Shown here piece by piece: positions 1-64,000 of a stretch of 64,000 bases of DNA. Made by a program: the position numbers and the translations under genes. Below the pieces are notes generated by a model, which was not told where the DNA came from, searched no databases, and saw only the letters and a list, made by a program, of their open reading frames with translations. Within the stretch, counting starts at the first letter, position 1, and every line of letters starts with the position of its first letter. This stretch comes from an uncultured Chitinophaga sp. Lineage in GTDB: Bacteria > Bacteroidota > Bacteroidia > Cytophagales > Cyclobacteriaceae. The stretch is taken from contig CABHOK010000003.1 in assembly GCA_902168205.1 (NCBI GenBank), positions 1,364,001-1,428,000 of the forward strand. The letters are read 5' to 3'.

Positions 1-2
1 TT

Positions 3-77
3 TCCCCCGATAAAACTGTCGATTTCTTGACCTCAAACGGGTACGATAAAGTTACTCACTATATACCGCTCAATTAA
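3..77 (+). CDS. C-terminal end of an upstream gene (partial)
   Basis: An open frame enters from the left edge and stops with TAA at 75-77, giving a 24-residue tail that ends in HYIPLN. The other two forward frames stop within the first 30 bases. The tail is followed by a GC-rich hairpin, as expected at the end of a gene. The fragment is too short to assign a family or to exclude a chance open frame. Confidence 0.45.
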   Translation, partial: SPDKTVDFLTSNGYDKVTHYIPLN

Positions 78-96
78 AGAATACCTATATCATATA

Positions 97-124
97 CCCG
101 CCTGCTAAGGCATTGGCAGGCGGG
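97..124. terminator. GC-rich palindrome after the upstream gene
   Basis: CCCGCCTGC (97-105) and GCAGGCGGG (116-124) form a perfect 9-bp stem with a 10-nt loop, followed by ATGTTTTACTTTTCTTTT. It sits between the tail of the preceding gene and the next start. It may be a terminator or a REP-like intergenic palindrome. Confidence 0.6.
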
Positions 125-158
125 ATGTTTTACTTTTCTTTTACGAAAGCAAAAAAAC

Positions 159-1616
159 GTGGCTTCATCCATACCATACGATCATCCGTCCCTTGTTCTC
201 GGAAATATAGTGGATACTTCTATTCTGAACCGGATGAAGAAGATTGGTAGCCTTCAGGCGAAGACCGATGCTGCCATGGATAAACTGAACTCGCACATCG
301 CCATGAAACGGAGTCTTGGTATGATGCTGAATGAGTTGGTGAACCTGAATATTGATGTAGCGGATGTAAATACCAGGATCGCGGAAGTAGATACCGCTAT
401 TACGCAGGCTGCTGTCGACTATATGACAGTACGCCTTGCCAATGAAACGGGCATTCAGCAACTACGCGAAGAAATTACTGAGCAAGAGGTAAGTGATACA
501 ATGGAGAGTCCGATTGACTATACCTTGAGCAGTATAAAGCGATTGCCGCTATCTTCTGAATCACTGAAATTGGATGCACAGTATTTTTCGTATGGGAGCA
601 ACGAAGAAGACGCTTCCGCCAGTATAGAGAACTACATTCGCGAATCAACACGAAATATAGGAGCAAAGTCTGATGAGGTAGCAAAAGCTGCAACGGAACA
701 GATAAGGCAGCAACGCAAAAATCACAGCCTTGCCGGTACACTGATCATCACAGCAAGTTGTACACATCGGAACGTAGCCATCATCGAACCGTTTATACTC
801 GATGTCGATAAAGCTATACAAACCTGGAACGCAATATATAGGGATGAGCCGATCAACGTTGATGAAGAAGAAGGTGTCCAGACAATAGCAAAAGGTTCCG
901 AGGCAAGTGGAGATAAATCGCTCAGTATACTTTCCGGAGTTGCGTATGGGTCAAGCTTTGTAGGCATGGTACATATACTGAACAAGACACTCACCGATTC
1001 GGCATCGATGGTCTCGCTGGCATCTGATATACAGGGCAGGCTAAAGATCGGGAGCTGGCTGGAAGATGCGTCCGGAGGTTTTGGTGTTGATTCATCCATC
1101 GCCAATGAAGTAAAAAATTTACTCAGTACACAGAATATAACGTCTCACATCAGTGTGATTGTTATGGGCGTGCTGCCTTCGATTGCCTCAAAACAATTGA
1201 GCCTGGGGTTGAGTAAACTGGTTGATTCCGATTCTGAAAAAATGACTAATTATTTATCAGCTATATCTGCTGCAACCAGCGCAGAAGCAGAAACACTGGA
1301 GACAGGAGCTACCGGTGCCAGGACAGGAGCGCGGTTGTTGAACATGCAAAGCGCAACTATAAAAAGCGTAATGCAGGGGCTGGATAAAATTGACCAGGGC
1401 GCAAACCAAATGCTTGATATTAATTCGATGATGGCGGCCTTCGAAAATTACCTGGATCAGATCAAAGCGAAAGACCGTGACGTTGGTGTGCCCGTGAGTT
1501 TCTACTTAAAGAATATCAATCGAAAGCAGTTAGCGAAGTTGTGGCTGGATAAATATTATCCCGACAAGGAAAAGCCTGCTGCGAACAACGTGCCTCCGGT
1601 AACTGATGTAAAATAA
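159..1616 (+). CDS. Unrecognised 485-aa protein, first gene of a three-gene group with a membrane muramidase
   Basis: I do not recognise this family. The protein has no signal peptide. The first ~120 residues are predicted helical and rich in heptad-like hydrophobic spacing, as are residues ~380-450 (A/Q/M-rich). Between them, at about 188-225, lies a beta-looking core with the string LIITASCTHR followed by PFILDVDKAI. Further on are two moderately hydrophobic stretches rich in small residues (near 252-275 and 325-345) that could be amphipathic or membrane-active. The C-terminal tail is Lys/Pro-rich. It is followed 25 bp later by a small membrane protein and then a GH25 muramidase on the same strand, so it probably acts with them. 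A sensor, adaptor or membrane-active partner are all possible; none is shown. Confidence 0.75.
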   Translation: MASSIPYDHPSLVLGNIVDTSILNRMKKIGSLQAKTDAAMDKLNSHIAMKRSLGMMLNELVNLNIDVADVNTRIAEVDTAITQAAVDYMTVRLANETGIQQLREEITEQEVSDTMESPIDYTLSSIKRLPLSSESLKLDAQYFSYGSNEEDASASIENYIRESTRNIGAKSDEVAKAATEQIRQQRKNHSLAGTLIITASCTHRNVAIIEPFILDVDKAIQTWNAIYRDEPINVDEEEGVQTIAKGSEASGDKSLSILSGVAYGSSFVGMVHILNKTLTDSASMVSLASDIQGRLKIGSWLEDASGGFGVDSSIANEVKNLLSTQNITSHISVIVMGVLPSIASKQLSLGLSKLVDSDSEKMTNYLSAISAATSAEAETLETGATGARTGARLLNMQSATIKSVMQGLDKIDQGANQMLDINSMMAAFENYLDQIKAKDRDVGVPVSFYLKNINRKQLAKLWLDKYYPDKEKPAANNVPPVTDVK

Positions 1617-1641
1617 ATTTCTTTTAAACTATATACCTGTT

Positions 1642-1953
1642 ATGAATCATCGTGATAAAACTGAAGAAGAGATATCCAGAATTGTAGGTCACGTTTATGA
1701 TGGTTCTATAGCGTTGCTGAGTGCGTGTATTTTGATTATTACGTTGTTTGAGGTTGCAGATAAACGCCAGGCATATTTTATAGATGAAGTGCTTTGTGTT
1801 TCATCTCTTTTCTTTACAATCTCCATGATGCTGTCATACTTTTATTTACGGGGAGTTTGTGGTATTCGGTATCGCATTATTGCGAACGTCATTTTTGTCA
1901 TCGGCCTGGTTAGCATATTGGTAGCCGGTATATTTCTGATCATGGAATATTAG
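1642..1953 (+). CDS. Small membrane protein, about three TM helices
   Basis: This 103-aa protein has a charged N-terminus (about 15 residues, containing KTEEEISR) and hydrophobic segments at about 21-40, 48-68 and 78-100, so it is an inner-membrane protein. No family is recognised. It begins 25 bp after the 485-aa gene and ends 44 bp before the muramidase gene, all on the plus strand, which suggests one transcript. It lacks catalytic-looking motifs. Its position suggests a membrane partner of the TM-anchored muramidase that follows. Confidence 0.7.
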   Translation: MNHRDKTEEEISRIVGHVYDGSIALLSACILIITLFEVADKRQAYFIDEVLCVSSLFFTISMMLSYFYLRGVCGIRYRIIANVIFVIGLVSILVAGIFLIMEY

Positions 1954-1997
1954 CAGTGTATGTTTTTATTTTCAGTGTTACTCTGTAATAATCTGGT

Positions 1998-3365
1998 ATG
2001 CGTGCTTTTACCGAAATAGAGAAGAGGTTTATTCGCAGGCTTGTTTCCATGCCGGCCGATGGTGTCTTTTCGATCAGTCAGCTACTGGCGCAAACACTGT
2101 TTACGAAACGCTACAGACGTGCCCTTATTCTTCAGACGGAAGCGCGGTTTGCTGTGCTTTACATCCATGCAGAAATCTTTAAGGATGAAAATCTTCGGAA
2201 AAAAGAAACTGCTTTATTCCTGGATATACTTTCTTTGATACGTTACCTGCGCGATCAGCGGTATATATCTTTGTTCATCGGCACCACAACCCGGCTGAAG
2301 CCGATGTACTTTTGGCAGGATGTTGTTACCTATCCCGTTCCTAAAAAGGATAAAGTTGTGTTGAATGATAATGGCTACTATACTGCGCATCCTGAATTTA
2401 TTTGTGATAAGAATGATCGCGTTGTATACCAGGGAATTTTATTTGATACCGATGCATACGACATGATGGCTGAAAACCTGGTGGGATCAGTATATATATC
2501 CCGCGCGCTTCGAGAGCTTGTGCAGCGAAATTTCAGATCGAAGGAAGATATCCGGTTTGAAAAATTGAAGCGTGTACTGATGGGATGTATCGCGGTAATG
2601 AGCTTGTTTACTATATCTGTCGTGATAGCGGCCTTCCGGTATAATGTTCCGGAGCGTGGAGTACAGGAGCCAATCAATACAGAGATCATCATACACGATA
2701 CGGTGTCGCAGCACGATGAGCAGATTGATCATTCTGATTACAACACTATATCCACGCTATACGGCATTGATGTCTCAAAATATAATGGAGATGTGATAAC
2801 AGAAATTAATGCAGAGGATAGTCTTAGTTTTATGATCTGTAAGGCTACAGAAGGCGTAACGATTACTGATCCTGATTTTTTGAGCAACTGGCAGGCGATG
2901 AAAACGAAGGGAATGATCAAAGGCGCCTATCATTTTTATCGTGTAAATGATGATCCGCGTAAGCAAGCTAATCACTTCTGGAAAACAATACAAAAGATCG
3001 ATTCACTGGATATAGCCCCCATTGTGGATATTGAGCAGGGAAGTATAGCACGTTCTGGAGTTGTAGATATGATGAAACTGGAGCGTGAGCTGTTTCAGTT
3101 CCTGAACTATATAGAAACAAAAAGCGGCCGTATACCGATGATCTATACGGACCTCAGTTTTGCGAATACATATCTGAAACACGATGTCTTTGCACGGTAC
3201 CCATTGTGGCTTGCCGAGTATACCAGTGACGATGTTCCTGTTGTACCCCACACCTGGAATAAGAAAGGGGTGAGGATATGGCAAAAGAAGGACAGCTATA
3301 ACATTGCATCGCACCCGACAGACTTTGATGTTTTCTTTGGGAGCAAGACTGAATTATATAAATAG
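1998..3365 (+). CDS. Membrane-anchored GH25 muramidase with a large N-terminal cytoplasmic-looking domain
   Basis: Residues ~254-450 are a glycoside hydrolase family 25 (lysozyme/N-acetylmuramidase) domain: YGIDVSKYNG at 255-264, YHFYR near 311, and PIVDIE at 341-346, whose D344 and E346 match the family's catalytic acid pair. A single TM helix lies at about 193-213 and is preceded by basic residues (KLKRV), so by the positive-inside rule the first ~190 residues should be cytoplasmic and the muramidase periplasmic. The N-terminal ~190 residues match nothing I recognise and there is no signal peptide. Secreted or phage GH25 enzymes normally lack such a region. A periplasmic muramidase under a cytoplasmic domain could remodel or lyse the cell's own wall. 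The end lies 5 bp from the convergent response regulator gene. Confidence 0.85.
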   Translation: MRAFTEIEKRFIRRLVSMPADGVFSISQLLAQTLFTKRYRRALILQTEARFAVLYIHAEIFKDENLRKKETALFLDILSLIRYLRDQRYISLFIGTTTRLKPMYFWQDVVTYPVPKKDKVVLNDNGYYTAHPEFICDKNDRVVYQGILFDTDAYDMMAENLVGSVYISRALRELVQRNFRSKEDIRFEKLKRVLMGCIAVMSLFTISVVIAAFRYNVPERGVQEPINTEIIIHDTVSQHDEQIDHSDYNTISTLYGIDVSKYNGDVITEINAEDSLSFMICKATEGVTITDPDFLSNWQAMKTKGMIKGAYHFYRVNDDPRKQANHFWKTIQKIDSLDIAPIVDIEQGSIARSGVVDMMKLERELFQFLNYIETKSGRIPMIYTDLSFANTYLKHDVFARYPLWLAEYTSDDVPVVPHTWNKKGVRIWQKKDSYNIASHPTDFDVFFGSKTELYK

Positions 3366-3370
3366 CGCCA

Positions 3371-4054
3371 TCACAATGTATACCGGTCAACATCCACAAG
3401 ATTATTTTTCAATGCAAAAACCACCAGGCCCGCTGTATTTCTTACGCCCGTTTTTTGTAGCAGATTGTTCCGGTGTCCATTAACCGTTTTTACACTGATA
3501 TATAATTTCTCCGCGATCTCTTCTGCTGTTAGCTGGCGGCATACCAGGTCGAGTATTTCCTTTTCGCGTGACGTGAGATAGGTTGTGTCGTTAAGTGATA
3601 TCTTACTTTTCTTTTTTTTTGAAAGACCATTCTGAATGGCATACATCGTGCGTTCGTTCAGGTAAAATCCTTTGATGGTTACTGCATGAATGGCTTCCCG
3701 TACTTCTTCGGGGTCGGTATCTTTTACCAGGTAGCCGTGCGCACCTTGCTCGATGAGATGTGAAATATAGTCTTCGTGTTGATGAACAGACAAAATTATA
3801 ATTTTGATTTCCGGGTATGTAGACCGGATATGTATAGTCAGATCAATTCCGTTTAATGCAGGTTCTTTATCCGTTGGCAAGCCGAGGTCGAGCAGTATTA
3901 CATCGGGTTTCTCAATCGCTTCCTTTAACAAAGTAACAGCCTCAACGCCTGTACTGGCTTCCAGGGTAACTTTCATTCCGGTCCACTCGTGAATAATAGC
4001 CTTCATTCCTTTTCTAAAAAGCAATTGGTCTTCAATCAGTCCGATGCGTATCAT
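3371..4054 (-). CDS. NarL/LuxR-family response regulator
   Basis: A 227-aa two-component response regulator. The receiver domain (1-~120) has E8-D9, phosphoacceptor D56 in LLDLGLP, S89 and K111. The C-terminal LuxR-type helix-turn-helix (~160-215) begins LTSREKEILDLV and contains the recognition helix region ISVKTVNGHRNNL. It binds DNA when phosphorylated. Its ATG overlaps the TGA of the histidine kinase gene by 4 bp (ATGA), so the two are translationally coupled and almost certainly a cognate pair. The target genes are unknown; the two upstream operon genes are the first candidates. Confidence 0.93.
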   Translation of the reverse strand: MIRIGLIEDQLLFRKGMKAIIHEWTGMKVTLEASTGVEAVTLLKEAIEKPDVILLDLGLPTDKEPALNGIDLTIHIRSTYPEIKIIILSVHQHEDYISHLIEQGAHGYLVKDTDPEEVREAIHAVTIKGFYLNERTMYAIQNGLSKKKKSKISLNDTTYLTSREKEILDLVCRQLTAEEIAEKLYISVKTVNGHRNNLLQKTGVRNTAGLVVFALKNNLVDVDRYTL

Positions 4055-4875
4055 ACTCGTGGTATATTTTCGGTGTGATGAGAATTTTGCATTTCTTTTG
4101 CAGGCAGTATGATGGTTACAGCCATGCCCGTGGTATGTTGCGTTGTGAATGACACCGTGCCATTCAATACCGCCACTCTGCTCTCAATATTCTTTATGCC
4201 TAGTCCTTTTGCCGGTTCTGTCGTTTGAAACCCGCGACCGTCATCACAATAGCGTATATGCAGCGCGCTGTTAATCAGCTGAAATGTGATTGCTATACTC
4301 TTGGCGTTGGCATGTTTGATTGTATTGTTGATCAGCTCCATCAAGATTCTATATATACCCAGTTCCACTAAGGCAGGAACACGCTCGAAAGCTTCGTAAT
4401 GTAGTGTCATATCGATGCCGCCTTGTTGTAGTATAGATGCTTGTCCCTCCATGACGTGAATCAATCCAAAAGTCTCCAGGGCGGGAGGAATTAACTCGTG
4501 GCTTATTCTCCTGGAGCTGTTCAACGCTGCAATTGTAAGTTCCTCTAGCGACACCAGGTAATTTCTTTGTTCATCGGAATAACATCCGGATTTGTTCAGT
4601 TGAATGAGGTTCATTTTTAGCATGGAAAGCACCGCGCCCACTTCATCATGCAGGTCGCGTGAAAAACGCATGCGCTCTCGTTCCTGTGTCTGAATGTTGC
4701 TTCGTAAAAGATCGAGTTGGTAATGATGTTTCAGCTCCTCAGTCTTTAGTCTTTCTTTTAGCAACGTATTCCGATATCGGGTATATAGCATAATGATAAA
4801 AATAACAGTCAACAGGAAACCCATTGTGCCGATCAATACTAAATGGAAGATAGCTTTTTCCTCTGCAGCTCCCAT
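4051..4875 (-). CDS. Sensor histidine kinase, NarX/DesK-like (HisKA_3 type)
   Basis: A 274-aa kinase with one N-terminal TM helix (~9-31), a short coiled coil (~35-70), the HisKA_3 dimerisation motif around H76 (FSRDLHDEVG) and a HATPase domain with an N-box (ELINNTIKHA) and G-boxes (DDGRGF, GLGIKNI). There is no sizeable extracytoplasmic sensor domain, so it probably senses through the membrane or through a partner. The start codon lies 37 bp inside the preceding membrane-protein gene, which makes that 7-TM-like protein a good candidate for the signal-input partner. It phosphorylates the overlapping NarL-type regulator. Confidence 0.92.
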   Translation of the reverse strand: MGAAEEKAIFHLVLIGTMGFLLTVIFIIMLYTRYRNTLLKERLKTEELKHHYQLDLLRSNIQTQERERMRFSRDLHDEVGAVLSMLKMNLIQLNKSGCYSDEQRNYLVSLEELTIAALNSSRRISHELIPPALETFGLIHVMEGQASILQQGGIDMTLHYEAFERVPALVELGIYRILMELINNTIKHANAKSIAITFQLINSALHIRYCDDGRGFQTTEPAKGLGIKNIESRVAVLNGTVSFTTQHTTGMAVTIILPAKEMQNSHHTENIPRV

Positions 4876-5495
4876 AGTGCTATTGATAGTAGTATATTAT
4901 AAAGTATGATGATAAAACCATGAATGCTCCAGATCGCCCGGTTGAGGTCTTTGGATAGCCCCTGTATATACTGACCAAAGGAAAATATCAGCAGGCATGT
5001 AGCCGAGTATATCAGGATGGCGTAAATAATCAGGCGGATCGATCTGCTGCCTGCGTAGGTGTCACCTTTTAAGGAACCAAGAAGATAGCGTAAGGCATAG
5101 AGTATAAATGCCGAACTGGCTACGCTTCTGCTGATGGTGTTATACCGGTATATTTCATGTTTATTGAATATAAAAGGTGTAAGCCATATAATAGTAAAGA
5201 TGAAGCTTAACAAAAGCGCAGTTTTTTTGGATAAGAACGTTGTAATCGATCTGAAGAACAGCGTAATCAAAATAAACTCTACTAAGGTGTGAATGTGAAA
5301 CAGCGGCATATTGTTCAGACTCAATGTCCAAAGTATTTTACTTACTATTTCCAGTATGAGCGTAACAATCACACTAACCGATAGCCAGTAGAAGGGAGGC
5401 GGTATCTTTCCCGGCAAGAGTTTCATAACAATAAAAGGGAAGGACACAGATATACTGCACGCCCATAGAACCAGTTTGGTGAATGAAATTTCCAC
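4839..5495 (-). CDS. Multi-pass membrane protein (6-7 TM) coupled to the histidine kinase
   Basis: This 218-aa protein is hydrophobic throughout, with about six or seven TM helices and short basic loops, and no recognised catalytic motif. Its 3' end overlaps the kinase start by 37 bp, and its start is 12 bp after the small secreted-protein gene, so all four minus-strand genes form one operon. Because the kinase has only one TM helix, this protein may act as its membrane sensor. That is inference from overlap alone. Confidence 0.8.
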   Translation of the reverse strand: MEISFTKLVLWACSISVSFPFIVMKLLPGKIPPPFYWLSVSVIVTLILEIVSKILWTLSLNNMPLFHIHTLVEFILITLFFRSITTFLSKKTALLLSFIFTIIWLTPFIFNKHEIYRYNTISRSVASSAFILYALRYLLGSLKGDTYAGSRSIRLIIYAILIYSATCLLIFSFGQYIQGLSKDLNRAIWSIHGFIIILYNILLSIALWELQRKKLSSI

Positions 5496-5507
5496 CGGTG
5501 TTTGCTT

Positions 5508-6035
5508 TTATTGTTTTTGAACTTTACTGCTGCTGTTACTAATATATAGCGGACTTCCGGAGTCGCATGTGTTGGGACAAGGACTTGTCAGATCAAAAAT
5601 GAAATCTTGCTCCCGGGAATTGGGAGCGATCATGTCGACCCCGGTCTCCAATACACCAACCATGAGTAGCTTGAACTCTTTATTCTGGGTGGAATCATTT
5701 TTACCAATAGCGAGGTATAAACGTATACCGATGGCCGGCACCTTCGAAGATTCAGCTTCTTTGATAAACTGTTTCAGATCTTCGATGGGGATGAAAAATC
5801 CCTGAAGCGCTTTGAGCGAGTCGATGACACAATTTTTTCGTTTGTTGTCGTTGGATGTTAGCTGGTTGATAAAACTCTTCCAGTCTTTTCGCCATTCAAT
5901 CGCTAACGACTTGGGAATTTTATTGGAATTTTTAGGCTGAGCATACACGTGAACCGATGGTAACATCGTAACGATAAGCAAAAAAAGAATGATGGTGCTG
6001 GCGCGTGCAGCGTTGAGGTAGATTGAGTGTAGCAT
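5508..6035 (-). CDS. Hypothetical secreted protein heading the two-component operon
   Basis: A 175-aa protein with an N-terminal hydrophobic segment (~12-32) ending VHVYAQP, which fits a signal peptide cleaved after AYA-like residues. The mature part has a KDWKSF region, paired Cys near 152-157 (CPNTCDSGS), and no family that I recognise. It is the promoter-proximal gene of the operon that continues with the 7-TM protein, kinase and regulator. A periplasmic accessory or signal-binding protein for that system is possible but unproven. Confidence 0.7.
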   Translation of the reverse strand: MLHSIYLNAARASTIILFLLIVTMLPSVHVYAQPKNSNKIPKSLAIEWRKDWKSFINQLTSNDNKRKNCVIDSLKALQGFFIPIEDLKQFIKEAESSKVPAIGIRLYLAIGKNDSTQNKEFKLLMVGVLETGVDMIAPNSREQDFIFDLTSPCPNTCDSGSPLYISNSSSKVQKQ

Positions 6036-6346
6036 GATAACATTTGTTATATGCTAATTTATAAATTAGAACGGATAGAATATACTCTGTATTTTTTTGT
6101 TTGTGAAAACTTTATACTGGATATATACTATATATGTTTTAACGTTTAAGTGAATGTTATGATAAACCAGAGCACCGGGCGCTGCGGACTTTCGTGAAAA
6201 AGGTATATTTTATAGATCCGGGATCTGTTTGTTGCGTGACTTTATAGAGCGTGTCATGTTTTGGAATCCCTTTGATATCCCTTTGATATAAAAACGCGTC
6301 TTAGAGTGTTCAGATATTTGTACATTTGAGTTTAACCAAATGATCA
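6036..6346. other. Divergent intergenic region, AT-rich
   Basis: These 311 bp separate the minus-strand two-component operon from the plus-strand ElyC-like gene. The sequence is AT-rich with runs of TATA/ATAT (around 6078-6135) and contains no open frame with coding character. A candidate promoter for the right-hand gene is listed separately. No convincing -7 box was found for the left-hand operon. Confidence 0.6.
6321..6328 (+). promoter_or_regulatory. Candidate -7 box TACATTTG
   Basis: TACATTTG matches the Bacteroidota sigma-ABfr -7 consensus TAnnTTTG exactly and lies 18 nt before the ATG at 6347, predicting a leader of about a dozen bases. The -33 element (TTAG near 6301) is weak. Confidence 0.4.
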
Positions 6347-7114
6347 ATGTTCTTCATCATTTCCAAATTAGTCAACAACCTGATATTGCCGCTTGCTATT
6401 ATAATGTTACTGCTGGTTCTTTCGATTGTATTGAAGAATCCGAAGTGGAAGAAGCGTCTGCAATACAGTGGAGTAATCCTGCTGTTCCTGTTTTCAAATG
6501 ATTTTCTGGCTAATGAGGCGATGCTGGCCTGGGAGATCAAGCCGGTTGCATATAAAGATATGGCGCCCTATAAATTGGGAATTGTACTGACCGGAACCAC
6601 TATTCCGGGACTCGAACCGAATGACCGTATATATTTCAGTCGCGGGGCCGATCGTGTTACCCATACTGTTGAGCTATACAAGAACGGATTGGTTGGTACA
6701 ATCCTGATCAGCGGTGGCACGGGCCGTTTGATTGCCGAAGACGAACCGGAAGCCGATAAATACAGGCGGGCTATGATGATGATGGGAGTTGATTCTACCG
6801 ATATCATTATCGAGAATGAGACACGCAACACAGCTGAGTCTGCACAGCAGGTAGTAAAGATGCTCGATTCACTGAAGTATAAACCGGAAGAATGCCTGTT
6901 GATTACATCTGCTTTTCATATGAGACGTTCGCTTGCCTGCTATAAAAAAGTAGGTTTGAATATCCAGCCTTTTACAACGGATTTCTATTCGCATCCGCGG
7001 GAATATTATCCCGATGCTTTTATTATACCCAAGCTGGATGCGCTACATGTGTGGCATAAATTATTCAAGGAATGGGTCGGGATGGTTGCCTATAAGTTTG
7101 CAGGGTATATCTGA
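6347..7114 (+). CDS. ElyC/SanA/YdcF family (DUF218) membrane protein
   Basis: A 255-aa protein with two N-terminal TM helices (~8-27 and ~37-52) followed by a DUF218 domain: GIVLTGT at the start, ISGGTGR, ENETRNTAESA, and LLITSAFHMRRS, the family's conserved Arg/Asn-rich and SxxHMxR signatures. E. coli members ElyC and SanA affect envelope integrity and undecaprenyl-phosphate lipid carrier use. The exact reaction is not settled. The length and two-TM topology fit ElyC better than the soluble YdcF. It is a single gene, convergent with the lipoprotein gene at 7195. Confidence 0.88.
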   Translation: MFFIISKLVNNLILPLAIIMLLLVLSIVLKNPKWKKRLQYSGVILLFLFSNDFLANEAMLAWEIKPVAYKDMAPYKLGIVLTGTTIPGLEPNDRIYFSRGADRVTHTVELYKNGLVGTILISGGTGRLIAEDEPEADKYRRAMMMMGVDSTDIIIENETRNTAESAQQVVKMLDSLKYKPEECLLITSAFHMRRSLACYKKVGLNIQPFTTDFYSHPREYYPDAFIIPKLDALHVWHKLFKEWVGMVAYKFAGYI

Positions 7115-7140
7115 TGGAACTTCGATCTAGACTGTGCAAA

Positions 7141-7175
7141 AAAAAAGAAAGCTGCCCTGCGGCAGCTTCTTCGGT
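7141..7175 (-). terminator. Intrinsic terminator of the GDSL-like lipoprotein gene
   Basis: AAGCTGCC (7149-7156), loop CTGC, GGCAGCTT (7161-7168). Read on the minus strand the stem is followed by a T-rich run (complement of the A-run at 7139-7150). It lies 20 bp past the lipoprotein stop and may also stop the convergent plus-strand transcript. Confidence 0.8.
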
Positions 7176-7194
7176 TTAGGTTGTGTTATATCTT

Positions 7195-8766
7195 TTACTG
7201 TGGACTTACTGGAAGGCCAGTGCCTTTGTATAGGCCCAGATTTACTTGCGGAACTGTAGATCCAAATTTAGCATTTATTGCGTTAATAAAAATATTGGCA
7301 ACATACGCATAGCCTCTGCTGTTCGGATGGATACCATCTTCCGAGAAGGCCCCGGTAGGAGGAGTCAGTGTAGGTGTAATCGTCACGCCACTCTTAACCT
7401 CGGCTGTAGCTGTTACAAGGGCTGAGAATGTTGCATTCACATCTGCCAATGCCAGGCGACTGTTGCTCTCTACAGTTCCTTTAATAATGTTGTTGAGGGC
7501 CGTAGTACGCGTGCGTATCTCGGTAACTTCCGTTGAAGTAAGTATATATTTATCTTCAAGCGGTACCGTAACACCATATACCATTTGTGCATTACCACCC
7601 ACGGTAGTACCCAATATAGCTCCGGCGGATAAAGGTACGAGATCCGTATTTTTAGTCTGACGTGCTTTTGCATACGGTAAAAGTGCTGCAGCTTCTCCCT
7701 GCATATAGGGGCTGAGATCGGTAAGTGTCTCATCGGTTAACAAGATTGAATTTTGTCCTGCGGCATATGATACCTTGCGCAGATCACGTTCTGCTGCAGT
7801 GATGATACCCAGGGACGCAATCTGATCCAGAAAGCCATTATAGTTATTTGCTAAGTTCGTTGTAACAGTAGCTGCGGTGGCAGCATCCAACGGTATGGCA
7901 TTCCATTTCACGGTTGTAAAGTGTGGAATAGTAGCCACATCCGGTATATTTCCAACCACACCTTTCAGGTTTGCATTGGAACCGAGTATACCATTCAGTG
8001 CAAAATTATACTGTGCAGAGAAATCATCGATAGAAGTAAGTCCTACAGGACCTGATCCACCCGCTACAGCGTATGCGAGTACATCGCCATTACCTGCCCA
8101 GAACAGGAAGAATGTTCCCTGCGCTCCGATGGCATCGCCTAATATAGTAGAGGTTCCGGGAACAGAGGCAAAGCGTGCATACAGTCCGTTGTAAGCCGGG
8201 TTAGCTTGAGAATTAGGACCTCCTGTTGCAGCGGTAAGTATTTGTCCGAGAATTATACCGGGTACGCCAAAGTTATTCAGCTTCGATTTATCACCGGTAT
8301 AGGCAGTCGGTAAATCTGCAGTGTTGTAGGGAGCCGGTACTCCGGGATATCCGGCTGGTGTAGGGCTTGCTGTTTTCGAGCCGCTTCCATCAGCATCAAA
8401 CAATACCAGTCGTCCTAAAATTACACCGGCACCTACGTTCGAGTTGGTGGAGTTGAAACCGTTCACTGAATTTATATCCGGCTGGTTGAAAGTGGCCGAA
8501 CCGCCAGCGCATTCAAACTGCTTGTTCAGAATTTTACCAAGCGAGTTGTTTTGTCCTTCGGTAAACAAGGCACCCGCCTGAAAGCCGGCCGTGAGAGCAT
8601 CGCCAATCACAACAAATTTAGAGAAGTCAGCGGAACCCGCCGTTGCATCTTCACACGAAGTGTCTGTTGTTGTTTCGGGTGCTTGCAGATCTATATCTTC
8701 CTGCGAGCATGCGCCCAGCAACAGAAGCAATGAAAGTGTATATCCTCTATAATTAATCTTTTTCAT
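7195..8766 (-). CDS. GDSL/SGNH-hydrolase-like lipoprotein, catalytic Ser replaced by Ala
   Basis: A 523-aa lipoprotein: signal peptide with lipobox LLGAC (Cys20), then a SGNH-type fold. Block I reads VIGDALTAGF (residues 53-62), where the family has GDS or GNS, so the nucleophile position is Ala57 (codon GCT). Block III is present as WAGNGDV, and block V as DGIHPNSRGY with Asp and His intact. The middle is rich in A, T, G and N. It begins 20 bp after the TonB-dependent receptor gene on the same strand, so the two form a receptor-lipoprotein pair. In Bacteroidota, lipoproteins beside TonB receptors (SusD-type) bind the ligand at the surface. With no nucleophile this one more likely binds than cleaves an ester or lipid. 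That role is inference. Confidence 0.85.
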   Translation of the reverse strand: MKKINYRGYTLSLLLLLGACSQEDIDLQAPETTTDTSCEDATAGSADFSKFVVIGDALTAGFQAGALFTEGQNNSLGKILNKQFECAGGSATFNQPDINSVNGFNSTNSNVGAGVILGRLVLFDADGSGSKTASPTPAGYPGVPAPYNTADLPTAYTGDKSKLNNFGVPGIILGQILTAATGGPNSQANPAYNGLYARFASVPGTSTILGDAIGAQGTFFLFWAGNGDVLAYAVAGGSGPVGLTSIDDFSAQYNFALNGILGSNANLKGVVGNIPDVATIPHFTTVKWNAIPLDAATAATVTTNLANNYNGFLDQIASLGIITAAERDLRKVSYAAGQNSILLTDETLTDLSPYMQGEAAALLPYAKARQTKNTDLVPLSAGAILGTTVGGNAQMVYGVTVPLEDKYILTSTEVTEIRTRTTALNNIIKGTVESNSRLALADVNATFSALVTATAEVKSGVTITPTLTPPTGAFSEDGIHPNSRGYAYVANIFINAINAKFGSTVPQVNLGLYKGTGLPVSPQ

Positions 8767-8786
8767 GGTAAGTCAAGGTTTGGTTC

Positions 8787-11519
8787 TTACTTAAAGAATT
8801 CGTCAAAGGTCAATGATATATAGTACATCTGGCCTACGAATGGTCCACCGAAGTTAGTTCTGTAGTCACCGCCAAACAGGTTTGTACCACCGAGCTTCGC
8901 TGTCGTTTTGATGGAAGATATTTTGTAGCTCAGCTGTGCATCAAATACACCAAACTCAGGAATTTCAGCTTCCCCGAAATCAGACTGCCACAGGAAATTT
9001 TCCTGCCAGCGGTACGTAACGTTAAAGCCTAAGTTCTTGGTAACTTTACGATTGCTTAAACCAACTGAGAATTTATTTTCAGGTGTGTTGAAGCCTGCGC
9101 GGAAAGAGCTGTTCGCATCACGGTTGTCTTCGAACGTAGCGTAGTTGTAACCACCGCTCAAGGTATATCCTTTGAATAAGCTATAGTTGATACCAATACC
9201 GATACCGTATGAAGTAACATCATCCGGGAAGTTTACATACGGAGAATATATAGTTCCCGCAGCAACGGTTTTACCCTGGTGTGTTGTTGCTTTCTTCAAT
9301 GCATAGTTGTCGCCACCGATGAAGTCCGTATAGGTTGTGTAGTATCCCGTAAGGTCTACAAACACTTTGTTGCTGAAGGTTCCGCGATAACCAACTTCCC
9401 ACGACTTCAATTGCTCCGGACCAACGTATGGTATATTTGCTTCTACGAGTAGAGAAGGATTACCACCACTTGTAGTTCCGTCTGCATTTAATGTACCACC
9501 GGAACTTCTGAAGGCACGATATGAAGCTTCGGTATAGGCGCCACCATTATGTAATCCATAACGCGATGCATTGGCTTCTGTACTTCCCAGGAGGATGTTT
9601 GTACCTAAATCAAAGTATATAAACTGGGCTTGTGTATCCGGGTTGCGGAAACCAGTCTGGTAAGAAGCCCTGATGTTATGATTTTCGCTGAAGGTATATA
9701 CCGCCGAGATACGTGGTGTAATGCGGCCATCGAAGTTTTCGTTCTTGTCATAGCGAAGTGAACCGGTAAGTTTCAGAGCTTCTGCTATAGTTTTGGAGAT
9801 CTGTCCATAGAAACCAAACTCGTTAATGGTAATGCGTTTGAAATCAGTTCCGTCATCCGGATCTTCATTGAAGATCGTTCCATCGGAGAACAAGCTATAT
9901 TGACGGAAGTTACCGCCTACCTGTATTTCGGCAAATTTGATCTGGTCAGCAAAGTTATAGTTGAACTGTGCGTGATATAGTCTGGAGTTATCTTTGAATT
10001 TAGCTCCGGGAGGGTTGCGCTGGAATAAATCGTTGCGTACGGATTCAAGCAATGAATTATACTCGGCACTTCCTACAGCTGGTCTGTTACGATCAGCAAA
10101 GGCACGTGCTGCTGTGTGACTTCCGCCCGGTATACCCTGGTCTATAAAATATCCCTGCATAGCCAGTACATATTCCTGCGCCCAGGTTTGTGAAGGCTTG
10201 ATGCGCTCATTTACATAAGAACCTAACGCAGCTACGTTGTATGAATCACCTGCGTTAGTCTCCGTCATATAGGCACGCACGAAGAAGTTGTTGTTACGTA
10301 ATTCCAGTTTATGAAACTGTTGTGTGAAGTCGCGCAATGCATATTTCTGTGAGCCCTGGTATACGGAGCTACCACCACCGTAACGATAGTTATAGAGTAT
10401 CTCTAAGTTATCAGTAATGCGATAGTGAAGCGCTACATCACCTTTTATACTTTTAGCATCGCGGTTATCAAGCAGGTCGCCTTCTTTCCAACCGGTTCTG
10501 TGAATGTTACCAACGCTGGGTACACCAGTGGGCAGTTCAATTTCATCACCATATAGGTTTAAGCCATCAAAATCAGGAGTACCGCTGAGGTCCGTTTCTG
10601 ACGATGGTCTGTTGACATCTGTTTTATAGTCGTTACCATACCAGTCTTCGGCATCAAGCAATGACAGGTTTATCTTAAACGCGAACTTGTTGTTGAATGA
10701 TTTTGCATAGCGTATAGCTACGTTATAATATGGAAATGCTTTATCCTGTGCATCGGATGTTGTAGCACCTCCTTTGAATTGCACACTCAATCCCGGGTAG
10801 TCAAACGGACTCTTGCTGTTCATGAGCAACAATCCGTTAAATGCGTTTGGTCCGTATAGGGCAGAAGCAGCTCCCGGAAGTAACTCCATACTTTCCATAT
10901 CCAGTTCACCTATACCTACAATGTTACCGGTAGGGAAGTTGAGCAGGGGAGCTGAGCAATCCATACCATCAATGAGCTGTACAAATCTTGTGTTTGCTAT
11001 CGTAGCAAATCCGCGTGTATTGATCTGCGGAAAATTTAAACTGCTGGAAGTCATCTGTACTCCTTTTACCTGCGCGAGTCCTTCATAGAATTCAGGAGCA
11101 GCGGTTGCCTGTATAGCCAGGCGATCAACGTGTTCAACCGCAGTGGGTGCTTTTGTAAGACTCTCCGGATAGAAACTTCCGGTTACAATTACTTCTCCCA
11201 GAACACTTTCTTCAGGCTCTAATTTTACATCCAGTCCTGTGGTGTTGGCATCGGTGATCTGCAGCTCGATCTTCCGATATCCAGCATAAGAAATTTCAAG
11301 CGTAAGCGGAGGCTGACTGTTTACAGACAACGAAAAATTTCCTTCCACATCGGCTGTGGTCCCGGCAACAGTTCCCTTTACTTTGATACTTGCCATAGGC
11401 ATGGCTTCGCCCTGAGCATCTGTTACCTTACCCGAGATGGTAGTCTGCGCAAAGACCATCGAGCCAGACAACAGCATCACTAGCACGGTCGCTAACGAAG
11501 CCTTGTAAAAGTTTTTCAT
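8787..11519 (-). CDS. TonB-dependent outer-membrane receptor (CarboxypepD_reg-like N-terminus)
   Basis: A 910-aa outer-membrane transporter. It has a signal peptide ending VFAQ (~25), a carboxypeptidase-regulatory-like domain (ISGKVTDAQGEAMPMASI, ~27-110), a plug domain (~125-235, with QINTRGFATIANTRFVQLIDG and GAASALYGPNAFNGL) and a C-terminal beta barrel ending in FDEFFK with terminal aromatic. It uses TonB energy to import a bound substrate. The downstream GDSL-like lipoprotein is its probable surface partner. The substrate is unknown; a lipid or ester would fit the partner's fold. A candidate promoter lies 80-110 bp upstream. Confidence 0.93.
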   Translation of the reverse strand: MKNFYKASLATVLVMLLSGSMVFAQTTISGKVTDAQGEAMPMASIKVKGTVAGTTADVEGNFSLSVNSQPPLTLEISYAGYRKIELQITDANTTGLDVKLEPEESVLGEVIVTGSFYPESLTKAPTAVEHVDRLAIQATAAPEFYEGLAQVKGVQMTSSSLNFPQINTRGFATIANTRFVQLIDGMDCSAPLLNFPTGNIVGIGELDMESMELLPGAASALYGPNAFNGLLLMNSKSPFDYPGLSVQFKGGATTSDAQDKAFPYYNVAIRYAKSFNNKFAFKINLSLLDAEDWYGNDYKTDVNRPSSETDLSGTPDFDGLNLYGDEIELPTGVPSVGNIHRTGWKEGDLLDNRDAKSIKGDVALHYRITDNLEILYNYRYGGGSSVYQGSQKYALRDFTQQFHKLELRNNNFFVRAYMTETNAGDSYNVAALGSYVNERIKPSQTWAQEYVLAMQGYFIDQGIPGGSHTAARAFADRNRPAVGSAEYNSLLESVRNDLFQRNPPGAKFKDNSRLYHAQFNYNFADQIKFAEIQVGGNFRQYSLFSDGTIFNEDPDDGTDFKRITINEFGFYGQISKTIAEALKLTGSLRYDKNENFDGRITPRISAVYTFSENHNIRASYQTGFRNPDTQAQFIYFDLGTNILLGSTEANASRYGLHNGGAYTEASYRAFRSSGGTLNADGTTSGGNPSLLVEANIPYVGPEQLKSWEVGYRGTFSNKVFVDLTGYYTTYTDFIGGDNYALKKATTHQGKTVAAGTIYSPYVNFPDDVTSYGIGIGINYSLFKGYTLSGGYNYATFEDNRDANSSFRAGFNTPENKFSVGLSNRKVTKNLGFNVTYRWQENFLWQSDFGEAEIPEFGVFDAQLSYKISSIKTTAKLGGTNLFGGDYRTNFGGPFVGQMYYISLTFDEFFK

Positions 11520-11580
11520 AGATACAATTTGGTTTGGTTCTTAGGATTATGACTTCCGTTTTTCAGAAACCCGAAATAGT

Positions 11581-11769
11581 ATGCATACCGAGTTTCTTAT
11601 CGAAAAGTACAAAAATTCTACAAAAAACAAACGTTTGAAATCACTTGTTGTAACGCTGGACCAATTAAAGGAGGGAAAAGAAGAGGTTTTTCAGGCTTTC
11701 TTTTTAAAAGAAAAAGTATCAGAAAAGACGAGTGGAGCGGTAAAAATCCGCGACTCTATCTATACCTGA
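11581..11769 (+). CDS. Doubtful small ORF (62 aa, Lys-rich)
   Basis: An open frame of 62 codons, with 14 Lys and Arg in the first half and no signal peptide or recognised motif. It overlaps the candidate receptor promoter on the other strand, and its last 19 codons form a long hairpin (stem AAAAGTATCAG at 11712-11722 with CTGATACTTTT at 11766-11776). Both facts argue that the open frame may be accidental. It is retained because the frame is complete and the space between 11520 and 11797 is otherwise unused. Confidence 0.25.
   Translation: MHTEFLIEKYKNSTKNKRLKSLVVTLDQLKEGKEEVFQAFFLKEKVSEKTSGAVKIRDSIYT
11602..11632 (-). promoter_or_regulatory. Candidate promoter of the TonB receptor operon
   Basis: Read on the minus strand, GTTTG (11632-11628) is followed after 18 bp by TACTTTTC (11609-11602), seven of eight matches to TAnnTTTG. 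This is the Bacteroidota -33/-7 layout and predicts a leader of roughly 75 nt before the ATG at 11519. Confidence 0.4.
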
Positions 11770-11797
11770 TACTTTTCTGACAGCGGGAGGGTGCTGT

Positions 11798-12133
11798 TTA
11801 TTCGTCTTTTGTATTCTGGATGTGCTTTACAAGGCGCTCACACAACGCGTTGATCTCGTTCGCTATATATTCATCACCCGTAGCGGTAAGAGCACTTTGT
11901 GCCAGACCACCAATGCAATCAATATAAAAACGCTTCATTTCGTGCACGGGCATATCCTTCGTCCACAGATCGATGCGAAGTGTATTCTTATGCTTATGAT
12001 CCCAAAGTGCCACACTCATGGACTTGGTTTCCGAAAGGCCTGGATCCGGCTTATCAGTAGCATCCCACAGGATTTTATCCGGCACATTATTATGATCCAG
12101 CTCGACAGAGAAATTTATGGTTGACTTTTTCAT
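11798..12133 (-). CDS. gldC: Gliding motility protein GldC
   Basis: A 111-aa cytoplasmic protein beginning MKKSTINFSVELDHN and containing PDKILWDATDKPD and TLRIDLWTKDMPVHEMKRF, which are signatures of the GldC family. Full-length GldC proteins are ~110 aa, so it is complete. GldC is a small soluble protein needed for efficient gliding in Flavobacterium; its molecular action is not known. In many Bacteroidota gldC is near gldB, which is not seen here. It is transcribed in the same direction as cydAB, but a 13-bp inverted repeat separates them. Confidence 0.9.
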   Translation of the reverse strand: MKKSTINFSVELDHNNVPDKILWDATDKPDPGLSETKSMSVALWDHKHKNTLRIDLWTKDMPVHEMKRFYIDCIGGLAQSALTATGDEYIANEINALCERLVKHIQNTKDE

Positions 12134-12153
12134 GGGAGCAAAAATAGTGATGA

Positions 12154-12279
12154 ACGTGTTTAGGTGGGCACGTGTTTACGTGTTTATGTTTTTACGTGTG
12201 TAAGTGTTTAGGTTCATCAGTTTCGCTGATATACTCTGCCAATACGAAGACACGTGCACACGTACACACCTAAACACGT
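12154..12279. repeat. Intergenic inverted repeat, GTGTTTA-type units
   Basis: ACGTGTTTAGGTG (12154-12166) and CACCTAAACACGT (12267-12279) are a perfect 13-bp inverted repeat about 100 bp apart. The inner flanks continue as degenerate copies of GTGTTTA/ACGTGT on the left and their complement on the right. The right arm ends at the first base of the cydB stop codon. A related element lies at 52384-52444. Confidence 0.8.
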
Positions 12280-13313
12280 CAATAGCTTGTTTCATCCAGC
12301 TTCACCTTCCCCTTAAACGTCCAGAAGACGAAGGTGGTGTAGGCAGCTACCAGCGGGACTCCGATGGCGGCTACGGTGAGCATGATGCCGAGTGTTTTGT
12401 TGGAGGAGGCGGAGTTGTATACGGTGAGGCTGTTGGCTGGTGTTTGTGGTGAATAAATTATGGTCGGGTATAATTCCAGCGATACTATGATCAGGGCTAC
12501 ACTGATGACTACTGCGGAAGACAGGAAGGCCAGCAGGTATTTTCGTTTGGAGATCTGGCGCGTGATGTTGGCAATGGCGAGGACCATGATCACGGGAAGT
12601 ATAAACATGCCGGGACTATCATGAATCTGATCGACCAGGTGTGGTATATATAGCAGGGTATAGAAGGATGTGATGACAAAACTGATCACAAAGAATATGG
12701 TGGTTCTGCGTACGATGATGGTGAGCTTGGCGTATAACCGGTCTTCTGTTTTCATAACCAGGTATATAGCTCCGTGCATCATAAACAATGCGAGTGAAGT
12801 TATGCCGACCATGATCGAGTAGGGGTTGATAAAGTCTGCGAAGTCGCCACGGTAGATGTGGTCTTTATCAAGTGGTATACCGATGGCTACATTGCCGAGT
12901 ATAAATCCTAACAGAAATGCAAGCAGTCCGCTGGAGAGACAGTAACTGATGTCCCACATCTTGCGCCACCAGAGCATCGGTTCTTTACTTCTGAATTCGA
13001 TGGAGACTGCACGAAAGATCAATGCTACTAGAAATATCATGAACGGTATATAGAACGCAGAGAGGAGTGAGGCATAAACTTCCGGGAAACCGGCAAACAG
13101 TGCACCACCTCCGATAACCAACCATACTTCGTTACCATCCCACACGGGGCCTATAGCATTGAGTGCCGTGCGTCTGCTGGTTTCTTTGTTGAAGAATAAA
13201 TGCAACGCACCGGCACCGAGATCAAAGCCATCGAGAATGGCGTAGCCGGTAAATACTGCTCCGATCACCAGGAACCACCACGTTGGGAAATCTATACCTG
13301 CAAATGTGTTCAT
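12279..13313 (-). CDS. cydB: Cytochrome bd-type quinol oxidase subunit II
   Basis: A 344-aa integral membrane protein with about eight or nine TM helices. N-terminal FAGIDFPTWWFLVIGAVFTGYAILDGFDLGAG is the CydB signature region, and GPVWDGNEVWLVIGGGALFAGFP is the conserved loop. With CydA it forms the bd oxidase that reduces oxygen to water from quinol at high affinity. The start is 20 bp after the cydA stop, so the two are co-transcribed. The length is slightly below the ~380 aa of E. coli CydB. No CydX-like small ORF was found downstream; a repeat follows instead. Confidence 0.95.
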   Translation of the reverse strand: MNTFAGIDFPTWWFLVIGAVFTGYAILDGFDLGAGALHLFFNKETSRRTALNAIGPVWDGNEVWLVIGGGALFAGFPEVYASLLSAFYIPFMIFLVALIFRAVSIEFRSKEPMLWWRKMWDISYCLSSGLLAFLLGFILGNVAIGIPLDKDHIYRGDFADFINPYSIMVGITSLALFMMHGAIYLVMKTEDRLYAKLTIIVRRTTIFFVISFVITSFYTLLYIPHLVDQIHDSPGMFILPVIMVLAIANITRQISKRKYLLAFLSSAVVISVALIIVSLELYPTIIYSPQTPANSLTVYNSASSNKTLGIMLTVAAIGVPLVAAYTTFVFWTFKGKVKLDETSY

Positions 13314-13333
13314 GCGTTATTCGTTATACGCTG

Positions 13334-14764
13334 TTATATACTTTCTGAATCTTTACCACGCGTTGCCGGTGTTGCTTCCGTGGGATGTTCGGATGTAAAT
13401 GATCCTGCCATCTCCATGTGTCGCGGACTGTGTTCGTCATCGTGATGATCGTACGGGCCGTGTGTTATTTTTTTGTTCAGCAGGTATATAAATAAGGCGA
13501 AGAGCAGTATATATACCAGTGTGAACATGATGAGCGAGAACATAACCTGGTTGGCCGTGACGGCTTCCGATAAAGCATCGGAAGTTCGAAGCAGTCCATA
13601 GACTACCCACGGTTGTCTTCCGACTTCAGCGGTATACCAGCCTACCTGGTTGGCTATCTGAGGTAACAATACGGCCCATACAAAGATCCACAACAGCCAG
13701 CGCTTATCGAAAAGTGTTCCGCGCCACCACAGGTAAACAGAATATAGCGACAGGGCGATCAACGCCATACCGATGGCAATCATGAGGTGATACGTTTGAA
13801 AGACAAAGTTTACAGCCCCCGGACGTTCATTCTCGGGAAAGCTATTGAGCCCGCGAATGGGCTTGTCAATATCACCATGCACAAAATAGGACAAGCCTCG
13901 GGGTATAGCTACACCGGTCGTAGTCTGTTCTTTCTTATTTACCCATCCGAAAAGATATAGGTCTGCCGCTTTCAATGAATCGAAGTGACCTTCCATCGCT
14001 GCAAGCTTGGCCGGTTGATAGTGTGCTACAACATCAGCAGATTTGTGCCCGGTAAATAACTGTAGCAGTGAAGTAACAGCCGCCACCGATAAAGCAATCT
14101 TGAAAGATGCTTTGGACAGCTCTATATATTTACCCTTTAATATATACCACGCGCTTACACTCGTAACGAGAAATGCGCCCGCGAGAAATGCCCCAGACCA
14201 AACGTGCGATATTCGTTCGATGGAAGAAGGATTGAACACCATCGCCCAGAAGTCGGTGATCTCAGCACGAGCTTTCATGCCTTCACCAACAATGTGATAG
14301 CCGGTTGGTGTTTGTTGCCAGGAGTTTGCTACTACGATCCAGATGGCAGAGAACATCGAACCCAGTGTTACCATGATCGTAGAGAAGAAATGTACTCTTG
14401 GACTTACACGATTCCACCCAAAGATTAATATACCGAGGAAACCCGATTCAAGAGCAAATGCAAAGATACCTTCTGCTGCCAGTGCACTTCCAAAAACATC
14501 ACCAACGTATCGCGAGTATACAGCCCAGTTGGTGCCGAACTCAAACTCCATAACGATACCTGTTGCTACGCCAATGCCGAAGATCAGTGCGAATATTTTT
14601 ACCCAGAAGCGTGTCATCTGCTGGTATATTTCCTGGCCGGTGCGCAGGTACATTCCTTCCATGAACACCATCACCAAACCAAGTCCTATACTCAGTGGCG
14701 GATAGATGTAATGGAAAGCAATTGTAAAAGCGAATTGTATGCGGGAGAGAATTTCTACGTCCAT
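13334..14764 (-). CDS. cydA: Cytochrome bd-type quinol oxidase subunit I
   Basis: A 476-aa subunit with about nine TM helices. The N-terminal [23 protein letters not shown] contains the heme-ligand His region, and [16 protein letters not shown] is the conserved block after the Q-loop. The Q-loop is short, as in many Bacteroidota and the cyanide-insensitive oxidase type. The C-terminus is a His/Glu-rich tail ([14 protein letters not shown]). It carries hemes b and d and the quinol site. It heads the cydAB operon and likely serves respiration at low oxygen. Confidence 0.95.
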
Positions 14765-14864
14765 CGGGTTTTAAAGCTACACCACAATGACGAAGCAGCA
14801 AAGGGAAATCGCAGTAAATGAGATTAAGTTTTGAAATAGATTACAGGATACGTTTGCAATAATT

Positions 14865-15148
14865 TTATCCTGCAGGATGATGGGGACAGCTAAAGAGTAT
14901 ATTAACGTAGCGCTTTATTTCGGGTTGATAGCTTTCGTGTTTTTTGTTGAGGTCACGCGCACGCACGCCCATGATAATTTCTTCACGGTAACTTTCATTC
15001 CTTTAAACGAGTAATTCACGCCAGGCTTCTACATTTTCTGTCTCATACGATAGGCATATTCCCATCGCTGCAGCGGTGTACGTGCGAGGAATGCTTCATC
15101 CTTCAGTTTGTACTCTTCGTCAAAGGTTGTTTTGATTACTTTGGTCAT
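14865..15148 (-). pseudogene. Decayed small gene, two remnants in different frames
   Basis: On the minus strand an ATG at 15148 opens a 39-codon frame (begins MTKVIKTTFDEEYKLKDEAF, ends YRMRQKM) stopped by TAG at 15029-15031. The same frame then reads on plausibly as KPGVNYSFKGMKVTVKK, which suggests that the TAG replaced an Arg codon. In another frame a second piece, containing GVRARDLNKKH and YQPEIKRYVNIL, runs to a TAA at 14865-14867. Both pieces look like real protein, so the 397-bp space between cydA and the AMP-ligase gene is best explained as a gene (or a small gene pair) lost to a nonsense mutation and frameshift. The family resembles small DUF proteins often found beside nucleotidyltransferases; that is a recollection, not shown. 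Confidence 0.45.
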
Positions 15149-15161
15149 ACACTGCGGATGA

Positions 15162-17105
15162 TTAATTTTTATTCTGGTTTAATCGGATAAAGAAATCCAT
15201 CGACTCCGGGTTTTTCAACGCACCTGCGTTTACAACCTGTTTCGGATCTTTCCCCATCAGTATCTTTTTAACTGGTGTTTCGGTTTTCTTTCCGCTGATC
15301 GTATACGGTATATCCGACACGGCAATGATTTCGTCTGGCACGTGCCGTGGACTATAGTCACTCCGAATGGTTGTGTTGATCTTCTTTTTAATATCTGCGG
15401 TCAGTTCAACATTCTCCTGCATCACCACGAACAACGGCATCCAGAATTCTCCGTCTTTTTTCTCGATGCAGATAATGAGGCTGTCTTTTACTTCTCTTAC
15501 TTTATCGACTGCCCGGTATATTTCGCTGGTGCCAATGCGCACACCGGCACGATTCAGCGTTGCATCGGAACGCCCATAGATAATCACTCCGTTATGTTCG
15601 GTGATCTCCGTCCAATCACCATGGCGCCATACTCCGGGGTACATTTCAAAGTAACTTTCCGCATAACGTTTATAGTCGGGATCGTTCCAGAAATATACCG
15701 GCATGGAAGGCATAGGTTTGGTGATTACCATTTCTCCGACTTGCTGTGAAAGCGACTTGCCATCTTCATCAAACGCCTCCAGTCTGCATCCTAACGCACG
15801 GCATTGTATCTCTCCAGAATATACCGGCAGCGTTGGCATACCGCCTACAAATGCACTGCACACATCGGTGCCTCCGCTCATCGAGGCAAGCCACAGATCG
15901 TGCTTTATTTCTTTATATACCCAGTCGAAACCTTCCGGTGGCAATGTACTGCCGGTAGAACTGATCGATCGGAGAGAGCTGAGGTTAAAGTCTTTTGCAG
16001 GATGTGTACCACCTTTGATATTGGCAAGTATAAAACCTGCGCTGGTACCGAAGTGATGTATACCGGCATCTTGTGTGAACTGCCAGAGTATATTTAGGGT
16101 CGGGTAGGCCGGACTGCCATCGTATAGCACCATGGTAGCGCCTGCAAGTAAACTACCGTGAATATAGTTCCACATCATCCAGCCGGTAGTGGTATACCAG
16201 AAGCAACGTTCACCAGGCTTAAAGTCGTTATGGAAGGTGCCGTACTTGAGTTGCTCCAGTAATATACCTCCGTGGGAATGTGTAATTGCTTTTGGTAAAC
16301 CGGTAGTTCCGGAGGAGTATAGAATCCAGATCGGATGTGCAAATGGAACGCGTTCAAACTCAAGCTTTGCTGTTGTGTTAGCTGTAACTTCTTTCCATAA
16401 TGCGATAGGTTTAGCAGAAACGGGTACTATATCTTTTGAAGAAACGATGATGACTTGTTCCAGCGATGGCAGTGATTTGATAAGTTCTTGTATCACCTCT
16501 TGCTTGTCAAACACCTTTCCGTTGTATTGATAGCTGTTGGTAGCGATGAGTATTTTTGGCTCGATCTGCGCAAAGCGATCGATCACAGCATTTGTCCCGA
16601 AGTCTGGCGAACAACTTGACCACACTGCCCCCAACGCATTGGTTGCCAGAAACGCAATAGTTGCCTCCGGACATCCCGGCAGGTAAGCCGCTACGCGATC
16701 ACCAGCCACTACGTTGTGAGCTTTGAGATACTGTTGAAGAGAAGCTGTTTGCGCTGTAAGTGAGTCCCAGTATATTTCCTGTATTGGTTCTGCTTCATTC
16801 TTGAAGATGATCGCAGGATGCTGTGTGTTTGCCTTACGAAATATATGTTCCGCATAGTTGAGGCTTGTGCCTTCGAACCACCGGCAATGCGGCATGGAGC
16901 CTTGCACCACGTGCGCATAGGAACCATCGTGTATAACATCGAAGTACTGCCATATACTTTCCCAGAAAGCCTCGATGTTATCAACGGACCATTGCCATAG
17001 AGAATGATAGTCGTTGAAGTGCAACTGCTTCTTCTCTTTCAGCCATTGCTGGTAGCGAACGAGGTTTGATTGCAATATGAATTCTTTTGATGGACTCCAG
17101 AGCAT
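15162..17105 (-). CDS. Acetoacetate-CoA ligase (acetoacetyl-CoA synthetase)
   Basis: A 647-aa member of the acyl-adenylate-forming family. The AMP-binding P-loop is ILYSSGTTGLPKAITHS (~265-281). The A8/A10 regions are present: YGRSDATLNRAGVRIGTSEIY and, near the C-terminus, ISGKKTETPVKKIL with the catalytic Lys. The N-terminal LVRYQQWL and WQYFDVIHDG and the overall length fit acetoacetate-CoA ligase rather than acetyl-CoA synthetase. It activates acetoacetate with ATP and CoA, for ketone-body or polyester use. It stands alone, with a decayed gene downstream and an inverted-repeat block upstream. Confidence 0.88.
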   Translation of the reverse strand: MLWSPSKEFILQSNLVRYQQWLKEKKQLHFNDYHSLWQWSVDNIEAFWESIWQYFDVIHDGSYAHVVQGSMPHCRWFEGTSLNYAEHIFRKANTQHPAIIFKNEAEPIQEIYWDSLTAQTASLQQYLKAHNVVAGDRVAAYLPGCPEATIAFLATNALGAVWSSCSPDFGTNAVIDRFAQIEPKILIATNSYQYNGKVFDKQEVIQELIKSLPSLEQVIIVSSKDIVPVSAKPIALWKEVTANTTAKLEFERVPFAHPIWILYSSGTTGLPKAITHSHGGILLEQLKYGTFHNDFKPGERCFWYTTTGWMMWNYIHGSLLAGATMVLYDGSPAYPTLNILWQFTQDAGIHHFGTSAGFILANIKGGTHPAKDFNLSSLRSISSTGSTLPPEGFDWVYKEIKHDLWLASMSGGTDVCSAFVGGMPTLPVYSGEIQCRALGCRLEAFDEDGKSLSQQVGEMVITKPMPSMPVYFWNDPDYKRYAESYFEMYPGVWRHGDWTEITEHNGVIIYGRSDATLNRAGVRIGTSEIYRAVDKVREVKDSLIICIEKKDGEFWMPLFVVMQENVELTADIKKKINTTIRSDYSPRHVPDEIIAVSDIPYTISGKKTETPVKKILMGKDPKQVVNAGALKNPESMDFFIRLNQNKN

Positions 17106-17110
17106 GGTGG

Positions 17111-17343
17111 TTCGTTAATCGTAAATGGGTTAATCGTTATCCGAGGGTGAGGCCCGGATTACGTTGACCAAATTAAGTAAAAGTTAGCGATAACGATTTT
17201 AAAATCCCATTGCACTCAGAGCACGAAGAAGAGGCAGAGTTACACAAAGCTTTCTCTGCAACTTTGTGTCTTCTTCGTGATTCCTTTTATGAAATTGGAT
17301 TTTGTATTTACGATTAACCGATAACGGATAACGACTATCCGAG
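17111..17343. repeat. Nested intergenic inverted repeats (GTTAATCGT arms around a CACGAAGAAGA hairpin)
   Basis: Outer arms GTTAATCGTAAA (17114-17125) and TTTACGATTAAC (17307-17318) are a perfect 12-bp inverted pair, extended by degenerate GTTATC/GTTAATC units on both sides. Inside lies a second hairpin: CACGAAGAAGA (17222-17232) with TCTTCTTCGTG (17269-17279), GCAGAG/CTCTGC (17234-17239/17254-17259) and ACACAAAG/CTTTGTGT (17242-17249/17262-17269). The right outer arm runs to the ribF stop codon. No gene is present. Confidence 0.8.
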
Positions 17344-18261
17344 AATACGAAGCGCATCCTGCTTATCAATACCCAATTGAACTTTCAACCCTTCCAGATC
17401 ACTGAACTTAGCATCGCCACGAATCAGTTTGTGGAAGTAAAGCGTCAGTGACTCGCCATATATATCTTTCGCGAAATCAAAGATGTTTACTTCAATGTTG
17501 CGCTTGGTTCCGTTTACGGTTGGGCGGTTGCCTATATATAGCATACCTTTATAGGTGGTGTGTTCATGCAGTACGGTTACAGCATATATACCATCCGCGG
17601 GAATAAGTTTGTATTTTGTGTCGATCTCGATGTTAGCAGTAGGGTATCCGAGTAATCGTCCTAATTTATCGCCCATTACAACGCGACCGGTAAGCGCATA
17701 AGGGCGGGCCAGAAAATGAGTAGTAGTGTCGATGTCGCCTTCTTCCAGAGCCTTTCGAACTTTTGAAGAGCTTACACCAACATGATCAACATCCTGTCTT
17801 GGAATTTCTTCTACCTCAAAGCCGTAGCGTGGCGCATTGATCTTGAGTTGTTCGAAGCTGCCTTCACGATTGTGACCAAAGCGATGATCGTAACCGATAA
17901 CAAGTTTTTTGGTACCAATCGTCTCTACCAATATCTTCTGAATAAACTCTTCGGAAGTATACTGGGAGAATTCTTTCGTGAAAGGTATTCGAATGAGGTG
18001 TTGTATACCTTGCTCTTTCAGCAGCTCTGCTTTCTCTTCGAAGGTATTGAGTAACTTTAGTGTATCATCTTCCGGATGCAGCACGAGTCGCGGGTGAGGC
18101 CAGAACGTGATGACAACAGTCTCGCCGTTGTTGCGCGAAGCAATCTCGCGTAATCTGTTCAATATTTTCTGGTGACCAACGTGAACACCATCAAAAGTGC
18201 CGCTGGTAACAACCGCGTAGTCTAATCTCGTAAAGTCATCGATGCCGTGATAGATCTTCAT
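17335..18261 (-). CDS. ribF: Bifunctional riboflavin kinase / FAD synthetase
   Basis: A 308-aa enzyme, the usual size. The N-terminal FAD synthetase (nucleotidyltransferase) has GTFDGVHVGHQKIL (~21-34, the HxGH motif), IGYDHRFGHNREG and SSSKVRKAL. The C-terminal riboflavin kinase domain has GYPTANIEID (PTAN motif), ADGIYAV and NIFDF. It phosphorylates riboflavin to FMN and adenylates FMN to FAD. It is the last gene of the minus-strand series ftsX-DUF3098-uppP-truB-ribF, a common Bacteroidota order, here interrupted by a small DUF2281-like gene. Confidence 0.96.
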   Translation of the reverse strand: MKIYHGIDDFTRLDYAVVTSGTFDGVHVGHQKILNRLREIASRNNGETVVITFWPHPRLVLHPEDDTLKLLNTFEEKAELLKEQGIQHLIRIPFTKEFSQYTSEEFIQKILVETIGTKKLVIGYDHRFGHNREGSFEQLKINAPRYGFEVEEIPRQDVDHVGVSSSKVRKALEEGDIDTTTHFLARPYALTGRVVMGDKLGRLLGYPTANIEIDTKYKLIPADGIYAVTVLHEHTTYKGMLYIGNRPTVNGTKRNIEVNIFDFAKDIYGESLTLYFHKLIRGDAKFSDLEGLKVQLGIDKQDALRILG

Positions 18262-18337
18262 ATAGTATTATCCCCACTTTACGTCAACAGCGTACGATTT
18301 AAATATTTTATCCCTGGAAAGTAATGTGTAATTCTCA

Positions 18338-18499
18338 CTAAGAAATTGAGCCTTTTGCTAAGCCCGCAGTTGGTTCGTTTTGAGGATTTTTCTCACGCTT
18401 CTTGGACTTCTCAAGAAGGAACTGTACAAAGTCCTCAACCTCTTGTTTAAGTTCTTGTGGCAAGGACTCTATTTGGTTGTAAAGTTTGAGATTCTCCAT
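18338..18499 (-). CDS. DUF2281-like (VapB-type antitoxin-like) small protein, C-terminally short
   Basis: A 53-aa protein, MENLKLYNQIESLPQELKQE..., with the LxxxxLPxELxxEVxDFxxFLLEK pattern of DUF2281, a family often annotated as VapB-like antitoxins. It ends GLAKGSIS; relatives as I remember them continue for about 15-20 residues after a GxAKG motif, so this copy looks truncated. No PIN-domain toxin gene is beside it. It sits 28 bp after truB and 76 bp before ribF on the same strand, so it is probably co-transcribed with housekeeping genes and may be a solitary relic. Confidence 0.7.
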   Translation of the reverse strand: MENLKLYNQIESLPQELKQEVEDFVQFLLEKSKKREKNPQNEPTAGLAKGSIS

Positions 18500-18527
18500 G
18501 TTCATTCCCCAATATACAAATGAATGG

Positions 18528-19184
18528 TCATTCTACCTGTTCGATGGTCATTGCATCTTTCAACAAGAAAGACCCGATCCTCGTTCTGCAAAGTTCAGAA
18601 AGATATGCGCCAACACCAAGTGCATTGCCAAAATCGCGCGCTATACTTCGAATATAGGTGCCTTTGGAACATACAATCCGGAATGATACTTCTGGTAACT
18701 GGATATGGGTGATTTCAAATTCCCGGACTTCCACATCGCGGTGTTTCAACTCTATTTCTTTTCCACTGCGTGCAAACTCATAGGCACGTTTTCCTCCAAC
18801 ACGTATAGCGGAGTGCATAGGAGGTAACTGACTGATGTTACCAATGAAGTTCTTTGTAGCATCCGTTATAGCTTGCGGGGTAATGTGTGCTATATCAACC
18901 TGTTCACTTACTTCAGTCTCCAGGTCGTGCGATGGCGTGGTGCTGCCAATCGTAAACTTGCCGGTATACTCTTTCTCCTGGCCCATAAACTCTTCAATGC
19001 GCTTGGTCATTTTACCGGTGCAGATAATGAGCAGTCCGGTAGCGAGCGGATCAAGTGTACCCGCGTGACCTATCTTTTTGATTTTTAGTTTATAGCGCAG
19101 TTTATTAACCACATCAAACGATGTCCACTGCAGTGGTTTGTTAATGAGAAGGATGCGGCCTTCTTCGGGTGTTGGATTTTCCAT
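18528..19184 (-). CDS. truB: tRNA pseudouridine-55 synthase
   Basis: A 218-aa TruB. The catalytic motif GHAGTLDPLATG gives Asp45, which attacks U55 of the tRNA T-loop. RVGGKRAYEFAR and CSKGTYIRSIARDFG are the other TruB motifs. It ends shortly after the catalytic domain and lacks the C-terminal PUA domain of E. coli TruB (314 aa), as in many Bacteroidota. Its start codon overlaps the last base of uppP, which indicates translational coupling. Confidence 0.96.
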   Translation of the reverse strand: MENPTPEEGRILLINKPLQWTSFDVVNKLRYKLKIKKIGHAGTLDPLATGLLIICTGKMTKRIEEFMGQEKEYTGKFTIGSTTPSHDLETEVSEQVDIAHITPQAITDATKNFIGNISQLPPMHSAIRVGGKRAYEFARSGKEIELKHRDVEVREFEITHIQLPEVSFRIVCSKGTYIRSIARDFGNALGVGAYLSELCRTRIGSFLLKDAMTIEQVE

Positions 19185-19975
19185 TATACGATGGAGAGTC
19201 CTACTCCAAGATAATATAGTACGAGTATAACAATGCCGAGTACAATGCGGTAGTACCCGAACAGCTTAAAACCATGCTTGGTAAGAAATGATATAAACGA
19301 TTTGATGGCGATCATCGCTACAATAAACGCTACTACATTGCCAACGGCAAACAGGGTAATTTCGTTTGACCCGAATGCGCCTCCTTCATCAAAGTATTTA
19401 TACATCTTCCAGAGCGTAGCAGCAAACATGGTTGGTACTGCCAGGAAGAATGAAAATTCTGCTGCCGTTTTCTTGTTAAGCTTCTGCGAAAGACCTCCGA
19501 TGATAGTAGCGGCTGAACGTGATACACCGGGAATCATGGCGATGATCTGAAATATACCGATCTTCAGTGCTGAAGGATAATCTACTTGCTTGTCACTCTT
19601 TTCATTCTCCTGGAAGATCTTGTCTATGAAAAGAAAGAATATACCTCCCAGTAACAATGTATAACCTACCACATCTACACGTTCCAGCAGCGCATCAATG
19701 GTATCATTAAAAAGAAATCCTACAATGGCAGCCGGTAAAAAGGCAACAAAGAGCTTAAAGTAAAAATCGAATGACTGAAAGAACCGCTTCCAGTACAATA
19801 CAATAACCGAAAGTATAGCACCCAGCTGGATGGCTACCGTAAACATTTTGGTAAACGGATCACTGGCGATTCCCATCAGGGATGAGCCGATGATCATGTG
19901 CCCTGTAGAGGATATAGGTAAAAATTCCGTAATGCCTTCGATGATGGCCAGGATGATAGCTTGAAGAATCGTCAT
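19184..19975 (-). CDS. uppP: Undecaprenyl-diphosphatase
   Basis: A 263-aa membrane enzyme (BacA family) with about eight TM helices. The active-site motifs are [15 protein letters not shown] (~14-28) and [10 protein letters not shown] (~148-157). It dephosphorylates undecaprenyl diphosphate to recycle the lipid carrier for peptidoglycan and other envelope polymers, and confers bacitracin tolerance. It is followed without a gap by truB and preceded by a DUF3098 gene and ftsX. The envelope theme is shared with ftsX. Confidence 0.96.
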
Positions 19976-20040
19976 GCGAATGAATTTCAGACTCCCCGGT
20001 ATATATTCCGCTAAGATTCAGCCGGTGGAGTGTAGATAAA

Positions 20041-20244
20041 CTATTTGGTTGGCTTCTGCAGTATAGCGTATATCTGAATGATAAACCCTGCCATAACAAC
20101 GATAGGGCCGAGGGTAAGTCCCAGGAAACCGAAACCATGGGGAGCGCTGTCAAGCGACATGATCACGAACCCGATGATAATGGCGGCTACACCGATAATC
20201 ATCCATTGATAATTCTTTTTGCCAAAGGGAAGTTTGCTTTCCAT
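20041..20244 (-). CDS. DUF3098 family small membrane protein
   Basis: A 67-aa protein with two TM helices (~14-32 and ~40-60) separated by SLDSAPHGFGF, with the N-terminal LPFGKKNYQWM typical of DUF3098. The family is restricted mainly to Bacteroidota, where it regularly lies between ftsX and uppP, as here (18 bp after ftsX, 65 bp before uppP). No function is known. Conserved placement suggests a role in cell division or lipid-carrier handling; that is inference. Confidence 0.88.
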   Translation of the reverse strand: MESKLPFGKKNYQWMIIGVAAIIIGFVIMSLDSAPHGFGFLGLTLGPIVVMAGFIIQIYAILQKPTK

Positions 20245-20261
20245 GTATAGTTTATATTTTA

Positions 20262-21158
20262 TCAGTACAATTGATCGAGTGACATGCGCAGGTAGCGGTT
20301 GATGGAGAAGAACGTGCCGAGTACAGCTACGATCATTCCGATAACGATCAGACCACCGAGCATCATCATGAAGTGTTCCTGATTATGCAACAATGCGAGG
20401 TCTGTTATTTTACTTTGTGCGTAATCAGACAACGACCATAACAGCAACGAGGTAATAACCCCCGCCAGTATTCCATAGAGTGCTGCGCGCACCAGGAAAG
20501 GACGTTGTATAAACCAGCGTTTGGCTCCTACGAGCTGCATGCTGCGAATGAGAAAACGTTGTGAGAATAGTGCAAGACGAAGGGTGTTATTGATGAGCAG
20601 TACAACGGTGATCAGCAACAACACGATCAATCCAATAAGTATAAATCCAAGCTTGGTAACATTGCTGTTAACCGATTCGATAAGACCTTCTACATAGTAT
20701 ACCTGGAAAACACCATTCATCTTCTGAAGATCTGCTTTGATCTTCTCCATCTGTTCTTTCGAGTGAAAATCAGGATCGATGTTGATGAGAAATGCATCTT
20801 TGAGCGGGTTCTCACCAATGAACTGGGTAAAGTCTTCTCCCGTCTCGGCTATAAATTTCTTGGCGGCTTCATCTTTGGAAAAGAAGGCTACACCTTTGCC
20901 ATCTTCACGGTTCACAAAGTCCATGGAGAGAAGTTTATTCTCAATCTGAAGGCGTTGAGTCTCAGTCACGTTTGATTTAAGATATACCTGCATCTTGATG
21001 TTCTGGCGTACCTGGTGCTCCAGTTCCTGCGAGTATATAATGAGCACACCAAACAAGCCTATAACAAACAGGGCAAGTGTAATGCTCACGACTACGCCAA
21101 TGCCGGGGTAGCCACCTAATTTCTTTTTACGGGCTTTCTTCTCCATGTCAACTGCCAA
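20262..21158 (-). CDS. ftsX: Cell division protein FtsX (ABC permease)
   Basis: A 298-aa permease: basic N-terminus KKARKKKLGGYPG, a first TM helix (~22-45), an extracytoplasmic loop (~50-165, with QVYLKSNVT and FSKDEAAKKF), then three C-terminal TM helices of the FtsX/MacB type (~170-195, ~220-245, ~265-285). With the ATPase FtsE it governs peptidoglycan hydrolases during division. ftsE is not adjacent, which is common in Bacteroidota. Translation could start at Met1 or at Met5. Confidence 0.94.
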   Translation of the reverse strand: MAVDMEKKARKKKLGGYPGIGVVVSITLALFVIGLFGVLIIYSQELEHQVRQNIKMQVYLKSNVTETQRLQIENKLLSMDFVNREDGKGVAFFSKDEAAKKFIAETGEDFTQFIGENPLKDAFLINIDPDFHSKEQMEKIKADLQKMNGVFQVYYVEGLIESVNSNVTKLGFILIGLIVLLLITVVLLINNTLRLALFSQRFLIRSMQLVGAKRWFIQRPFLVRAALYGILAGVITSLLLWSLSDYAQSKITDLALLHNQEHFMMMLGGLIVIGMIVAVLGTFFSINRYLRMSLDQLY

Positions 21159-21220
21159 AGTTATGATAAAATACCAAATAGTAGCATAACGGTGCAGGTA
21201 GATGGCTGTTGTGCTATAAA

Positions 21221-21248
21221 TAAAAAATCCCGCCAGGGCGGGACTTTT
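21221..21248 (-). terminator. Intrinsic terminator of the sigma/anti-sigma operon
   Basis: TCCCGCC (21228-21234) pairs with GGCGGGA (21237-21243) with a tight loop. Read on the minus strand the stem is followed by a run of T (complement of the A-run at 21222-21227). It lies just past the stop of the 313-aa gene. Confidence 0.85.
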
Positions 21249-21270
21249 ATATCGTATCTTCTATGTTGAA

Positions 21271-22212
21271 TCAGTTTCCGGATCTGTGTTCCTTTAACTT
21301 CTTGATAAGCGTAGGATCGGTGATCGAGGTGAGCGGTTTCACTTTTTCATTCGCTTCGTTCAGCAGATAGTATTTATTCTCGTGGAAGAGGAATACCGTG
21401 TGCTTGTTATCGCTGAAGAACTCCATGATCTCGATCAACTTCTTGTCGAACGGACCGAACAGGTATAACTCGCCATTTTTAAATTGATAGTGGAAATTAT
21501 ACTTCTTGTTATTCGCATCTGTCTTAACAGTAAGCGTAGTCTTGTTTGCTTTTGGAGTGCTCTCGGTAGCCGTTTTATCATCTACAGCTTTGGTGCTTTC
21601 GGTTTCTTCTCCGGGTTCAAAGACATGGATTTCCGGTTTTGAAACGCTGTCCTTTTGCTTCGGAGCTATAACCGGTTTGGTTACGCTGGTAGATTCTTTA
21701 TTTGTTGCCGGCTGCTGATTAGTAACAGCAGGCTGCTGCTTCGGCTGATCAGGCTGTGGTGTTTCCGTTGCCGGTGATGAAGAGGCGGGGGCTGTTGTTG
21801 TGGCTTCCGCTTCGTTGGCTGGTGCCGGTTCTGTCTGATGCTCCGTTGGAACTTCAGCCGGTGTTTCCGTTTTGGCGATCTGCTGCTGCGCTGGAACTTC
21901 TGTTTCTTCTTTATCGAGATACAGATAGATACCCGTGGCAACCAAACCTGCAACGGTAATGCTGATCAATGTTTTCACACCGATAGAAATTTCTGAACCA
22001 TGCACGGATGATACCGGTATATTGTTCAGCATGTTTTTCAATTCGGCTGTGCGTGCCTGGCGAAGACCTTCTGCAATTTTTTGTTGCAGTTTATATTCGC
22101 GCTGGAGGTCTGCATCGGCCTGCAGTTTTTGTTCGAACGTAGCTTTATCTGCTGCATTCAATTTGTTGCGCAGGTATTCATCCAGCAATTCAAAATCTTT
22201 TTCTAATGCCAT
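21271..22212 (-). CDS. Probable anti-sigma factor with a Pro/Thr-rich periplasmic linker
   Basis: A 313-aa protein. The N-terminal ~75 residues (LDEYLRNKLNAADKATFEQKL) resemble the cytoplasmic zinc-less anti-sigma region found beside ECF sigma genes in Bacteroidota. One TM helix follows at ~78-98, then ~130 residues rich in Pro, Thr, Glu, Ala and Gln, and a C-terminal ~90-residue domain (KKYNFHYQFKNGELYLFGPFDKKLIEI) that I do not recognise. It begins 6 bp after the sigma factor gene, so the pair is co-transcribed. It likely holds the sigma factor at the membrane until an envelope signal is sensed by the terminal domain. Confidence 0.78.
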   Translation of the reverse strand: MALEKDFELLDEYLRNKLNAADKATFEQKLQADADLQREYKLQQKIAEGLRQARTAELKNMLNNIPVSSVHGSEISIGVKTLISITVAGLVATGIYLYLDKEETEVPAQQQIAKTETPAEVPTEHQTEPAPANEAEATTTAPASSSPATETPQPDQPKQQPAVTNQQPATNKESTSVTKPVIAPKQKDSVSKPEIHVFEPGEETESTKAVDDKTATESTPKANKTTLTVKTDANNKKYNFHYQFKNGELYLFGPFDKKLIEIMEFFSDNKHTVFLFHENKYYLLNEANEKVKPLTSITDPTLIKKLKEHRSGN

Positions 22213-22218
22213 AACTCT

Positions 22219-22782
22219 CTAATCCAAAAAATCATGCTCAGAATACTGAGCTTTCACTAATTCATCCAGTTTCATTTTACATTTATACTTCTTGGTCTTG
22301 GCCGTGTCAGTGTTCGCGAACCCTAATTTGTCTGCGATCTCTTGCATCGACATCTCCTCGAAGTAATAATACATCAGCACTTTTTTACAGGTCTCCCCAA
22401 GTTGCTCGATGCATTTTAAAATGATACGGTCGCGTTCAGCAGTTTCCGTATCAAGCGAAACAGCAGAGTCTTTCTCTTCGTTGGAAAGGCGCTTTTTACG
22501 ATCCAGTTCCTTTCGCCACAGGTTCTGACAAATGCTGTAGATATAGGTACTGATTTTCGAAGTCATTACCAGGTTGCCTGAGGTTGCTTTCTGCCAGAAA
22601 ACGATTAGTGCGTCCTGATAAATATCCCGAGCCTCTTCTTCTGTTCCACTGTTGGTGATGACAAGCTTGGTCATCATCCGGTAATATTTCTTATACAAGA
22701 ACTCAAGAGCCTTCTCATCACCTTTGCTGATGCGCTCGAAGATCTCCTTCTCGTCCATGTGTGAGCTCGACCTGTATACCAT
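22219..22782 (-). CDS. ECF-type RNA polymerase sigma factor
   Basis: A sigma-70 family protein of 187 aa (179 if translation starts at the ATG at 22758, MDEKEIF, which fits other ECF factors better). Region 2 is at ~30-95 (ARDIYQDALIVFWQK and STYIYSICQNLWRKEL) and region 4 at ~125-180 (MSMQEIADKLG and KTKKYKCKMKLDELV). It directs RNA polymerase to a stress or nutrient regulon. The next gene, 6 bp away, encodes its probable anti-sigma factor. The regulon cannot be read from this window. Confidence 0.93.
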   Translation of the reverse strand: MVYRSSSHMDEKEIFERISKGDEKALEFLYKKYYRMMTKLVITNSGTEEEARDIYQDALIVFWQKATSGNLVMTSKISTYIYSICQNLWRKELDRKKRLSNEEKDSAVSLDTETAERDRIILKCIEQLGETCKKVLMYYYFEEMSMQEIADKLGFANTDTAKTKKYKCKMKLDELVKAQYSEHDFLD

Positions 22783-22853
22783 CTTTAAATAAAGTTGTAA
22801 CCGCCAGGGTTCCTTTTTTGTGTATTTTTCTGCGAATTAACGAATATAGAAGA

Positions 22854-23279
22854 TCAATTTGTACGTGTCCACGTTTGCGTTCGGTAAAAAGGACCCCAGT
22901 AACCCCGCACTTTCAAATCATTTCCTTCCAGCCAAAGCTTGCATTTGTATACCTTGCCCTCTTCAGGGTCGAGTATATTCCCCTCTGAATATTCACCCCC
23001 GGATTTCTCCATGTCTTTGATAATCTCCATGCCGATTATCTTCTTGTTATAGCGGGCATCATCTTCCGGGCATTCGTTGCAAACCGGGTCTGGTTCCTCT
23101 CCGGCAGCAGGAAATATCTTTATAATTTTCCCAAAAACCTTCCCGTGACGTTCAAAGATTTCGACAATAGACCGCTGTTTGCCAGTCTTGTCATCGATGG
23201 TCTTCCATGTTCCGGATATGGATTGCGCATACCCTGAGCACGTAATCAAAGCAAGGAGGAGAGGGGCTATCCGTTTCAT
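22854..23279 (-). CDS. DUF2147 family secreted protein
   Basis: A 141-aa protein with a signal peptide (MKRIAPLLLALITCSGYAQ). The mature domain has SGTWKTIDDKTGKQRSIVEIF, the CNEC...DDARYNKKIIG segment, and GGEYSEGNILDPEEGKVYKCKLWL, ending GPFYRTQTW, all DUF2147 hallmarks. The fold is a small beta barrel; the function is unknown, though relatives are often exported. It is a stand-alone gene upstream of the pyrophosphatase terminator and 72 bp from the sigma factor gene. Confidence 0.9.
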   Translation of the reverse strand: MKRIAPLLLALITCSGYAQSISGTWKTIDDKTGKQRSIVEIFERHGKVFGKIIKIFPAAGEEPDPVCNECPEDDARYNKKIIGMEIIKDMEKSGGEYSEGNILDPEEGKVYKCKLWLEGNDLKVRGYWGPFYRTQTWTRTN

Positions 23280-23449
23280 CGTCAGGAATTATAGGTGATT
23301 AAAATTTTTTAAAAATAGTCTATTTTAGGTCTTATCACAGCAATACTCCGGCCTAGTCAACAATACGGGCGATGCTTCGGGATACGATGGCGATGTAAAC
23401 GGCTTGCTATACTTGATCTATACCGTAAAACAGTATAGGCGGTATAAAT

Positions 23450-23478
23450 CAAAAGCCCCGGCATTACCGGGGCTTTCA
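23450..23478 (-). terminator. Intrinsic terminator of hppA
   Basis: AAAGCCCCGG (23452-23461) and CCGGGGCTTT (23467-23476) form a perfect 10-bp stem with a 5-nt loop, followed on the minus strand by TTGATTT. It lies 18 bp past the hppA stop. Confidence 0.9.
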
Positions 23479-23493
23479 TAAAGTTTGTAAAGT

Positions 23494-25674
23494 CTATTTG
23501 ATTGTAGCCGAAGCATCACTGATTACTTCCATCTTCGGCTTCACCGGTTCTGCTTTTGCAGCCGTGTGATCTTTATGCGAGATGTGTGGTGCTATGATAA
23601 GGGCCACGATCGAAGTAAGTTTGATCAGGATGTTCATGGAAGGACCTGATGTATCTTTGAACGGATCACCCACGGTATCACCGGTTACAGATGCTTTGTG
23701 TGGCTCTGATTTTTTATAGTATGTCTGACCGTTGATCTCGACACCTTTTTCAAAAGATTTTTTAGCGTTGTCCCATGCACCACCTGCGTTCGACTGGAAC
23801 ATACCCATCAATACACCGGATACAGTAACACCAGCCAGTAAACCTCCGAGTACTTCGGGACCAAATGTAAATCCTACAAGAATCGGGACGATCAATGCTA
23901 TAGCACCGGGAGCGATCATCTCGCGAATGGATGCTTTTGTTGATATAGCCACGCACTTTTCATATTCAGGTTTTGCCTTATACTCCATGATGCCCGGTAT
24001 CTCGCGGAACTGTCTGCGTACTTCATTTACCATATCCATGGCTGCACGCCCTACGGCTGCTATAGCAAGTGATGAGAATATAAATGGAATCATACCTCCC
24101 ACAAACAAGCCAGCAAGCACGGGAGCTTTATATATATCGATAGACGATATGCCGGATATACCTACGAAAGCCGCGAAGAGCGCGAGTGATGTAAGTGCAG
24201 CGGATGCAATAGCAAACCCTTTTCCGGTAGCGGCCGTGGTGTTACCCACAGCATCGAGGTTATCGGTGCGATGACGAACTTCTTCCGGTAACTGACTCAT
24301 CTCGGCTATACCACCGGCATTATCTGCTATAGGTCCGAAGGCATCGATCGCCAATTGCATCGCGGTGGTTGCCATCATACCGGCTGCTGCTATAGCAACA
24401 CCGTATAGTCCGGCAAATTCATAAGAACCAATGATACCACCGGCAAGAACGAAGATTGGTAATACGGTAGATTCCATACCTACCGATAAACCACCGATGA
24501 TGTTCGTAGCATGACCAGTGCCTGATTGCTTGATGATGGAGAGCACCGGACGTTTACCCATCGCGGTATAGTATTCGGTAATGATACTCATCAAAGTACC
24601 TACAATCAATCCGATAATGATCGCTATAAATACATCGGTAGAAGTAAACTCGACACCGCGGTGTACGAGTGTTTCAGGAAGCAAATGTTTTACTGCAAAG
24701 TAAGAAGCTATAGCAGTCATGATGATCGATGACCAGTTGCCGATGTTCAATGCTTTCTGAACACTGTCAGTTTCATGCTTGATGCGAACGAACCATGTAC
24801 CTACGATCGAGAAGATCAATCCAAGACCAGCGATAAGCATGGGTAATAATATAGGAGAGAGGCCTCCGAATTTATCAGACGATGCATCGATCTCCTGACC
24901 CAACACCATCGTTGCTAATATAGTGGCTACATACGAACCAAATAAGTCGGCACCCATACCGGCAACATCACCTACGTTATCACCTACGTTATCAGCAATA
25001 GTGGCAGGGTTGCGCACATCATCTTCTGGTATACCGGCTTCTACTTTACCTACAAGGTCAGCACCCACGTCAGCAGCTTTGGTATAGATACCACCACCCA
25101 CACGGGCAAACAACGCGATCGATTCAGCACCCAGTGAGAAACCTGCGAGCACTTCAATCGCTTTTTTCATTTCAAGTCCGGTAATGGCCGCGCCTTCCGG
25201 TACAAAATAATTGAAGAATATAATGAACAATCCACCCAGACCAAGTACAGCAAGACCAGCAACACCGATACCCATTACTGATCCACCGGTGAATGAAACT
25301 TTCAATGCATGAGCAAGACTTGTACGTGCAGCTTGTGTTGTGCGCACGTTGGCCTTGGTAGCGATCTTCATACCGATATAACCTGCAAAGGCAGAAAGCA
25401 CAGCACCAAGAAGAAAAGATACAGCGATGATAGGGTGTGAGTCTTCAACGAGGCTGCCCGACCAGCCTAATAATATAGCAGCGATCACGGCAAAGTAAGC
25501 AAGGACCCTCCACTCTGCTTTTAGAAAAGCCATGGCACCATTGGCGATATAGCCTGCCAGTTCCTGCATTTTGGCATCGCCTGCATCCTGCTTGGTTACC
25601 CACGCTGATTTGATCGCCATCGCGATCAACCCAATTATCCCGAGGGCGGGGATCAAAAGTAAAGTACTATTCAT
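23494..25674 (-). CDS. hppA: Membrane-bound ion-translocating pyrophosphatase (K+-dependent type)
   Basis: A 726-aa protein with about 16 TM helices. The PPi-site motifs are [18 protein letters not shown] (~202-219) and [18 protein letters not shown], repeated near the C-terminus by [13 protein letters not shown]. The motif [10 protein letters not shown] has Ala where K+-independent enzymes have Lys, so it belongs to the K+-dependent group. The TM6 string [16 protein letters not shown] has a Glu of the kind seen in Na+ or Na+/H+ pumps, so the pumped ion may be Na+, H+ or both. It uses pyrophosphate to energise the membrane. It is a single gene with its own terminator, and an upstream hairpin isolates it from the preceding gene. 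Confidence 0.96.
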
Positions 25675-25708
25675 TGTTTAAGATTTAGGGAATCTGAATT
25701 AACACATT

Positions 25709-25742
25709 AAAAAACCACCTTGTTTATACAAGATGGTTTTTC
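25709..25742 (-). terminator. Intrinsic terminator between the 127-aa gene and hppA
   Basis: AAAAACCACCTTGT pairs with ACAAGATGGTTTTT with one G-T mismatch. On the minus strand the stem is followed by TTTTTTAATG. It ends the transcript of the thioesterase/127-aa operon; because it lies only 35 bp before hppA it could alternatively be an attenuator for read-through transcripts. Confidence 0.8.
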
Positions 25743-25873
25743 AGTAACAACAAATATATAAATAGGTGGCAAACTGCCAAAAGAAGCAGCGCACAGGTTT
25801 GCGCGGGATTGTTGTGTGCCGTCCGGGTGTTACACCAGACAGCGGAGATTAGTTGTGATGCGTGGAGTAATGG

Positions 25874-26257
25874 CTACAGTCCGAACATTTTTTTGAGCGC
25901 GATCCAGAGATTTTTCTTTTTCAGATCGTCCAGGTTGTTGATTGCATCAGCTGCTATTACCGACACACCATTCACCGTGAGGTGTTCATATAGCTTGTCG
26001 GATGTTTTGAATACTGAACCCAGCGCCAGCACTTTCGTGGGAGCAAGTGGGGCGAGGTCTTCCACGGTGAAATCTTTTCGTGTGATGATCTGCACCGCCG
26101 GCAGACTCAGCCTTAAAGCTGCGAGCATCTTGGACAGTACAGTGCGTTCATCTTCCGTATGTTCTTCCCACGAACGAGAGAGTATAATGAGTACACGTGA
26201 AGGTATCTGGTAAAGATCTTCCTGGTACAGGCTTTCGATGGCAGATGTCTGGCTCAC
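25874..26257 (-). CDS. Conserved hypothetical protein, HolD-like in outline
   Basis: A 127-aa soluble protein of uncertain family. The layout resembles the psi subunit of DNA polymerase III (HolD): a beta strand RVLIILSRSW, then helix VLSKMLAALRL, strand TKVLALGSVF, strand GVSVIAADAINNLDDL, and a C-terminal helix KKKNLWIALKKMF, which matches the Kxx-LWxxL ending of that family. This is a fold-level impression, not an established assignment. Its start overlaps the thioesterase stop by 4 bp (ATGA), so the two are translated together. Confidence 0.65.
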   Translation of the reverse strand: MSQTSAIESLYQEDLYQIPSRVLIILSRSWEEHTEDERTVLSKMLAALRLSLPAVQIITRKDFTVEDLAPLAPTKVLALGSVFKTSDKLYEHLTVNGVSVIAADAINNLDDLKKKNLWIALKKMFGL

Positions 26258-26778
26258 GCTTCTTTAATATCAAATATAGATCTCAATTCATTCGCTTCCT
26301 GCGGCTTCATTCTGCCTCCGAGTATCAGTCGAAGTTGTCTTCTGCGAAGTGCTCCATTATAGACCTCCTTTTCTTCTTCAGTCTCGGGTTCTACTTCAGG
26401 CACATTAATAGGCTTGCCGTTTTGGTCGATCGCTACAAATGTAAAGTATGCAGCATTGCTTTCAAACTTGTGTCCGGTGGGTACATCTTCAGCTTCCACA
26501 TCAATGCGTATCTCCATCGAAGAGTTAAACGCGCGGGTAACTTTTGCTTTCAGCGTAACAACATTACCGAGCCTGATCGGATGTTTAAAAGATATATTAT
26601 CTACCGAAGCCGTTACCACAGTAGAGTTGGAATGTTTTTGTCCGGCAATAGCCGAGACAATATCCATCCAGTGCATGAGGCGTCCCCCCATTAGATTGTT
26701 CAATGTGTTGGTATCATTCGGTAATACCAGCTCCGTCATGCTGACGAACGATTCGCGGGGAAATTTTTTTTTACGCAT
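26254..26778 (-). CDS. Acyl-CoA thioesterase, hot-dog fold (YciA/BFIT-like)
   Basis: A 174-aa thioesterase. The hot-dog core has LPNDTNTLNNLMGGRLMHWMDIVSAIAG (~20-47, helix with conserved Asn/Gly and the catalytic Asp region) and VDNISFKHPIRLGNVVTLKAKV, typical of the YciA/ACOT group. The C-terminal tail is charged. It hydrolyses acyl-CoA to free acid and CoA, probably for CoA recycling or overflow control. It is co-transcribed with the downstream 127-aa protein (4-bp overlap), which gives no clear functional link. Confidence 0.9.
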   Translation of the reverse strand: MRKKKFPRESFVSMTELVLPNDTNTLNNLMGGRLMHWMDIVSAIAGQKHSNSTVVTASVDNISFKHPIRLGNVVTLKAKVTRAFNSSMEIRIDVEAEDVPTGHKFESNAAYFTFVAIDQNGKPINVPEVEPETEEEKEVYNGALRRRQLRLILGGRMKPQEANELRSIFDIKEA

Positions 26779-26793
26779 CTGTTTTGTGTTGAA

Positions 26794-26883
26794 GTGTTGA
26801 TGTGTTGGCGTGTTGATGTAGATTAAGTTGCTGTTGCTAAAGTTATTTTACTTCAGCACATGAGCACTCCAACACCTCAACAC
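26794..26883. repeat. Intergenic inverted repeat, GTGTTGATGT-type units
   Basis: The 26-bp segment 26794-26819 and the reverse complement of 26858-26883 match at 22 of 26 positions. Both arms are built of degenerate GTGTTGA units. The element lies upstream of the thioesterase gene and the thr leader, and resembles the other intergenic repeats in layout but not in unit sequence. Confidence 0.7.
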
Positions 26884-26988
26884 ATCCAGAACATTCGATT
26901 GCATAGCGCTAATAAGCGTTAGTTCGTGCAAAAATCTAAAAAAATAGTTTGCAATCAAGTATATCATTTCATTATTTCGGTGCGCCTT

Positions 26989-27105
26989 ATGCAAGCAACA
27001 CAAAATATAGCATCATCTTCTTTCTTCTCATTCGGGAAGACGATTGCTTGCATTACCCCGATAGCTATTATTTCTATTATTACCATTACCATCATTACGG
27101 GGTGA
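26989..27105 (+). CDS. thrL: Threonine operon leader peptide, Ile/Thr-rich
   Basis: A 38-codon frame: ATG at 26989, TGA at 27103. The last 17 residues (ITPIAIISIITITIITG) contain nine Ile and four Thr, the two amino acids whose levels should report on this pathway. It lies 115 bp before thrA, as thrL does in E. coli, where ribosome stalling at Thr/Ile codons controls attenuation. A weak promoter is possible: TTCG (26923-26926), 18 bp, TAGTTTGC (26945-26952). The gene is too short for the usual size cut-off and lies in a different frame from a longer, unlikely Tyr-rich frame. Confidence 0.8.
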   Translation: MQATQNIASSSFFSFGKTIACITPIAIISIITITIITG

Positions 27106-27133
27106 CCCCGTGCTCATTCTATACCCCGGCCCC
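26989..27133 (+). promoter_or_regulatory. Attenuator with mutually exclusive hairpins before thrA
   Basis: Three features can be read directly. First, ATGCAAGCAA (26989-26998, including the leader start codon) pairs perfectly with TTGCTTGCAT (27044-27053). Second, CGGGGT (27098-27103), at the leader stop codon, can pair with ACCCCG at 27055-27060, with ACCCCG at 27105-27110, or with ACCCCG at 27123-27128. Third, the 27055-27060 partner is the start of the run of Thr/Ile control codons. Competing partners of one segment are the hallmark of attenuation: a stalled ribosome would mask the first partner. No U-tract follows the short hairpin, so the final step may be Rho-dependent or translational. 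Confidence 0.65.
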
Positions 27134-27219
27134 ATTAGGATTATGTCCGTCTCCAGGAGATGATATCGTAAACCAACAGTTTAAAAATAGAATACTACAC
27201 CCTGAATAATTAATTGTTC

Positions 27220-29664
27220 ATGAAAATATTAAAGTTCGGTGGCTCATCGGTAGCTACCCCTGCGAGAATACAATCGGTTATAGAAATAGTAAAGCCTTAT
27301 CTGAAAGGCGATGTTGCTGTAGTCTTTTCCGCTTTTGGCGGAGTTACCGATGTGTTGATTGGCATTAGTAAACTCGCACTGGAAAGTAATCTCGAATACA
27401 AAACAAAACTGGCTGATATCGAGAAGCGTCACCTCGATGCTGTACGCGAATTGATCGGTGTACAAAAACAAAGCAGCATTCTGGCCCAGGTAAAGTTTAT
27501 GATCAATGAACTGGAAGATGTACTGCACGGTGTCTTCCTGGTGAAAGAGCGTACACCCCGCACGTTGGATTACGTCATGAGCTTTGGTGAGCGCCTGTCT
27601 GCCTATATTATTTCAGAAGCTTTTAAAGATAAAGGTGTAGCAGCTGAATTTCTCGATGCGCGCAAAGTAGTGCGCACCGATGGACACTTTGGTTATGCGA
27701 AAGTAGATTTTGATGTAACGAACAAACTCATCAACGATCACTTTAAAAATCATACAGACCTGCAGATCATCACTGGATTTATAGGTACATCCGAGACGGG
27801 TGAAACAACAACGCTCGGTCGCAGTGGTTCTGATTATACTGCTGCCATCTTTGCCGGTGCTTTACATGCAACGGATCTTGAAATATGGACCGATGTAGAT
27901 GGCATGATGACAGCCGATCCACGCATGGTAAAGAAGGCGTTTACTGTGCCGCAGATGAGCTACGAGGAAGCGATGGAGCTATCGCACTTCGGAGCGAAAG
28001 TAATTTTCCCGGCTACCATGCAACCCGCCATGGTAAATCATATACCTATCTGGATCAAGAATACGTTTAACCCGACTTTTGAGGGAACGGTTATTCACGC
28101 CAATGCCAAGAACGGTAAACTCATCAAAGGTATATCTTCGATGAACAATGTGAGTTTACTCAACGTGCAGGGAAGTGGTTTGTTAGGAGTAGTAGGAGCG
28201 TCTATGCGATTATTTGCTACACTGGCACGTGAAAAGATAAGCGTGATCCTGATCAGCCAGGCATCATCGGAGCACTCTATATGTTTTGCTATTGAAAATC
28301 AGTACACACGTCAGGCCAAGTCGGCTATCGATAAAGAATTTCAGTACGAGATACGCAACGAAGAAATTGATGAAGTACAGGTGGAAACGGATTTGTCTAT
28401 CGTAGCCGTTGTAGGCGATGGTATGAAACATAGTCCTGGTACCAGTGGACGCATGTTCAGTTCGTTGGGTAAGAACGGTGTGAACGTAATGGCGATTGCG
28501 CAGGGATCATCCGAGCGAAATATATCGGCCGTGGTTCGTCAGGCCGATGTAGCCAAAGCGTTGAATGCATTGCACGAAGCATTCTTCCTGTCGGATCGTA
28601 AAGTATTAAATGTATTCCTGGTGGGAACCGGTCTGATCGGCAACTCCCTGGTAAATATGATCGAGGAGCAGTATAATAAGCTCGCGAAAGAAAATCTGTT
28701 GGAGGTAAATGTAGTGGCTGTAGCGAACAGTAAGAAAATGCTGTTCAATGAAGAAGGCCTTAAACTGTCATCGTGCATAGACGAGATGAAGAAAGATGGC
28801 CAGTCAATGAACATGAAAGAGTTTGCTGATAAAATGGTAAGTCTCAATTTACCGAACAGCATCTTTGTGGATTGTACTTCGAGCGAAGAAGTTACGGCTG
28901 TATATGAAACTATATTGTCTGCCAATATTTCCATTGTAACACCGAACAAGAAAGCGAATTCGGCTTCGATGGAGCAATATACCAACCTCAAAAAGACAGC
29001 CTTTAAACGTGGTGTCAAGTTCCTGTACGAGACCAACGTAGGGGCTGGACTACCCGTGATCAACACACTGAACGATTTGTTGCTGAGTGGTGACAAAGTG
29101 ATCAGCATTGAAGGTGTATTGAGCGGAACGCTGAACTTTATCTTCAGCTCCTATACTGACGGCAAGAAGTTTAGCGATGTAGTAAAAGAAGCCAAAGAAA
29201 AAGGCTATACCGAACCAGACCCACGCGATGATTTAAGTGGTATGGACGTAGCGCGTAAGATATTGATCTTGTCTCGCGAAACCGGATTATCATTTGAGCT
29301 CAGCGATATACAGGTAGAAAACCTGGTGCCGGTTGATTGTCAGAAAGGAAGTGTAGATGATTTCTTCAAGACACTCGAGAAACACGATGCATCGTTCGAG
29401 AAACTTCGCGATGAAGCCTTTTCCAAAGGAGAGAAGCTTCGCTATATGGCGGTATTGAACGAAGGCAAAGTGAGTGTGAAACTCGGTTCGGTAAACAGCC
29501 AGCATCCGTTCTATTCACTCTCCGGTAGCGACAACATTATACTGCTTACTACCGAACGATACCATGAACGCCCGATGGTAATACGCGGCCCCGGAGCAGG
29601 AGCAGCGGTAACAGCAGCTGGTGTATTTGCCGATGTGATCCGTATAGGACACTACGCGAAGTAG
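27220..29664 (+). CDS. thrA: Bifunctional aspartokinase / homoserine dehydrogenase
   Basis: A protein of 814 aa from ATG 27220 (an alternative TTG two codons earlier is unlikely). The N-terminal aspartokinase has KFGGSSVATPARI and TDVDGMMTADPR, followed by ACT regulatory repeats (~300-450: VNVQGSGLLGVVG-type and VGDGMKHSPGTSG). The C-terminal homoserine dehydrogenase has the NAD-binding FLVGTGLIGNSLV (~465) and ETNVGAGLPVINTLNDLL, with GTLNFIFSSY. It catalyses the first and third steps from aspartate to threonine/methionine. The leader peptide upstream suggests attenuation; the ACT domains suggest allosteric control by threonine. Confidence 0.97.
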   Translation: MKILKFGGSSVATPARIQSVIEIVKPYLKGDVAVVFSAFGGVTDVLIGISKLALESNLEYKTKLADIEKRHLDAVRELIGVQKQSSILAQVKFMINELEDVLHGVFLVKERTPRTLDYVMSFGERLSAYIISEAFKDKGVAAEFLDARKVVRTDGHFGYAKVDFDVTNKLINDHFKNHTDLQIITGFIGTSETGETTTLGRSGSDYTAAIFAGALHATDLEIWTDVDGMMTADPRMVKKAFTVPQMSYEEAMELSHFGAKVIFPATMQPAMVNHIPIWIKNTFNPTFEGTVIHANAKNGKLIKGISSMNNVSLLNVQGSGLLGVVGASMRLFATLAREKISVILISQASSEHSICFAIENQYTRQAKSAIDKEFQYEIRNEEIDEVQVETDLSIVAVVGDGMKHSPGTSGRMFSSLGKNGVNVMAIAQGSSERNISAVVRQADVAKALNALHEAFFLSDRKVLNVFLVGTGLIGNSLVNMIEEQYNKLAKENLLEVNVVAVANSKKMLFNEEGLKLSSCIDEMKKDGQSMNMKEFADKMVSLNLPNSIFVDCTSSEEVTAVYETILSANISIVTPNKKANSASMEQYTNLKKTAFKRGVKFLYETNVGAGLPVINTLNDLLLSGDKVISIEGVLSGTLNFIFSSYTDGKKFSDVVKEAKEKGYTEPDPRDDLSGMDVARKILILSRETGLSFELSDIQVENLVPVDCQKGSVDDFFKTLEKHDASFEKLRDEAFSKGEKLRYMAVLNEGKVSVKLGSVNSQHPFYSLSGSDNIILLTTERYHERPMVIRGPGAGAAVTAAGVFADVIRIGHYAK

Positions 29665-29818
29665 CGGGAGTCGTTATCCGTTAATGGTTATCTGTTAATC
29701 GTTAATGGTTATCCGGTACGGCTAAATATATACCTCGCACCCACGACACACTCACACGAATAACGATTAACTAATAACGGTTAACGACTAATAAAGCTTG
29801 ACCGATAACGACCAAAGA
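29665..29818. repeat. Intergenic inverted repeat between thrA and thrB, GTTATCCGTTAATC-type units
   Basis: The left block (29671-29716) is a run of CGTTATCCGTTAATGGTTATCTGTTAATC-like units, and the right block (29759-29813) is their complement (CGAATAACGATTAACTAATAACGGTTAACGAC and CCGATAACGACC). Together they can fold into a long imperfect hairpin inside the thr operon. The same unit type recurs at 17111-17343, 43956-44170 and 63669-63690. It could reduce read-through from thrA to thrB or stabilise the upstream mRNA. Confidence 0.75.
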
Positions 29819-30751
29819 ATGAAATCAGTAAAAGCATCTGCACCCGCTACGGTAGCGAACGTATCCTGCGGCTTTGATATTTTTGGATTTGCCGTAGAAG
29901 CACCGGCAGATGAAGTGATCGTAACGCTCACCGATAACCCGGGTGTTACGATATCAAAAATTGTTGGCGATGATGGAAGACTTCCACGGGAAGCGGAGAA
30001 GAATACTTCCGGTGTAGCCGTGCTTGAATTTTTAAAAGCGATCGACAGTAAACTAGGCGCAAACATCGAGCTCTATAAACATCTTCCGTTAGGCAGTGGT
30101 ATGGGGTCGAGTGCTGCGAGTTCGGCTGCTGCTCTTGTTGCCATCAACGAATTGCATGGTAATCCGCTTACGCGTGAACAACTGCTGCCATTCGCGATGG
30201 AATCAGAACGCATTGCGTGTGGTTCTGCGCATGCCGATAACGTTGCGCCATCCTTGCTCGGAGGTTTCGTACTTATCCGCGGGTATGCACCGCTGGATGT
30301 AGCGAGTATACCTACGCCTGCTGAACTGTATTGTACGCTGGTACATCCACACCTGGAACTTAAGACAGAAGATTCCAGACGTGTGCTGAAGCCCAGCATA
30401 CCCATCAAAGATGCGATCACGCAATGGGGAAATATAGCCGGTATGGTTGTAGGGTTGATGAAACCGGATTACGGATTGATTCAACGTTCACTTCATGATG
30501 TTGTGGCCGAACCGATTCGCTCGGTGTTGATTCCGGGTTTTCATAAAATCAAGGAAGAAGCGATGCAGGCCGGTGCACTGGGATGCGGTATATCCGGATC
30601 AGGCCCCACTATATTTGCGCTCTCGTCCGAGCGCGCTGTTGCCGAACGTGTAGGCAAGGCGATGCAACAACAGTTCGATCTTTTGAAACTGAAGAGCGAT
30701 GTGTTTGTGTCGCGCATCAATGGCGAAGGTGCCAAAATACTGAGTGCATAA
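29819..30751 (+). CDS. thrB: Homoserine kinase
   Basis: A 310-aa GHMP kinase. The start was set at ATG 29819 (MKSVKASAPATVANVSCGFD), since the longer frame from TTG 29798 begins inside the repeat. The ATP-binding motif is PLGSGMGSSAASSAAAL (~88-104), and the C-terminal GHMP motif is GCGISGSGPTIFALSS. It phosphorylates homoserine in the threonine pathway. It follows thrA and precedes thrC by 66 bp, all on one strand, so the thrABC operon is complete. Confidence 0.96.
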   Translation: MKSVKASAPATVANVSCGFDIFGFAVEAPADEVIVTLTDNPGVTISKIVGDDGRLPREAEKNTSGVAVLEFLKAIDSKLGANIELYKHLPLGSGMGSSAASSAAALVAINELHGNPLTREQLLPFAMESERIACGSAHADNVAPSLLGGFVLIRGYAPLDVASIPTPAELYCTLVHPHLELKTEDSRRVLKPSIPIKDAITQWGNIAGMVVGLMKPDYGLIQRSLHDVVAEPIRSVLIPGFHKIKEEAMQAGALGCGISGSGPTIFALSSERAVAERVGKAMQQQFDLLKLKSDVFVSRINGEGAKILSA

Positions 30752-30817
30752 AACGCAATCCCGCAGCACGAAATATATACTTAGAAAAAAGAACAACTTT
30801 ATAACAGGCCACCATCG

Positions 30818-32122
30818 ATGAAATTTTATAGTACGAACAACCCGAATTTAAAAGTTGATTTAAAGGAAGCTGTAACACAAGGACTCGCCCCGGATAACGG
30901 ACTTTATATGCCCGAGTACATTCCGGTATTACCGAAGGAGTTCTTTGATACCATTGACACCAAATCATTTCAGGAGATTGCTTTTACGGTAGCGAAAAAT
31001 ATTATCGGTGATGATGTGCCGGCCGATGAATTGAAACGCATTGTAGACCACACCATTCAGTTTGATGCACCGGTGGTTGAAGTAGATGATCACGCGTATG
31101 CGCTTGAACTTTTTCACGGACCTACATTGGCGTTTAAAGATTTTGGCGCACGCTTCATGTCGCAGTTGCTGGGCTACTTTGCACGCCAGCAGAAGCAGGA
31201 GATCGTTATTCTCGTAGCAACATCCGGTGATACCGGCAGTGCGGTTGCCAACGGATTTTTAGGCGTAAAGGGAACGAAGGTAATTGTACTATATCCTTCC
31301 GGTAAAGTAAGTGATATACAGGAGAAACAATTTACAACGCTGGGACAGAACGTTACGGCACTGGAGATTGATGGTACGTTCGATGATTGCCAACGCCTGG
31401 TAAAAGAAGCGTTTCTGGATGATGTGTTACGGAAGAAGTATTTTCTCACCTCTGCCAATTCAATCAATATAGCGCGACTTATACCGCAGTCGTTTTACTA
31501 TTTCTACGCGTATGCGCAGATGAAAGATAAAGCGAAGGATCTCGTGTTCTCCATACCGAGCGGTAACTTCGGTAACTTAACGGGCGGCCTACTGGCGCAG
31601 CGCATGGGGTTGCCCATCCGTAAATTTATAGCGACCACCAACGTGAACGATGTAGTGCCGGAGTACCTGCGCACGAACGTATTTGCACCGCGCCCGTCTC
31701 AGCAAACCATCAGCAACGCTATGGATGTTGGTAATCCAAGCAACTTCGCCCGCATGCTTGATCTCTTCCAGAACGATTTTACTAAACTTTCAGCAGATAT
31801 AGCCGGCTATTCATTCTCTGATGATGAGACGCGTGCTGCTATGCGCCATGTATTTGCTTCAACAGAGTATATATTGGATCCGCACGGAGCGATTGGCTAC
31901 CTCGGATTGATCAAATACCTCGAAGAACAGGGAGAAGATGTAACGGGAATTTTCCTCGAGACAGCGCACCCGGCCAAGTTCAAGGAAGTTGTAGATGATA
32001 CGCTGGGTAAATCCATTGATATACCCAAGCCTCTGCAGCACTTCCTGCAGCAAAGCAAGAAGAGTATAGCGCTGAAGAGCGACTATACCAGCTTTAAAGA
32101 TTTTCTTCTGAATACTCTGTAG
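30818..32122 (+). CDS. thrC: Threonine synthase
   Basis: A 434-aa PLP enzyme of the threonine synthase family. FHGPTLAFKDFGARFM carries the PLP-binding Lys107; SGDTGSAVANGF and PSGNFGNLTGGLLA are the phosphate/PLP-binding loops. It converts O-phosphohomoserine to threonine, the last step. It ends the thr operon, and its last 29 bp overlap the 3' end of the convergent GtrA gene, so no terminator hairpin separates them. Confidence 0.97.
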   Translation: MKFYSTNNPNLKVDLKEAVTQGLAPDNGLYMPEYIPVLPKEFFDTIDTKSFQEIAFTVAKNIIGDDVPADELKRIVDHTIQFDAPVVEVDDHAYALELFHGPTLAFKDFGARFMSQLLGYFARQQKQEIVILVATSGDTGSAVANGFLGVKGTKVIVLYPSGKVSDIQEKQFTTLGQNVTALEIDGTFDDCQRLVKEAFLDDVLRKKYFLTSANSINIARLIPQSFYYFYAYAQMKDKAKDLVFSIPSGNFGNLTGGLLAQRMGLPIRKFIATTNVNDVVPEYLRTNVFAPRPSQQTISNAMDVGNPSNFARMLDLFQNDFTKLSADIAGYSFSDDETRAAMRHVFASTEYILDPHGAIGYLGLIKYLEEQGEDVTGIFLETAHPAKFKEVVDDTLGKSIDIPKPLQHFLQQSKKSIALKSDYTSFKDFLLNTL

Positions 32123-32576
32123 GAGCCGGTTGCTCCACGGTGGCTACCGCGCGATTACGGAATACAAGATGTTTGCGCGTAAAGAAATTCCAGATTACCG
32201 TAATGGCGATTGCTATAACTTTCGCGATGCGGTAATCTACGGAAGTAAATTCCACCAGGGCCCACAACACGATTTGGTTTACAACAAGGCCACCGAGCAG
32301 GCATAAGAAGAAGAGTCCGGCCTCCTGTGCTTTGTTGGCACTTGCCGATGCATTGAATACATAGCGCTTGCTAAGTATATAGGTAACGATGTTAGTTAAC
32401 GCGAACGCTCCTATATTTCCGATGAGATAGTCGATACCAAGTTTCTCTACAAAGAGAATGAGTAGCGAGAACTCGAGAACAGCAGATATACCTCCTACAA
32501 AAACGAACTTGATAAATTCACCTTTGAGCAGTTTCAGGATATTTTCAACGATGTTGTTTGTCATACGGAATGGCAA
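32094..32576 (-). CDS. GtrA family membrane protein
   Basis: A 160-aa protein with four TM helices (~22-42, ~47-65, ~85-103, ~118-138) and the GtrA signatures FVFVGGISAVLEFSLL, ALTNIVTYILSKRYVF and VIWNFFTRKHLVF. GtrA proteins are proposed to flip undecaprenyl-linked sugars across the membrane for cell-surface glycosylation. Translation may start at Met4 (MTNNIV). It is convergent with thrC, with a 29-bp overlap of coding ends. Confidence 0.9.
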   Translation of the reverse strand: MPFRMTNNIVENILKLLKGEFIKFVFVGGISAVLEFSLLILFVEKLGIDYLIGNIGAFALTNIVTYILSKRYVFNASASANKAQEAGLFFLCLLGGLVVNQIVLWALVEFTSVDYRIAKVIAIAITVIWNFFTRKHLVFRNRAVATVEQPAPTEYSEENL

Positions 32577-32660
32577 AGAAACGAATTTTTATGTTAACTC
32601 CTGTTGAACCATTTTATTGTGATCTATCAATCGTTTGAAAGTTGCATTACACGGATACCT

Positions 32661-33326
32661 TTATCCTTTCCAACCTTGTTCGCCCAGCAACGGCACAAAT
32701 GCGAAGTAATCAAACTCTTCTTTTAAAAGCTTTCCGCCCTGTTTACGGATGCGCAACATTACCTGTTTCTCTTTATCGCCTACGGGTATAACCAGTATAC
32801 CGCCTTCTTTTAATTGATCGGTAAGCGCTGTTGGAACAACGGGTGCTCCGGCCGTAACTATAATTTTATCGAAAGGCGCTTTCGCGGGAAGTCCTTTCGA
32901 GCCGTCACCAAAGAAGAAGTTTGGCTTGTAGCCCATCCGTGGTAAAAAGTCTTTAGCAGTTTCGTAAAGCTTTTGTTTGTATTCGATGGTATACACTTTC
33001 GCGCCCAACTCAAGCAGTACACATGCTTGGTACCCGGAGCCAGTGCCGATCTCCAGAACTTTGTCGCCTGGTTTGATCTCCAGCTTCTCAGACTGAAATG
33101 CCACGGTATAAGGTTGTGATATCGTCTGCCCTTCGCCAATCGGAAAAGCCTTGTCTTCATACGCATGTTCGAGCAGCGCATTTTCAAAAAAAACGTGGCG
33201 GGGTACCGTACCGATAGCCTTCAAAACCGCCTCACTTTTGATGCCTTTCAGGGCAAGTTTCTTAACCAGTTTATTGCGCAAACCGCGATGTCTGTAGTTG
33301 TCTTCTATCATGAAATTCTCGTCCAA
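32661..33326 (-). CDS. pcm: Protein-L-isoaspartate O-methyltransferase
   Basis: A 221-aa SAM-dependent methyltransferase. GEGQTISQPYTVAF is the substrate/active-site motif and VLEIGTGSGYQACVL the SAM-binding loop; GDGSKGLPAKAPFDKIIVTAG is the next conserved block. It starts repair of isoaspartyl damage in aged proteins. It is near the family norm of 210-225 aa. It is not clearly in an operon: 84 bp separate it from gtrA and 344 bp from the next upstream gene. Confidence 0.96.
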   Translation of the reverse strand: MDENFMIEDNYRHRGLRNKLVKKLALKGIKSEAVLKAIGTVPRHVFFENALLEHAYEDKAFPIGEGQTISQPYTVAFQSEKLEIKPGDKVLEIGTGSGYQACVLLELGAKVYTIEYKQKLYETAKDFLPRMGYKPNFFFGDGSKGLPAKAPFDKIIVTAGAPVVPTALTDQLKEGGILVIPVGDKEKQVMLRIRKQGGKLLKEEFDYFAFVPLLGEQGWKG

Positions 33327-33628
33327 AAATGATGTTGTGGATAAAATGTGGATCGATTGTGTATAATAATTAACTGTCTGTTTTTCAGTATTTTATTGGA
33401 TTTTTTGAAAAACCTCCTGACTCAAAAAGTGCCTTTTCGGGGCCTCTGAAAAAGTCAACTTTTACGCCCGGGAAAGTTTCCGAAATTCCTTAGGAAAATT
33501 CGAGGTTATGCCCGTACTTTAAAGTCCTCTCCACACAGTGATTAGCTTTTTGCCATAGCGTTTCACAGTGTCCTGCGCAGAGGCTGGTGGCTTCGCCACT
33601 GGTTAAAGGGCAGGAGAGAAGTGTTAAT
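33327..33628. other. Intergenic region without a recognised gene
   Basis: About 300 bp upstream of pcm. It holds A/T-rich segments, a small hairpin GTGGC-TTC-GCCAC (near 33588-33600), and no frame with coding character on either strand. A pcm promoter probably lies within it, but no exact -7 match was found. Confidence 0.5.
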
Positions 33629-33666
33629 AAGGCCAGCTACCCGAATCGAGTAACTGGCCTTTCACT
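33629..33666. terminator. Intrinsic terminator after the 3-hydroxyacyl-CoA dehydrogenase gene
   Basis: AAGGCCAGCTAC (33629-33640) pairs with GTAACTGGCCTT (33650-33661... ) with one mismatch. On the minus strand it follows the dehydrogenase stop by under 10 bp, and T-rich sequence flanks it on both strands. Confidence 0.75.
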
Positions 33667-33670
33667 TTTT

Positions 33671-34570
33671 TCAGGCTTCCTGTTTCTCAAAACGCTTCGA
33701 AACCTTCAAATCTTTGCTTCCCTGCACGTATGTATAGAATCCGCTTCCGGATTTTGCTCCCTTGTGCCCCGCCTGAACCATGTTTACCAGTAAAGGACAT
33801 GGAGCATATTTGGGATTGCCGAAACCTTCGTAAAGTACATTCAGAATAGAAAGGCAAACATCGAGACCAATAAAGTCTGCAAGTTGTAACGGTCCCATCG
33901 GGTGAGCCATACCGAGCTTCATCACGGAATCTATTTCTTCAACACCGGCTACTCCTTCGTACAAAGAATATATAGCTTCGTTGATCATCGGCATTAAAAT
34001 GCGATTGGCTATAAAGCCCGGGTAATCATTTACTTCTACCGGTATCTTTTCAAGACTGCGCGATAGTTTCATGATGGTTTGTGTTACATCATCACTCGTG
34101 TTATAGCCGCGTATAACTTCTACGAGCTTCATGATCGGCACTGGGTTCATAAAGTGCATGCCGATAACTTTATCAGTGCGCTTGGTTACCGAAGCAATCT
34201 TTGTGATGGATATAGAGGAGGTGTTAGTCGCGAGAATGGTATGCGGTGCTGTTGCTGCATCAAGGTCTTGAAAAATTTTGAGCTTCAGTTCCGTGTTCTC
34301 CGTTGCTGCTTCCACTACCAGGTCAACATTGCTCACACCGGTTTTTAAATCCGTATGCGTTGTAATGTTTGCCAGTGTCAGCTTCTTTACATCTTCAGTT
34401 ATAGAACCTTTCTCTACTTGTCTGCTGAGATTTTTATCAATGGTGCTTAGTGCTTTCTTCAAAGCATCTTCCGCTATGTCTATCAATGTAACCGTATAAC
34501 CATGTTGCGCGAAACTATGTGCAATACCATTTCCCATGGTGCCTGAGCCAATCACAGCAATGTTCTTCAT
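33671..34570 (-). CDS. 3-hydroxybutyryl-CoA / 3-hydroxyacyl-CoA dehydrogenase
   Basis: A 299-aa NAD-dependent enzyme (family size ~285-300). The Rossmann motif is GSGTMGNGIAHSFAQHGY (~8-25), ATNTSSISITKIA and GMHFMNPVPIMKLVEVI carry the catalytic Ser/His, and NDYPGFIANRILMPMINEA is the C-terminal domain signature. It interconverts acetoacetyl-CoA and 3-hydroxybutyryl-CoA. It could act with the acetoacetyl-CoA synthetase 17 kb to the left. It stands alone, with a terminator after it. Confidence 0.94.
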   Translation of the reverse strand: MKNIAVIGSGTMGNGIAHSFAQHGYTVTLIDIAEDALKKALSTIDKNLSRQVEKGSITEDVKKLTLANITTHTDLKTGVSNVDLVVEAATENTELKLKIFQDLDAATAPHTILATNTSSISITKIASVTKRTDKVIGMHFMNPVPIMKLVEVIRGYNTSDDVTQTIMKLSRSLEKIPVEVNDYPGFIANRILMPMINEAIYSLYEGVAGVEEIDSVMKLGMAHPMGPLQLADFIGLDVCLSILNVLYEGFGNPKYAPCPLLVNMVQAGHKGAKSGSGFYTYVQGSKDLKVSKRFEKQEA

Positions 34571-34654
34571 GTCGTTTAGATTTTTAAAGCGAACAAAGAT
34601 AAGGATAGTAACGAGTTGAACGTAACTTTAAACGATGCAGCAACGAATGAAAGA

Positions 34655-36112
34655 TCAGAACTCTTTTTTCAGGTTGAAGAAGAACCCGCGGTTGCCTTCT
34701 GCATTATACGTATACTCGAAGCGCAGCACCATATCATACGAACCAACGATATCAATACCCATTCCTACACCGGATAATAATTTGTTGGTTAAACGACTAT
34801 TGATTTCATAGTGCGGATAGTTGCTTACATATCCTACATCAGCATACGTCTTCAGGTAAATAGCAAGTGGTATATGTCTGAATTGCGGAATGGGCATAGC
34901 ACGCCAGTTATACGCACGTGAGAATATCTTTTTCTTGAATGTAGTTTTGTTAAGTATATATTCCGGTCCCTCGATAACATATACTTCGTAGCCGCGAATG
35001 ATCTGCTTCTGATAACCGAGTGCACCGTAGTTCATATAGGGAAGATCATCGGGCGAGCTCCAATAGCCTACCGTATAATTGGAAAGATAAAATCCTTTGT
35101 TCAGGTCGATGAAGCTTGCAAAGGTTCCGCTTACTTCAAACTTGTTCAGATCGTCTGAGGAGGTGAGACCATTTTTAGTAAGGAATGCCTGGAGGTAATA
35201 GCCGCGCAACGGATAGCCTACATAATCGCGGTGGTCTGAATTGAATTGATAGGTGAGCGATGCGTATTGCTGTGTATCTTTTTCTTTGCCGATATAATTC
35301 GGGTTGAGGAGTTCGATGGTATCGCGAACATTGGTACTGCGATAGAACAGGGATACCAGATGCGATTCGTAGAACGATGGCCGGTACGTATAGGTCAATC
35401 CTCCTACACGCGTGGTGCGAAGTATATCTTTGGATTCGAGGAATTCAAGTTTGTGATCGGCCGTGCGGTACGCCAGGTTTTTTGTTTCGATAAAATCGAA
35501 GTCAACCGCTAAACCATGACGCTGTTTTTTGTCGATATAGGGAAAGCGATAGGTAATACCGAACCTGCGTGAGAAACCGAATTGAGCGATGAAGCGAAGT
35601 GTTTCGTTACGACCCCGCATGTTATACTGATAGAGGCGAAGACCGTAGTTAACGCGACTGAAATCGTGATTATAATTTTGCCACCACTCATTGAAGTTAC
35701 GATCCGATAGTTCAAATATCGGGGAGGGGAATGTATACCACCGTTCGTTGAGATCGATCAGCAGATCTACCAGATCGGTTTCAAGTTCGAGTGTGCGAAT
35801 CTCTACCGTGTTGAACAAGCGCGTGTTGATCAGCTTCTTCTTATCGGTCTCCAGTATATGTTGCAGGTCGGTGCTATAAATAAAGTCACCGGACTTTAAT
35901 GTGAGCTCGCGCAGAATGATCGGATCGCGCGTAATGCGATTACCAATGATAAAGATGCGATTGATCCTGACAAATCTCCCGATGCTATCCATCGGTGCTA
36001 CACGAGCCGAAGCAGGTCTTTTTACCGAGTCAGGCAAAAGCTCTGCGTCAGAGTTCTGAACAGGCTCTGCTTCTGCAAAAAAGCTTAGGAGAACGAATAA
36101 AATTACCAGCAT
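34655..36112 (-). CDS. Omp85/BamA-family outer-membrane protein with one POTRA domain
   Basis: A 485-aa protein with a signal peptide (to ~AEAEP), one POTRA-like domain (~47-125: VRINRIFIIGNRITRDPIILREL, then FNTVEIRTLELETDLVDLLIDLNERW) and a C-terminal surface-antigen beta barrel ending YNAEGNRGFFFNLKKEF, with terminal Phe. It is far shorter than BamA (~800 aa, five POTRAs), so it is a BamA/TamA-like accessory. Such proteins insert or translocate partner proteins at the outer membrane. The partner is not evident from the neighbours. Confidence 0.85.
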   Translation of the reverse strand: MLVILFVLLSFFAEAEPVQNSDAELLPDSVKRPASARVAPMDSIGRFVRINRIFIIGNRITRDPIILRELTLKSGDFIYSTDLQHILETDKKKLINTRLFNTVEIRTLELETDLVDLLIDLNERWYTFPSPIFELSDRNFNEWWQNYNHDFSRVNYGLRLYQYNMRGRNETLRFIAQFGFSRRFGITYRFPYIDKKQRHGLAVDFDFIETKNLAYRTADHKLEFLESKDILRTTRVGGLTYTYRPSFYESHLVSLFYRSTNVRDTIELLNPNYIGKEKDTQQYASLTYQFNSDHRDYVGYPLRGYYLQAFLTKNGLTSSDDLNKFEVSGTFASFIDLNKGFYLSNYTVGYWSSPDDLPYMNYGALGYQKQIIRGYEVYVIEGPEYILNKTTFKKKIFSRAYNWRAMPIPQFRHIPLAIYLKTYADVGYVSNYPHYEINSRLTNKLLSGVGMGIDIVGSYDMVLRFEYTYNAEGNRGFFFNLKKEF

Positions 36113-36177
36113 TTTGTAACGCTAAGACTCGTAGTACTTAGACAAGTTTAACGTTACTTTCTGTAAAAACCGGATTT

Positions 36178-37296
36178 TTATGACGCCTTTTTTCTGAACG
36201 ATAATACCAGGATAACAATACCCACCAATACAAGCGGAATGCTGAGGATTTGCCCCATGTTAAGTGGTAGGCTTGCTTCAAAGGCTTCCTGGTTTTCCTT
36301 CAGATACTCGAACAGGAAACGCATGCCGAAGCACCAGATCAAAAATATACTGAAGATGCGGCCCTGCACCAGGTTCTCTTTGTAACGCGCCCAGATGGCG
36401 AGTAACACCAGGAACAGAATGATGCATGAAATAGATTCATACAATTGTGCAGGGTGACGTGCTATACCGGTTGTAGGGATCTTGGCAACAAAGCCTTTGT
36501 TATCCGGGTTAGCAACCTGGTAGTCAAGCCGTAATTTCGGAGTCTCGTCAAAAAACTCGTAGAGTTGTGAGGAAAGCATTTGTCGTACCGGGCCGTTCAC
36601 AAGTTCGTCAATCTGTGTCTCGTTGGCTGACGGCTTAAAGAATATATATACATATAGCGGTACGCGACCTTCACCAACAGCAGGCACTGAATCATTCCGA
36701 TGATATACTACATCGTCTACAATCCCATCAACATCGTGTCGCTTGTCTTTTATAGTTTCCGTTAAACGGCCTGTAAACACAACACCCCAGGGTTTATCAG
36801 TAGGCAGACCAATGATCTCGGAGTTGAAATAATTACCGAGTCTGATCAATGCTCCGGTTAATGCTACGAGTATAACAATGCGGTCCAGTACCTGGAGATA
36901 ATTCTGTCCGGGTTTCTTCTTGCGACTATATAACCACAGGGCAAATAGGATACCGATAGCCCCACCGTGGCTCGCGAGTCCCTGGAGACCAGTAAAGCGG
37001 AACGGGTTAAACTCAAAGGGTAAAAAAATGCCGAGTGGATCAGTCCATATTATTTCAGGTTGATAGAAAATAACATGGCCGAGGCGTGCGCCCAGAATGG
37101 TGGCAATCACCATGTAAATAGTAAGGGTATCGACATCCTTTTCAGGTTTGCCTTCCTTACGGTACATATAGTATAGAATCTGCTGGCTGATGAGAAAGCC
37201 TAATGCGAAAAACAATCCATACCAGCGAAGTGCAAAAGAACCTAACGAAAAGATCTCCGGACTAGCGTTCCAGACGATGTAACTCAGTATACCCAT
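36178..37296 (-). CDS. lgt: Prolipoprotein diacylglyceryl transferase with a ~100-residue insertion
   Basis: A 372-aa membrane enzyme, longer than the usual ~260-290 aa. The core motifs are present: RLGHVIFYQP, GLQGLASHGGAIG (~103-115) with the essential His110, IRLGNYFNSEIIGLPTDKPWG (~151-171) and ARHPAQLYES (279-288). Residues ~175-277 interrupt the normally continuous GLPTDxPWGxxF-RHPxQLYE stretch. This extra segment is hydrophilic and probably periplasmic. It transfers the diacylglyceryl group to lipobox Cys, the first step in lipoprotein maturation, and so serves the lipoproteins seen in this window. Confidence 0.95.
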   Translation of the reverse strand: MGILSYIVWNASPEIFSLGSFALRWYGLFFALGFLISQQILYYMYRKEGKPEKDVDTLTIYMVIATILGARLGHVIFYQPEIIWTDPLGIFLPFEFNPFRFTGLQGLASHGGAIGILFALWLYSRKKKPGQNYLQVLDRIVILVALTGALIRLGNYFNSEIIGLPTDKPWGVVFTGRLTETIKDKRHDVDGIVDDVVYHRNDSVPAVGEGRVPLYVYIFFKPSANETQIDELVNGPVRQMLSSQLYEFFDETPKLRLDYQVANPDNKGFVAKIPTTGIARHPAQLYESISCIILFLVLLAIWARYKENLVQGRIFSIFLIWCFGMRFLFEYLKENQEAFEASLPLNMGQILSIPLVLVGIVILVLSFRKKAS

Positions 37297-37410
37297 AGCG
37301 GCAAATATAGCAGAAAGCTTAAATCAAATAGCCTGTTGAGGCGTAAAGTGAAAAGCTTAAAACCAAAAAGCCGTTGACTGACAATAAAATTACCGCAGGA
37401 TAATACCGGT

Positions 37411-39243
37411 TTAATATTGATCGAGTTTCGCCAGTTCCTCTGTAAATCCTGATGATAGAATCGGGAAGCGGCACCACGTGCGCGGGTCTACGTTCAGATC
37501 GTCCAGGTGAAAGGCAGGCGCGAGGCGTTCGCGCTTCCATTGGTTGGCAGACCAGAGCCTGAAGAATTTCCGGATCCAGTTCTTCAGCATGGCCGGATCA
37601 TGGTTGATCTTCATTACTTCATATACCTGCAGCGGAGACCTGCGCATAAGAATAGCCCACTTCTCGATCTCAGCCAATACAGCATACGGCATCAGGTCGT
37701 CCTCATCGGTTTGGTTGCGCTCCAGTGGTCGCAGTTCTGCTGTAGGCTGAAGATTATTGACCAGGTTCAGCCCGGTTTGATTCAGATTCTTTTCTGCCCA
37801 GCGAAGCCATTGGAGTATAAATACTTTGCTAAGGCCTGCAATAGGCGATAGGCTTCCGCTGGTATCACCGTCCATAGTGGCATACCCAACATCGCCTTCG
37901 CTGCGATTAGACGTTGTGAGCAGCACAGCACGCTTTACGTTGGCAAGCATCCAGATAATGGGTGAACGCGAACGCGCCTGTATATTTTGTAGCGTAACAT
38001 CGTCTTGCTCCCACGTAAGTTTTCTGCCAATGGCATTTTCAATTTTACGGGAGTATGAATTTACTTCGTCATTAATCGTCCATTGGTGAAACTCGGCACC
38101 AATAGAATCCGCAAGCGATTTGGCGGCATTAAAAGTTTGTGACGATGAATTTATAGTGCCTTGATACGCGCACGTTAATAATTTACCAACAGCTTCTTTT
38201 ATATCATTCGCTTCTATACCCAGTGCTTTGTTGAATATGTCCCAACCAACTTCGGCAACTGCGCGCTTTACCATTTCGGCTACAAATACAGCGCACGATG
38301 ATGAGTCGGCACCACCACTCAGCGAGAGCACAAAACCTTTTGCTTTACTCTTTCGCGCATAGTCGTATAGCGCGAGTGCCACCGCCTGTGTGAGCTCTTC
38401 ATTTCTATCTTTTACATCGGCGGAGGGTATAACTTCGCTTTGCTCCGGATTCTTAAAATCAACCGAGCAAGCCAGTATAGTATAGTTACGGAAGGAGAGT
38501 CGCTTGTTAACTGCGAGTAACTTTCCCTTCTGTGCTATAATAATATCACCATCGTATATCATTTTACCGGCTTCATTGCCGAGTAAATTTGTAAAGAGGT
38601 ATACACAGTTAAAGGAAACGGAACCATCGAGCACAACCTCTCTTTCACGAAGCGTACTCTTGCCCATAGCAAAGTGACTCGCACTTGGGTTCAAGATCAG
38701 ATTTACTCCGCGCTCCATCAACCGGTACCCCGGACGATAATTTTTTCGCCAGCCGTCTTCACATATTTCAAAGCCGAACTTAACGCCTTCAATTTCATAG
38801 ATAAGATCTCCGGCCTGTACCTTTTCACCGCCCAGCGTAAGTTCAACCGTACGATACGGAACCCACGGATCAAACCAGCGCGGTTCATAGTGTACACCAT
38901 CGCGTGCCAGGTTTTGCTTGAATGTTATACCTATAATTTTTCCATTGCTGATTACGCACGAGCCGTTATACGTTATGCCTTCCAGGCGTATCGGTAAACC
39001 TATACATATTGTGATGTCTTGTGTATAGTCTCGTATTTTCAGTACTTCTTTCCAGGCGTGTTCGGCAAGCCAGTCGCTGAGAAAAAGATCTTCGCAGCCA
39101 TAGCCGGTAACGCATAGCTCGGGGAAACATAGTATCCTGATCTGTTGCCTGCGCGCTTCTTCTATGGCCTCGAGTATGTTTCGGGTATTGTTATTCCAAT
39201 CGAACGGAATCTGGTTGACGGTGGCCCCTCCAATTTTTATCAT
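37411..39243 (-). CDS. nadE: Glutamine-dependent NAD+ synthetase
   Basis: A protein of 610 aa from ATG 39243 (MIKIGGATVNQIPFDW); the open frame extends 14 codons upstream without need. The N-terminal nitrilase domain (glutaminase) has FPELCVTGYGCEDL (Glu), the Lys of ITFKQNLARDGV-type region, and FGFEICEDGW (Cys). The C-terminal ammonia-dependent synthetase has LSGGADSSSCAVF (PP-loop, ~327) and TSNRSEGDVGYATMDGDTSG. It amidates deamido-NAD+ using ammonia from glutamine, the last step of NAD synthesis. The neighbours give no operon. Confidence 0.96.
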   Translation of the reverse strand: MIKIGGATVNQIPFDWNNNTRNILEAIEEARRQQIRILCFPELCVTGYGCEDLFLSDWLAEHAWKEVLKIRDYTQDITICIGLPIRLEGITYNGSCVISNGKIIGITFKQNLARDGVHYEPRWFDPWVPYRTVELTLGGEKVQAGDLIYEIEGVKFGFEICEDGWRKNYRPGYRLMERGVNLILNPSASHFAMGKSTLREREVVLDGSVSFNCVYLFTNLLGNEAGKMIYDGDIIIAQKGKLLAVNKRLSFRNYTILACSVDFKNPEQSEVIPSADVKDRNEELTQAVALALYDYARKSKAKGFVLSLSGGADSSSCAVFVAEMVKRAVAEVGWDIFNKALGIEANDIKEAVGKLLTCAYQGTINSSSQTFNAAKSLADSIGAEFHQWTINDEVNSYSRKIENAIGRKLTWEQDDVTLQNIQARSRSPIIWMLANVKRAVLLTTSNRSEGDVGYATMDGDTSGSLSPIAGLSKVFILQWLRWAEKNLNQTGLNLVNNLQPTAELRPLERNQTDEDDLMPYAVLAEIEKWAILMRRSPLQVYEVMKINHDPAMLKNWIRKFFRLWSANQWKRERLAPAFHLDDLNVDPRTWCRFPILSSGFTEELAKLDQY

Positions 39244-39446
39244 GGCGGATGTGCGTATTAAAAATCTCAAATCAATTAAGTGCAATTGAACAACTTCGCG
39301 TTACCAAAGTCATTTACTATATACGTATACCTATAAGACTATGCCTGCCTTATGCCTGTATACATCCAACAAATATGGAGATTAATTTGTCACCTTGCTG
39401 AACAGCTTTTAATGACTTTACAGGAAGAAAAATGAAATGTTTTTGA

Positions 39447-40178
39447 TTAGGAGAGAAGATTCAGCATCTCACACGTTTTCAAGGCAGCATCCTGCTCGGC
39501 TTTTTTCTTGCTGTTGCCGTAGCCCGTTCCTTTGGCTTCATTGTCAACCAGCACCTGCGCGGTGAACTCTTTGTGGTTCTTGCCTTTCTTAACGTTTAAT
39601 ATTTCGAAGCGCACTTCTTTTCCTTCGCGTTGCGCCCACTCAATGATCTTGCTCTTAAAGTTGGAGTTGGAATTTACCAGCTCATCGAGATCATAATTAG
39701 GACCGATAAGTTTATCGATTACAAACTTCTTGGTGCGCAGGTATCCTTTGTCGAGGTAAATAGCACCTACAATCGCTTCCAGTGTATTACCGAGTATAAC
39801 CTGCTGCAGATGAGAGTTCTTCTGATCGTATTGAACAATGTTACCGACACCGATTTTACGCGCGAGGAGGTTGAGTGTTTCGCGGTTTACGATGCGCGAT
39901 CGCATTTCGGTAAGGAAACCTTCTGACTTGAACGGAAATTTTTTGAACAGGTAATCTGCTACCGCTGCACCGAGGATGGCATCACCAAGATATTCCAGGC
40001 GTTCATTCGACTCTTTGAAACCCTGACCATTTTCTTTGGCAATAGAACTATGAACTGTTGCCAAACGGTATAGTTCAAGATTGGAAGGTGTAAGGCCGGC
40101 AATATTCTTTATAGCCCTGATCAGCTTCTCATCATTCTTCGATTTTCCTTTCGGAAGCTTAAGGATTTTCCAGACCAA
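39447..40178 (-). CDS. rnc: Ribonuclease III
   Basis: A 243-aa RNase III. The catalytic motif is SNERLEYLGDAILGAAVADYLF (~59-79), with Glu/Asp for two metal ions; TLEAIVGAIYLDKGY is the second acidic site. A C-terminal double-stranded RNA-binding domain (~175-240) ends with GNSKKKAEQDAALKTCEML. It processes rRNA precursors and double-stranded RNA. It is the last gene of the acpP-fabF-rnc series common in Bacteroidota, with a 217-bp space after fabF. Confidence 0.96.
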   Translation of the reverse strand: MVWKILKLPKGKSKNDEKLIRAIKNIAGLTPSNLELYRLATVHSSIAKENGQGFKESNERLEYLGDAILGAAVADYLFKKFPFKSEGFLTEMRSRIVNRETLNLLARKIGVGNIVQYDQKNSHLQQVILGNTLEAIVGAIYLDKGYLRTKKFVIDKLIGPNYDLDELVNSNSNFKSKIIEWAQREGKEVRFEILNVKKGKNHKEFTAQVLVDNEAKGTGYGNSKKKAEQDAALKTCEMLNLLS

Positions 40179-40395
40179 GTTGTATATCAGTTCATTTTAT
40201 AGTCGGATGCTAATTTAATAAGATTATTGGTATTAATATCCTGCTACCGGTCGTGTTATCTAAGATTATTGTTTAAACGATTACCATAGAGCCTACCACA
40301 ACTATACCCATACACGCGGATATAGCAACGCATAGTAAACCCTATAGCTATAGCACAATATAGCGGCACAGGTTGTTAGCAGGATAAAAAAGGGA

Positions 40396-41643
40396 CTAGA
40401 TCTTCCTGAAGATCACAGAGAAGTTATGACCACCAAAGCCGAATGTATTGCTCAACGCGATGTTGATGTTACGTTCCTGCGCTTTGTTAAAGGTCATATT
40501 CAGCTTAGGATCAAGATCAGGATCGTCTTCAAAGTGATTGATGGTAGGAGGGACGATTGAATCATTGATCGCCATGATACATGCTATACTTTCAATGGCA
40601 CCCGCGGCACCCAGCAAGTGGCCTGTCATGGATTTGGTAGAGCTGATGTTCATTTTATAAGCATGCTCACCAAATACTTTTTGAATGGCGCGGATCTCAC
40701 CTATATCACCAAGCGGAGTAGAAGTTCCGTGTGTATTGATATAGTCTATTTGTTCAGGCTTGATCTCGGCATCTTCCAATGCGTTGTACATTACCTGAAT
40801 GATACCGGCACCTTCGGGATGTGGCGCTGTAATGTGGTAAGCATCCGATGACATACCGCCACCAATTACTTCCGCATATATTTTAGCGCCACGTTTCTTC
40901 GCGTGCTCGTACTCTTCGAGTATTAATGCACCGGCACCTTCACCCAGTACAAAACCATCGCGGTCTTTATCATACGGGCGTGATGCAGTCTCCGGAGAAT
41001 CGTTACGCTCGGAGAGAGCTTTTAAGGAATTGAATCCACCAACACCTGCTTCGCATACAGCAGCCTCCGAACCACCTGATACGATGATATCAGCTTTACC
41101 TAAACGTAAAAAGGTAAAGGCATCGTAAAGTGCATTGGTAGAAGAAGCACAGGCAGAAACCGTTACATAGTTCGGCCCGCGGAAACCATACTTGATAGAG
41201 ATGTGACCTGCACTCAGGTCGGGAATCATTTTAGGAATGAAGAAAGGGTTGAATCTTGGAGTTCCATCGCCTTTGGCATATACCTTAACTTCTTCCTGGA
41301 AAGTTAACAACCCCCCGATACCTGACCCCCAAATCACGCCAACGCGATTCGGGTTGAGTTCAGTTAGCGGGAGGTTTGCATCTTTTATAGCCTCATCCAC
41401 AGCCACCATAGCATATTGCGCGAACGGGTCCATCTTACGCGCTTCCTTTCGATCCATAAAGTTACCGATGTCGAAGTTCTTCACCTCGCAGGCAAACTTT
41501 GTTTTAAAGAGCGTTGAATCAAAGCGTGTTATGGGAGCTGCTCCACTTTTACCATTCTTCAATCCATCCCAAAACGCTGGTAACGTATTGCCGATGGGTG
41601 TGAGTGCACCAAGTCCTGTAACGACTACTCGCTTCAATGTCAT
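40396..41643 (-). CDS. fabF: 3-oxoacyl-[acyl-carrier-protein] synthase II
   Basis: A 415-aa condensing enzyme. The Cys-His-His triad is in VSACASSTNALYDAF (Cys ~165), NTHGTSTPLGD (His ~305) and STKSMTGHLLGAAGA (His ~340). It elongates acyl-ACP with malonyl-ACP and favours the temperature-responsive palmitoleate step. It starts 38 bp after acpP on the same strand, so the carrier and the synthase are co-transcribed. Confidence 0.97.
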   Translation of the reverse strand: MTLKRVVVTGLGALTPIGNTLPAFWDGLKNGKSGAAPITRFDSTLFKTKFACEVKNFDIGNFMDRKEARKMDPFAQYAMVAVDEAIKDANLPLTELNPNRVGVIWGSGIGGLLTFQEEVKVYAKGDGTPRFNPFFIPKMIPDLSAGHISIKYGFRGPNYVTVSACASSTNALYDAFTFLRLGKADIIVSGGSEAAVCEAGVGGFNSLKALSERNDSPETASRPYDKDRDGFVLGEGAGALILEEYEHAKKRGAKIYAEVIGGGMSSDAYHITAPHPEGAGIIQVMYNALEDAEIKPEQIDYINTHGTSTPLGDIGEIRAIQKVFGEHAYKMNISSTKSMTGHLLGAAGAIESIACIMAINDSIVPPTINHFEDDPDLDPKLNMTFNKAQERNINIALSNTFGFGGHNFSVIFRKI

Positions 41644-41680
41644 GATCTATGGGGTGTGGTTGTATAAAGGCAGTGGTCAA

Positions 41681-41920
41681 TTATTTCTTTACGTTTTGCT
41701 CCAAGTAAGAGATGGCCTGGCCAACAGTGGAGATATTTTCAGCCTGGTCGTCTGGGATAGAAATATTGAATTCCTTTTCGAACTCCATAATAAGTTCTAC
41801 GGTGTCAAGTGAGTCAGCTCCAAGGTCGTTGGTGAAGCTAGCCTCAGGAGTAACTTCAGATTCTTCAACACCAAGTTTTTCGATGATGATCTGCTTTACT
41901 TTTTGTGCAATTTCAGACAT
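41681..41920 (-). CDS. acpP: Acyl carrier protein
   Basis: A 79-aa acidic four-helix protein. The phosphopantetheine attachment site is Ser37 in [15 protein letters not shown]. Size and sequence are typical. It carries growing acyl chains in fatty-acid synthesis. On the minus strand a likely promoter precedes it: GTTTG (41985-41981), 20 bp, TTTCTTTG (41960-41953), one mismatch from TAnnTTTG. It heads the acpP-fabF pair. Confidence 0.97.
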
Positions 41921-41952
41921 GTTTTTAAGGTTTATGATTTAAAAATCAGTTG

Positions 41953-41985
41953 CAAAGAAAGAGATTTACGTGAATATTATCAAAC
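41953..41985 (-). promoter_or_regulatory. Candidate acpP promoter
   Basis: On the minus strand GTTTG (41985-41981) is followed, after 20 bp, by TTTCTTTG (41960-41953). The -7 box has one mismatch from TAnnTTTG. The start codon is ~33 bp downstream. Confidence 0.4.
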
Positions 41986-42034
41986 TTTTTTGAAACGGCT
42001 CTCTGTCACATTAAGGAGTGTTTTGATCTGAAAA

Positions 42035-42457
42035 ATGAAGAAAACCAAGCTTGTCATAGACTATGAATACGACTTTGAACTGTTGGGACTCACCTCGACA
42101 GCAAGGGGTTATAAGCTTGCCTGGGAACTTAACCAGGCACTGCACATACAACTGGTAAAACAGCCCGATTTGGCGGTCGGATTCAAAAATAATGACGAAA
42201 AGTACTTTTCTTTCTATTCTTTTGAAACTCAACTCAATCGATTGAAACTATTCAAAAACAAACCTTCTGAACCTGACCCCGGAAAGTATTTCCTAATCCC
42301 TGAATTTCCTCATTTCGATTTTATAATTTTGGCGGCTATGAAAGATCAGTACACCCATCCGCAGTTGCTGGAGTTGATCAAGTCGATATCTTCTGTTCAG
42401 TTTGTGACCTTCATACCTTTGGACGGTCTCAAGTCTAAATCAAATTTTATTTTCTGA
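42035..42457 (+). CDS. IPExxxVDY family protein
   Basis: A 140-aa protein of the Bacteroidota-specific family named for its motif, here IPEFPHFDF, a variant of IPExxxVDY (~89-97). N-terminal MKKTKLVIDYEYDFELLGL is also typical. The function is unknown. It lies directly upstream of pyk (62 bp) on the same strand, an arrangement that recurs in Bacteroidota, so the two are probably co-transcribed. Confidence 0.85.
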   Translation: MKKTKLVIDYEYDFELLGLTSTARGYKLAWELNQALHIQLVKQPDLAVGFKNNDEKYFSFYSFETQLNRLKLFKNKPSEPDPGKYFLIPEFPHFDFIILAAMKDQYTHPQLLELIKSISSVQFVTFIPLDGLKSKSNFIF

Positions 42458-42519
42458 TTCTTCCGATGCACACTGATTTATTTCATATTAACCATCCACA
42501 CGAAATATCTTAAACCTTT

Positions 42520-43950
42520 ATGCTAGAAAAAGTATCGTTCAACAAGACTAAAATTGTTGCCACCGTAGGGCCTGCTTCAAACTCGAAAGAAATGCTTCGC
42601 GCATTGATCAAAGAAGGAGTAGATGTTTTTCGCCTGAATTTCTCTCATGGTAAACACGAAGACCACCTGAAGGTTATTAACTTCGTTCGCGAACTAAACG
42701 CAGAGATGGGTACAACGGTATCGCTTCTCCAGGATCTCCAGGGGCCTAAAATCAGAGTGGATGAAATGGAACCGGGTATCGTTATCGAACGTGGACAAGA
42801 ACTTATCATCACTACCCGTGACCTCATCGGTAATCGCGAAATCGCCAGCACATCCTATAAAAATCTTCCGAAAGATGTTAAACCTGGTGATACCATCCTG
42901 GTTGACGATGGTAAAATTGAATTGAAAGTAAAAGAAGTACGTGATATAGACGTTGTAACGGAAGTAGTATATGGCGGTCCGTTAAAATCAAGAAAAGGTA
43001 TAAACCTTCCTTTCACAAAAGTTTCTGCTCCGTCATTAACCGAAAAAGATTTAGCTGACCTGTACTTCGGTATTGAAAATAATGTTGACTGGATCGCGCT
43101 TTCGTTTGTACGCAAAGCTTCTGATATAGAATCGTTACGTTCAATTATTGACGAGAAAAAATCAAACGCACGCATCGTAGCAAAAATTGAAAAGCCGGAA
43201 GCACTGAGTAACATCGATGAAATCATTACGCTGACTGACGCGGTGATGGTGGCTCGTGGTGACCTGGGTGTTGAGATCTGGCTGGAAGAAGTACCAATGG
43301 TACAAAAGATGCTCGTTGAAAAATGTAATCGCGCAGGCAAGCCGGTTATCGTAGCAACGCAGATGATGGAAAGTATGATCGAGAACCCTCGTCCTACACG
43401 TGCAGAGACCAATGACGTTGCCAACGCTGTGATGGATGGTGCTGATGCTGTGATGCTTTCTGCAGAAACTGCTGCCGGTAAATATCCGATCGAAGTAATC
43501 CGCAGTATGGTTCGTACCGTTGCTTCGGTTGAGAAGAGCCCGAATATATACTATCGCTTCCGCGATGTGAATAAGAATTCTCCAACCTATATACACGATA
43601 ACTTTGTATTGGCAGCTTGTAAACTGGCAAAAGATGTAGGAGCAAAGGCTATAGTAGGTATGACCCAATCTGGTTACACAGCATTCCAGTCATCTGCCTA
43701 CAGACCAAACGCTAACATCTTTGTGTTTACATCGAACAAAGCATTGCTTACCAAAATGAACCTCGTTTGGGGTACACAGGCTTATTTCTACGATAAGATA
43801 AACTCTACCGATGAAACGATAGCAGATGTGGAAGATATACTGAAGAAAGAAGGACATGTACAGAGCGGTGATCTGTTTATCATCCTGGCAAGTATGCCTA
43901 TTCAGGAAAAGGCACGTACCAACACGTTGAAGATTAACGTGGTGAAGTAG
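42520..43950 (+). CDS. pyk: Pyruvate kinase
   Basis: A 476-aa glycolytic enzyme. KTKIVATVGPASNS begins the barrel; RLNFSHG, LLQDLQGPKIR, IVAKIEKPEAL (with catalytic Lys) and VMVARGDLGVEI are the substrate and metal-binding motifs; TRAETNDVANAVMDGADAVMLSAETA follows. The C-terminal regulatory domain (~350-470) is present. It makes pyruvate and ATP from phosphoenolpyruvate. A terminator with stem AAGGCACC/GGTGCCTT follows 80 bp downstream. Confidence 0.97.
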   Translation: MLEKVSFNKTKIVATVGPASNSKEMLRALIKEGVDVFRLNFSHGKHEDHLKVINFVRELNAEMGTTVSLLQDLQGPKIRVDEMEPGIVIERGQELIITTRDLIGNREIASTSYKNLPKDVKPGDTILVDDGKIELKVKEVRDIDVVTEVVYGGPLKSRKGINLPFTKVSAPSLTEKDLADLYFGIENNVDWIALSFVRKASDIESLRSIIDEKKSNARIVAKIEKPEALSNIDEIITLTDAVMVARGDLGVEIWLEEVPMVQKMLVEKCNRAGKPVIVATQMMESMIENPRPTRAETNDVANAVMDGADAVMLSAETAAGKYPIEVIRSMVRTVASVEKSPNIYYRFRDVNKNSPTYIHDNFVLAACKLAKDVGAKAIVGMTQSGYTAFQSSAYRPNANIFVFTSNKALLTKMNLVWGTQAYFYDKINSTDETIADVEDILKKEGHVQSGDLFIILASMPIQEKARTNTLKINVVK

Positions 43951-43955
43951 TCTTT

Positions 43956-44170
43956 ATCGTTATCCGTTAATCGTAATTAGTCTAAAGGTTGGCGGATAAC
44001 GAAATCCAATTACTCAAAGAACACAAAGAAGGCACCAGGTTTCACAAAGAAATTCGGTGCCTTTTAATTTATATGTACTTTGATTTTTACAGACGTTTCT
44101 TATGTATACATATATACCGAGCACGGACTATCTCTCTTGCGTATAACGGATAATAGATAACGATTAACGA
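43956..44170. repeat. Intergenic inverted repeats, CGTTATCCG units flanking the pyk terminator
   Basis: CGTTATCCG (43958-43966) and CGGATAACG (43993-44001) form a perfect 9-bp hairpin; a third, complementary block (TAACGGATAATAGATAACGATTAACGATC) lies at 44143-44170, across the pyk terminator. Units match those at 17111-17343 and 29665-29818. Confidence 0.7.
44029..44071 (+). terminator. Intrinsic terminator of pyk
   Basis: AAGGCACC (44029-44036) pairs with GGTGCCTT (44056-44063), followed by TTAATTTATAT. The spacer sequence (CAGGTTTCACAAAGAAATTC) resembles the CACAAAG repeats at 17242. Confidence 0.8.
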
Positions 44171-44173
44171 TCA

Positions 44174-45238
44174 CTAAAGGAAATCAATATCCACATTCAA
44201 CGGGTAGCGCATCAGGTATCGCAGTGCCTGCTTCATAGTAAGATCTTCGAATAAAACTTTATAGAGTGTGGTAGTGATCGGAGCACGCACACCGTAGTAG
44301 TCTGCACATTTCTTGGTAATGCGTATGGTATTTATACCTTCGGCTACTTCATCGGTGCTCGCCAGAATTTCTTTCAGCGTTTCGCCCTTTGCAAGACGGT
44401 GACCAATTGTAAAGTTTCGGCTTAATGAACTGTTGCAGGTTGTAACCAAATCGCCTACACCGGCTACACCTAAAAAAGCTTTTGTATTTCCTCCTAACGC
44501 GCGACCGAGGTATATCATTTCCACCATGCCGCGACTTACCAATAAACCTTTTGCATTTTCGCCATAGCCGAGTCCGCTTAACGCACCGGCTGCTATAGCA
44601 ATTATATTCTTGAGTACACCGGCCAATTCAACACCCACCAGGTCGTTGTTGCCATATACCTGGAAGTGATCGTTACGGAGTAAGCGTTTACCGAGTGTAA
44701 TTACTTCATTAAAGTGACTCGCTATAACTGTTGCTGCGGGTTGATTAGCCGCGAGTTCTCTTGAAAGGTTAGGTCCGGCCAGACAGCCTACGCGCACCAC
44801 AACACTTTCTTCCATAATTACTTCACTCATGGTTTTTACCTGGCTTCGGTTAAGCTTCGTAATTGTCTCGATGCTTTGTCCGTTGGTAAGCGTAAGGTCA
44901 AAACCTTTTGTTCCGTGAATTAATATATGATAGGGGTGAAGATGCGGTGAGAGATGTTTCATCATCGAGCGAAAGTGCTCCGAGGGTACAATCGGAAACA
45001 ATATATCGCACTGCTCAGCTATAGCAGCAAGGTCGTTAATGGGCTCGATGTTCGGATGCATGCTATGCCCGCGGTTCTCGCGCGTTTCGCGTATACGCTG
45101 AATAACTTTTTCATCGCGTGCATATAGCAATACCTTCCGGTGCTGCGCCAGAAGGTTAGCCACCACACTGCCGAAGTTACCAGCCCCGATTACGCCAACC
45201 GGTTTATCGTCAGATAAACTTTTCAAGGTCATAGCCAA
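44174..45238 (-). CDS. gpsA: Glycerol-3-phosphate dehydrogenase [NAD(P)+]
   Basis: A 354-aa enzyme. The Rossmann motif is GVIGAGNFGSVVANLLA (~15-31), and GVELAGVLKNIIAIAAGAL with KG...NAKG is the substrate region containing the conserved Lys. Translation may start at Met3 (MTLKSL). It makes glycerol-3-phosphate for phospholipid synthesis. Its start lies 29 bp inside the acyltransferase gene, so the two are translationally coupled and both serve early phospholipid assembly. Confidence 0.95.
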   Translation of the reverse strand: MAMTLKSLSDDKPVGVIGAGNFGSVVANLLAQHRKVLLYARDEKVIQRIRETRENRGHSMHPNIEPINDLAAIAEQCDILFPIVPSEHFRSMMKHLSPHLHPYHILIHGTKGFDLTLTNGQSIETITKLNRSQVKTMSEVIMEESVVVRVGCLAGPNLSRELAANQPAATVIASHFNEVITLGKRLLRNDHFQVYGNNDLVGVELAGVLKNIIAIAAGALSGLGYGENAKGLLVSRGMVEMIYLGRALGGNTKAFLGVAGVGDLVTTCNSSLSRNFTIGHRLAKGETLKEILASTDEVAEGINTIRITKKCADYYGVRAPITTTLYKVLFEDLTMKQALRYLMRYPLNVDIDFL

Positions 45239-46925
45239 CCAGCCTGTTGTGATAGTAATATAATGTGTTGAAGTCTTTTGTGATAATATTTCCTTCGCGA
45301 TTCAGCAACAACGGACGTTTCAAGTGAAATATACCAACGTTATCAAGTCCATGACGAATCACCAGATCGATCTGTCCTTTCAGGTGCGTTGCATGGTATA
45401 CCTTGCCTTCATCTTTTAATTTATAGATATGCTTGCGCACACGCTTACAGGTTTCGCGAAACTCTTCGTACGGTATAACCTGGTCTTCCTCCGGTAAGCG
45501 AAGCAATCCAAACAGATCAAGCTTCGAGTGTTTCTTCTGCCACATCTCGAACGCAACAAAGGCAACCAGGTGGCTGGCGAATACACGGTTGATGCGATGA
45601 TATTCGAATACGATCTTCTGACTGAGCATGCGGGTATATTCGTCTTCGCGCTGCTTATCGATCGTTACATGTTCATCGCTTACAAAGTAATCACGCGTAT
45701 CAATTACCCTTCCCTGTGCATCCAGACTATTACCGTCATCATCTACATAATTACCCATTACATCAAGTCCGCGGCCAATGGAAACAGATATGTTAGAACC
45801 TTTGGTGAAGAACTTGAAGAGGAATTGCAGCAACTGCCAGCTGCCGTATTTATCCTGTTCAGGTAAATAACGATCCTGACCTTTAACAGAAAGATAGTCA
45901 TCAATCAGATCGGGAGCTTCCAGTACAAAGTGATAATTGAGTGTTACCGGTACTACAAATATTTTACGAACTTCTTCGGTGCTGTTGCTATCAACAGCGT
46001 CCAGGTAGAGGTTTCGTTGTGCTTCAACGGCCGAGCTGAGCAAGCCCAGCTTCAATTGTTTTTCGATGGCGCCAGAACGCGAACGTGTTCCACCCGGGAA
46101 GAATAAACTATGCGCACCTTTCTGTATCGCCAGGGTTGAATATAGTTTCAACGTTTCGAGGTAGGGCAGGTTCTTCTTTCTGCGGTCTACTTTATAGGCA
46201 CCAAGACTATTCATAAAGTAAGCGAATATCTTGATGTTGAAGAGATTCAGTCCGGCACCATATATAAATGCAGGCAATCCTAACGAATGGATTACCCAAC
46301 CTATCAATATAGAATCGAGATTGCTGAAGTGAGTCGGTACCATAATGACAGTACCCTTGGTAGCGAGGTTACGCAGTTGCTTTACCTTGCCAACAATATG
46401 TATCTTATCACGGAGGGTATAGCGGTTTCGGAAGAATGCTCCGAATTTTTTAACCCGCGCGCCATTTAATAAGCGGGCAAACCAGAACTTAACAATCTCG
46501 CGCGTTACTTTATATGAGCTCGCATTAAAGTTACCGGCAATTTCGTTGGCGTAACGCGAAACAATTCGATGCAGAATTTCCTCAGCTTTAGCCTGGGCTT
46601 CTTCGGCAGGCTTGGTATCAAGCCCTACCATGTCGTCTTTAATGGTAGCCCAAAAGCGAGGTTCATCTACCGGGTCAACTCGCCAGCGGTTACGCTTCAT
46701 GCGTTGCTGTTCGCGGTAAACAGTAGTTTGAAGTTCGTCTAAAAGTTGTTTCGTTGTCGGACGCAGTTCCTTAACACGTGCAATAGACTTCTTTGCAACT
46801 TCTTCTATAAACTCCTTCCGGTTTTTACTTAACTGATATACAGGCCAGTCGGGTATACCTTCCAGGATAGGTTTATACTTCTTATTCTTATTTTTCTTCT
46901 CTACGACTTCCATTCGGGGACGCAA
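45210..46925 (-). CDS. Glycerol-3-phosphate acyltransferase (PlsB-like, LPLAT family)
   Basis: A 571-aa acyltransferase of the lysophosphatidic/glycerol-phosphate family. Motif I is VPTHFSNLDSILIGW (~197-211; HX4D), motif II lies near GAGLNLFNIKIFAYFMNSLGAYKVDR, and motif III is SLFFPGGTRSRSG. The long N- and C-terminal extensions with Arg/Lys-rich helices resemble PlsB. It should acylate glycerol-3-phosphate, which the overlapping gpsA product supplies. The pairing (29-bp overlap) supports the assignment; the first-step enzyme in many bacteria is PlsX/PlsY, so the annotation could be a different LPLAT. Confidence 0.85.
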   Translation of the reverse strand: MRPRMEVVEKKNKNKKYKPILEGIPDWPVYQLSKNRKEFIEEVAKKSIARVKELRPTTKQLLDELQTTVYREQQRMKRNRWRVDPVDEPRFWATIKDDMVGLDTKPAEEAQAKAEEILHRIVSRYANEIAGNFNASSYKVTREIVKFWFARLLNGARVKKFGAFFRNRYTLRDKIHIVGKVKQLRNLATKGTVIMVPTHFSNLDSILIGWVIHSLGLPAFIYGAGLNLFNIKIFAYFMNSLGAYKVDRRKKNLPYLETLKLYSTLAIQKGAHSLFFPGGTRSRSGAIEKQLKLGLLSSAVEAQRNLYLDAVDSNSTEEVRKIFVVPVTLNYHFVLEAPDLIDDYLSVKGQDRYLPEQDKYGSWQLLQFLFKFFTKGSNISVSIGRGLDVMGNYVDDDGNSLDAQGRVIDTRDYFVSDEHVTIDKQREDEYTRMLSQKIVFEYHRINRVFASHLVAFVAFEMWQKKHSKLDLFGLLRLPEEDQVIPYEEFRETCKRVRKHIYKLKDEGKVYHATHLKGQIDLVIRHGLDNVGIFHLKRPLLLNREGNIITKDFNTLYYYHNRLVGYDLEKFI

Positions 46926-46982
46926 AATAGTGAAAAGTTGAACGTTATCGGTTATTCCTTAAATCATTAGGCCATACGATGA

Positions 46983-47321
46983 TTAACCTATCGCATTCAA
47001 CCTGTTACGAAGACTGGCTCCCATGGCTTCGAATCGGGTTAGCGTTTCATGGATAAAGGTTTCATCGACCAGCGCCTGCAAGTCTGCTTCCGATGTTACA
47101 TCATATTCATGGATCTTAAAAGTCTGCTCCAGAAAGCCCTGTTCAAACTTGATCAGGTAGCGGTTGTTCCAGGCAAAAAGTGTGATCTTACAATCCGGAT
47201 GCGGAATTTCTCCAACTACGCGCATATAAGGTCGTGTTAAATATATGTTAAGCCCGTAAAGTTCAGTGATTTGAACCGAAGGATCAAAACTTGGCGCATC
47301 AGAAAATATATTCGTGATCAA
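46983..47321 (-). CDS. Conserved-looking hypothetical protein (112 aa)
   Basis: A 112-aa soluble protein with no signal peptide. The N-terminal half alternates strands (ITELYGLNIYLTRPYMRVVGEI, CKITLFAWNNRYLIKFEQG, FLEQTFKIHEYDV), and the C-terminal half is helical (LQALVDETFIHETLTRFEAMGASL). It resembles a compact alpha+beta domain; the family is not recognised. It lies upstream of the acyltransferase (57 bp) on the same strand, and a 56-aa coiled-coil gene precedes it by 53 bp, so the three may be co-transcribed. Confidence 0.75.
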   Translation of the reverse strand: MITNIFSDAPSFDPSVQITELYGLNIYLTRPYMRVVGEIPHPDCKITLFAWNNRYLIKFEQGFLEQTFKIHEYDVTSEADLQALVDETFIHETLTRFEAMGASLRNRLNAIG

Positions 47322-47374
47322 AAAATAGTAATGATCGGTGCCTTTCTTCGGTAAAAGCGTGAGAATGAAGAGAA

Positions 47375-47545
47375 TTAGGATTCTGTTAGAATTAGCTGTG
47401 CTTTAACAGAACTGAGCTCCTTTTCAAGATTTTTATAAACCGGGCTGTTGTGAAGTTGATCAAATTTCATTTGTCGGATAAGGCGTTGAAGTTCCAGCTC
47501 GCGTCTCAGCAAGGAAGCCTTCAAGGCTTTAGGATCAGGTTTCAT
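47375..47545 (-). CDS. Small coiled-coil protein (56 aa)
   Basis: An unlisted small gene: ATG at 47545, TAA at 47375. The 56-aa product begins MKPDPKALKASLLRRELEL and is helical, with regular leucines (LLRRELELQRLIRQM, LEKELSSVKAQLIL) and a conserved-looking SPVYK turn, as in a helical hairpin. It is soluble. No family is recognised. It starts the minus-strand series that runs through the 112-aa protein to the acyltransferase and gpsA. Confidence 0.65.
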   Translation of the reverse strand: MKPDPKALKASLLRRELELQRLIRQMKFDQLHNSPVYKNLEKELSSVKAQLILTES

Positions 47546-48095
47546 GAGTAGGTTAAGGTGATTGGTTTTGGCTGAGACGAAGATATTGTATAAAACCTAA
47601 AGTGAAAAAAGATGGGGTATATTTTTTTAGCGTGAAAGTGTAATTGAAATGGAGACACACGCAAACCAAAGCTGGTAAATGAAATATAGCCGTGCCGGAG
47701 TATATCTCTTGAAAAAGAAGTAATACGCTTCGCACAAGGTTAAGTTCTCCCGATCCTAAACATTCTCAGAATATGATATGTCAATACTACTGCTGCTCAT
47801 CATGAGCTATCGGAAGAACGAACTTCCATCAAAATTATCTGCGAAAATCTGCGACTTCTGCCGGCATAAAAACAACAGAACTCTGCGGTGGTGAGTAAAG
47901 ATCAAGGAGAAGCAACGCAAGTTCCAACGGAACGGGTTGAAAGCGGGTCTATACTATTAAAAACCAGTCAGGTGAAGAATAAAAAGCGTTTTATACCGTT
48001 AAAGTAGTTGACCTTTCCATATCCACTGGAAGATTTTATATTGTAACTTATCGTATTCTTTTGATGTTGATCAGCAGGACAATACATTTACATCC
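47546..48095. other. Long intergenic region with degraded TCTGCG repeats
   Basis: 550 bp before the large type IX secretion cargo gene. It contains ATCTGCGAAAATCTGCGACTTCTGC and a following ACTCTGCGG (47837-47897), short direct repeats of the TCTGCG kind, and A/T-rich tracts. No frame with clear coding character is present. The region near 48083 (TACATTTA) resembles a -7 box but is only 5 nt before the ATG, so it is not taken as a promoter. Confidence 0.5.
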
Positions 48096-51044
48096 ATGAA
48101 GGCGCCCTTTTTAACCCGAAGTATGCTGCGAGGAATTTTCCTCGTACTTTGTTTCATTCTGTCTGGCGTAGCTGCATTTGCAACTCACTTGCGTGCAGGA
48201 AATATCATTGTTAGAAGAATCGGTGCCTGTAGTGCACGAAAGTATAGCATTACCGTGATAGTGTATACCAACACGCTGAATACAAATGTTTTATTCGGTG
48301 GCGACCAGGATTATCTTGACTTCGGTGATAAGAGCCCGCGTATACTCATTCCGGAAATCGGTCCGGGACATCCCAACTATTCAGTGATCGATCAGCAACG
48401 CGGTATTGCCCGCGCATTCTATACCGTGGAGTATACCTATGGCGGTCCGGGCCGTTACACCATCAGCTATGTTGAGCCGAACCGTAACGAAGGTGTGCTT
48501 AACATGGATAACTCGGTTAACACAACATTCTATATCGAGACACAAATCGTTATCGATCCTTTCCTCGGTTGCAGTACACCTGCTGATCTTACTATTCCTC
48601 CCATCGACAGAGCCTGCTCTGGTAAAGCTTTCTTCCACAACCCGGGTGCTTACGATCCGGACGGAAATGATAGCTTGTCGTACGAGATGGTAGTGCCTTA
48701 CCGCGATCGCAATGCTACAGTACTGAACTATAAAGCTCCGAACGATCCTAAATTTTATGTTGATTATGCTACCGGCAATGAGACAGACGATGGTCCTCCT
48801 ACCTTCAAGATCGATGCCTTTGACGGAACCATTACCTGGGATGCTCCGGGCTTTGCGGGTGAATATAATATAGCCTTCATTGTACGCGAGTGGAGGAAGG
48901 TACTTGGCAAATGGGTAGCCATGGGATATGTGAGACGCGATATGCAGATCATTGTTGAAGATGACTGTAACAACCAGCGCCCAGACCTGGAAGTGCCTGA
49001 AGATGTTTGTATAGAAGCAGGTAAAACTTTAAAAGAAACGATCATCGGAACGGATCCGGATATACCACCGGATAAAGTAAAAATCGAAGCGTTCTCGCAA
49101 ATATTCGAATTGATACCATCTGAATCTCCGGCTACATTTTCACCGGACCCCGCTATATTTCAGAACTCACCGGGTAAACTGGAGTTTGAATGGAATACTA
49201 CCTGCGAACATATTCGTGAGCAACCGTACCAGGTGGTGTTCAAAGTATCGGATAGCAGGAGCAATGGTGTGTCGCTCGTAACCTATAAGACCTGGCGGAT
49301 AAAAGTTGTCGGTCCTGCACCAACGTGGAATGACGCACAACTCAATCTCAGTAACCGAACGGCAACCATCAAGTGGGATCCGTATACCTGTATCAATGCA
49401 GAAAAGATCCAGATATGGCGAAAGGTTGACAGCACTTCGTTCAGGCCGGATAGCTGCCAGACGGGTATGCCGGAGTTTCTCGGTTATGAAAATATAGCAA
49501 CCATAGCTGCCAAGACTTCTACCGGTACACAGGTAACACAGTATATAGATGACAACGAAGGTAAAGGACTTGCACCGGGAGCAATGTACTGCTACCGACT
49601 CGTAGCGACATTTGCATTGCCCGATGGTGGTGAAAGCTATGTTTCTAAAGATACTTGTGTGGGACCTATACCTGCCGATGTACCGATCATTACGCATGTT
49701 AGTGTTCAAAAAACAGGTACGGCCGATGGACAGATCCGCGTAAGCTGGAAGCGACCGTTTGATGCGAATAAAACAACATACCCGCCACCGTATGAGTATA
49801 GAGTATACAGAGCAGTTGGGTATACACGCGGAACAGACTCTTTATTAGTACAAACTACGAACGATACTACGTTCGTGGATCAGGGATTGAATACGGAAGA
49901 GAGTATATATAATTATAGCATTGCCGCTTATTCTCCGGGCTCACCACTGACAAATAAATTCGTGGGAACATCGGAAGTTGCTTCTGCTGTAAGACTCGAT
50001 ACAAAATCACAAGTAGGACAAATTCAATTGAACTGGACGGCTGTAGTACCATGGTCTAACCAGATACAATCACATCCACGCCACTTGATATACCGTGGAC
50101 CAGAAGGATCAACCGAGGATCAACTGGTATTGATTGATAGTGTAGATGCTACAGTTGATGGACAGGTATATGTCGACAAGGGCCAGTTTAACAATACACC
50201 GCTCGATGAAGGTACTACCTACTGCTACCGCATATTGACACGTGGAGGGTATGGTAATCCAACAAAAATACCGGAGCCACTCGAAAACTTCTCGCAGATA
50301 ATCTGTGTGCAGCCGGGTGATAGTATACCTCCGTGTAAACCTATATTAACGGTTGATCTGCTCGACTGCGATCAGTTTAAACTGCAGCAGAACTCGTGCG
50401 ATAATTCAACCTATACCAACGTGTTGAACTGGACGAACGATGCCTCTGCAGAATGTCAGGCTGACATTGCCAGCTACAGAATATACCGTTCGGCAACTCC
50501 GGGAGGCGAAAGTGTATTCCTGGCGCAGGTACCGGCTGTTCAAACTACCTATTCAGATGTAGGCCTACCTTCGTTCGCACGATGTTATACTATTGTTGCT
50601 GTAGATCGCTCCGGTAATGAAAGCGAACCAAGTGAACCAGTATGTAACGACAATTGTCCTTACTACGAATTGCCAAACGTGTTTACACCGAATGGCGATG
50701 GCAAGAATGATGAGTTCAGTGCATTTAACATTCGTGATTATTTGAAGAACTGTCCAAACCCTGAAGATTGTACAATACCACAACACCTCATTGAAAAATG
50801 CGCACGCTTTGTCGATAAGGTTAAGTTCAAGGTATTTAATCGTTGGGGGCAGGAAGTATACTCGTACGAATCAGGTAGTGAAAACAGTATATATATCGAC
50901 TGGGATGGTAAAGATGAAGGTGGCGTAGAACTCGCACCGGCCGTATACTACTATGTAGCAGAAGTAACATTCTTTACGCTCGATCCGAATAACAGTGTGA
51001 AGACCTTTAAAGGATGGGTTCACCTCGTGGATGGACAACAATAA
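48096..51044 (+). CDS. Type IX secretion cargo, gliding-motility-associated C-terminal domain (type B)
   Basis: A 982-aa secreted protein with a signal peptide ending GVAAFATHLRAG (~32). The N-terminal ~300 residues hold a beta-rich region (VTVIVYTNT, DPDGNDSLSYEMVVPY, FDGTITWDAPGFAGEYNIAFIV) like Ig/PKD-type domains. Several fibronectin-like modules follow (~430-860), and the C-terminal ~100 residues are the T9SS type B sorting domain: NVFTPNGDGKNDEF, KFKVFNRWGQEVY, WDGKDEGGVELAPAVYYYVAE. Such proteins are exported by the type IX system and often anchored or released at the surface, where they act as adhesins. The stop overlaps the next gene by 14 bp. Confidence 0.94.
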   Translation: MKAPFLTRSMLRGIFLVLCFILSGVAAFATHLRAGNIIVRRIGACSARKYSITVIVYTNTLNTNVLFGGDQDYLDFGDKSPRILIPEIGPGHPNYSVIDQQRGIARAFYTVEYTYGGPGRYTISYVEPNRNEGVLNMDNSVNTTFYIETQIVIDPFLGCSTPADLTIPPIDRACSGKAFFHNPGAYDPDGNDSLSYEMVVPYRDRNATVLNYKAPNDPKFYVDYATGNETDDGPPTFKIDAFDGTITWDAPGFAGEYNIAFIVREWRKVLGKWVAMGYVRRDMQIIVEDDCNNQRPDLEVPEDVCIEAGKTLKETIIGTDPDIPPDKVKIEAFSQIFELIPSESPATFSPDPAIFQNSPGKLEFEWNTTCEHIREQPYQVVFKVSDSRSNGVSLVTYKTWRIKVVGPAPTWNDAQLNLSNRTATIKWDPYTCINAEKIQIWRKVDSTSFRPDSCQTGMPEFLGYENIATIAAKTSTGTQVTQYIDDNEGKGLAPGAMYCYRLVATFALPDGGESYVSKDTCVGPIPADVPIITHVSVQKTGTADGQIRVSWKRPFDANKTTYPPPYEYRVYRAVGYTRGTDSLLVQTTNDTTFVDQGLNTEESIYNYSIAAYSPGSPLTNKFVGTSEVASAVRLDTKSQVGQIQLNWTAVVPWSNQIQSHPRHLIYRGPEGSTEDQLVLIDSVDATVDGQVYVDKGQFNNTPLDEGTTYCYRILTRGGYGNPTKIPEPLENFSQIICVQPGDSIPPCKPILTVDLLDCDQFKLQQNSCDNSTYTNVLNWTNDASAECQADIASYRIYRSATPGGESVFLAQVPAVQTTYSDVGLPSFARCYTIVAVDRSGNESEPSEPVCNDNCPYYELPNVFTPNGDGKNDEFSAFNIRDYLKNCPNPEDCTIPQHLIEKCARFVDKVKFKVFNRWGQEVYSYESGSENSIYIDWDGKDEGGVELAPAVYYYVAEVTFFTLDPNNSVKTFKGWVHLVDGQQ

Positions 51045-51438
51045 CCATATCACGGTTCTTTTTGATGGCGTCTGCAATCTTTGTAACGGCACGGTTCAGT
51101 TTGTAATCAAACGCGACCGTGCCGCTATATTTCGCTTCGCATCCCTGCAGTCAGACTATGCGCAGGCTTTGCTTCGCCGGGTAAATCTCCCGACAGATCA
51201 GCTCTATAGTGTTATCGTAATCGAAGATGGTGTGGCGTACCAGAAAAGCGATGCAGCTCTTCGAATCGCCAGGCATCTCTCGGGCGTTTGGCACTGGCTA
51301 TATATCCTTCGCGTGGTTCCGAAATTTATCCGCGATGGCCTCTATAACTTTATCGCCACCAACCGCTACCGTTTTTTCGGAAAGCAGGATCACTGCATGA
51401 TTCCCACACCGGAATTAAAGGCCCGTTTTGTCGATTAA
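51031..51438 (+). CDS. DCC family thiol-disulfide protein (YuxK-like, DUF393)
   Basis: A 135-aa protein with the family motif DGVCNLCNGTVQFVIKRD (~13-30), a CxxC preceded by D-G. FRFASLQSDYAQALL and SDAALRIARHLSG are also conserved in the family. These proteins have a thioredoxin-like fold and are predicted to handle disulfides, with little experimental work. The start overlaps the preceding secreted cargo gene by 14 bp, so it is co-translated. Whether it helps the cargo is unknown. Confidence 0.9.
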   Translation: MDNNNHITVLFDGVCNLCNGTVQFVIKRDRAAIFRFASLQSDYAQALLRRVNLPTDQLYSVIVIEDGVAYQKSDAALRIARHLSGVWHWLYILRVVPKFIRDGLYNFIATNRYRFFGKQDHCMIPTPELKARFVD

Positions 51439-51511
51439 GACGCTGCTATTCTCACATTTCAGCTTTTTACTATTTTTGGGCGCGGATTAGTTATCCCGAT
51501 CCGAAAAATTT

Positions 51512-52384
51512 ATGAAGGCATATGTATTTCCAGGACAAGGTGCACAGTTCACCGGAATGGGTAAAGACTTGTATGAATCAAGTGCAAAGGCAAAGGCTCT
51601 GTTCGATCAGGCCGATGAAATTCTCGGCTTCAAGCTGACGAAGATTATGTTCGAAGGAACAGCCGATGAACAAAAACAAACCAAAGTAACACAGCCTGCT
51701 ATATTTCTGCATTCAGTAGCCGTAGCGTTGGCGAACGATACATTTCAACCCGATATGGTTGCAGGACACTCGCTCGGTGAATTTTCCGCGCTGGTCGCTA
51801 ACAAGACACTGTCGTTTGAAGATGCTTTGAGACTCGTGTCCAAACGCGCTACAGCCATGCAGCATGCCTGCGAAATCAATCCATCTACAATGGCTGCCAT
51901 CCTGGGCCTTGATGATAAAGTAGTAGAAGACATCTGTGCATCTATCGATGACGTTGTAGTAGCTGCTAACTATAATTGTCCGGGACAACTTGTTATTTCC
52001 GGAACCATAAAAGGCATCGAAATAGCCTGCGAAAAAATGAAAGCAGCCGGAGCGAAGCGCGCGTTGCCATTGCAGGTAGGAGGGGCATTCCACTCACCAC
52101 TTATGGAACCTGCCCGCGCAGAATTAGCCGCAGCCATCGAGAGCACTACATTTGCACAGCCTATATGCGCGGTATATCAGAATGTAAATGCACTCCCATC
52201 AACAGATATAGCAACGATTAAGAAGAACCTGATCGCACAGCTTACAGCTCCTGTACGCTGGACACAATCTGTTCAAAATATGGTAAAAGACGGCGGTAAA
52301 ACGTTCATCGAATGCGGTCCCGGAAAAGTACTTCAGGGCCTCGTGAAGAAGATTTCACCCGAATCTGAAGTTGCAAGCCTTTAG
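51512..52384 (+). CDS. fabD: Malonyl-CoA-[acyl-carrier-protein] transacylase
   Basis: A 290-aa enzyme. GQGAQFTGMGKDLYE starts the family's signature, and GHSLGEFSALVANK carries the nucleophile Ser (~90). The C-terminal KVLQGLVKKI follows the FIECGPG motif. It transfers malonyl from CoA to ACP, supplying the FabF step. It lies 74 bp after the DCC gene; an inverted repeat follows and may serve as its terminator. Confidence 0.96.
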   Translation: MKAYVFPGQGAQFTGMGKDLYESSAKAKALFDQADEILGFKLTKIMFEGTADEQKQTKVTQPAIFLHSVAVALANDTFQPDMVAGHSLGEFSALVANKTLSFEDALRLVSKRATAMQHACEINPSTMAAILGLDDKVVEDICASIDDVVVAANYNCPGQLVISGTIKGIEIACEKMKAAGAKRALPLQVGGAFHSPLMEPARAELAAAIESTTFAQPICAVYQNVNALPSTDIATIKKNLIAQLTAPVRWTQSVQNMVKDGGKTFIECGPGKVLQGLVKKISPESEVASL

Positions 52385-52444
52385 TGTGTTTACGTGTGTA
52401 CGGGTTTAGGTGTTTATGTTAATGCACGTACACACTTAAACGCG
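52384..52444. repeat. Inverted repeat between convergent fabD and folK, GTGTGTACG type
   Basis: GTGTGTACG (52394-52402) and CGTACACAC (52427-52435) are a perfect 9-bp hairpin inside longer degenerate arms of GTGTTTACGTGTGTA. The right arm reaches the folK stop codon. Placed between convergent genes it could serve as a bidirectional terminator. The units match those at 12154-12279. Confidence 0.75.
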
Positions 52445-52936
52445 TACCAGCGGAGACACGTCAAGCGTGTCGTTGCAGAGGGTGAGGAGTTCGCGGATGG
52501 ACTTTTGTTCAACCGGGTGGATTACGTCAGCTGCTATTTCGGCAAGTGGTATTAAGGTAAACTTTCGGTTGTTCATGCGTGGGTGTGGTATAGTAAGTTG
52601 TTCACGCTCAACAATAACATCACCGTAAAGGAGTATGTCAATATCCATGGTGCGGGCGCCCCATGCTTCGGTTCGTACGCGCCCCATTGCCTCTTCGATA
52701 TTCTTTGTAGTTCGCAGCAAATCGTCTGGAGAAAGTATAGATTCGATTTCAATTACCTGGTTATAAAAATCCGGTTGATCGGTTTTGCCCCACGCAGCCG
52801 TTACATATACCGCGGACGCTTTCATGATTTTTCCTGCTTTTGCCTCGATTAGTGCACGGGCTGCGGCTAAATGCTGACTCCGATCACCCAAATTCGTTCC
52901 TAACAAAAGAAAAATGCCGTTGTTCATGTCATGCAA
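52436..52936 (-). CDS. folK: 2-amino-4-hydroxy-6-hydroxymethyldihydropteridine pyrophosphokinase
   Basis: A 166-aa enzyme, the family size. LLLGTNLGDRSQHLAAA (~10-26) begins the fold; VRTEAWGARTMDIDILLYGD contains the metal-binding Asp pair DIDIL, and LTIPHPRMNNRKFTLIPLAEIA is the C-terminal motif. It makes the pyrophosphoryl intermediate of folate synthesis. It is convergent with fabD across the short inverted repeat. Confidence 0.95.
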   Translation of the reverse strand: MHDMNNGIFLLLGTNLGDRSQHLAAARALIEAKAGKIMKASAVYVTAAWGKTDQPDFYNQVIEIESILSPDDLLRTTKNIEEAMGRVRTEAWGARTMDIDILLYGDVIVEREQLTIPHPRMNNRKFTLIPLAEIAADVIHPVEQKSIRELLTLCNDTLDVSPLVRV

Positions 52937-52996
52937 ACATACTTTTTTTATTCGGGGGCGTATTGCTTAATTTCGAACCTTTAAAGTCTTATACGT

Positions 52997-54751
52997 ATGA
53001 ATTTCTGGAAAAGCTTTTTAGCTGCGTTCGTAGCACTGATTGTGTTTTCTTTTGTCGCATTCATTTTTCTTATTGGCATTATCGGAGGATTAGCCGCAGA
53101 GGAAGAAGTTGTTGTGGCAGAGAACTCCGTGTTACATTTAAAACTCGATGCTCAGATTACCGAGCTTCAGGTAGAGAATCCTCTGGCAGGATTACCATTC
53201 TCCAGCGAAGTACCTAAAATTGGTTTGCTTCAATTAAAGGATGCTATCAAACATGCCAAAGATGATGCAAGCATCAAAGGTATTTATCTCGAAGTAAGTT
53301 ACCCGATGGCAGGTTTCTCATCGATCGAAGAGATCCGTCAGTCATTACTCGATTTTCGTAAAAGCGGAAAATGGGTTGTGGCCTACGATGAAGTTATGTC
53401 GGAAGGTGCGTACTACCTCGCGTCAGCTGCCGATAAAATATACCTTAACCCCGAAGGCGAAGTTGAATTCAATGGACTTACGATTGAAATATCATTCTTC
53501 AAGCGACTATTCGATAAACTGGAGATCAAACCTCAGATCTTCCGCGTAGGTGAATTTAAAAGTGCCGTAGAGCCTTTTATACTCGAGAAGATGAGCCCAG
53601 AGAACAGACTTCAACTTACAGAGCTCGCTAACTCTATCTATGGCTTTACCCTGCAGCGTATAGGCGAAGCACGAAATATACCGGCAGAGAAATTGAAAGA
53701 GATCTCTGACAAGATGCTCGTACATAGTGCAGCCGAAGCAAAAGAATTTGGTTTGATAGACGAGCTATACTATAAAGATCAACTCATCGAAGAGTTGAAA
53801 GGCAGATTAAGTCTTTCCAAAAGCGATGATATAAAATTCATCAAGTATAACAAATATCGCAAGGCGTATTCAAACTATAAAAGCTCCAAGAACGAGATCG
53901 CGGTTATTGTAGCAGATGGTACCATTATGCCAGGCAAAGCAGATAATCAGCAACAGGTAATTGGTGCCGATACATTTGTAGAAGAGATTCGTAAGGCACG
54001 TGAAGACGATGATATCAAAGCTATTGTTCTTCGCGTAAATTCTCCGGGTGGTGAATTTCGTGCATCCGATATGATGTGGCGCGAGATACAACTTGCCAAG
54101 AAAGCAAAACCGGTAATTGCATCAATGGGCGATTACGCTGCTTCCGGTGGTTACTACTTGGCAATGGGATGCGATACGATTGTAGCGCAGCCTCACACGA
54201 TAACAGGTTCGATCGGTATATTTGGAATGATGTTCGACATGAGTGGATTCCTCGGCAACAAGCTTGGAATTACATTCGATGAAGTACGCACCGGTGAATT
54301 CGGTGAAATGTATACTGTATCACGTCCGTTAACGGAAGCTGAGAAAAATTTCTGGCAGAAAAATCTGAATAAACACTACGATACCTTTACCGGCAAAGCA
54401 GCTGAGGGAAGAGGTGTGGCTGTAGAAGAAATTAAAAAAGTTGCTTCCGGCCGAGTATGGTCAGGAGCACAGGCACAGGAAAGAAAACTCGTGGATGCTC
54501 TCGGTGGTTTTGATGATGCAGTAAAGATTGCAGCTGAAAGCGCAGGCGTTGGTGACGACTATAAAGTTCGCTTCTATCCGGAGCAAAGACCTTTCCTTGA
54601 ACAGTTGATATCACAACTTGAAGAGAATGCGAAAGCAGATGCAATCAAGTCAGAGTTAGGGGAGTCCTATATCTGGTATCAGCAACTCAACAAGATTAAA
54701 ACATATCAGGGCGAGCAGGCACGTTTGCCATTCGAAATACAACTTCATTAA
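52997..54751 (+). CDS. sppA: Signal peptide peptidase SppA (long form)
   Basis: A 584-aa membrane-anchored serine protease of the two-domain (67K) type. A TM helix is at ~8-30. The N-terminal half has YDEVMSEGAYYLASAADKIYLNPEGEVEFNGL, with the Lys of the dyad (~155-165), and the C-terminal half has GDYAASGGYYLAMGCDTIVAQPHTITGSIGI, with the nucleophile Ser (~373). It degrades cleaved signal peptides in the membrane. bioB follows after 21 bp, so the two may be co-transcribed. Confidence 0.95.
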   Translation: MNFWKSFLAAFVALIVFSFVAFIFLIGIIGGLAAEEEVVVAENSVLHLKLDAQITELQVENPLAGLPFSSEVPKIGLLQLKDAIKHAKDDASIKGIYLEVSYPMAGFSSIEEIRQSLLDFRKSGKWVVAYDEVMSEGAYYLASAADKIYLNPEGEVEFNGLTIEISFFKRLFDKLEIKPQIFRVGEFKSAVEPFILEKMSPENRLQLTELANSIYGFTLQRIGEARNIPAEKLKEISDKMLVHSAAEAKEFGLIDELYYKDQLIEELKGRLSLSKSDDIKFIKYNKYRKAYSNYKSSKNEIAVIVADGTIMPGKADNQQQVIGADTFVEEIRKAREDDDIKAIVLRVNSPGGEFRASDMMWREIQLAKKAKPVIASMGDYAASGGYYLAMGCDTIVAQPHTITGSIGIFGMMFDMSGFLGNKLGITFDEVRTGEFGEMYTVSRPLTEAEKNFWQKNLNKHYDTFTGKAAEGRGVAVEEIKKVASGRVWSGAQAQERKLVDALGGFDDAVKIAAESAGVGDDYKVRFYPEQRPFLEQLISQLEENAKADAIKSELGESYIWYQQLNKIKTYQGEQARLPFEIQLH

Positions 54752-54772
54752 TTCATTAACCTATAGATATAC

Positions 54773-55747
54773 ATGACCGCTATACGCAATAACTGGACAC
54801 GCGAAGAGATCGCAGCCATTTATAACAAGCCTGTATTGGACCTTATATACCAGGCGGCAACAGTACACCGCGAATTTCATGATCCACAGGAAGTACAGGT
54901 ATGTACACTGCTGTCGGTAAAAACCGGTGGATGCCCTGAAGATTGTTCGTATTGTCCGCAGGCTGCACGCTATCATACCAATGTAAAAGTGCAGAAGCTG
55001 ATGGAGGTAAATGAAGTGATCGATAAAGCTATAGAAGCAAAAGAGTCTGGCAGTACACGTTTCTGCATGGGTGCAGCCTGGCGTGAAGTACGCGACAACC
55101 GCGACTTCGACAAAGTGATCGATATGGTAAAGGGAGTAAATTCGTTAGGTCTTGAAGTATGCTGTACACTTGGTATGCTTACACCGGAGCAGGCGCAGAA
55201 GCTAAAAGACGCAGGCCTGTATGCATACAACCACAACCTTGATACCAGCGAAGAGTTTTACGATGATATAATTACTACGCGTACCTATAAAGATCGTCTG
55301 GATACGCTGTCACACGTACGCAAGGCAAATATATCAGTGTGCTCAGGCGGTATAATTGGTATGGGAGAACAGGAAGATGATCGCATCGGCATGCTGCTCA
55401 CGTTAGCAACATTGCCAGAGCATCCTGAGTCTGTGCCGGTAAATGCATTGGTACCCGTAGAGGGAACGCCACTCGAAGATCAACCGAAAGTGTCCGTATG
55501 GGAGATGGTTCGTATGATCGCTACGGCACGCATCATTATGCCGAAGACAATGGTAAGACTATCGGCAGGTCGCGTACGCATGAATCTCGAAGAACAAGCA
55601 CTATGCTTCATGGCCGGAGCCAACAGTATATTTGCCGGAGATAAACTTTTAACAACGCCAAACCCAGGCTATATCAAAGACCAGGAGATGTTCCAGCAGC
55701 TTCAGTTAACGCCTCGGAAGGCGTATAAGGAAGAGGTTACAGCTTAG
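54773..55747 (+). CDS. bioB: Biotin synthase
   Basis: A 324-aa radical-SAM enzyme. [18 protein letters not shown] (~52-69) holds the CxxxCxxC for the SAM-binding [4Fe-4S] cluster, and [25 protein letters not shown] and [11 protein letters not shown] (read as [11 protein letters not shown]) hold ligands of the second cluster. It inserts sulfur into dethiobiotin. The downstream terminator is at 55780-55806. It is 21 bp after sppA. Other bio genes are not in the window. Confidence 0.97.
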
Positions 55748-55777
55748 TTATAGCTTCAATCATAAAGTCTTATGGAG

Positions 55778-55812
55778 AAAAGGCGATCGATCTAATCGGT
55801 CGCCTTTTTTAT
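55778..55812 (+). terminator. Intrinsic terminator of bioB
   Basis: AAGGCGATCG (55780-55789) pairs with CGGTCGCCTT (55797-55806) with one G-T pair, followed by TTTTATT. Confidence 0.9.
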
Positions 55813-56220
55813 TGCTGTAATCCTTAGAATATCGTTTTTCAGTGTTGAATGTCGGTTTTTTATATAAGATTATCGGTTACCTTGTTATAACAGTTAAAAA
55901 ACGCTAATAAAAAGGCTTTTATCAGTCAAAAATGCTATTGCCCTGACAAATAAGGTTGCTTTTTGACCGTAATATCACGATTTTATAATGTAATGAATTT
56001 AGAGAAATATGAAATAGTAATACTTAAAGTATTACTTTAATAAGTGTTCTTACACTTAATTTGGATCAGTGATTTAATAGATTCGACCTGTGAAATTGCT
56101 TAAGATGCAACAAGTGGGCTAAAAAAGTAAATTATTACCTAACGAACCTTCTTCAAAAGTCTTCTCGAAACATTCAAACGAGCGGTTACAGAATAAAATA
56201 TAGACAGTCGGGTAGAATAG
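55813..56220. other. AT-rich intergenic region with two palindromes
   Basis: About 400 bp of low-GC sequence. It holds AGTAATACTT-A-AAGTATTACT (56016-56036), a perfect 10-bp palindrome around one base, and TAAGTGT-TCTT-ACACTTA (56041-56058) right after it. Neither is near a T-run, so they look more like operators or recombination remnants than terminators. No frame of coding character was found on either strand. Confidence 0.6.
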
Positions 56221-56275
56221 TCTTAAACAACAACGCTGCTTACTAATCAGGCAAGATCATAAGTAGCGTTGTTGT
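56221..56275 (-). terminator. Hairpin after the 55-aa peptide gene
   Basis: ACAACAACGCTGCTT (56227-56241) pairs with AAGTAGCGTTGTTGT (56261-56275) with one mismatch, over a 19-nt loop. On the minus strand it lies ~30 bp after the peptide gene and is followed by TTTAAGACTATTC. It is a probable terminator. Confidence 0.7.
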
Positions 56276-56305
56276 GGGGTGTTATATATCTCTTGGTCAG
56301 ATGTA

Positions 56306-56473
56306 CTACAGTTTATCCTCCATTGTAAATCCTCCGATAGGTTCATCATGCACAACTTTTAAAGGTTTAGTTTCGATATTCTTATTAACGTTTCTAGTTT
56401 TTACGGTTACGAAAGTAAACGAGAGTGTTGCTATGGCAGCCACTGCTATAAGGCTTAATGCTTTTGTTTTCAT
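56306..56473 (-). CDS. Short secreted peptide (55 aa) ending PIGGFTMEDKL
   Basis: A 55-codon frame: ATG at 56473, TAG at 56306. It has a signal peptide (MKTKALSLIAVAAIATLSFTFV) and a mature part of ~30 residues ending HDEPIGGFTMEDKL. I recall short secreted proteins of Cytophagales with similar PIGGF-like ends, but cannot verify that here. It lies antisense to a spurious plus-strand frame. It is followed by a hairpin and faces, with a second small secreted peptide (47 bp away), the divergent TPR histidine kinase. A pheromone-like or surface peptide is possible. Confidence 0.75.
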   Translation of the reverse strand: MKTKALSLIAVAAIATLSFTFVTVKTRNVNKNIETKPLKVVHDEPIGGFTMEDKL

Positions 56474-56519
56474 GTTCTTAGAGAATTAAGTTCTATGAAT
56501 TACTTTAGATGAGCTTTGA

Positions 56520-56651
56520 TTATTTAGGATCCATTCCTCCTCCGCCACCATTCATATCTGTACTTGTAGGAGTTATTTCTTCTTCAGTACAAGAAGTGAT
56601 TGTCAAAGCGCATGAAAAAGCAATTAAAAGGATGTAGATAATTTTTTTCAT
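56520..56651 (-). CDS. Very short lipoprotein (43 aa)
   Basis: From ATG 56651 a 43-residue product, MKKIIYILLIAFSCALTIT..., has a lipobox-like ITSC (Cys at ~18) and a short acidic, Gly-rich tail (TEEEITPTSTDMNGGGGGMDPK). The longer in-frame ATG at 56753 gives an implausible basic extension without a signal peptide, so the later start was preferred. It is upstream of the 55-aa peptide gene on the same strand, so they may be one transcript. It begins 104 bp from the divergent kinase. Confidence 0.7.
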   Translation of the reverse strand: MKKIIYILLIAFSCALTITSCTEEEITPTSTDMNGGGGGMDPK

Positions 56652-56755
56652 AGTATGTTGAGGTTTAGTATTTAGTTTTTTTGTCGTTAAATTGTAAGCC
56701 AAAGATGGTGGTCTGAATTTTATTTTTCGGGATAATAAATTTTTGAAAATCACAC

Positions 56756-58897
56756 GTGTACCAAATAAATTATAAGCTTGGGTTTCTTCTGTTAGCCATA
56801 TTTATCTATACTGGTATTTGCGCACAGACAACAACATCCAACGTTGATTCATTAAAATCAATTCTAAAGGAAAAATCAGGGCGAGATCGCTATGAGATAC
56901 TATACCAATTAGCTTATGATCTTTTTGATGTAGATAACAGAGAGGCATCAGTTTATGCTAAACAGGCCTACGACTTAGCATATGATGTTGGCGATAGTTT
57001 GAAGATAGTTACCTCGGGGAGATTGGCAGGGCAAATTTATAGAAGGATTGATCAATTGGAAAATTCGATTGATGTTCTAAAAGAAGTATTACCTATAGCA
57101 AAGAGAAATACCTATGAAGATGAAGAAAAAAAGATTCTTAATGCACTAGCCCTAACACATACACTCCGGGCGGAATATGATGAAGCGTTAAAGTATAATT
57201 TTCAGTCTTTAGTGATTCGAGAAAAGGGTGGCAAAAAAGATGAAATTAGTGTAGCGTTAAACAATATAGGCCTCGTGTATTTTAAGCTTAAAAATTATGA
57301 GCGGGCAGTTGAGTATTATGAGCGTTGTCTGAAGATTAAAAATGACATAAACTATACATATGATATGGATAGATTGCTTATCAATCTTGGTCTGTGTTAT
57401 AACCAGCTTAAAAATTATAAGGAAGCAAGAAAGTTTATTACAAATGCGTTTAATTTCTGTGATAGTATTTGCAGTGAGGCGATAAGAATTGAAGGTAATT
57501 TTGGGTTAGGCGTCTCGTATTTTATAGAGGCTGAAGTTACTAACGATACTGCTGTCTACTCTAAATCGAAAGAGAATTTTATAAAATCTTATGACGTTGC
57601 CAACCAGATTCGTGATAAAAGATGGCGACTGGAGAACCTGGTTTATTTAGCGAGAATATACACTGAGCTTAATGACGTTGAGCATGCAAAAAAATCTTTG
57701 GAGGAAGCAGAACAGATAGCTGACGATACTGAGTATAATTTATTGTTGATAGAAATCTATAAAGGTTTCTCTATTCTCTTTAATAAGTCTAAAAACTACC
57801 AACAAGCAGCTATCTACCAAGATAAATATATACATCTAAAAGATAGTATATATAGCGAATCATTGATCAAGAACCTATCAAAAATCCAAACAGATTTTGA
57901 ACAACGCGAAAACATTGCCACCATCGCTGCCAAAGAAGAGGTAATCAAACAACAACGTGATCTGAATATAGCTATAGCTATAATTGCCATGCTCGCAGGG
58001 TTGCTGGTGTTGGTGTTGCAGCGAAGCAATCGAACGATCAAGAGAGTGAACGCGCAGCTGTCGGAAGCGAAGGAGGTAATTGAAGAGCAGAACAAATTAC
58101 TCGAAGACAAGAATAAATATCTCGATAAGGAAGTTGAGGCAAAGACTGTTGATCTGGAGCGTGTTAATCAGTCGTTGAAGCAGGTAAATGATGAACTCGA
58201 TAACTTCATCTATAAAACTTCACATGATATACGCGGTCCGTTGGCGAGTTTGAAGGGGATGTGTAACGTGGCGCTGATGGATGTGAAAGATCCGGTGGCA
58301 CTCGACTACCTTAGTAAACTTGATACAACTGCGGAACGATTAAATACTATACTTACCCGATTGCTGATTATAAACCAGATCAACAACTCGAAATTAAGTG
58401 TAGCACGAATTGATTTTGATACGATCATAAACGATGTGTTGTTACTGGAGAAGAAGAAGGGACTCCCGCAGAAACTCAAGATCAGGAGGTATGTTGAAGA
58501 TAATGCTACTATACTTTCCGATAAAGAGTTGATCCGCATCGTACTTGAGAACCTTATTGATAATGCTATCAAGTTCTACAACGAGTCTGACCGTGTTGAT
58601 TCTTTCGTAGATATTCACGTGAATACAAACGGGCAAGGGCAGGTGCGTGTGCGCGTTATAGACAACGGTATCGGCATCAGCGAGGCAAACCCTGGCAAAC
58701 TCTTCCGGATGTTTTTCAGGGCTTCAGAACGCTCTGAGACGGGCGGTATAGGCTTGTATATCGTTAAGACTGCAACGGCCAAGCTTGGGGGCAGGGTAGG
58801 ACTCCTCACAACGCCTGAAGGTTATACTGAATTTTACGTGCTCTTCCCGACTACGCCTCCCAAACAGGATGAAGACTCCGAAAAGCCTTCTATCTGA
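56756..58897 (+). CDS. TPR-type sensor histidine kinase, with an AT-rich sensor half
   Basis: A 713-aa kinase. It has a signal peptide (ending GICAQ, ~24), a periplasmic array of TPR repeats (~40-370: VALNNIGLVYFKLKNYERAVEYYERCL is typical), a TM helix (~404-421), a coiled coil (~425-480), a HisKA domain with His490 in YKTSHDIRGPLASLKG, and a HATPase domain (ENLIDNAIKFYNES, DNGIGI, GGIGLYIVK). The start codon is GTG. No response regulator is adjacent. The first ~380 codons are AT-rich (28% GC at 57241-57300), while the kinase part is near the window norm (53% at 58681-58740), with the change around 57900. Two secreted peptides are encoded divergently. Confidence 0.93.
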   Translation: MYQINYKLGFLLLAIFIYTGICAQTTTSNVDSLKSILKEKSGRDRYEILYQLAYDLFDVDNREASVYAKQAYDLAYDVGDSLKIVTSGRLAGQIYRRIDQLENSIDVLKEVLPIAKRNTYEDEEKKILNALALTHTLRAEYDEALKYNFQSLVIREKGGKKDEISVALNNIGLVYFKLKNYERAVEYYERCLKIKNDINYTYDMDRLLINLGLCYNQLKNYKEARKFITNAFNFCDSICSEAIRIEGNFGLGVSYFIEAEVTNDTAVYSKSKENFIKSYDVANQIRDKRWRLENLVYLARIYTELNDVEHAKKSLEEAEQIADDTEYNLLLIEIYKGFSILFNKSKNYQQAAIYQDKYIHLKDSIYSESLIKNLSKIQTDFEQRENIATIAAKEEVIKQQRDLNIAIAIIAMLAGLLVLVLQRSNRTIKRVNAQLSEAKEVIEEQNKLLEDKNKYLDKEVEAKTVDLERVNQSLKQVNDELDNFIYKTSHDIRGPLASLKGMCNVALMDVKDPVALDYLSKLDTTAERLNTILTRLLIINQINNSKLSVARIDFDTIINDVLLLEKKKGLPQKLKIRRYVEDNATILSDKELIRIVLENLIDNAIKFYNESDRVDSFVDIHVNTNGQGQVRVRVIDNGIGISEANPGKLFRMFFRASERSETGGIGLYIVKTATAKLGGRVGLLTTPEGYTEFYVLFPTTPPKQDEDSEKPSI

Positions 58898-58933
58898 TCG
58901 CTGAAGGAATTTTTTTACCTCCGTTTCTATTAT

Positions 58934-58941
58934 CATCTTTG
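58934..58941 (+). promoter_or_regulatory. Possible -7 box of metG
   Basis: CATCTTTG, seven of eight matches to TAnnTTTG, lies 21 nt before the ATG at 58963. No clear -33 element was found at the proper distance. Confidence 0.3.
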
Positions 58942-58962
58942 CACGCTCGTGCATTTTGAATC

Positions 58963-61053
58963 ATGACAGACTTTAAACGATATACCATTACGGCTGCTCT
59001 GCCGTATGCCAACGGTCCACTTCACATCGGCCACATTGCCGGTGCATATTTACCAGCTGATACCTATGTCCGTTACCTGCGGCTTAGAGGAGAAGATGTA
59101 GTCTTTATCTGCGGCTCTGATGAGCACGGCGTAGCCATTACACTTGGAGCACGCAAGGAAGGCGTAGAGCCGAGAGTCTTTGTTGATAAATATCACGGGC
59201 TGATGAAGAAGGCCTTTGAAGATTTTGGTATCTCCTTCAATATTTACTCGCGCACTTCAAACCCGGTGCATTACGAAACGGCACAGGAGTTTTTCAAGAA
59301 GATATATGACCAGGACCTCTTTATTGAAGAGACGTCTGATCAGTATTTCGATGAGCAGGAAGGTATATTTCTGGCAGACCGCTATATCATCGGTACTTGT
59401 CCGAATTGTGGTAATCCGAATGCGTATGGCGATCAGTGCGAAAAGTGTGGTACGAGTTTAAGCCCCAAGCAGCTTATCAGCCCCCGGTCTACTGTTTCTG
59501 GTAATACACCAGTGTTGAAACCAACGAAGCATTGGTACTTCCCGCTGAACAAGTTTGAAGACTGGTTGAAGGAGTGGTTGATCGAAGGTCATAAAGACTG
59601 GAAGACTAACGTATATGGTCAATGTAAATCATGGCTCGATCAGGGGCTCCAGCCTCGCTCGATTACACGCGACCTGGATTGGGGAATTCCCGTGCCACTC
59701 CCCGATGCTAAAGGCAAAGTGCTCTACGTTTGGTTTGATGCCCCTATAGGGTATATATCAGCTACAAAAGAGTTGAAGCCGAATGATTGGGAAAAGTATT
59801 GGAAAGATCCGGAAACCCGCCTGATACATTTTATTGGCAAGGATAATATAGTATTCCACTGTATCATCTTCCCATCGATGTTGAAAGCTGCCGGAGATTA
59901 TATACTTCCGGATAACGTTCCTGCCAATGAATTTTTGAATCTGGAAGGTGATAAACTTTCTACTTCACGTAATCACGCTGTTTGGCTGCACGAGTATCTT
60001 CAGGATTTGCCAGGCAGAAGAGATGAACTGCGCTATGTATTGACGTCTATATCTCCGGAAACAAAAGATGCTGACTTCACCTGGAAAGATTACCAGCAGA
60101 AAGTAAACAGCGAGATGGTAGCTATACTCGGTAACTTTGTAAACCGTGTGATGGTGCTGGTGTGGAAATACTTTGATGGTAAAGTTCCCTCTGAACATGA
60201 ATTGCAAGGCACAGATGACAGAAGAAAGAGAATCTTGTCACTATATAATCAGGCTCATACAGATCTGAACAAATCAGTAAAAGAAATGACTGATGCCTTG
60301 AAGAACTTCCGTTTCCGCGAGGCACAATTTCAAATGTTGAACCTGGCGCGTATAGGTAATAAACTCCTGGCGGATACAGAGCCCTGGAAGCTTGCCAAAG
60401 AAGATATGGAAGCTGTTGGATGTATTTTGAATTATGCTCTGACAGTCGTTGGAAATATAGCGTTGGCGTGTGAACCATTCCTGCCGGATGGTGCAGCAAG
60501 CATTCGCAGACAATTAAACAGCGAGTTGGAGCAAGGTCGCAAAGATTTCTGGAAGAAGGAAGAACTGGTACATATCGTGCCGCCACAGCATCAGCTTGGT
60601 AAGGCCGAGCTATTATATAGAAACGTGGAGGATGCCGAGATTGAAAAACAAGTTGAGCGCTTGAAGAAACCTCAGCAGACTGTGGCTCCCGTAGCCTCTG
60701 AAGATGTGCCGGTAAAGCCTTTGAAACCGGAGATTGTATTTGATGATTTCTCCAAACTTGATATACGTGTCGGTACAGTAACAGCTGCTGAGAAAATGGA
60801 GAAGTCAAATAAACTTCTCAAGCTGCGTGTAGACGATGGGTTGGGTGGCAGAACTATATTAAGTGGTATAGCTTTGCACTATACGCCTGAAGAGATGGTA
60901 GGCAAACAGGTTACGTTCATTGCTAACCTTGCTCCCCGCAAGATGATGGGTATTGAATCGCAGGGAATGATTCTGATGGCGGAAGATAAAGACGGCAAGC
61001 TGAAACTCGTTCAGCCTACAGATATAGTTTCTCCGGGATCTACCGTATCCTAA
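58963..61053 (+). CDS. metG: Methionyl-tRNA synthetase
   Basis: A 696-aa class I synthetase. [16 protein letters not shown] has the HIGH motif (~14-29); the zinc knuckle is [18 protein letters not shown] (~147-164); [14 protein letters not shown] is the KMSKS-type loop. The C-terminal ~110 residues ([20 protein letters not shown]) are the tRNA-binding EMAP/Trbp-like domain that some bacteria have as part of MetG. It charges tRNA-Met. It stands alone, with a terminator whose right arm overlaps the next, convergent gene. Confidence 0.97.
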
Positions 61054-61060
61054 AATATAG

Positions 61061-61095
61061 AAGGCATTCAGTAATTTTTATTGAATGCCTTTTTC
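61061..61095 (+). terminator. Intrinsic terminator of metG
   Basis: AAGGCATTCA (61061-61070) pairs perfectly with TGAATGCCTT (61082-61091), followed by TTTCTTCC. The right arm lies within the last codons of the convergent DUF77 gene. Confidence 0.85.
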
Positions 61096-61362
61096 TTCCC
61101 AGTTTACATCTCCGGTTTTACGGGCATGTACTTTCATCGTCACTACGACTTCATCCGCCCCGGAATCCAGGCAGATCTGTTGAGCCTCTTTGGCAACACG
61201 CATCAACGTATCGTAATCTCCCTGCATAACCGTTTCCATGGCACCTACTTTATAGGCAACGCCCGACTTATCAATAACTTCAATCGCTTTATCGATGATC
61301 GGGTAGGGGTGTCCTTTTGATATAGGAACAATTTGTATCGCTATATGTACCTGGTTCTTCAT
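61078..61362 (-). CDS. Thiamine-binding/YqgV-like protein (DUF77)
   Basis: Met at 61362 gives a 94-aa product beginning MKNQVHIAIQIVPISKGH, the usual size; the open frame extends 19 codons upstream into the pth end. The family motif region is IQIVPISKGHPYPIID and VGAMETVMQGDYDTLM, and KEAQQICLDSGADEVVVTMKVHARK follows. It is a small ferredoxin-like fold; some relatives bind thiamine or related compounds. It lies 11 bp after pth on the same strand, so the two are co-transcribed. Confidence 0.88.
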   Translation of the reverse strand: MKNQVHIAIQIVPISKGHPYPIIDKAIEVIDKSGVAYKVGAMETVMQGDYDTLMRVAKEAQQICLDSGADEVVVTMKVHARKTGDVNWEEKGIQ

Positions 61363-61373
61363 GATACTATATA

Positions 61374-61934
61374 TTAATTGTTGAACACGTTCATAGTGCG
61401 CTCCGGACCAATGGTACAAAACGATAACACCATTTCGTTTGCCTTGTTGATTACCTCCGGTAACTTCTCAAACTCTGCCTTGTCAAAATTACTCAACACA
61501 AAATCCACCTGCTGGCCTTTGCCGAAATCATTGCCTATACCAAAACGCAGACGGGAGTAATCCTGGCCACCGAGTAACTGTTCTATATTTTTTAAACCGT
61601 TGTGCCCGGCAGAGCTGCCTTTGGTACGCAGTCGCAGACTTCCAAAAGGAAGTGCGAGATCGTCCACCAGTACAAGTAAATTCTCTTTCGGTATCTTCAG
61701 ATCCTGCAGCCAATACGCTATGGCTTTGCCACTCAGGTTCATATAGGTAGTGGGTTTGATCAGATGTATACTGCGGCCTTTAAATTTGAACTCTGCTTTT
61801 TCCGCCAGCCTGTCCGTTGTGAAATTTACTTTCTGTTGGTCGGCTAACTGGTCGAGTATAAGAAAACCAATATTATGGCGCGTTAGCTCGTACTCTGCGC
61901 CAATGTTACCAAGTCCTGCAACTAAATACTTCAT
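61374..61934 (-). CDS. pth: Peptidyl-tRNA hydrolase
   Basis: A 186-aa enzyme of the usual size. [18 protein letters not shown] (~7-24) contains the catalytic His, [15 protein letters not shown] and [30 protein letters not shown] are the other conserved blocks. It frees tRNA from dropped-off peptidyl-tRNA. The rplY gene is upstream on the same strand, separated by a strong terminator (62002-62033), so it needs its own promoter. The DUF77 gene follows. Confidence 0.97.
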
Positions 61935-62001
61935 CGGGATAAAAATGATATTCGTGGTTCAATACCAGGGTCAAAGATTTCATTCGAAACCGTAATAAAC
62001 A

Positions 62002-62035
62002 AAAAATCCTTCCCGTTGCCGGGAAGGATTTTTGA
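62002..62035 (-). terminator. Intrinsic terminator of rplY
   Basis: AAAAATCCTTCCCG (62002-62015), loop TTGC, CGGGAAGGATTTTT (62020-62033): a perfect 14-bp stem with A/T at both ends, so it could stop transcription from either side. It lies 20 bp past the rplY stop. Confidence 0.95.
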
Positions 62036-62054
62036 ATATGATTCAGGTATCAGA

Positions 62055-62705
62055 TTACTTTTTACCTTCTTCTTTCTTAGGAGCTTCTTTCTTCGCAGCA
62101 GCAGGAGCAGCGGCAGCACCTTCAGCAGGAGCAGCAGCAGCTTCGTCAGCGGCCATTTTAGCAGCGCGAGGAACTTCAACAGCAGCGATCGTTGCTTGTT
62201 TAGGATCCAGGAACTCAAGGCCTTCCATTTTCATATCACCAATCTTAATAGCGTGGTGGAAATCAAGATCAGAAACCTCTACATCGATATGATCGGGCAT
62301 ATCTTTCGGGAAGCCGTATACTTTCAAAGCAGCACGCTTGCGTACAAGGGTACCACCTTTAGCAACGCCTTTAGCCTGACCTACCAGACGAACCGGGATG
62401 CTCATTTTAATTTTTCTGTCTTCAGAGATGCGCAGAAAATCAGCGTGAAGAATTACTTCACTTACCGGGTGGAACTGAACTTCCTGAAGAATTGCCTGTG
62501 CTTCTTCACCTTCGATGTTGATGTGAACAAAGTGTGCTTCGTTGGTATAAACCAGTTCGCGGAACAGAATCATCGGAGAATAGAAATGAATTTGTTCATT
62601 TCCTCCGTACAGTACACAGGGAACAAGACCCTCATCCCGTAACTTCTGGGAACCAGCCTTGCCGAGATTTGCTCTTTTATACCCTATAATCTCAACAGTT
62701 TTCAT
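62055..62705 (-). CDS. rplY: 50S ribosomal protein L25 (CTC family, long form)
   Basis: A 216-aa protein. The N-terminal L25 domain (to ~90) has GYKRANLGKAGSQKLRDEGLVPCVLYG, the 5S rRNA-binding part, and the middle ~90-185 is the TL5/CTC beta domain (VQFHPVSEVILHADFLRI, SIPVRLVGQAKGVAKGG). The C-terminal ~35 residues are a low-complexity Ala/Pro/Glu/Lys tail (EAAAAPAEGAAAAPAAAKKEAPKKEE). It binds 5S rRNA in the large subunit. It is downstream of prs (32 bp), so the two form a short operon. Confidence 0.95.
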   Translation of the reverse strand: MKTVEIIGYKRANLGKAGSQKLRDEGLVPCVLYGGNEQIHFYSPMILFRELVYTNEAHFVHINIEGEEAQAILQEVQFHPVSEVILHADFLRISEDRKIKMSIPVRLVGQAKGVAKGGTLVRKRAALKVYGFPKDMPDHIDVEVSDLDFHHAIKIGDMKMEGLEFLDPKQATIAAVEVPRAAKMAADEAAAAPAEGAAAAPAAAKKEAPKKEEGKK

Positions 62706-62737
62706 AGTATATAATTGTTTAATTAAAAGTTTCTGAA

Positions 62738-63667
62738 TTAAAGTTTAATGAAGAGTGAGCTGATCGATTCGTTGTCATGAATCTTACGGATCGCTTTGGC
62801 GAACAGTGTAGACACCGAAAGCACTTTAATTTTAGGGCTTTCCTTCTTTAGCGGAATCGTATCGGAAATCACAATTTCTTCCAGTAAAGAGCTATCGATG
62901 TTTTCATAAGCATTACCGGAGAGTACGCCGTGTGTACAAACAGCGCGTACGGATTTAGCACCCTTTTCTTTCAGCAGTGCTGCTGCTTTACAAATTGTTC
63001 CTGCTGTATCCACCAGGTCATCCACGAGTATAACATCTTTGCCATCTACTTCACCGATCAGTCGCATGGACTCAACCTTGTTGGCTTCTTTTCTGTGCTT
63101 GTCGCATACAGCAAGCTCAGCATCAAAGAATTTAGCAAATGCTCTCGCTCTCTTTATACCACCTACATCCGGAGATGCAAACATGATATCAGAAAGACCT
63201 AATGATTTAAGATACGGAACGAATATATAGGAGCCATCGAGGTGATCCACCGGTATATCAAAGAAGCCCTGGATCTGGTCAGCGTGTAAGTCACACGCCA
63301 TGATGCGCGATGCCCCGGCTGCTGAAATCAGATTAGCATGAAGCTTGGCTGCTATAGCAACTCGTGGTTTATCTTTTCTGTCCTGACGGGCATATCCGAA
63401 ATATGGAATCACAACGTTAACGCTGGACGCACTGGCACGTTTGGCTGCATCCACCATTAATAATAATTCCATTAAGTTATCAGAAGGAGGGAACGTTGAT
63501 TGAATCAGAAATACTTCATGGCCGCGAACGGATTCAGTAATATAGGGCGACATTTCACCGTCACTGAATTGCTGATAGTTTACTTCACCTAAGCGCTCTC
63601 CATAAGCGTTGGCGATTTTCTCAGCCAGGTAGGTTGTAGCTCTTCCGCTAAAGATTTTAACTGCCAT
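62738..63667 (-). CDS. prs: Ribose-phosphate pyrophosphokinase
   Basis: A 309-aa enzyme of the usual size. The catalytic and PRPP motifs are FGYARQDRKDKPRV, AVAAKLHANLIS-type flexible loop region, and DVILVDDLVDTAGTICKAA (the PRPP-binding loop). It makes PRPP from ribose-5-phosphate and ATP, for nucleotides, His, Trp and NAD. It precedes rplY by 32 bp. Pairs of prs with rplY are widespread in bacteria. Confidence 0.97.
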   Translation of the reverse strand: MAVKIFSGRATTYLAEKIANAYGERLGEVNYQQFSDGEMSPYITESVRGHEVFLIQSTFPPSDNLMELLLMVDAAKRASASSVNVVIPYFGYARQDRKDKPRVAIAAKLHANLISAAGASRIMACDLHADQIQGFFDIPVDHLDGSYIFVPYLKSLGLSDIMFASPDVGGIKRARAFAKFFDAELAVCDKHRKEANKVESMRLIGEVDGKDVILVDDLVDTAGTICKAAALLKEKGAKSVRAVCTHGVLSGNAYENIDSSLLEEIVISDTIPLKKESPKIKVLSVSTLFAKAIRKIHDNESISSLFIKL

Positions 63668-63723
63668 GGTTAGTGCCGTTAATCGTTATCAGTTTATTAT
63701 TATCTGATTCCGTTTTACAAACG

Positions 63724-63749
63724 AAGAATCCCGCATAAGCGGGATTCTT
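63724..63749 (-). terminator. Hairpin after tRNA-Gln
   Basis: AAGAATCCCGC (63724-63734), ATAA, GCGGGATTCTT (63739-63749): a perfect 11-bp stem 4 nt after the tRNA 3' end on the minus strand. The downstream T-run is weak (CGTTTG). Confidence 0.75.
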
Positions 63750-63752
63750 ATA

Positions 63753-63828
63753 TGGTTGTCCGACCAGGGCTCGAACCTGGACTTTCCTGAATCAAAATCA
63801 GGCGTGTTGCCAGTTACACCATCGGACA
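63753..63828 (-). tRNA. tRNA-Gln (anticodon TTG)
   Basis: Reading the minus strand, TGTCCGA (63828-63822) pairs with TCGGACA (63763-63757). The anticodon arm is CCTGA-TTTTGAT-TCAGG, so the anticodon is TTG (Gln). The T-arm is CCAGG-TTCGAGC-CCTGG. The discriminator is A (63756), and CCA (63755-63753) is encoded. A terminator-like hairpin follows. Confidence 0.95.
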
Positions 63829-63925
63829 ATGTTGTCGCTGAATCGTCAATTCGATGTCAGTCCCATGAATTTGGGATTGCAAAGGTAGAATTATTTTTCA
63901 GAAATGTTAACCTCAACCAAAAAAA

Positions 63926-64000
63926 TTAAAAATCATTTTCTTGAGATACCGTGGTGCCGCCTTCCATAAAACCTTCGGCCCAGAAACGATATTTGTCGAG
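63926..64000 (-). CDS. C-terminal end of a gene running off the right edge (partial)
   Basis: On the minus strand an open frame enters at 64000 and stops with TAA at 63928-63926, giving a 24-residue tail (DKYRFWAEGFMEGGTTVSQE and more). The family is not recognised. It is followed by ~100 bp and then the tRNA-Gln gene on the same strand. Confidence 0.7.
   Translation of the reverse strand, partial: LDKYRFWAEGFMEGGTTVSQENDF

Follow-up and report, generated by a model that had tools for sequence, protein, structure and literature searches.

A conserved Thr/Ile leader with a hairpin around its stop codon upstream of thrABC in Bacteroidota, a candidate nonclassical attenuator

RESULTS

A Thr/Ile leader frame precedes thrABC

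The window (i.e., the whole 64,000-nucleotide stretch that was analyzed) lies on contig 3 of a 7.3-Mb genome and carries a threonine biosynthesis operon on its forward strand, in the order thrA-thrB-thrC (27220 to 32122). On the basis of profile matches, thrA encodes a bifunctional aspartate kinase/homoserine dehydrogenase I (27220 to 29664; NF006959, 1,064 bits, cutoff of 726), thrB a homoserine kinase (29819 to 30751; NF002288, 397 bits, cutoff of 194), and thrC a threonine synthase (30818 to 32122; TIGR00260, 307 bits, cutoff of 167). The closest public thrA belongs to MAG UBA5867 (98% identity), and the closest named species by thrA is Ohtaekwangia koreensis (92% identity).

A frame of 38 codons plus TGA lies upstream of thrA on the same strand (26989 to 27105; translation, MQATQNIASSSFFSFGKTIACITPIAIISIITITIITG followed by the stop). 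Its coordinates and composition, with nine Ile and four Thr in the last 17 residues, are as the earlier note on this DNA had given them. Codons 22 to 37 (27052 to 27099, forward strand) form a run in which 13 of 16 specify Thr or Ile. The locus thus has the arrangement of the broad class of leader peptides, a short frame with codons for pathway products 5' of a biosynthetic operon, and conservation of the frame suggests that it is translated. Promoter-like boxes precede it (26948 to 26979, forward strand): TTTG (26948 to 26951) and, after 20 nt, TTATTTCG (26972 to 26979), which we take to match the Bacteroidota promoter consensus. Both boxes recur in close relatives, and the RNA would be expected to start only a few nucleotides 5' of the leader ATG. 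Rfam searches of the whole window at the gathering threshold, and of 26850 to 27300 up to an E value of 10, matched no amino acid leader family. A tRNA gene (63756 to 63828, reverse strand) was the sole match in the window at the gathering threshold.

The leader frame is conserved in relatives. Under an automatic rule, leaders of the same type, with Thr/Ile codons ending at a stop-codon hairpin (S1, described below), preceded thrA at 84 of the 131 family loci that were fetched (out of 168 genomes with a match) and in 36 of 68 genera. Of these 84 loci, 70 have an S1 whose left arm is ACGGG, and in 14 it is ACCCC. Among the remaining loci, 5 of 131 carried classical attenuators (3 genera), and 42 of 131 were of neither type. 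The terminal element ACGGGGT was found within 200 nt of thrA in 43 of 44 named near relatives (L036 to L080 without L075), and a comparable Thr/Ile leader was absent from 32 named loci at greater distance (Runella, Spirosoma, Dyadobacter, and others). Families elsewhere in the class also have S1-like Thr leaders, at L328, L339, and L340, and less clearly at L343 and L344, beside classical Thr leaders at L336, L338, and probably L329.

Codon usage was profiled in 117 loci (100 nonredundant) selected by the pattern ACGGG[GCT] 5' of thrA, which fixes Thr at codon -2 and Gly at codon -1 and makes these two positions uninformative; the reading-frame, stop-codon, and spacing results are independent of them. 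In the nonredundant set, Thr and Ile accounted for 61% of codons -12 to -4 in the leader frame versus 4% and 2% in the two alternative frames. Position -3 was Ile in 85 loci, and a stop codon followed the Gly codon in 94. The combined Thr and Ile frequency peaked in the codons closest to S1 (mean of 0.83 at -6 to -3 versus 0.52 at -12 to -7). With frame and codons conserved and thrA-thrB-thrC downstream, the proposal that a Thr/Ile leader peptide controls thrABC is strongly supported; the leader is real and conserved, and its proposed action as a Thr/Ile sensor is well supported.

One set of loci, here called the Y group, comprises genera (g65, g48, g41, etc.) that we take to be Algoriphagus-like. 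In six of its thr leaders (L124, L126, L129, L132, L133, and L135), Met and Phe codons are frequent 5' of the Thr run. Methionine sensing is conceivable there, because the aspartate pathway also yields Met as an end product.

The leader stop codon is the loop of a conserved hairpin

The leader ends in the hairpin S1 (27097 to 27111, forward strand; ACGGGG-UGA-CCCCGU), which is kept in relatives. Its arms, ACGGGG (27097 to 27102) and CCCCGT (27106 to 27111), enclose the leader stop codon UGA (27103 to 27105) as the loop, and no U-tract follows. The suggestion that the stop codon forms part of the switch was right, and it concerns the key feature of the locus.

The earlier note had paired CGGGGT (27098 to 27103) with three ACCCCG copies (27055, 27105, and 27123) to give three competing hairpins. 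All of these elements are present, but the pairing with 27105 is impossible as written, as it would leave a 1-nt loop. The proximal hairpin, in the form of S1, proved general, but its proposed competitors did not. The upstream copy at 27055, considered as a switch partner, was rejected as not conserved (ACCACG in L037, absent in L036). The distal copy at 27123 offers a possible alternative GGGG:CCCC pairing in thr leaders and is absent in his leaders.

In 25 of 33 Y-group sequences, 97% of S1 pair cells were formed, a count in which the left arm is fixed by the choice of loci, and double changes occurred at pair 6 in 2 loci. S1 is nearly invariant within this group, and its internal covariation is weak. 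The inner pair had changed on both sides to C:G in L136, L138, and L146, and L145 kept the hairpin though its stop codon had moved downstream. Between groups, the stem was wholly replaced with pairing retained: ACGGG:CCCGT and ACCCC:GGGGT upstream of thrA and TTCCTCC:GGAGGAA upstream of hisG. In part of the near relatives (many of L048 to L078), S1 was shorter or imperfect, with right arms GCTCCCG or GCGCCC, and the downstream motif described next was closer or absent.

A motif follows S1 at a set distance

An 8-nt spacer (27112 to 27119, forward strand) separates S1 from TATACCCCGGCC (27120 to 27131, forward strand), the window's form of CATATNGCC(CC), which includes the distal ACCCCG (27123). 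The window's copy is degenerate (TATACCCC). In 70 of 95 nonredundant loci across relatives, the motif YATAY, with CATATNGCC as its best form, began 8 to 11 nt 3' of S1, versus an expectation of 2.8 ± 1.6 from 500 shuffles (maximum of 9). By group, it did so in 55 of 76 ACGGG thr loci, 11 of 13 ACCCC thr loci, and 4 of 6 his loci, and it was missing from this interval in 25 of the 95. The count covers S1 stems ending in CCC[GA]T, GGGGT, or GAGGAA; the GCTCCCG type and the his locus L227 fall outside it. In the ACCCC group, the position of the stop codon shifts and the hairpin-to-motif spacing stays constant. The spacer is poor in G (27 G in 459 nt over 51 chosen loci).

In genome G101, 43 sites of CATATCGCC or CATATAGCC (CATAT[CA]GCC) were found, and 2 of them, in the his and thr leaders, had a GC-rich hairpin 6 to 12 nt upstream. 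The combination of S1 and motif was rejected as a terminator of general use, since only these two leaders carry it among the 43 sites. In the window's genome, the thr site was the sole perfect match to the pattern ACGGGGTRRCYCC, with 15 one-mismatch matches.

A sequence similar to the late CATATNGCC, AATATAGC, lies early in the leader (27004 to 27011, forward strand). Of 120 leaders, 44 had [ACT]ATAT at ATG+12 to +28, versus 9.5 ± 3.0 after codon shuffling. In many leaders (thr, his, and trp), the early copy (best form, CATATCGCC) stands mostly 15 to 19 nt after the ATG, and it was also seen at L130, L169, L178, and L179. It might be a promoter-proximal pause site.

Two further hairpins flank S1 and its motif

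Hairpin H (27148 to 27162, forward strand), with a CCAGG apex and no U-tract after it, lies between the motif and thrA without overlapping the thrA start. We evaluated its 8-pair helix, centered on C[CA]AGG, in 19 loci from the group of the window and groups neighboring it (21 were looked at, and two were duplicates). The helix was 85.5% paired, and there were 33 double-change cells versus 12.5 in shuffled data, a value that none of 500 shuffles reached. In the window, 6 of the 8 pairs form. A hairpin at the same position varies similarly, though less strongly, in the 25 Y-group loci, and it is visible by eye in the his versions. A pairing of the motif GCC with the left arm of H (GCC:GGC) was rejected, as it gave no convincing covariation.

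The first codons of the leader, ATGCAAGCAA (26989 to 26998, forward strand), pair perfectly over 10 bp with TTGCTTGCAT (27044 to 27053, forward strand), as had been claimed; none of 500 shuffles reached this length. The window has a start-proximal hairpin like the 1:2 hairpin of classical attenuators. The pairs are replaced in relatives, by ATGAAAGCA:TGCTTTCAT in L043 and L016 and by ATGAACG:CGTTCAT in L017, and the best partner of the start codon is often 42 to 53 nt 5' of S1. Over 68 loci, the longest start-codon complement averaged 6.0 versus 4.9 in shuffles; 11 loci were individually below a P value of 0.05, and the window's 10 bp is exceptional. The start-codon pairing is partly conserved, and it is more weakly supported than the leader, S1, the spacing, and H.

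The same layout occurs upstream of hisG and differs from classical leaders

S1 was found 5' of hisG in 7 of 19 genomes (L227, L236, L237, L238, L239, L241, and L242), and in 6 of the 19 it was followed by the motif; L236 has S1 only. These his leaders end in HHFHHSS and the stop codon, or a close variant, and their hairpin sequence is unrelated to that of the thr leaders. Among 27 his upstream regions from elsewhere in the class, inspection by eye revealed mostly classical terminators and no S1-type leader with the motif. At one of these other-family loci (L400, hisG of genome G234), the leader HHRHCGDR has a hairpin, CGCCA-TTG-TGGCG, right 5' of its stop codon, with no obvious U-tract terminator and no CATAT motif; it is perhaps an independent stop-codon hairpin. 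The leuC upstream regions revealed nothing clear.

Using one relaxed search, we found intrinsic terminators at all of the 37 classical loci compared: 17 of 17 trp loci (unselected), 10 of 10 non-S1 his loci (L226 and L228 left out), and 5 of 5 ilv and 5 of 5 classical thr loci (both picked by eye; 16 of 21 ilvD loci were left uncounted, and L250 also looks classical). The same search detected terminator-like elements in 10 of 100 ACGGG thr loci, 0 of 13 ACCCC thr loci, and 1 of 7 S1-type his loci, and the four thr positives that were inspected, as well as the his positive, were S1 itself with a T-rich spacer. In the window, no intrinsic terminator was found on the forward strand between 26000 and 28000, which bears out the missing U-tract reported earlier.

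The position of the regulatory codons differs as well. In S1-type leaders, the run reaches S1 (0 nt) and is separated from the stop by one codon in ACGGG thr leaders and by two in his leaders. In classical his leaders (10 loci), it ends 49 to 67 nt before the terminator and 7 to 12 codons before the stop codon, and in classical thr leaders (5 loci), the corresponding values are 49 to 59 nt and 7 to 11 codons. The trp run-to-terminator median is 63 nt; only the median is used, as the distances span -79 to 178 nt and include at least one wrong terminator pick.

Both layouts coexist in this lineage. The classical Thr/Ile attenuators with true terminators (L148, L157, L176, L202, and L207) belong to three genera of the same family, within which the layout of the thr operon seems to have changed. 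In the window's genome, his (L229, GLHHHHHG leader) and trp (L281, AWWWH leader) are preceded by classical attenuators with U-tract terminators. Classical ilv attenuators, with leaders of the FIILI type and terminators of the TGCCTCA type, occur at L251, L252, L253, L262, and L244, in genomes where the thr leader is S1 type.

DISCUSSION

A proposed mechanism

Comparison among relatives supports a leader with terminal Thr/Ile codons, S1, a motif at a set spacing, and H. We consider it moderately probable that these belong to a nonclassical ribosome-mediated attenuator of thrABC, in which a stalled ribosome masks S1 and RNA polymerase is otherwise stopped just downstream. Transcription would begin just 5' of the leader ATG, and a ribosome would translate the leader close behind the polymerase. 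At low levels of charged tRNA-Thr or tRNA-Ile, the ribosome would stall at the last Thr/Ile codons; its body would cover the left arm of S1, S1 would stay unfolded, and the polymerase would proceed into thrABC (ON). When both amino acids are plentiful, the ribosome would proceed to the stop codon that forms the S1 loop and then depart. The freed S1 would then fold at the polymerase exit, with the polymerase 10 to 15 nt ahead on the CATATNGCC-type sequence, where it would be held and released (OFF), a step without a U-tract that NusA, NusG, or Rho may aid. Further rounds of leader translation would be restrained by the start-codon hairpin, which could confine translation to the first ribosome because it contains or adjoins that codon.

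The ribosome footprint extends about 15 nt 3' of the first base of the P site. On that basis, A-site codons -6 to -2 would put the ribosome over the left arm of S1, and the His codons of HHFHHSS are placed likewise relative to S1. Direct masking of S1 would therefore explain the position of the regulatory codons without an antiterminator. Pause hairpins act 11 to 12 nt (10 to 13 nt) behind the RNA 3' end, according to excerpts of PMC12288461. Measured from S1, this distance falls in the motif and suggests, by analogy, that S1 may stop the polymerase. Against the proposed mechanism, an early stall would leave S1 free, because the Thr/Ile run is long in the window's clade (16 codons). The mechanism assigns no role to the covarying hairpin H, and the spaced YATAY is missing from the 25 loci noted above, as it is from L236, and is degenerate in the window. 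The shorter or imperfect S1 of some near relatives and the weak covariation of S1 within the Y group also count against it.

Alternative explanations

Rho-dependent attenuation is a serious rival, although we judge it unlikely. The C-rich, G-poor stretch after the stop codon would load Rho, and the stalled ribosome or S1 would alter access to it. In 48 of 51 loci, the stretch from S1 to the gene contained more C than G (mean C of 0.23 and mean G of 0.12); these loci had been selected for no more than one mismatch to CATATNGCC, a choice that favors the motif. A U-tract terminator is mostly absent, and the available part of PMC1262725 tentatively explains terminator-less Cys leaders of Actinobacteria in this way. 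However, loading of Rho requires neither a fixed S1-to-motif distance nor a hairpin such as H midway along the loading region, a ribosome stalled upstream would leave the C-rich stretch open too, and composition alone is weak evidence.

About as unlikely, or a shade more so, S1 and the motif could serve as a synchronizing pause only, the decision falling to alternative folding of H and its neighbors, with effects on elongation, thrA translation, or mRNA stability. The strong covariation of H, and the similar hairpin in Y-group thr and (by eye) his versions, would fit such a role, and stabilized pauses can allow time for RNA folding and leader translation, as stated in the portion of PMC12288461 consulted. 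Yet we found no conserved competitor of H, the upstream GCC:GGC pairing that was evaluated lacked convincing covariation, and H stays clear of the thrA start.

Action of the leader and S1 on translation (re-initiation or protection of the thrA mRNA) rather than on transcription seems less probable again. It would suit the lack of a clear terminator, and re-initiation from leader genes is proposed in many phyla in the sections of PMC4833913 available. However, the leader stop codon lies about 60 to 140 nt 5' of thrA in the named near relatives, versus a peak of 11 to 14 bp for Bacteroidetes in those sections. The S1-to-motif spacing also suits a polymerase better than a ribosome, because the stop codon moves in the ACCCC group and the hairpin-to-motif spacing stays.

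A classical attenuator of the thrL type, with its antiterminator and intrinsic terminator, is disfavored and very improbable: the Thr/Ile leader, the start-proximal pairing like segments 1:2, the classical thr attenuators within the family, and the terminator-like elements of the relaxed search would speak for it, but no such element was found in 90 of 100 ACGGG and 13 of 13 ACCCC loci, the four positives that were inspected were S1 with a T-rich spacer, the upstream partner is not conserved, and the regulatory codons stand at the wrong distance.

Relation to known systems

The enterobacterial thrL attenuator of thrABC uses a Thr/Ile-rich leader peptide and takes ribosome stalling as its signal. 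The locus in the window resembles it in having a Thr/Ile-rich leader 5' of thrA, with stalling as the probable signal. It differs in having no U-tract terminator, no conserved 2:3 antiterminator, a stop codon in the key hairpin, and regulatory codons directly before that hairpin. The earlier view that the same logic operates here is not supported, given the scarcity of terminators (10 of 100 and 0 of 13 loci versus 17 of 17 for trp), the lack of a conserved antiterminator partner, and codons that abut the hairpin. With the classical attenuators of its own lineage (trp, ilv, his, and a few thr), the S1 layout shares runs of product amino acids; those attenuators have strong hairpins with U-tracts.

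Regulatory codons beside the stop codon and the lack of an intrinsic terminator are shared with the Cys leaders of Actinobacteria; the part of PMC1262725 that was available reports no conserved hairpin for these, whereas S1, the spaced motif, and H are conserved in the Bacteroidota leader. Hairpin-stabilized pauses (hisL and the NusG-dependent tlrB leader) place an RNA hairpin about 10 to 13 nt behind the 3' end and are used in leader-peptide regulation, as described in extracts of PMC12288461 and PMC9291695. Unlike the hairpins in those extracts, S1 is built on the last codons and stop codon of the leader and is followed by the conserved CATATNGCC; pausing at S1 is putative.

Attenuation had already been suggested for other Bacteroidota pathways, as the earlier note stated. 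Extracts of PMC9723704 mention "strong clues" of leader-peptide attenuation before amino acid operons of Flavobacterium psychrophilum, also a member of Bacteroidota, and neither a stop-codon hairpin nor a spaced motif was found in them. Short frames reminiscent of leader peptides are mentioned for B. thetaiotaomicron in extracts of PMC7366714. The words "Bacteroid" and "threonine" are absent from the premature-terminator survey PMC2965389. Among the literature matches listed, there was no stop-codon hairpin attenuator in Bacteroidota. Vitreschak et al. reportedly predicted attenuators in some Bacteroidetes in 2004 (FEMS Microbiol Lett), and the S1 layout may overlap with those predictions.

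Significance

Leader-peptide attenuation is textbook knowledge, with one standard layout, and the S1 layout is a new variation on it. We tentatively propose, as a possibility that falls short of probable, that Bacteroidota have a second class of attenuator, in which the ribosome would mask a stop-codon hairpin and the polymerase would be stopped by the series hairpin, about 9 nt, and CATATNGCC. This would be a portable module of thr and his operons that coexists with classical attenuators, and the motif, found also early in the leader, would be a lineage-specific pause signal.

The window's genome, with a new-layout thr leader and classical his and trp leaders, offers a natural comparison, as does G101, with new-layout thr and his leaders and a classical ilv leader. 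The layout is common to two unrelated operons and precedes thrA in the 36 of 68 genera examined. If the proposed mechanism is true, a conserved stop-codon hairpin layout without a U-tract would be an alternative solution to the problem that the standard layout solves, and it would point to how the RNA polymerase of Bacteroidota is stopped or paused.
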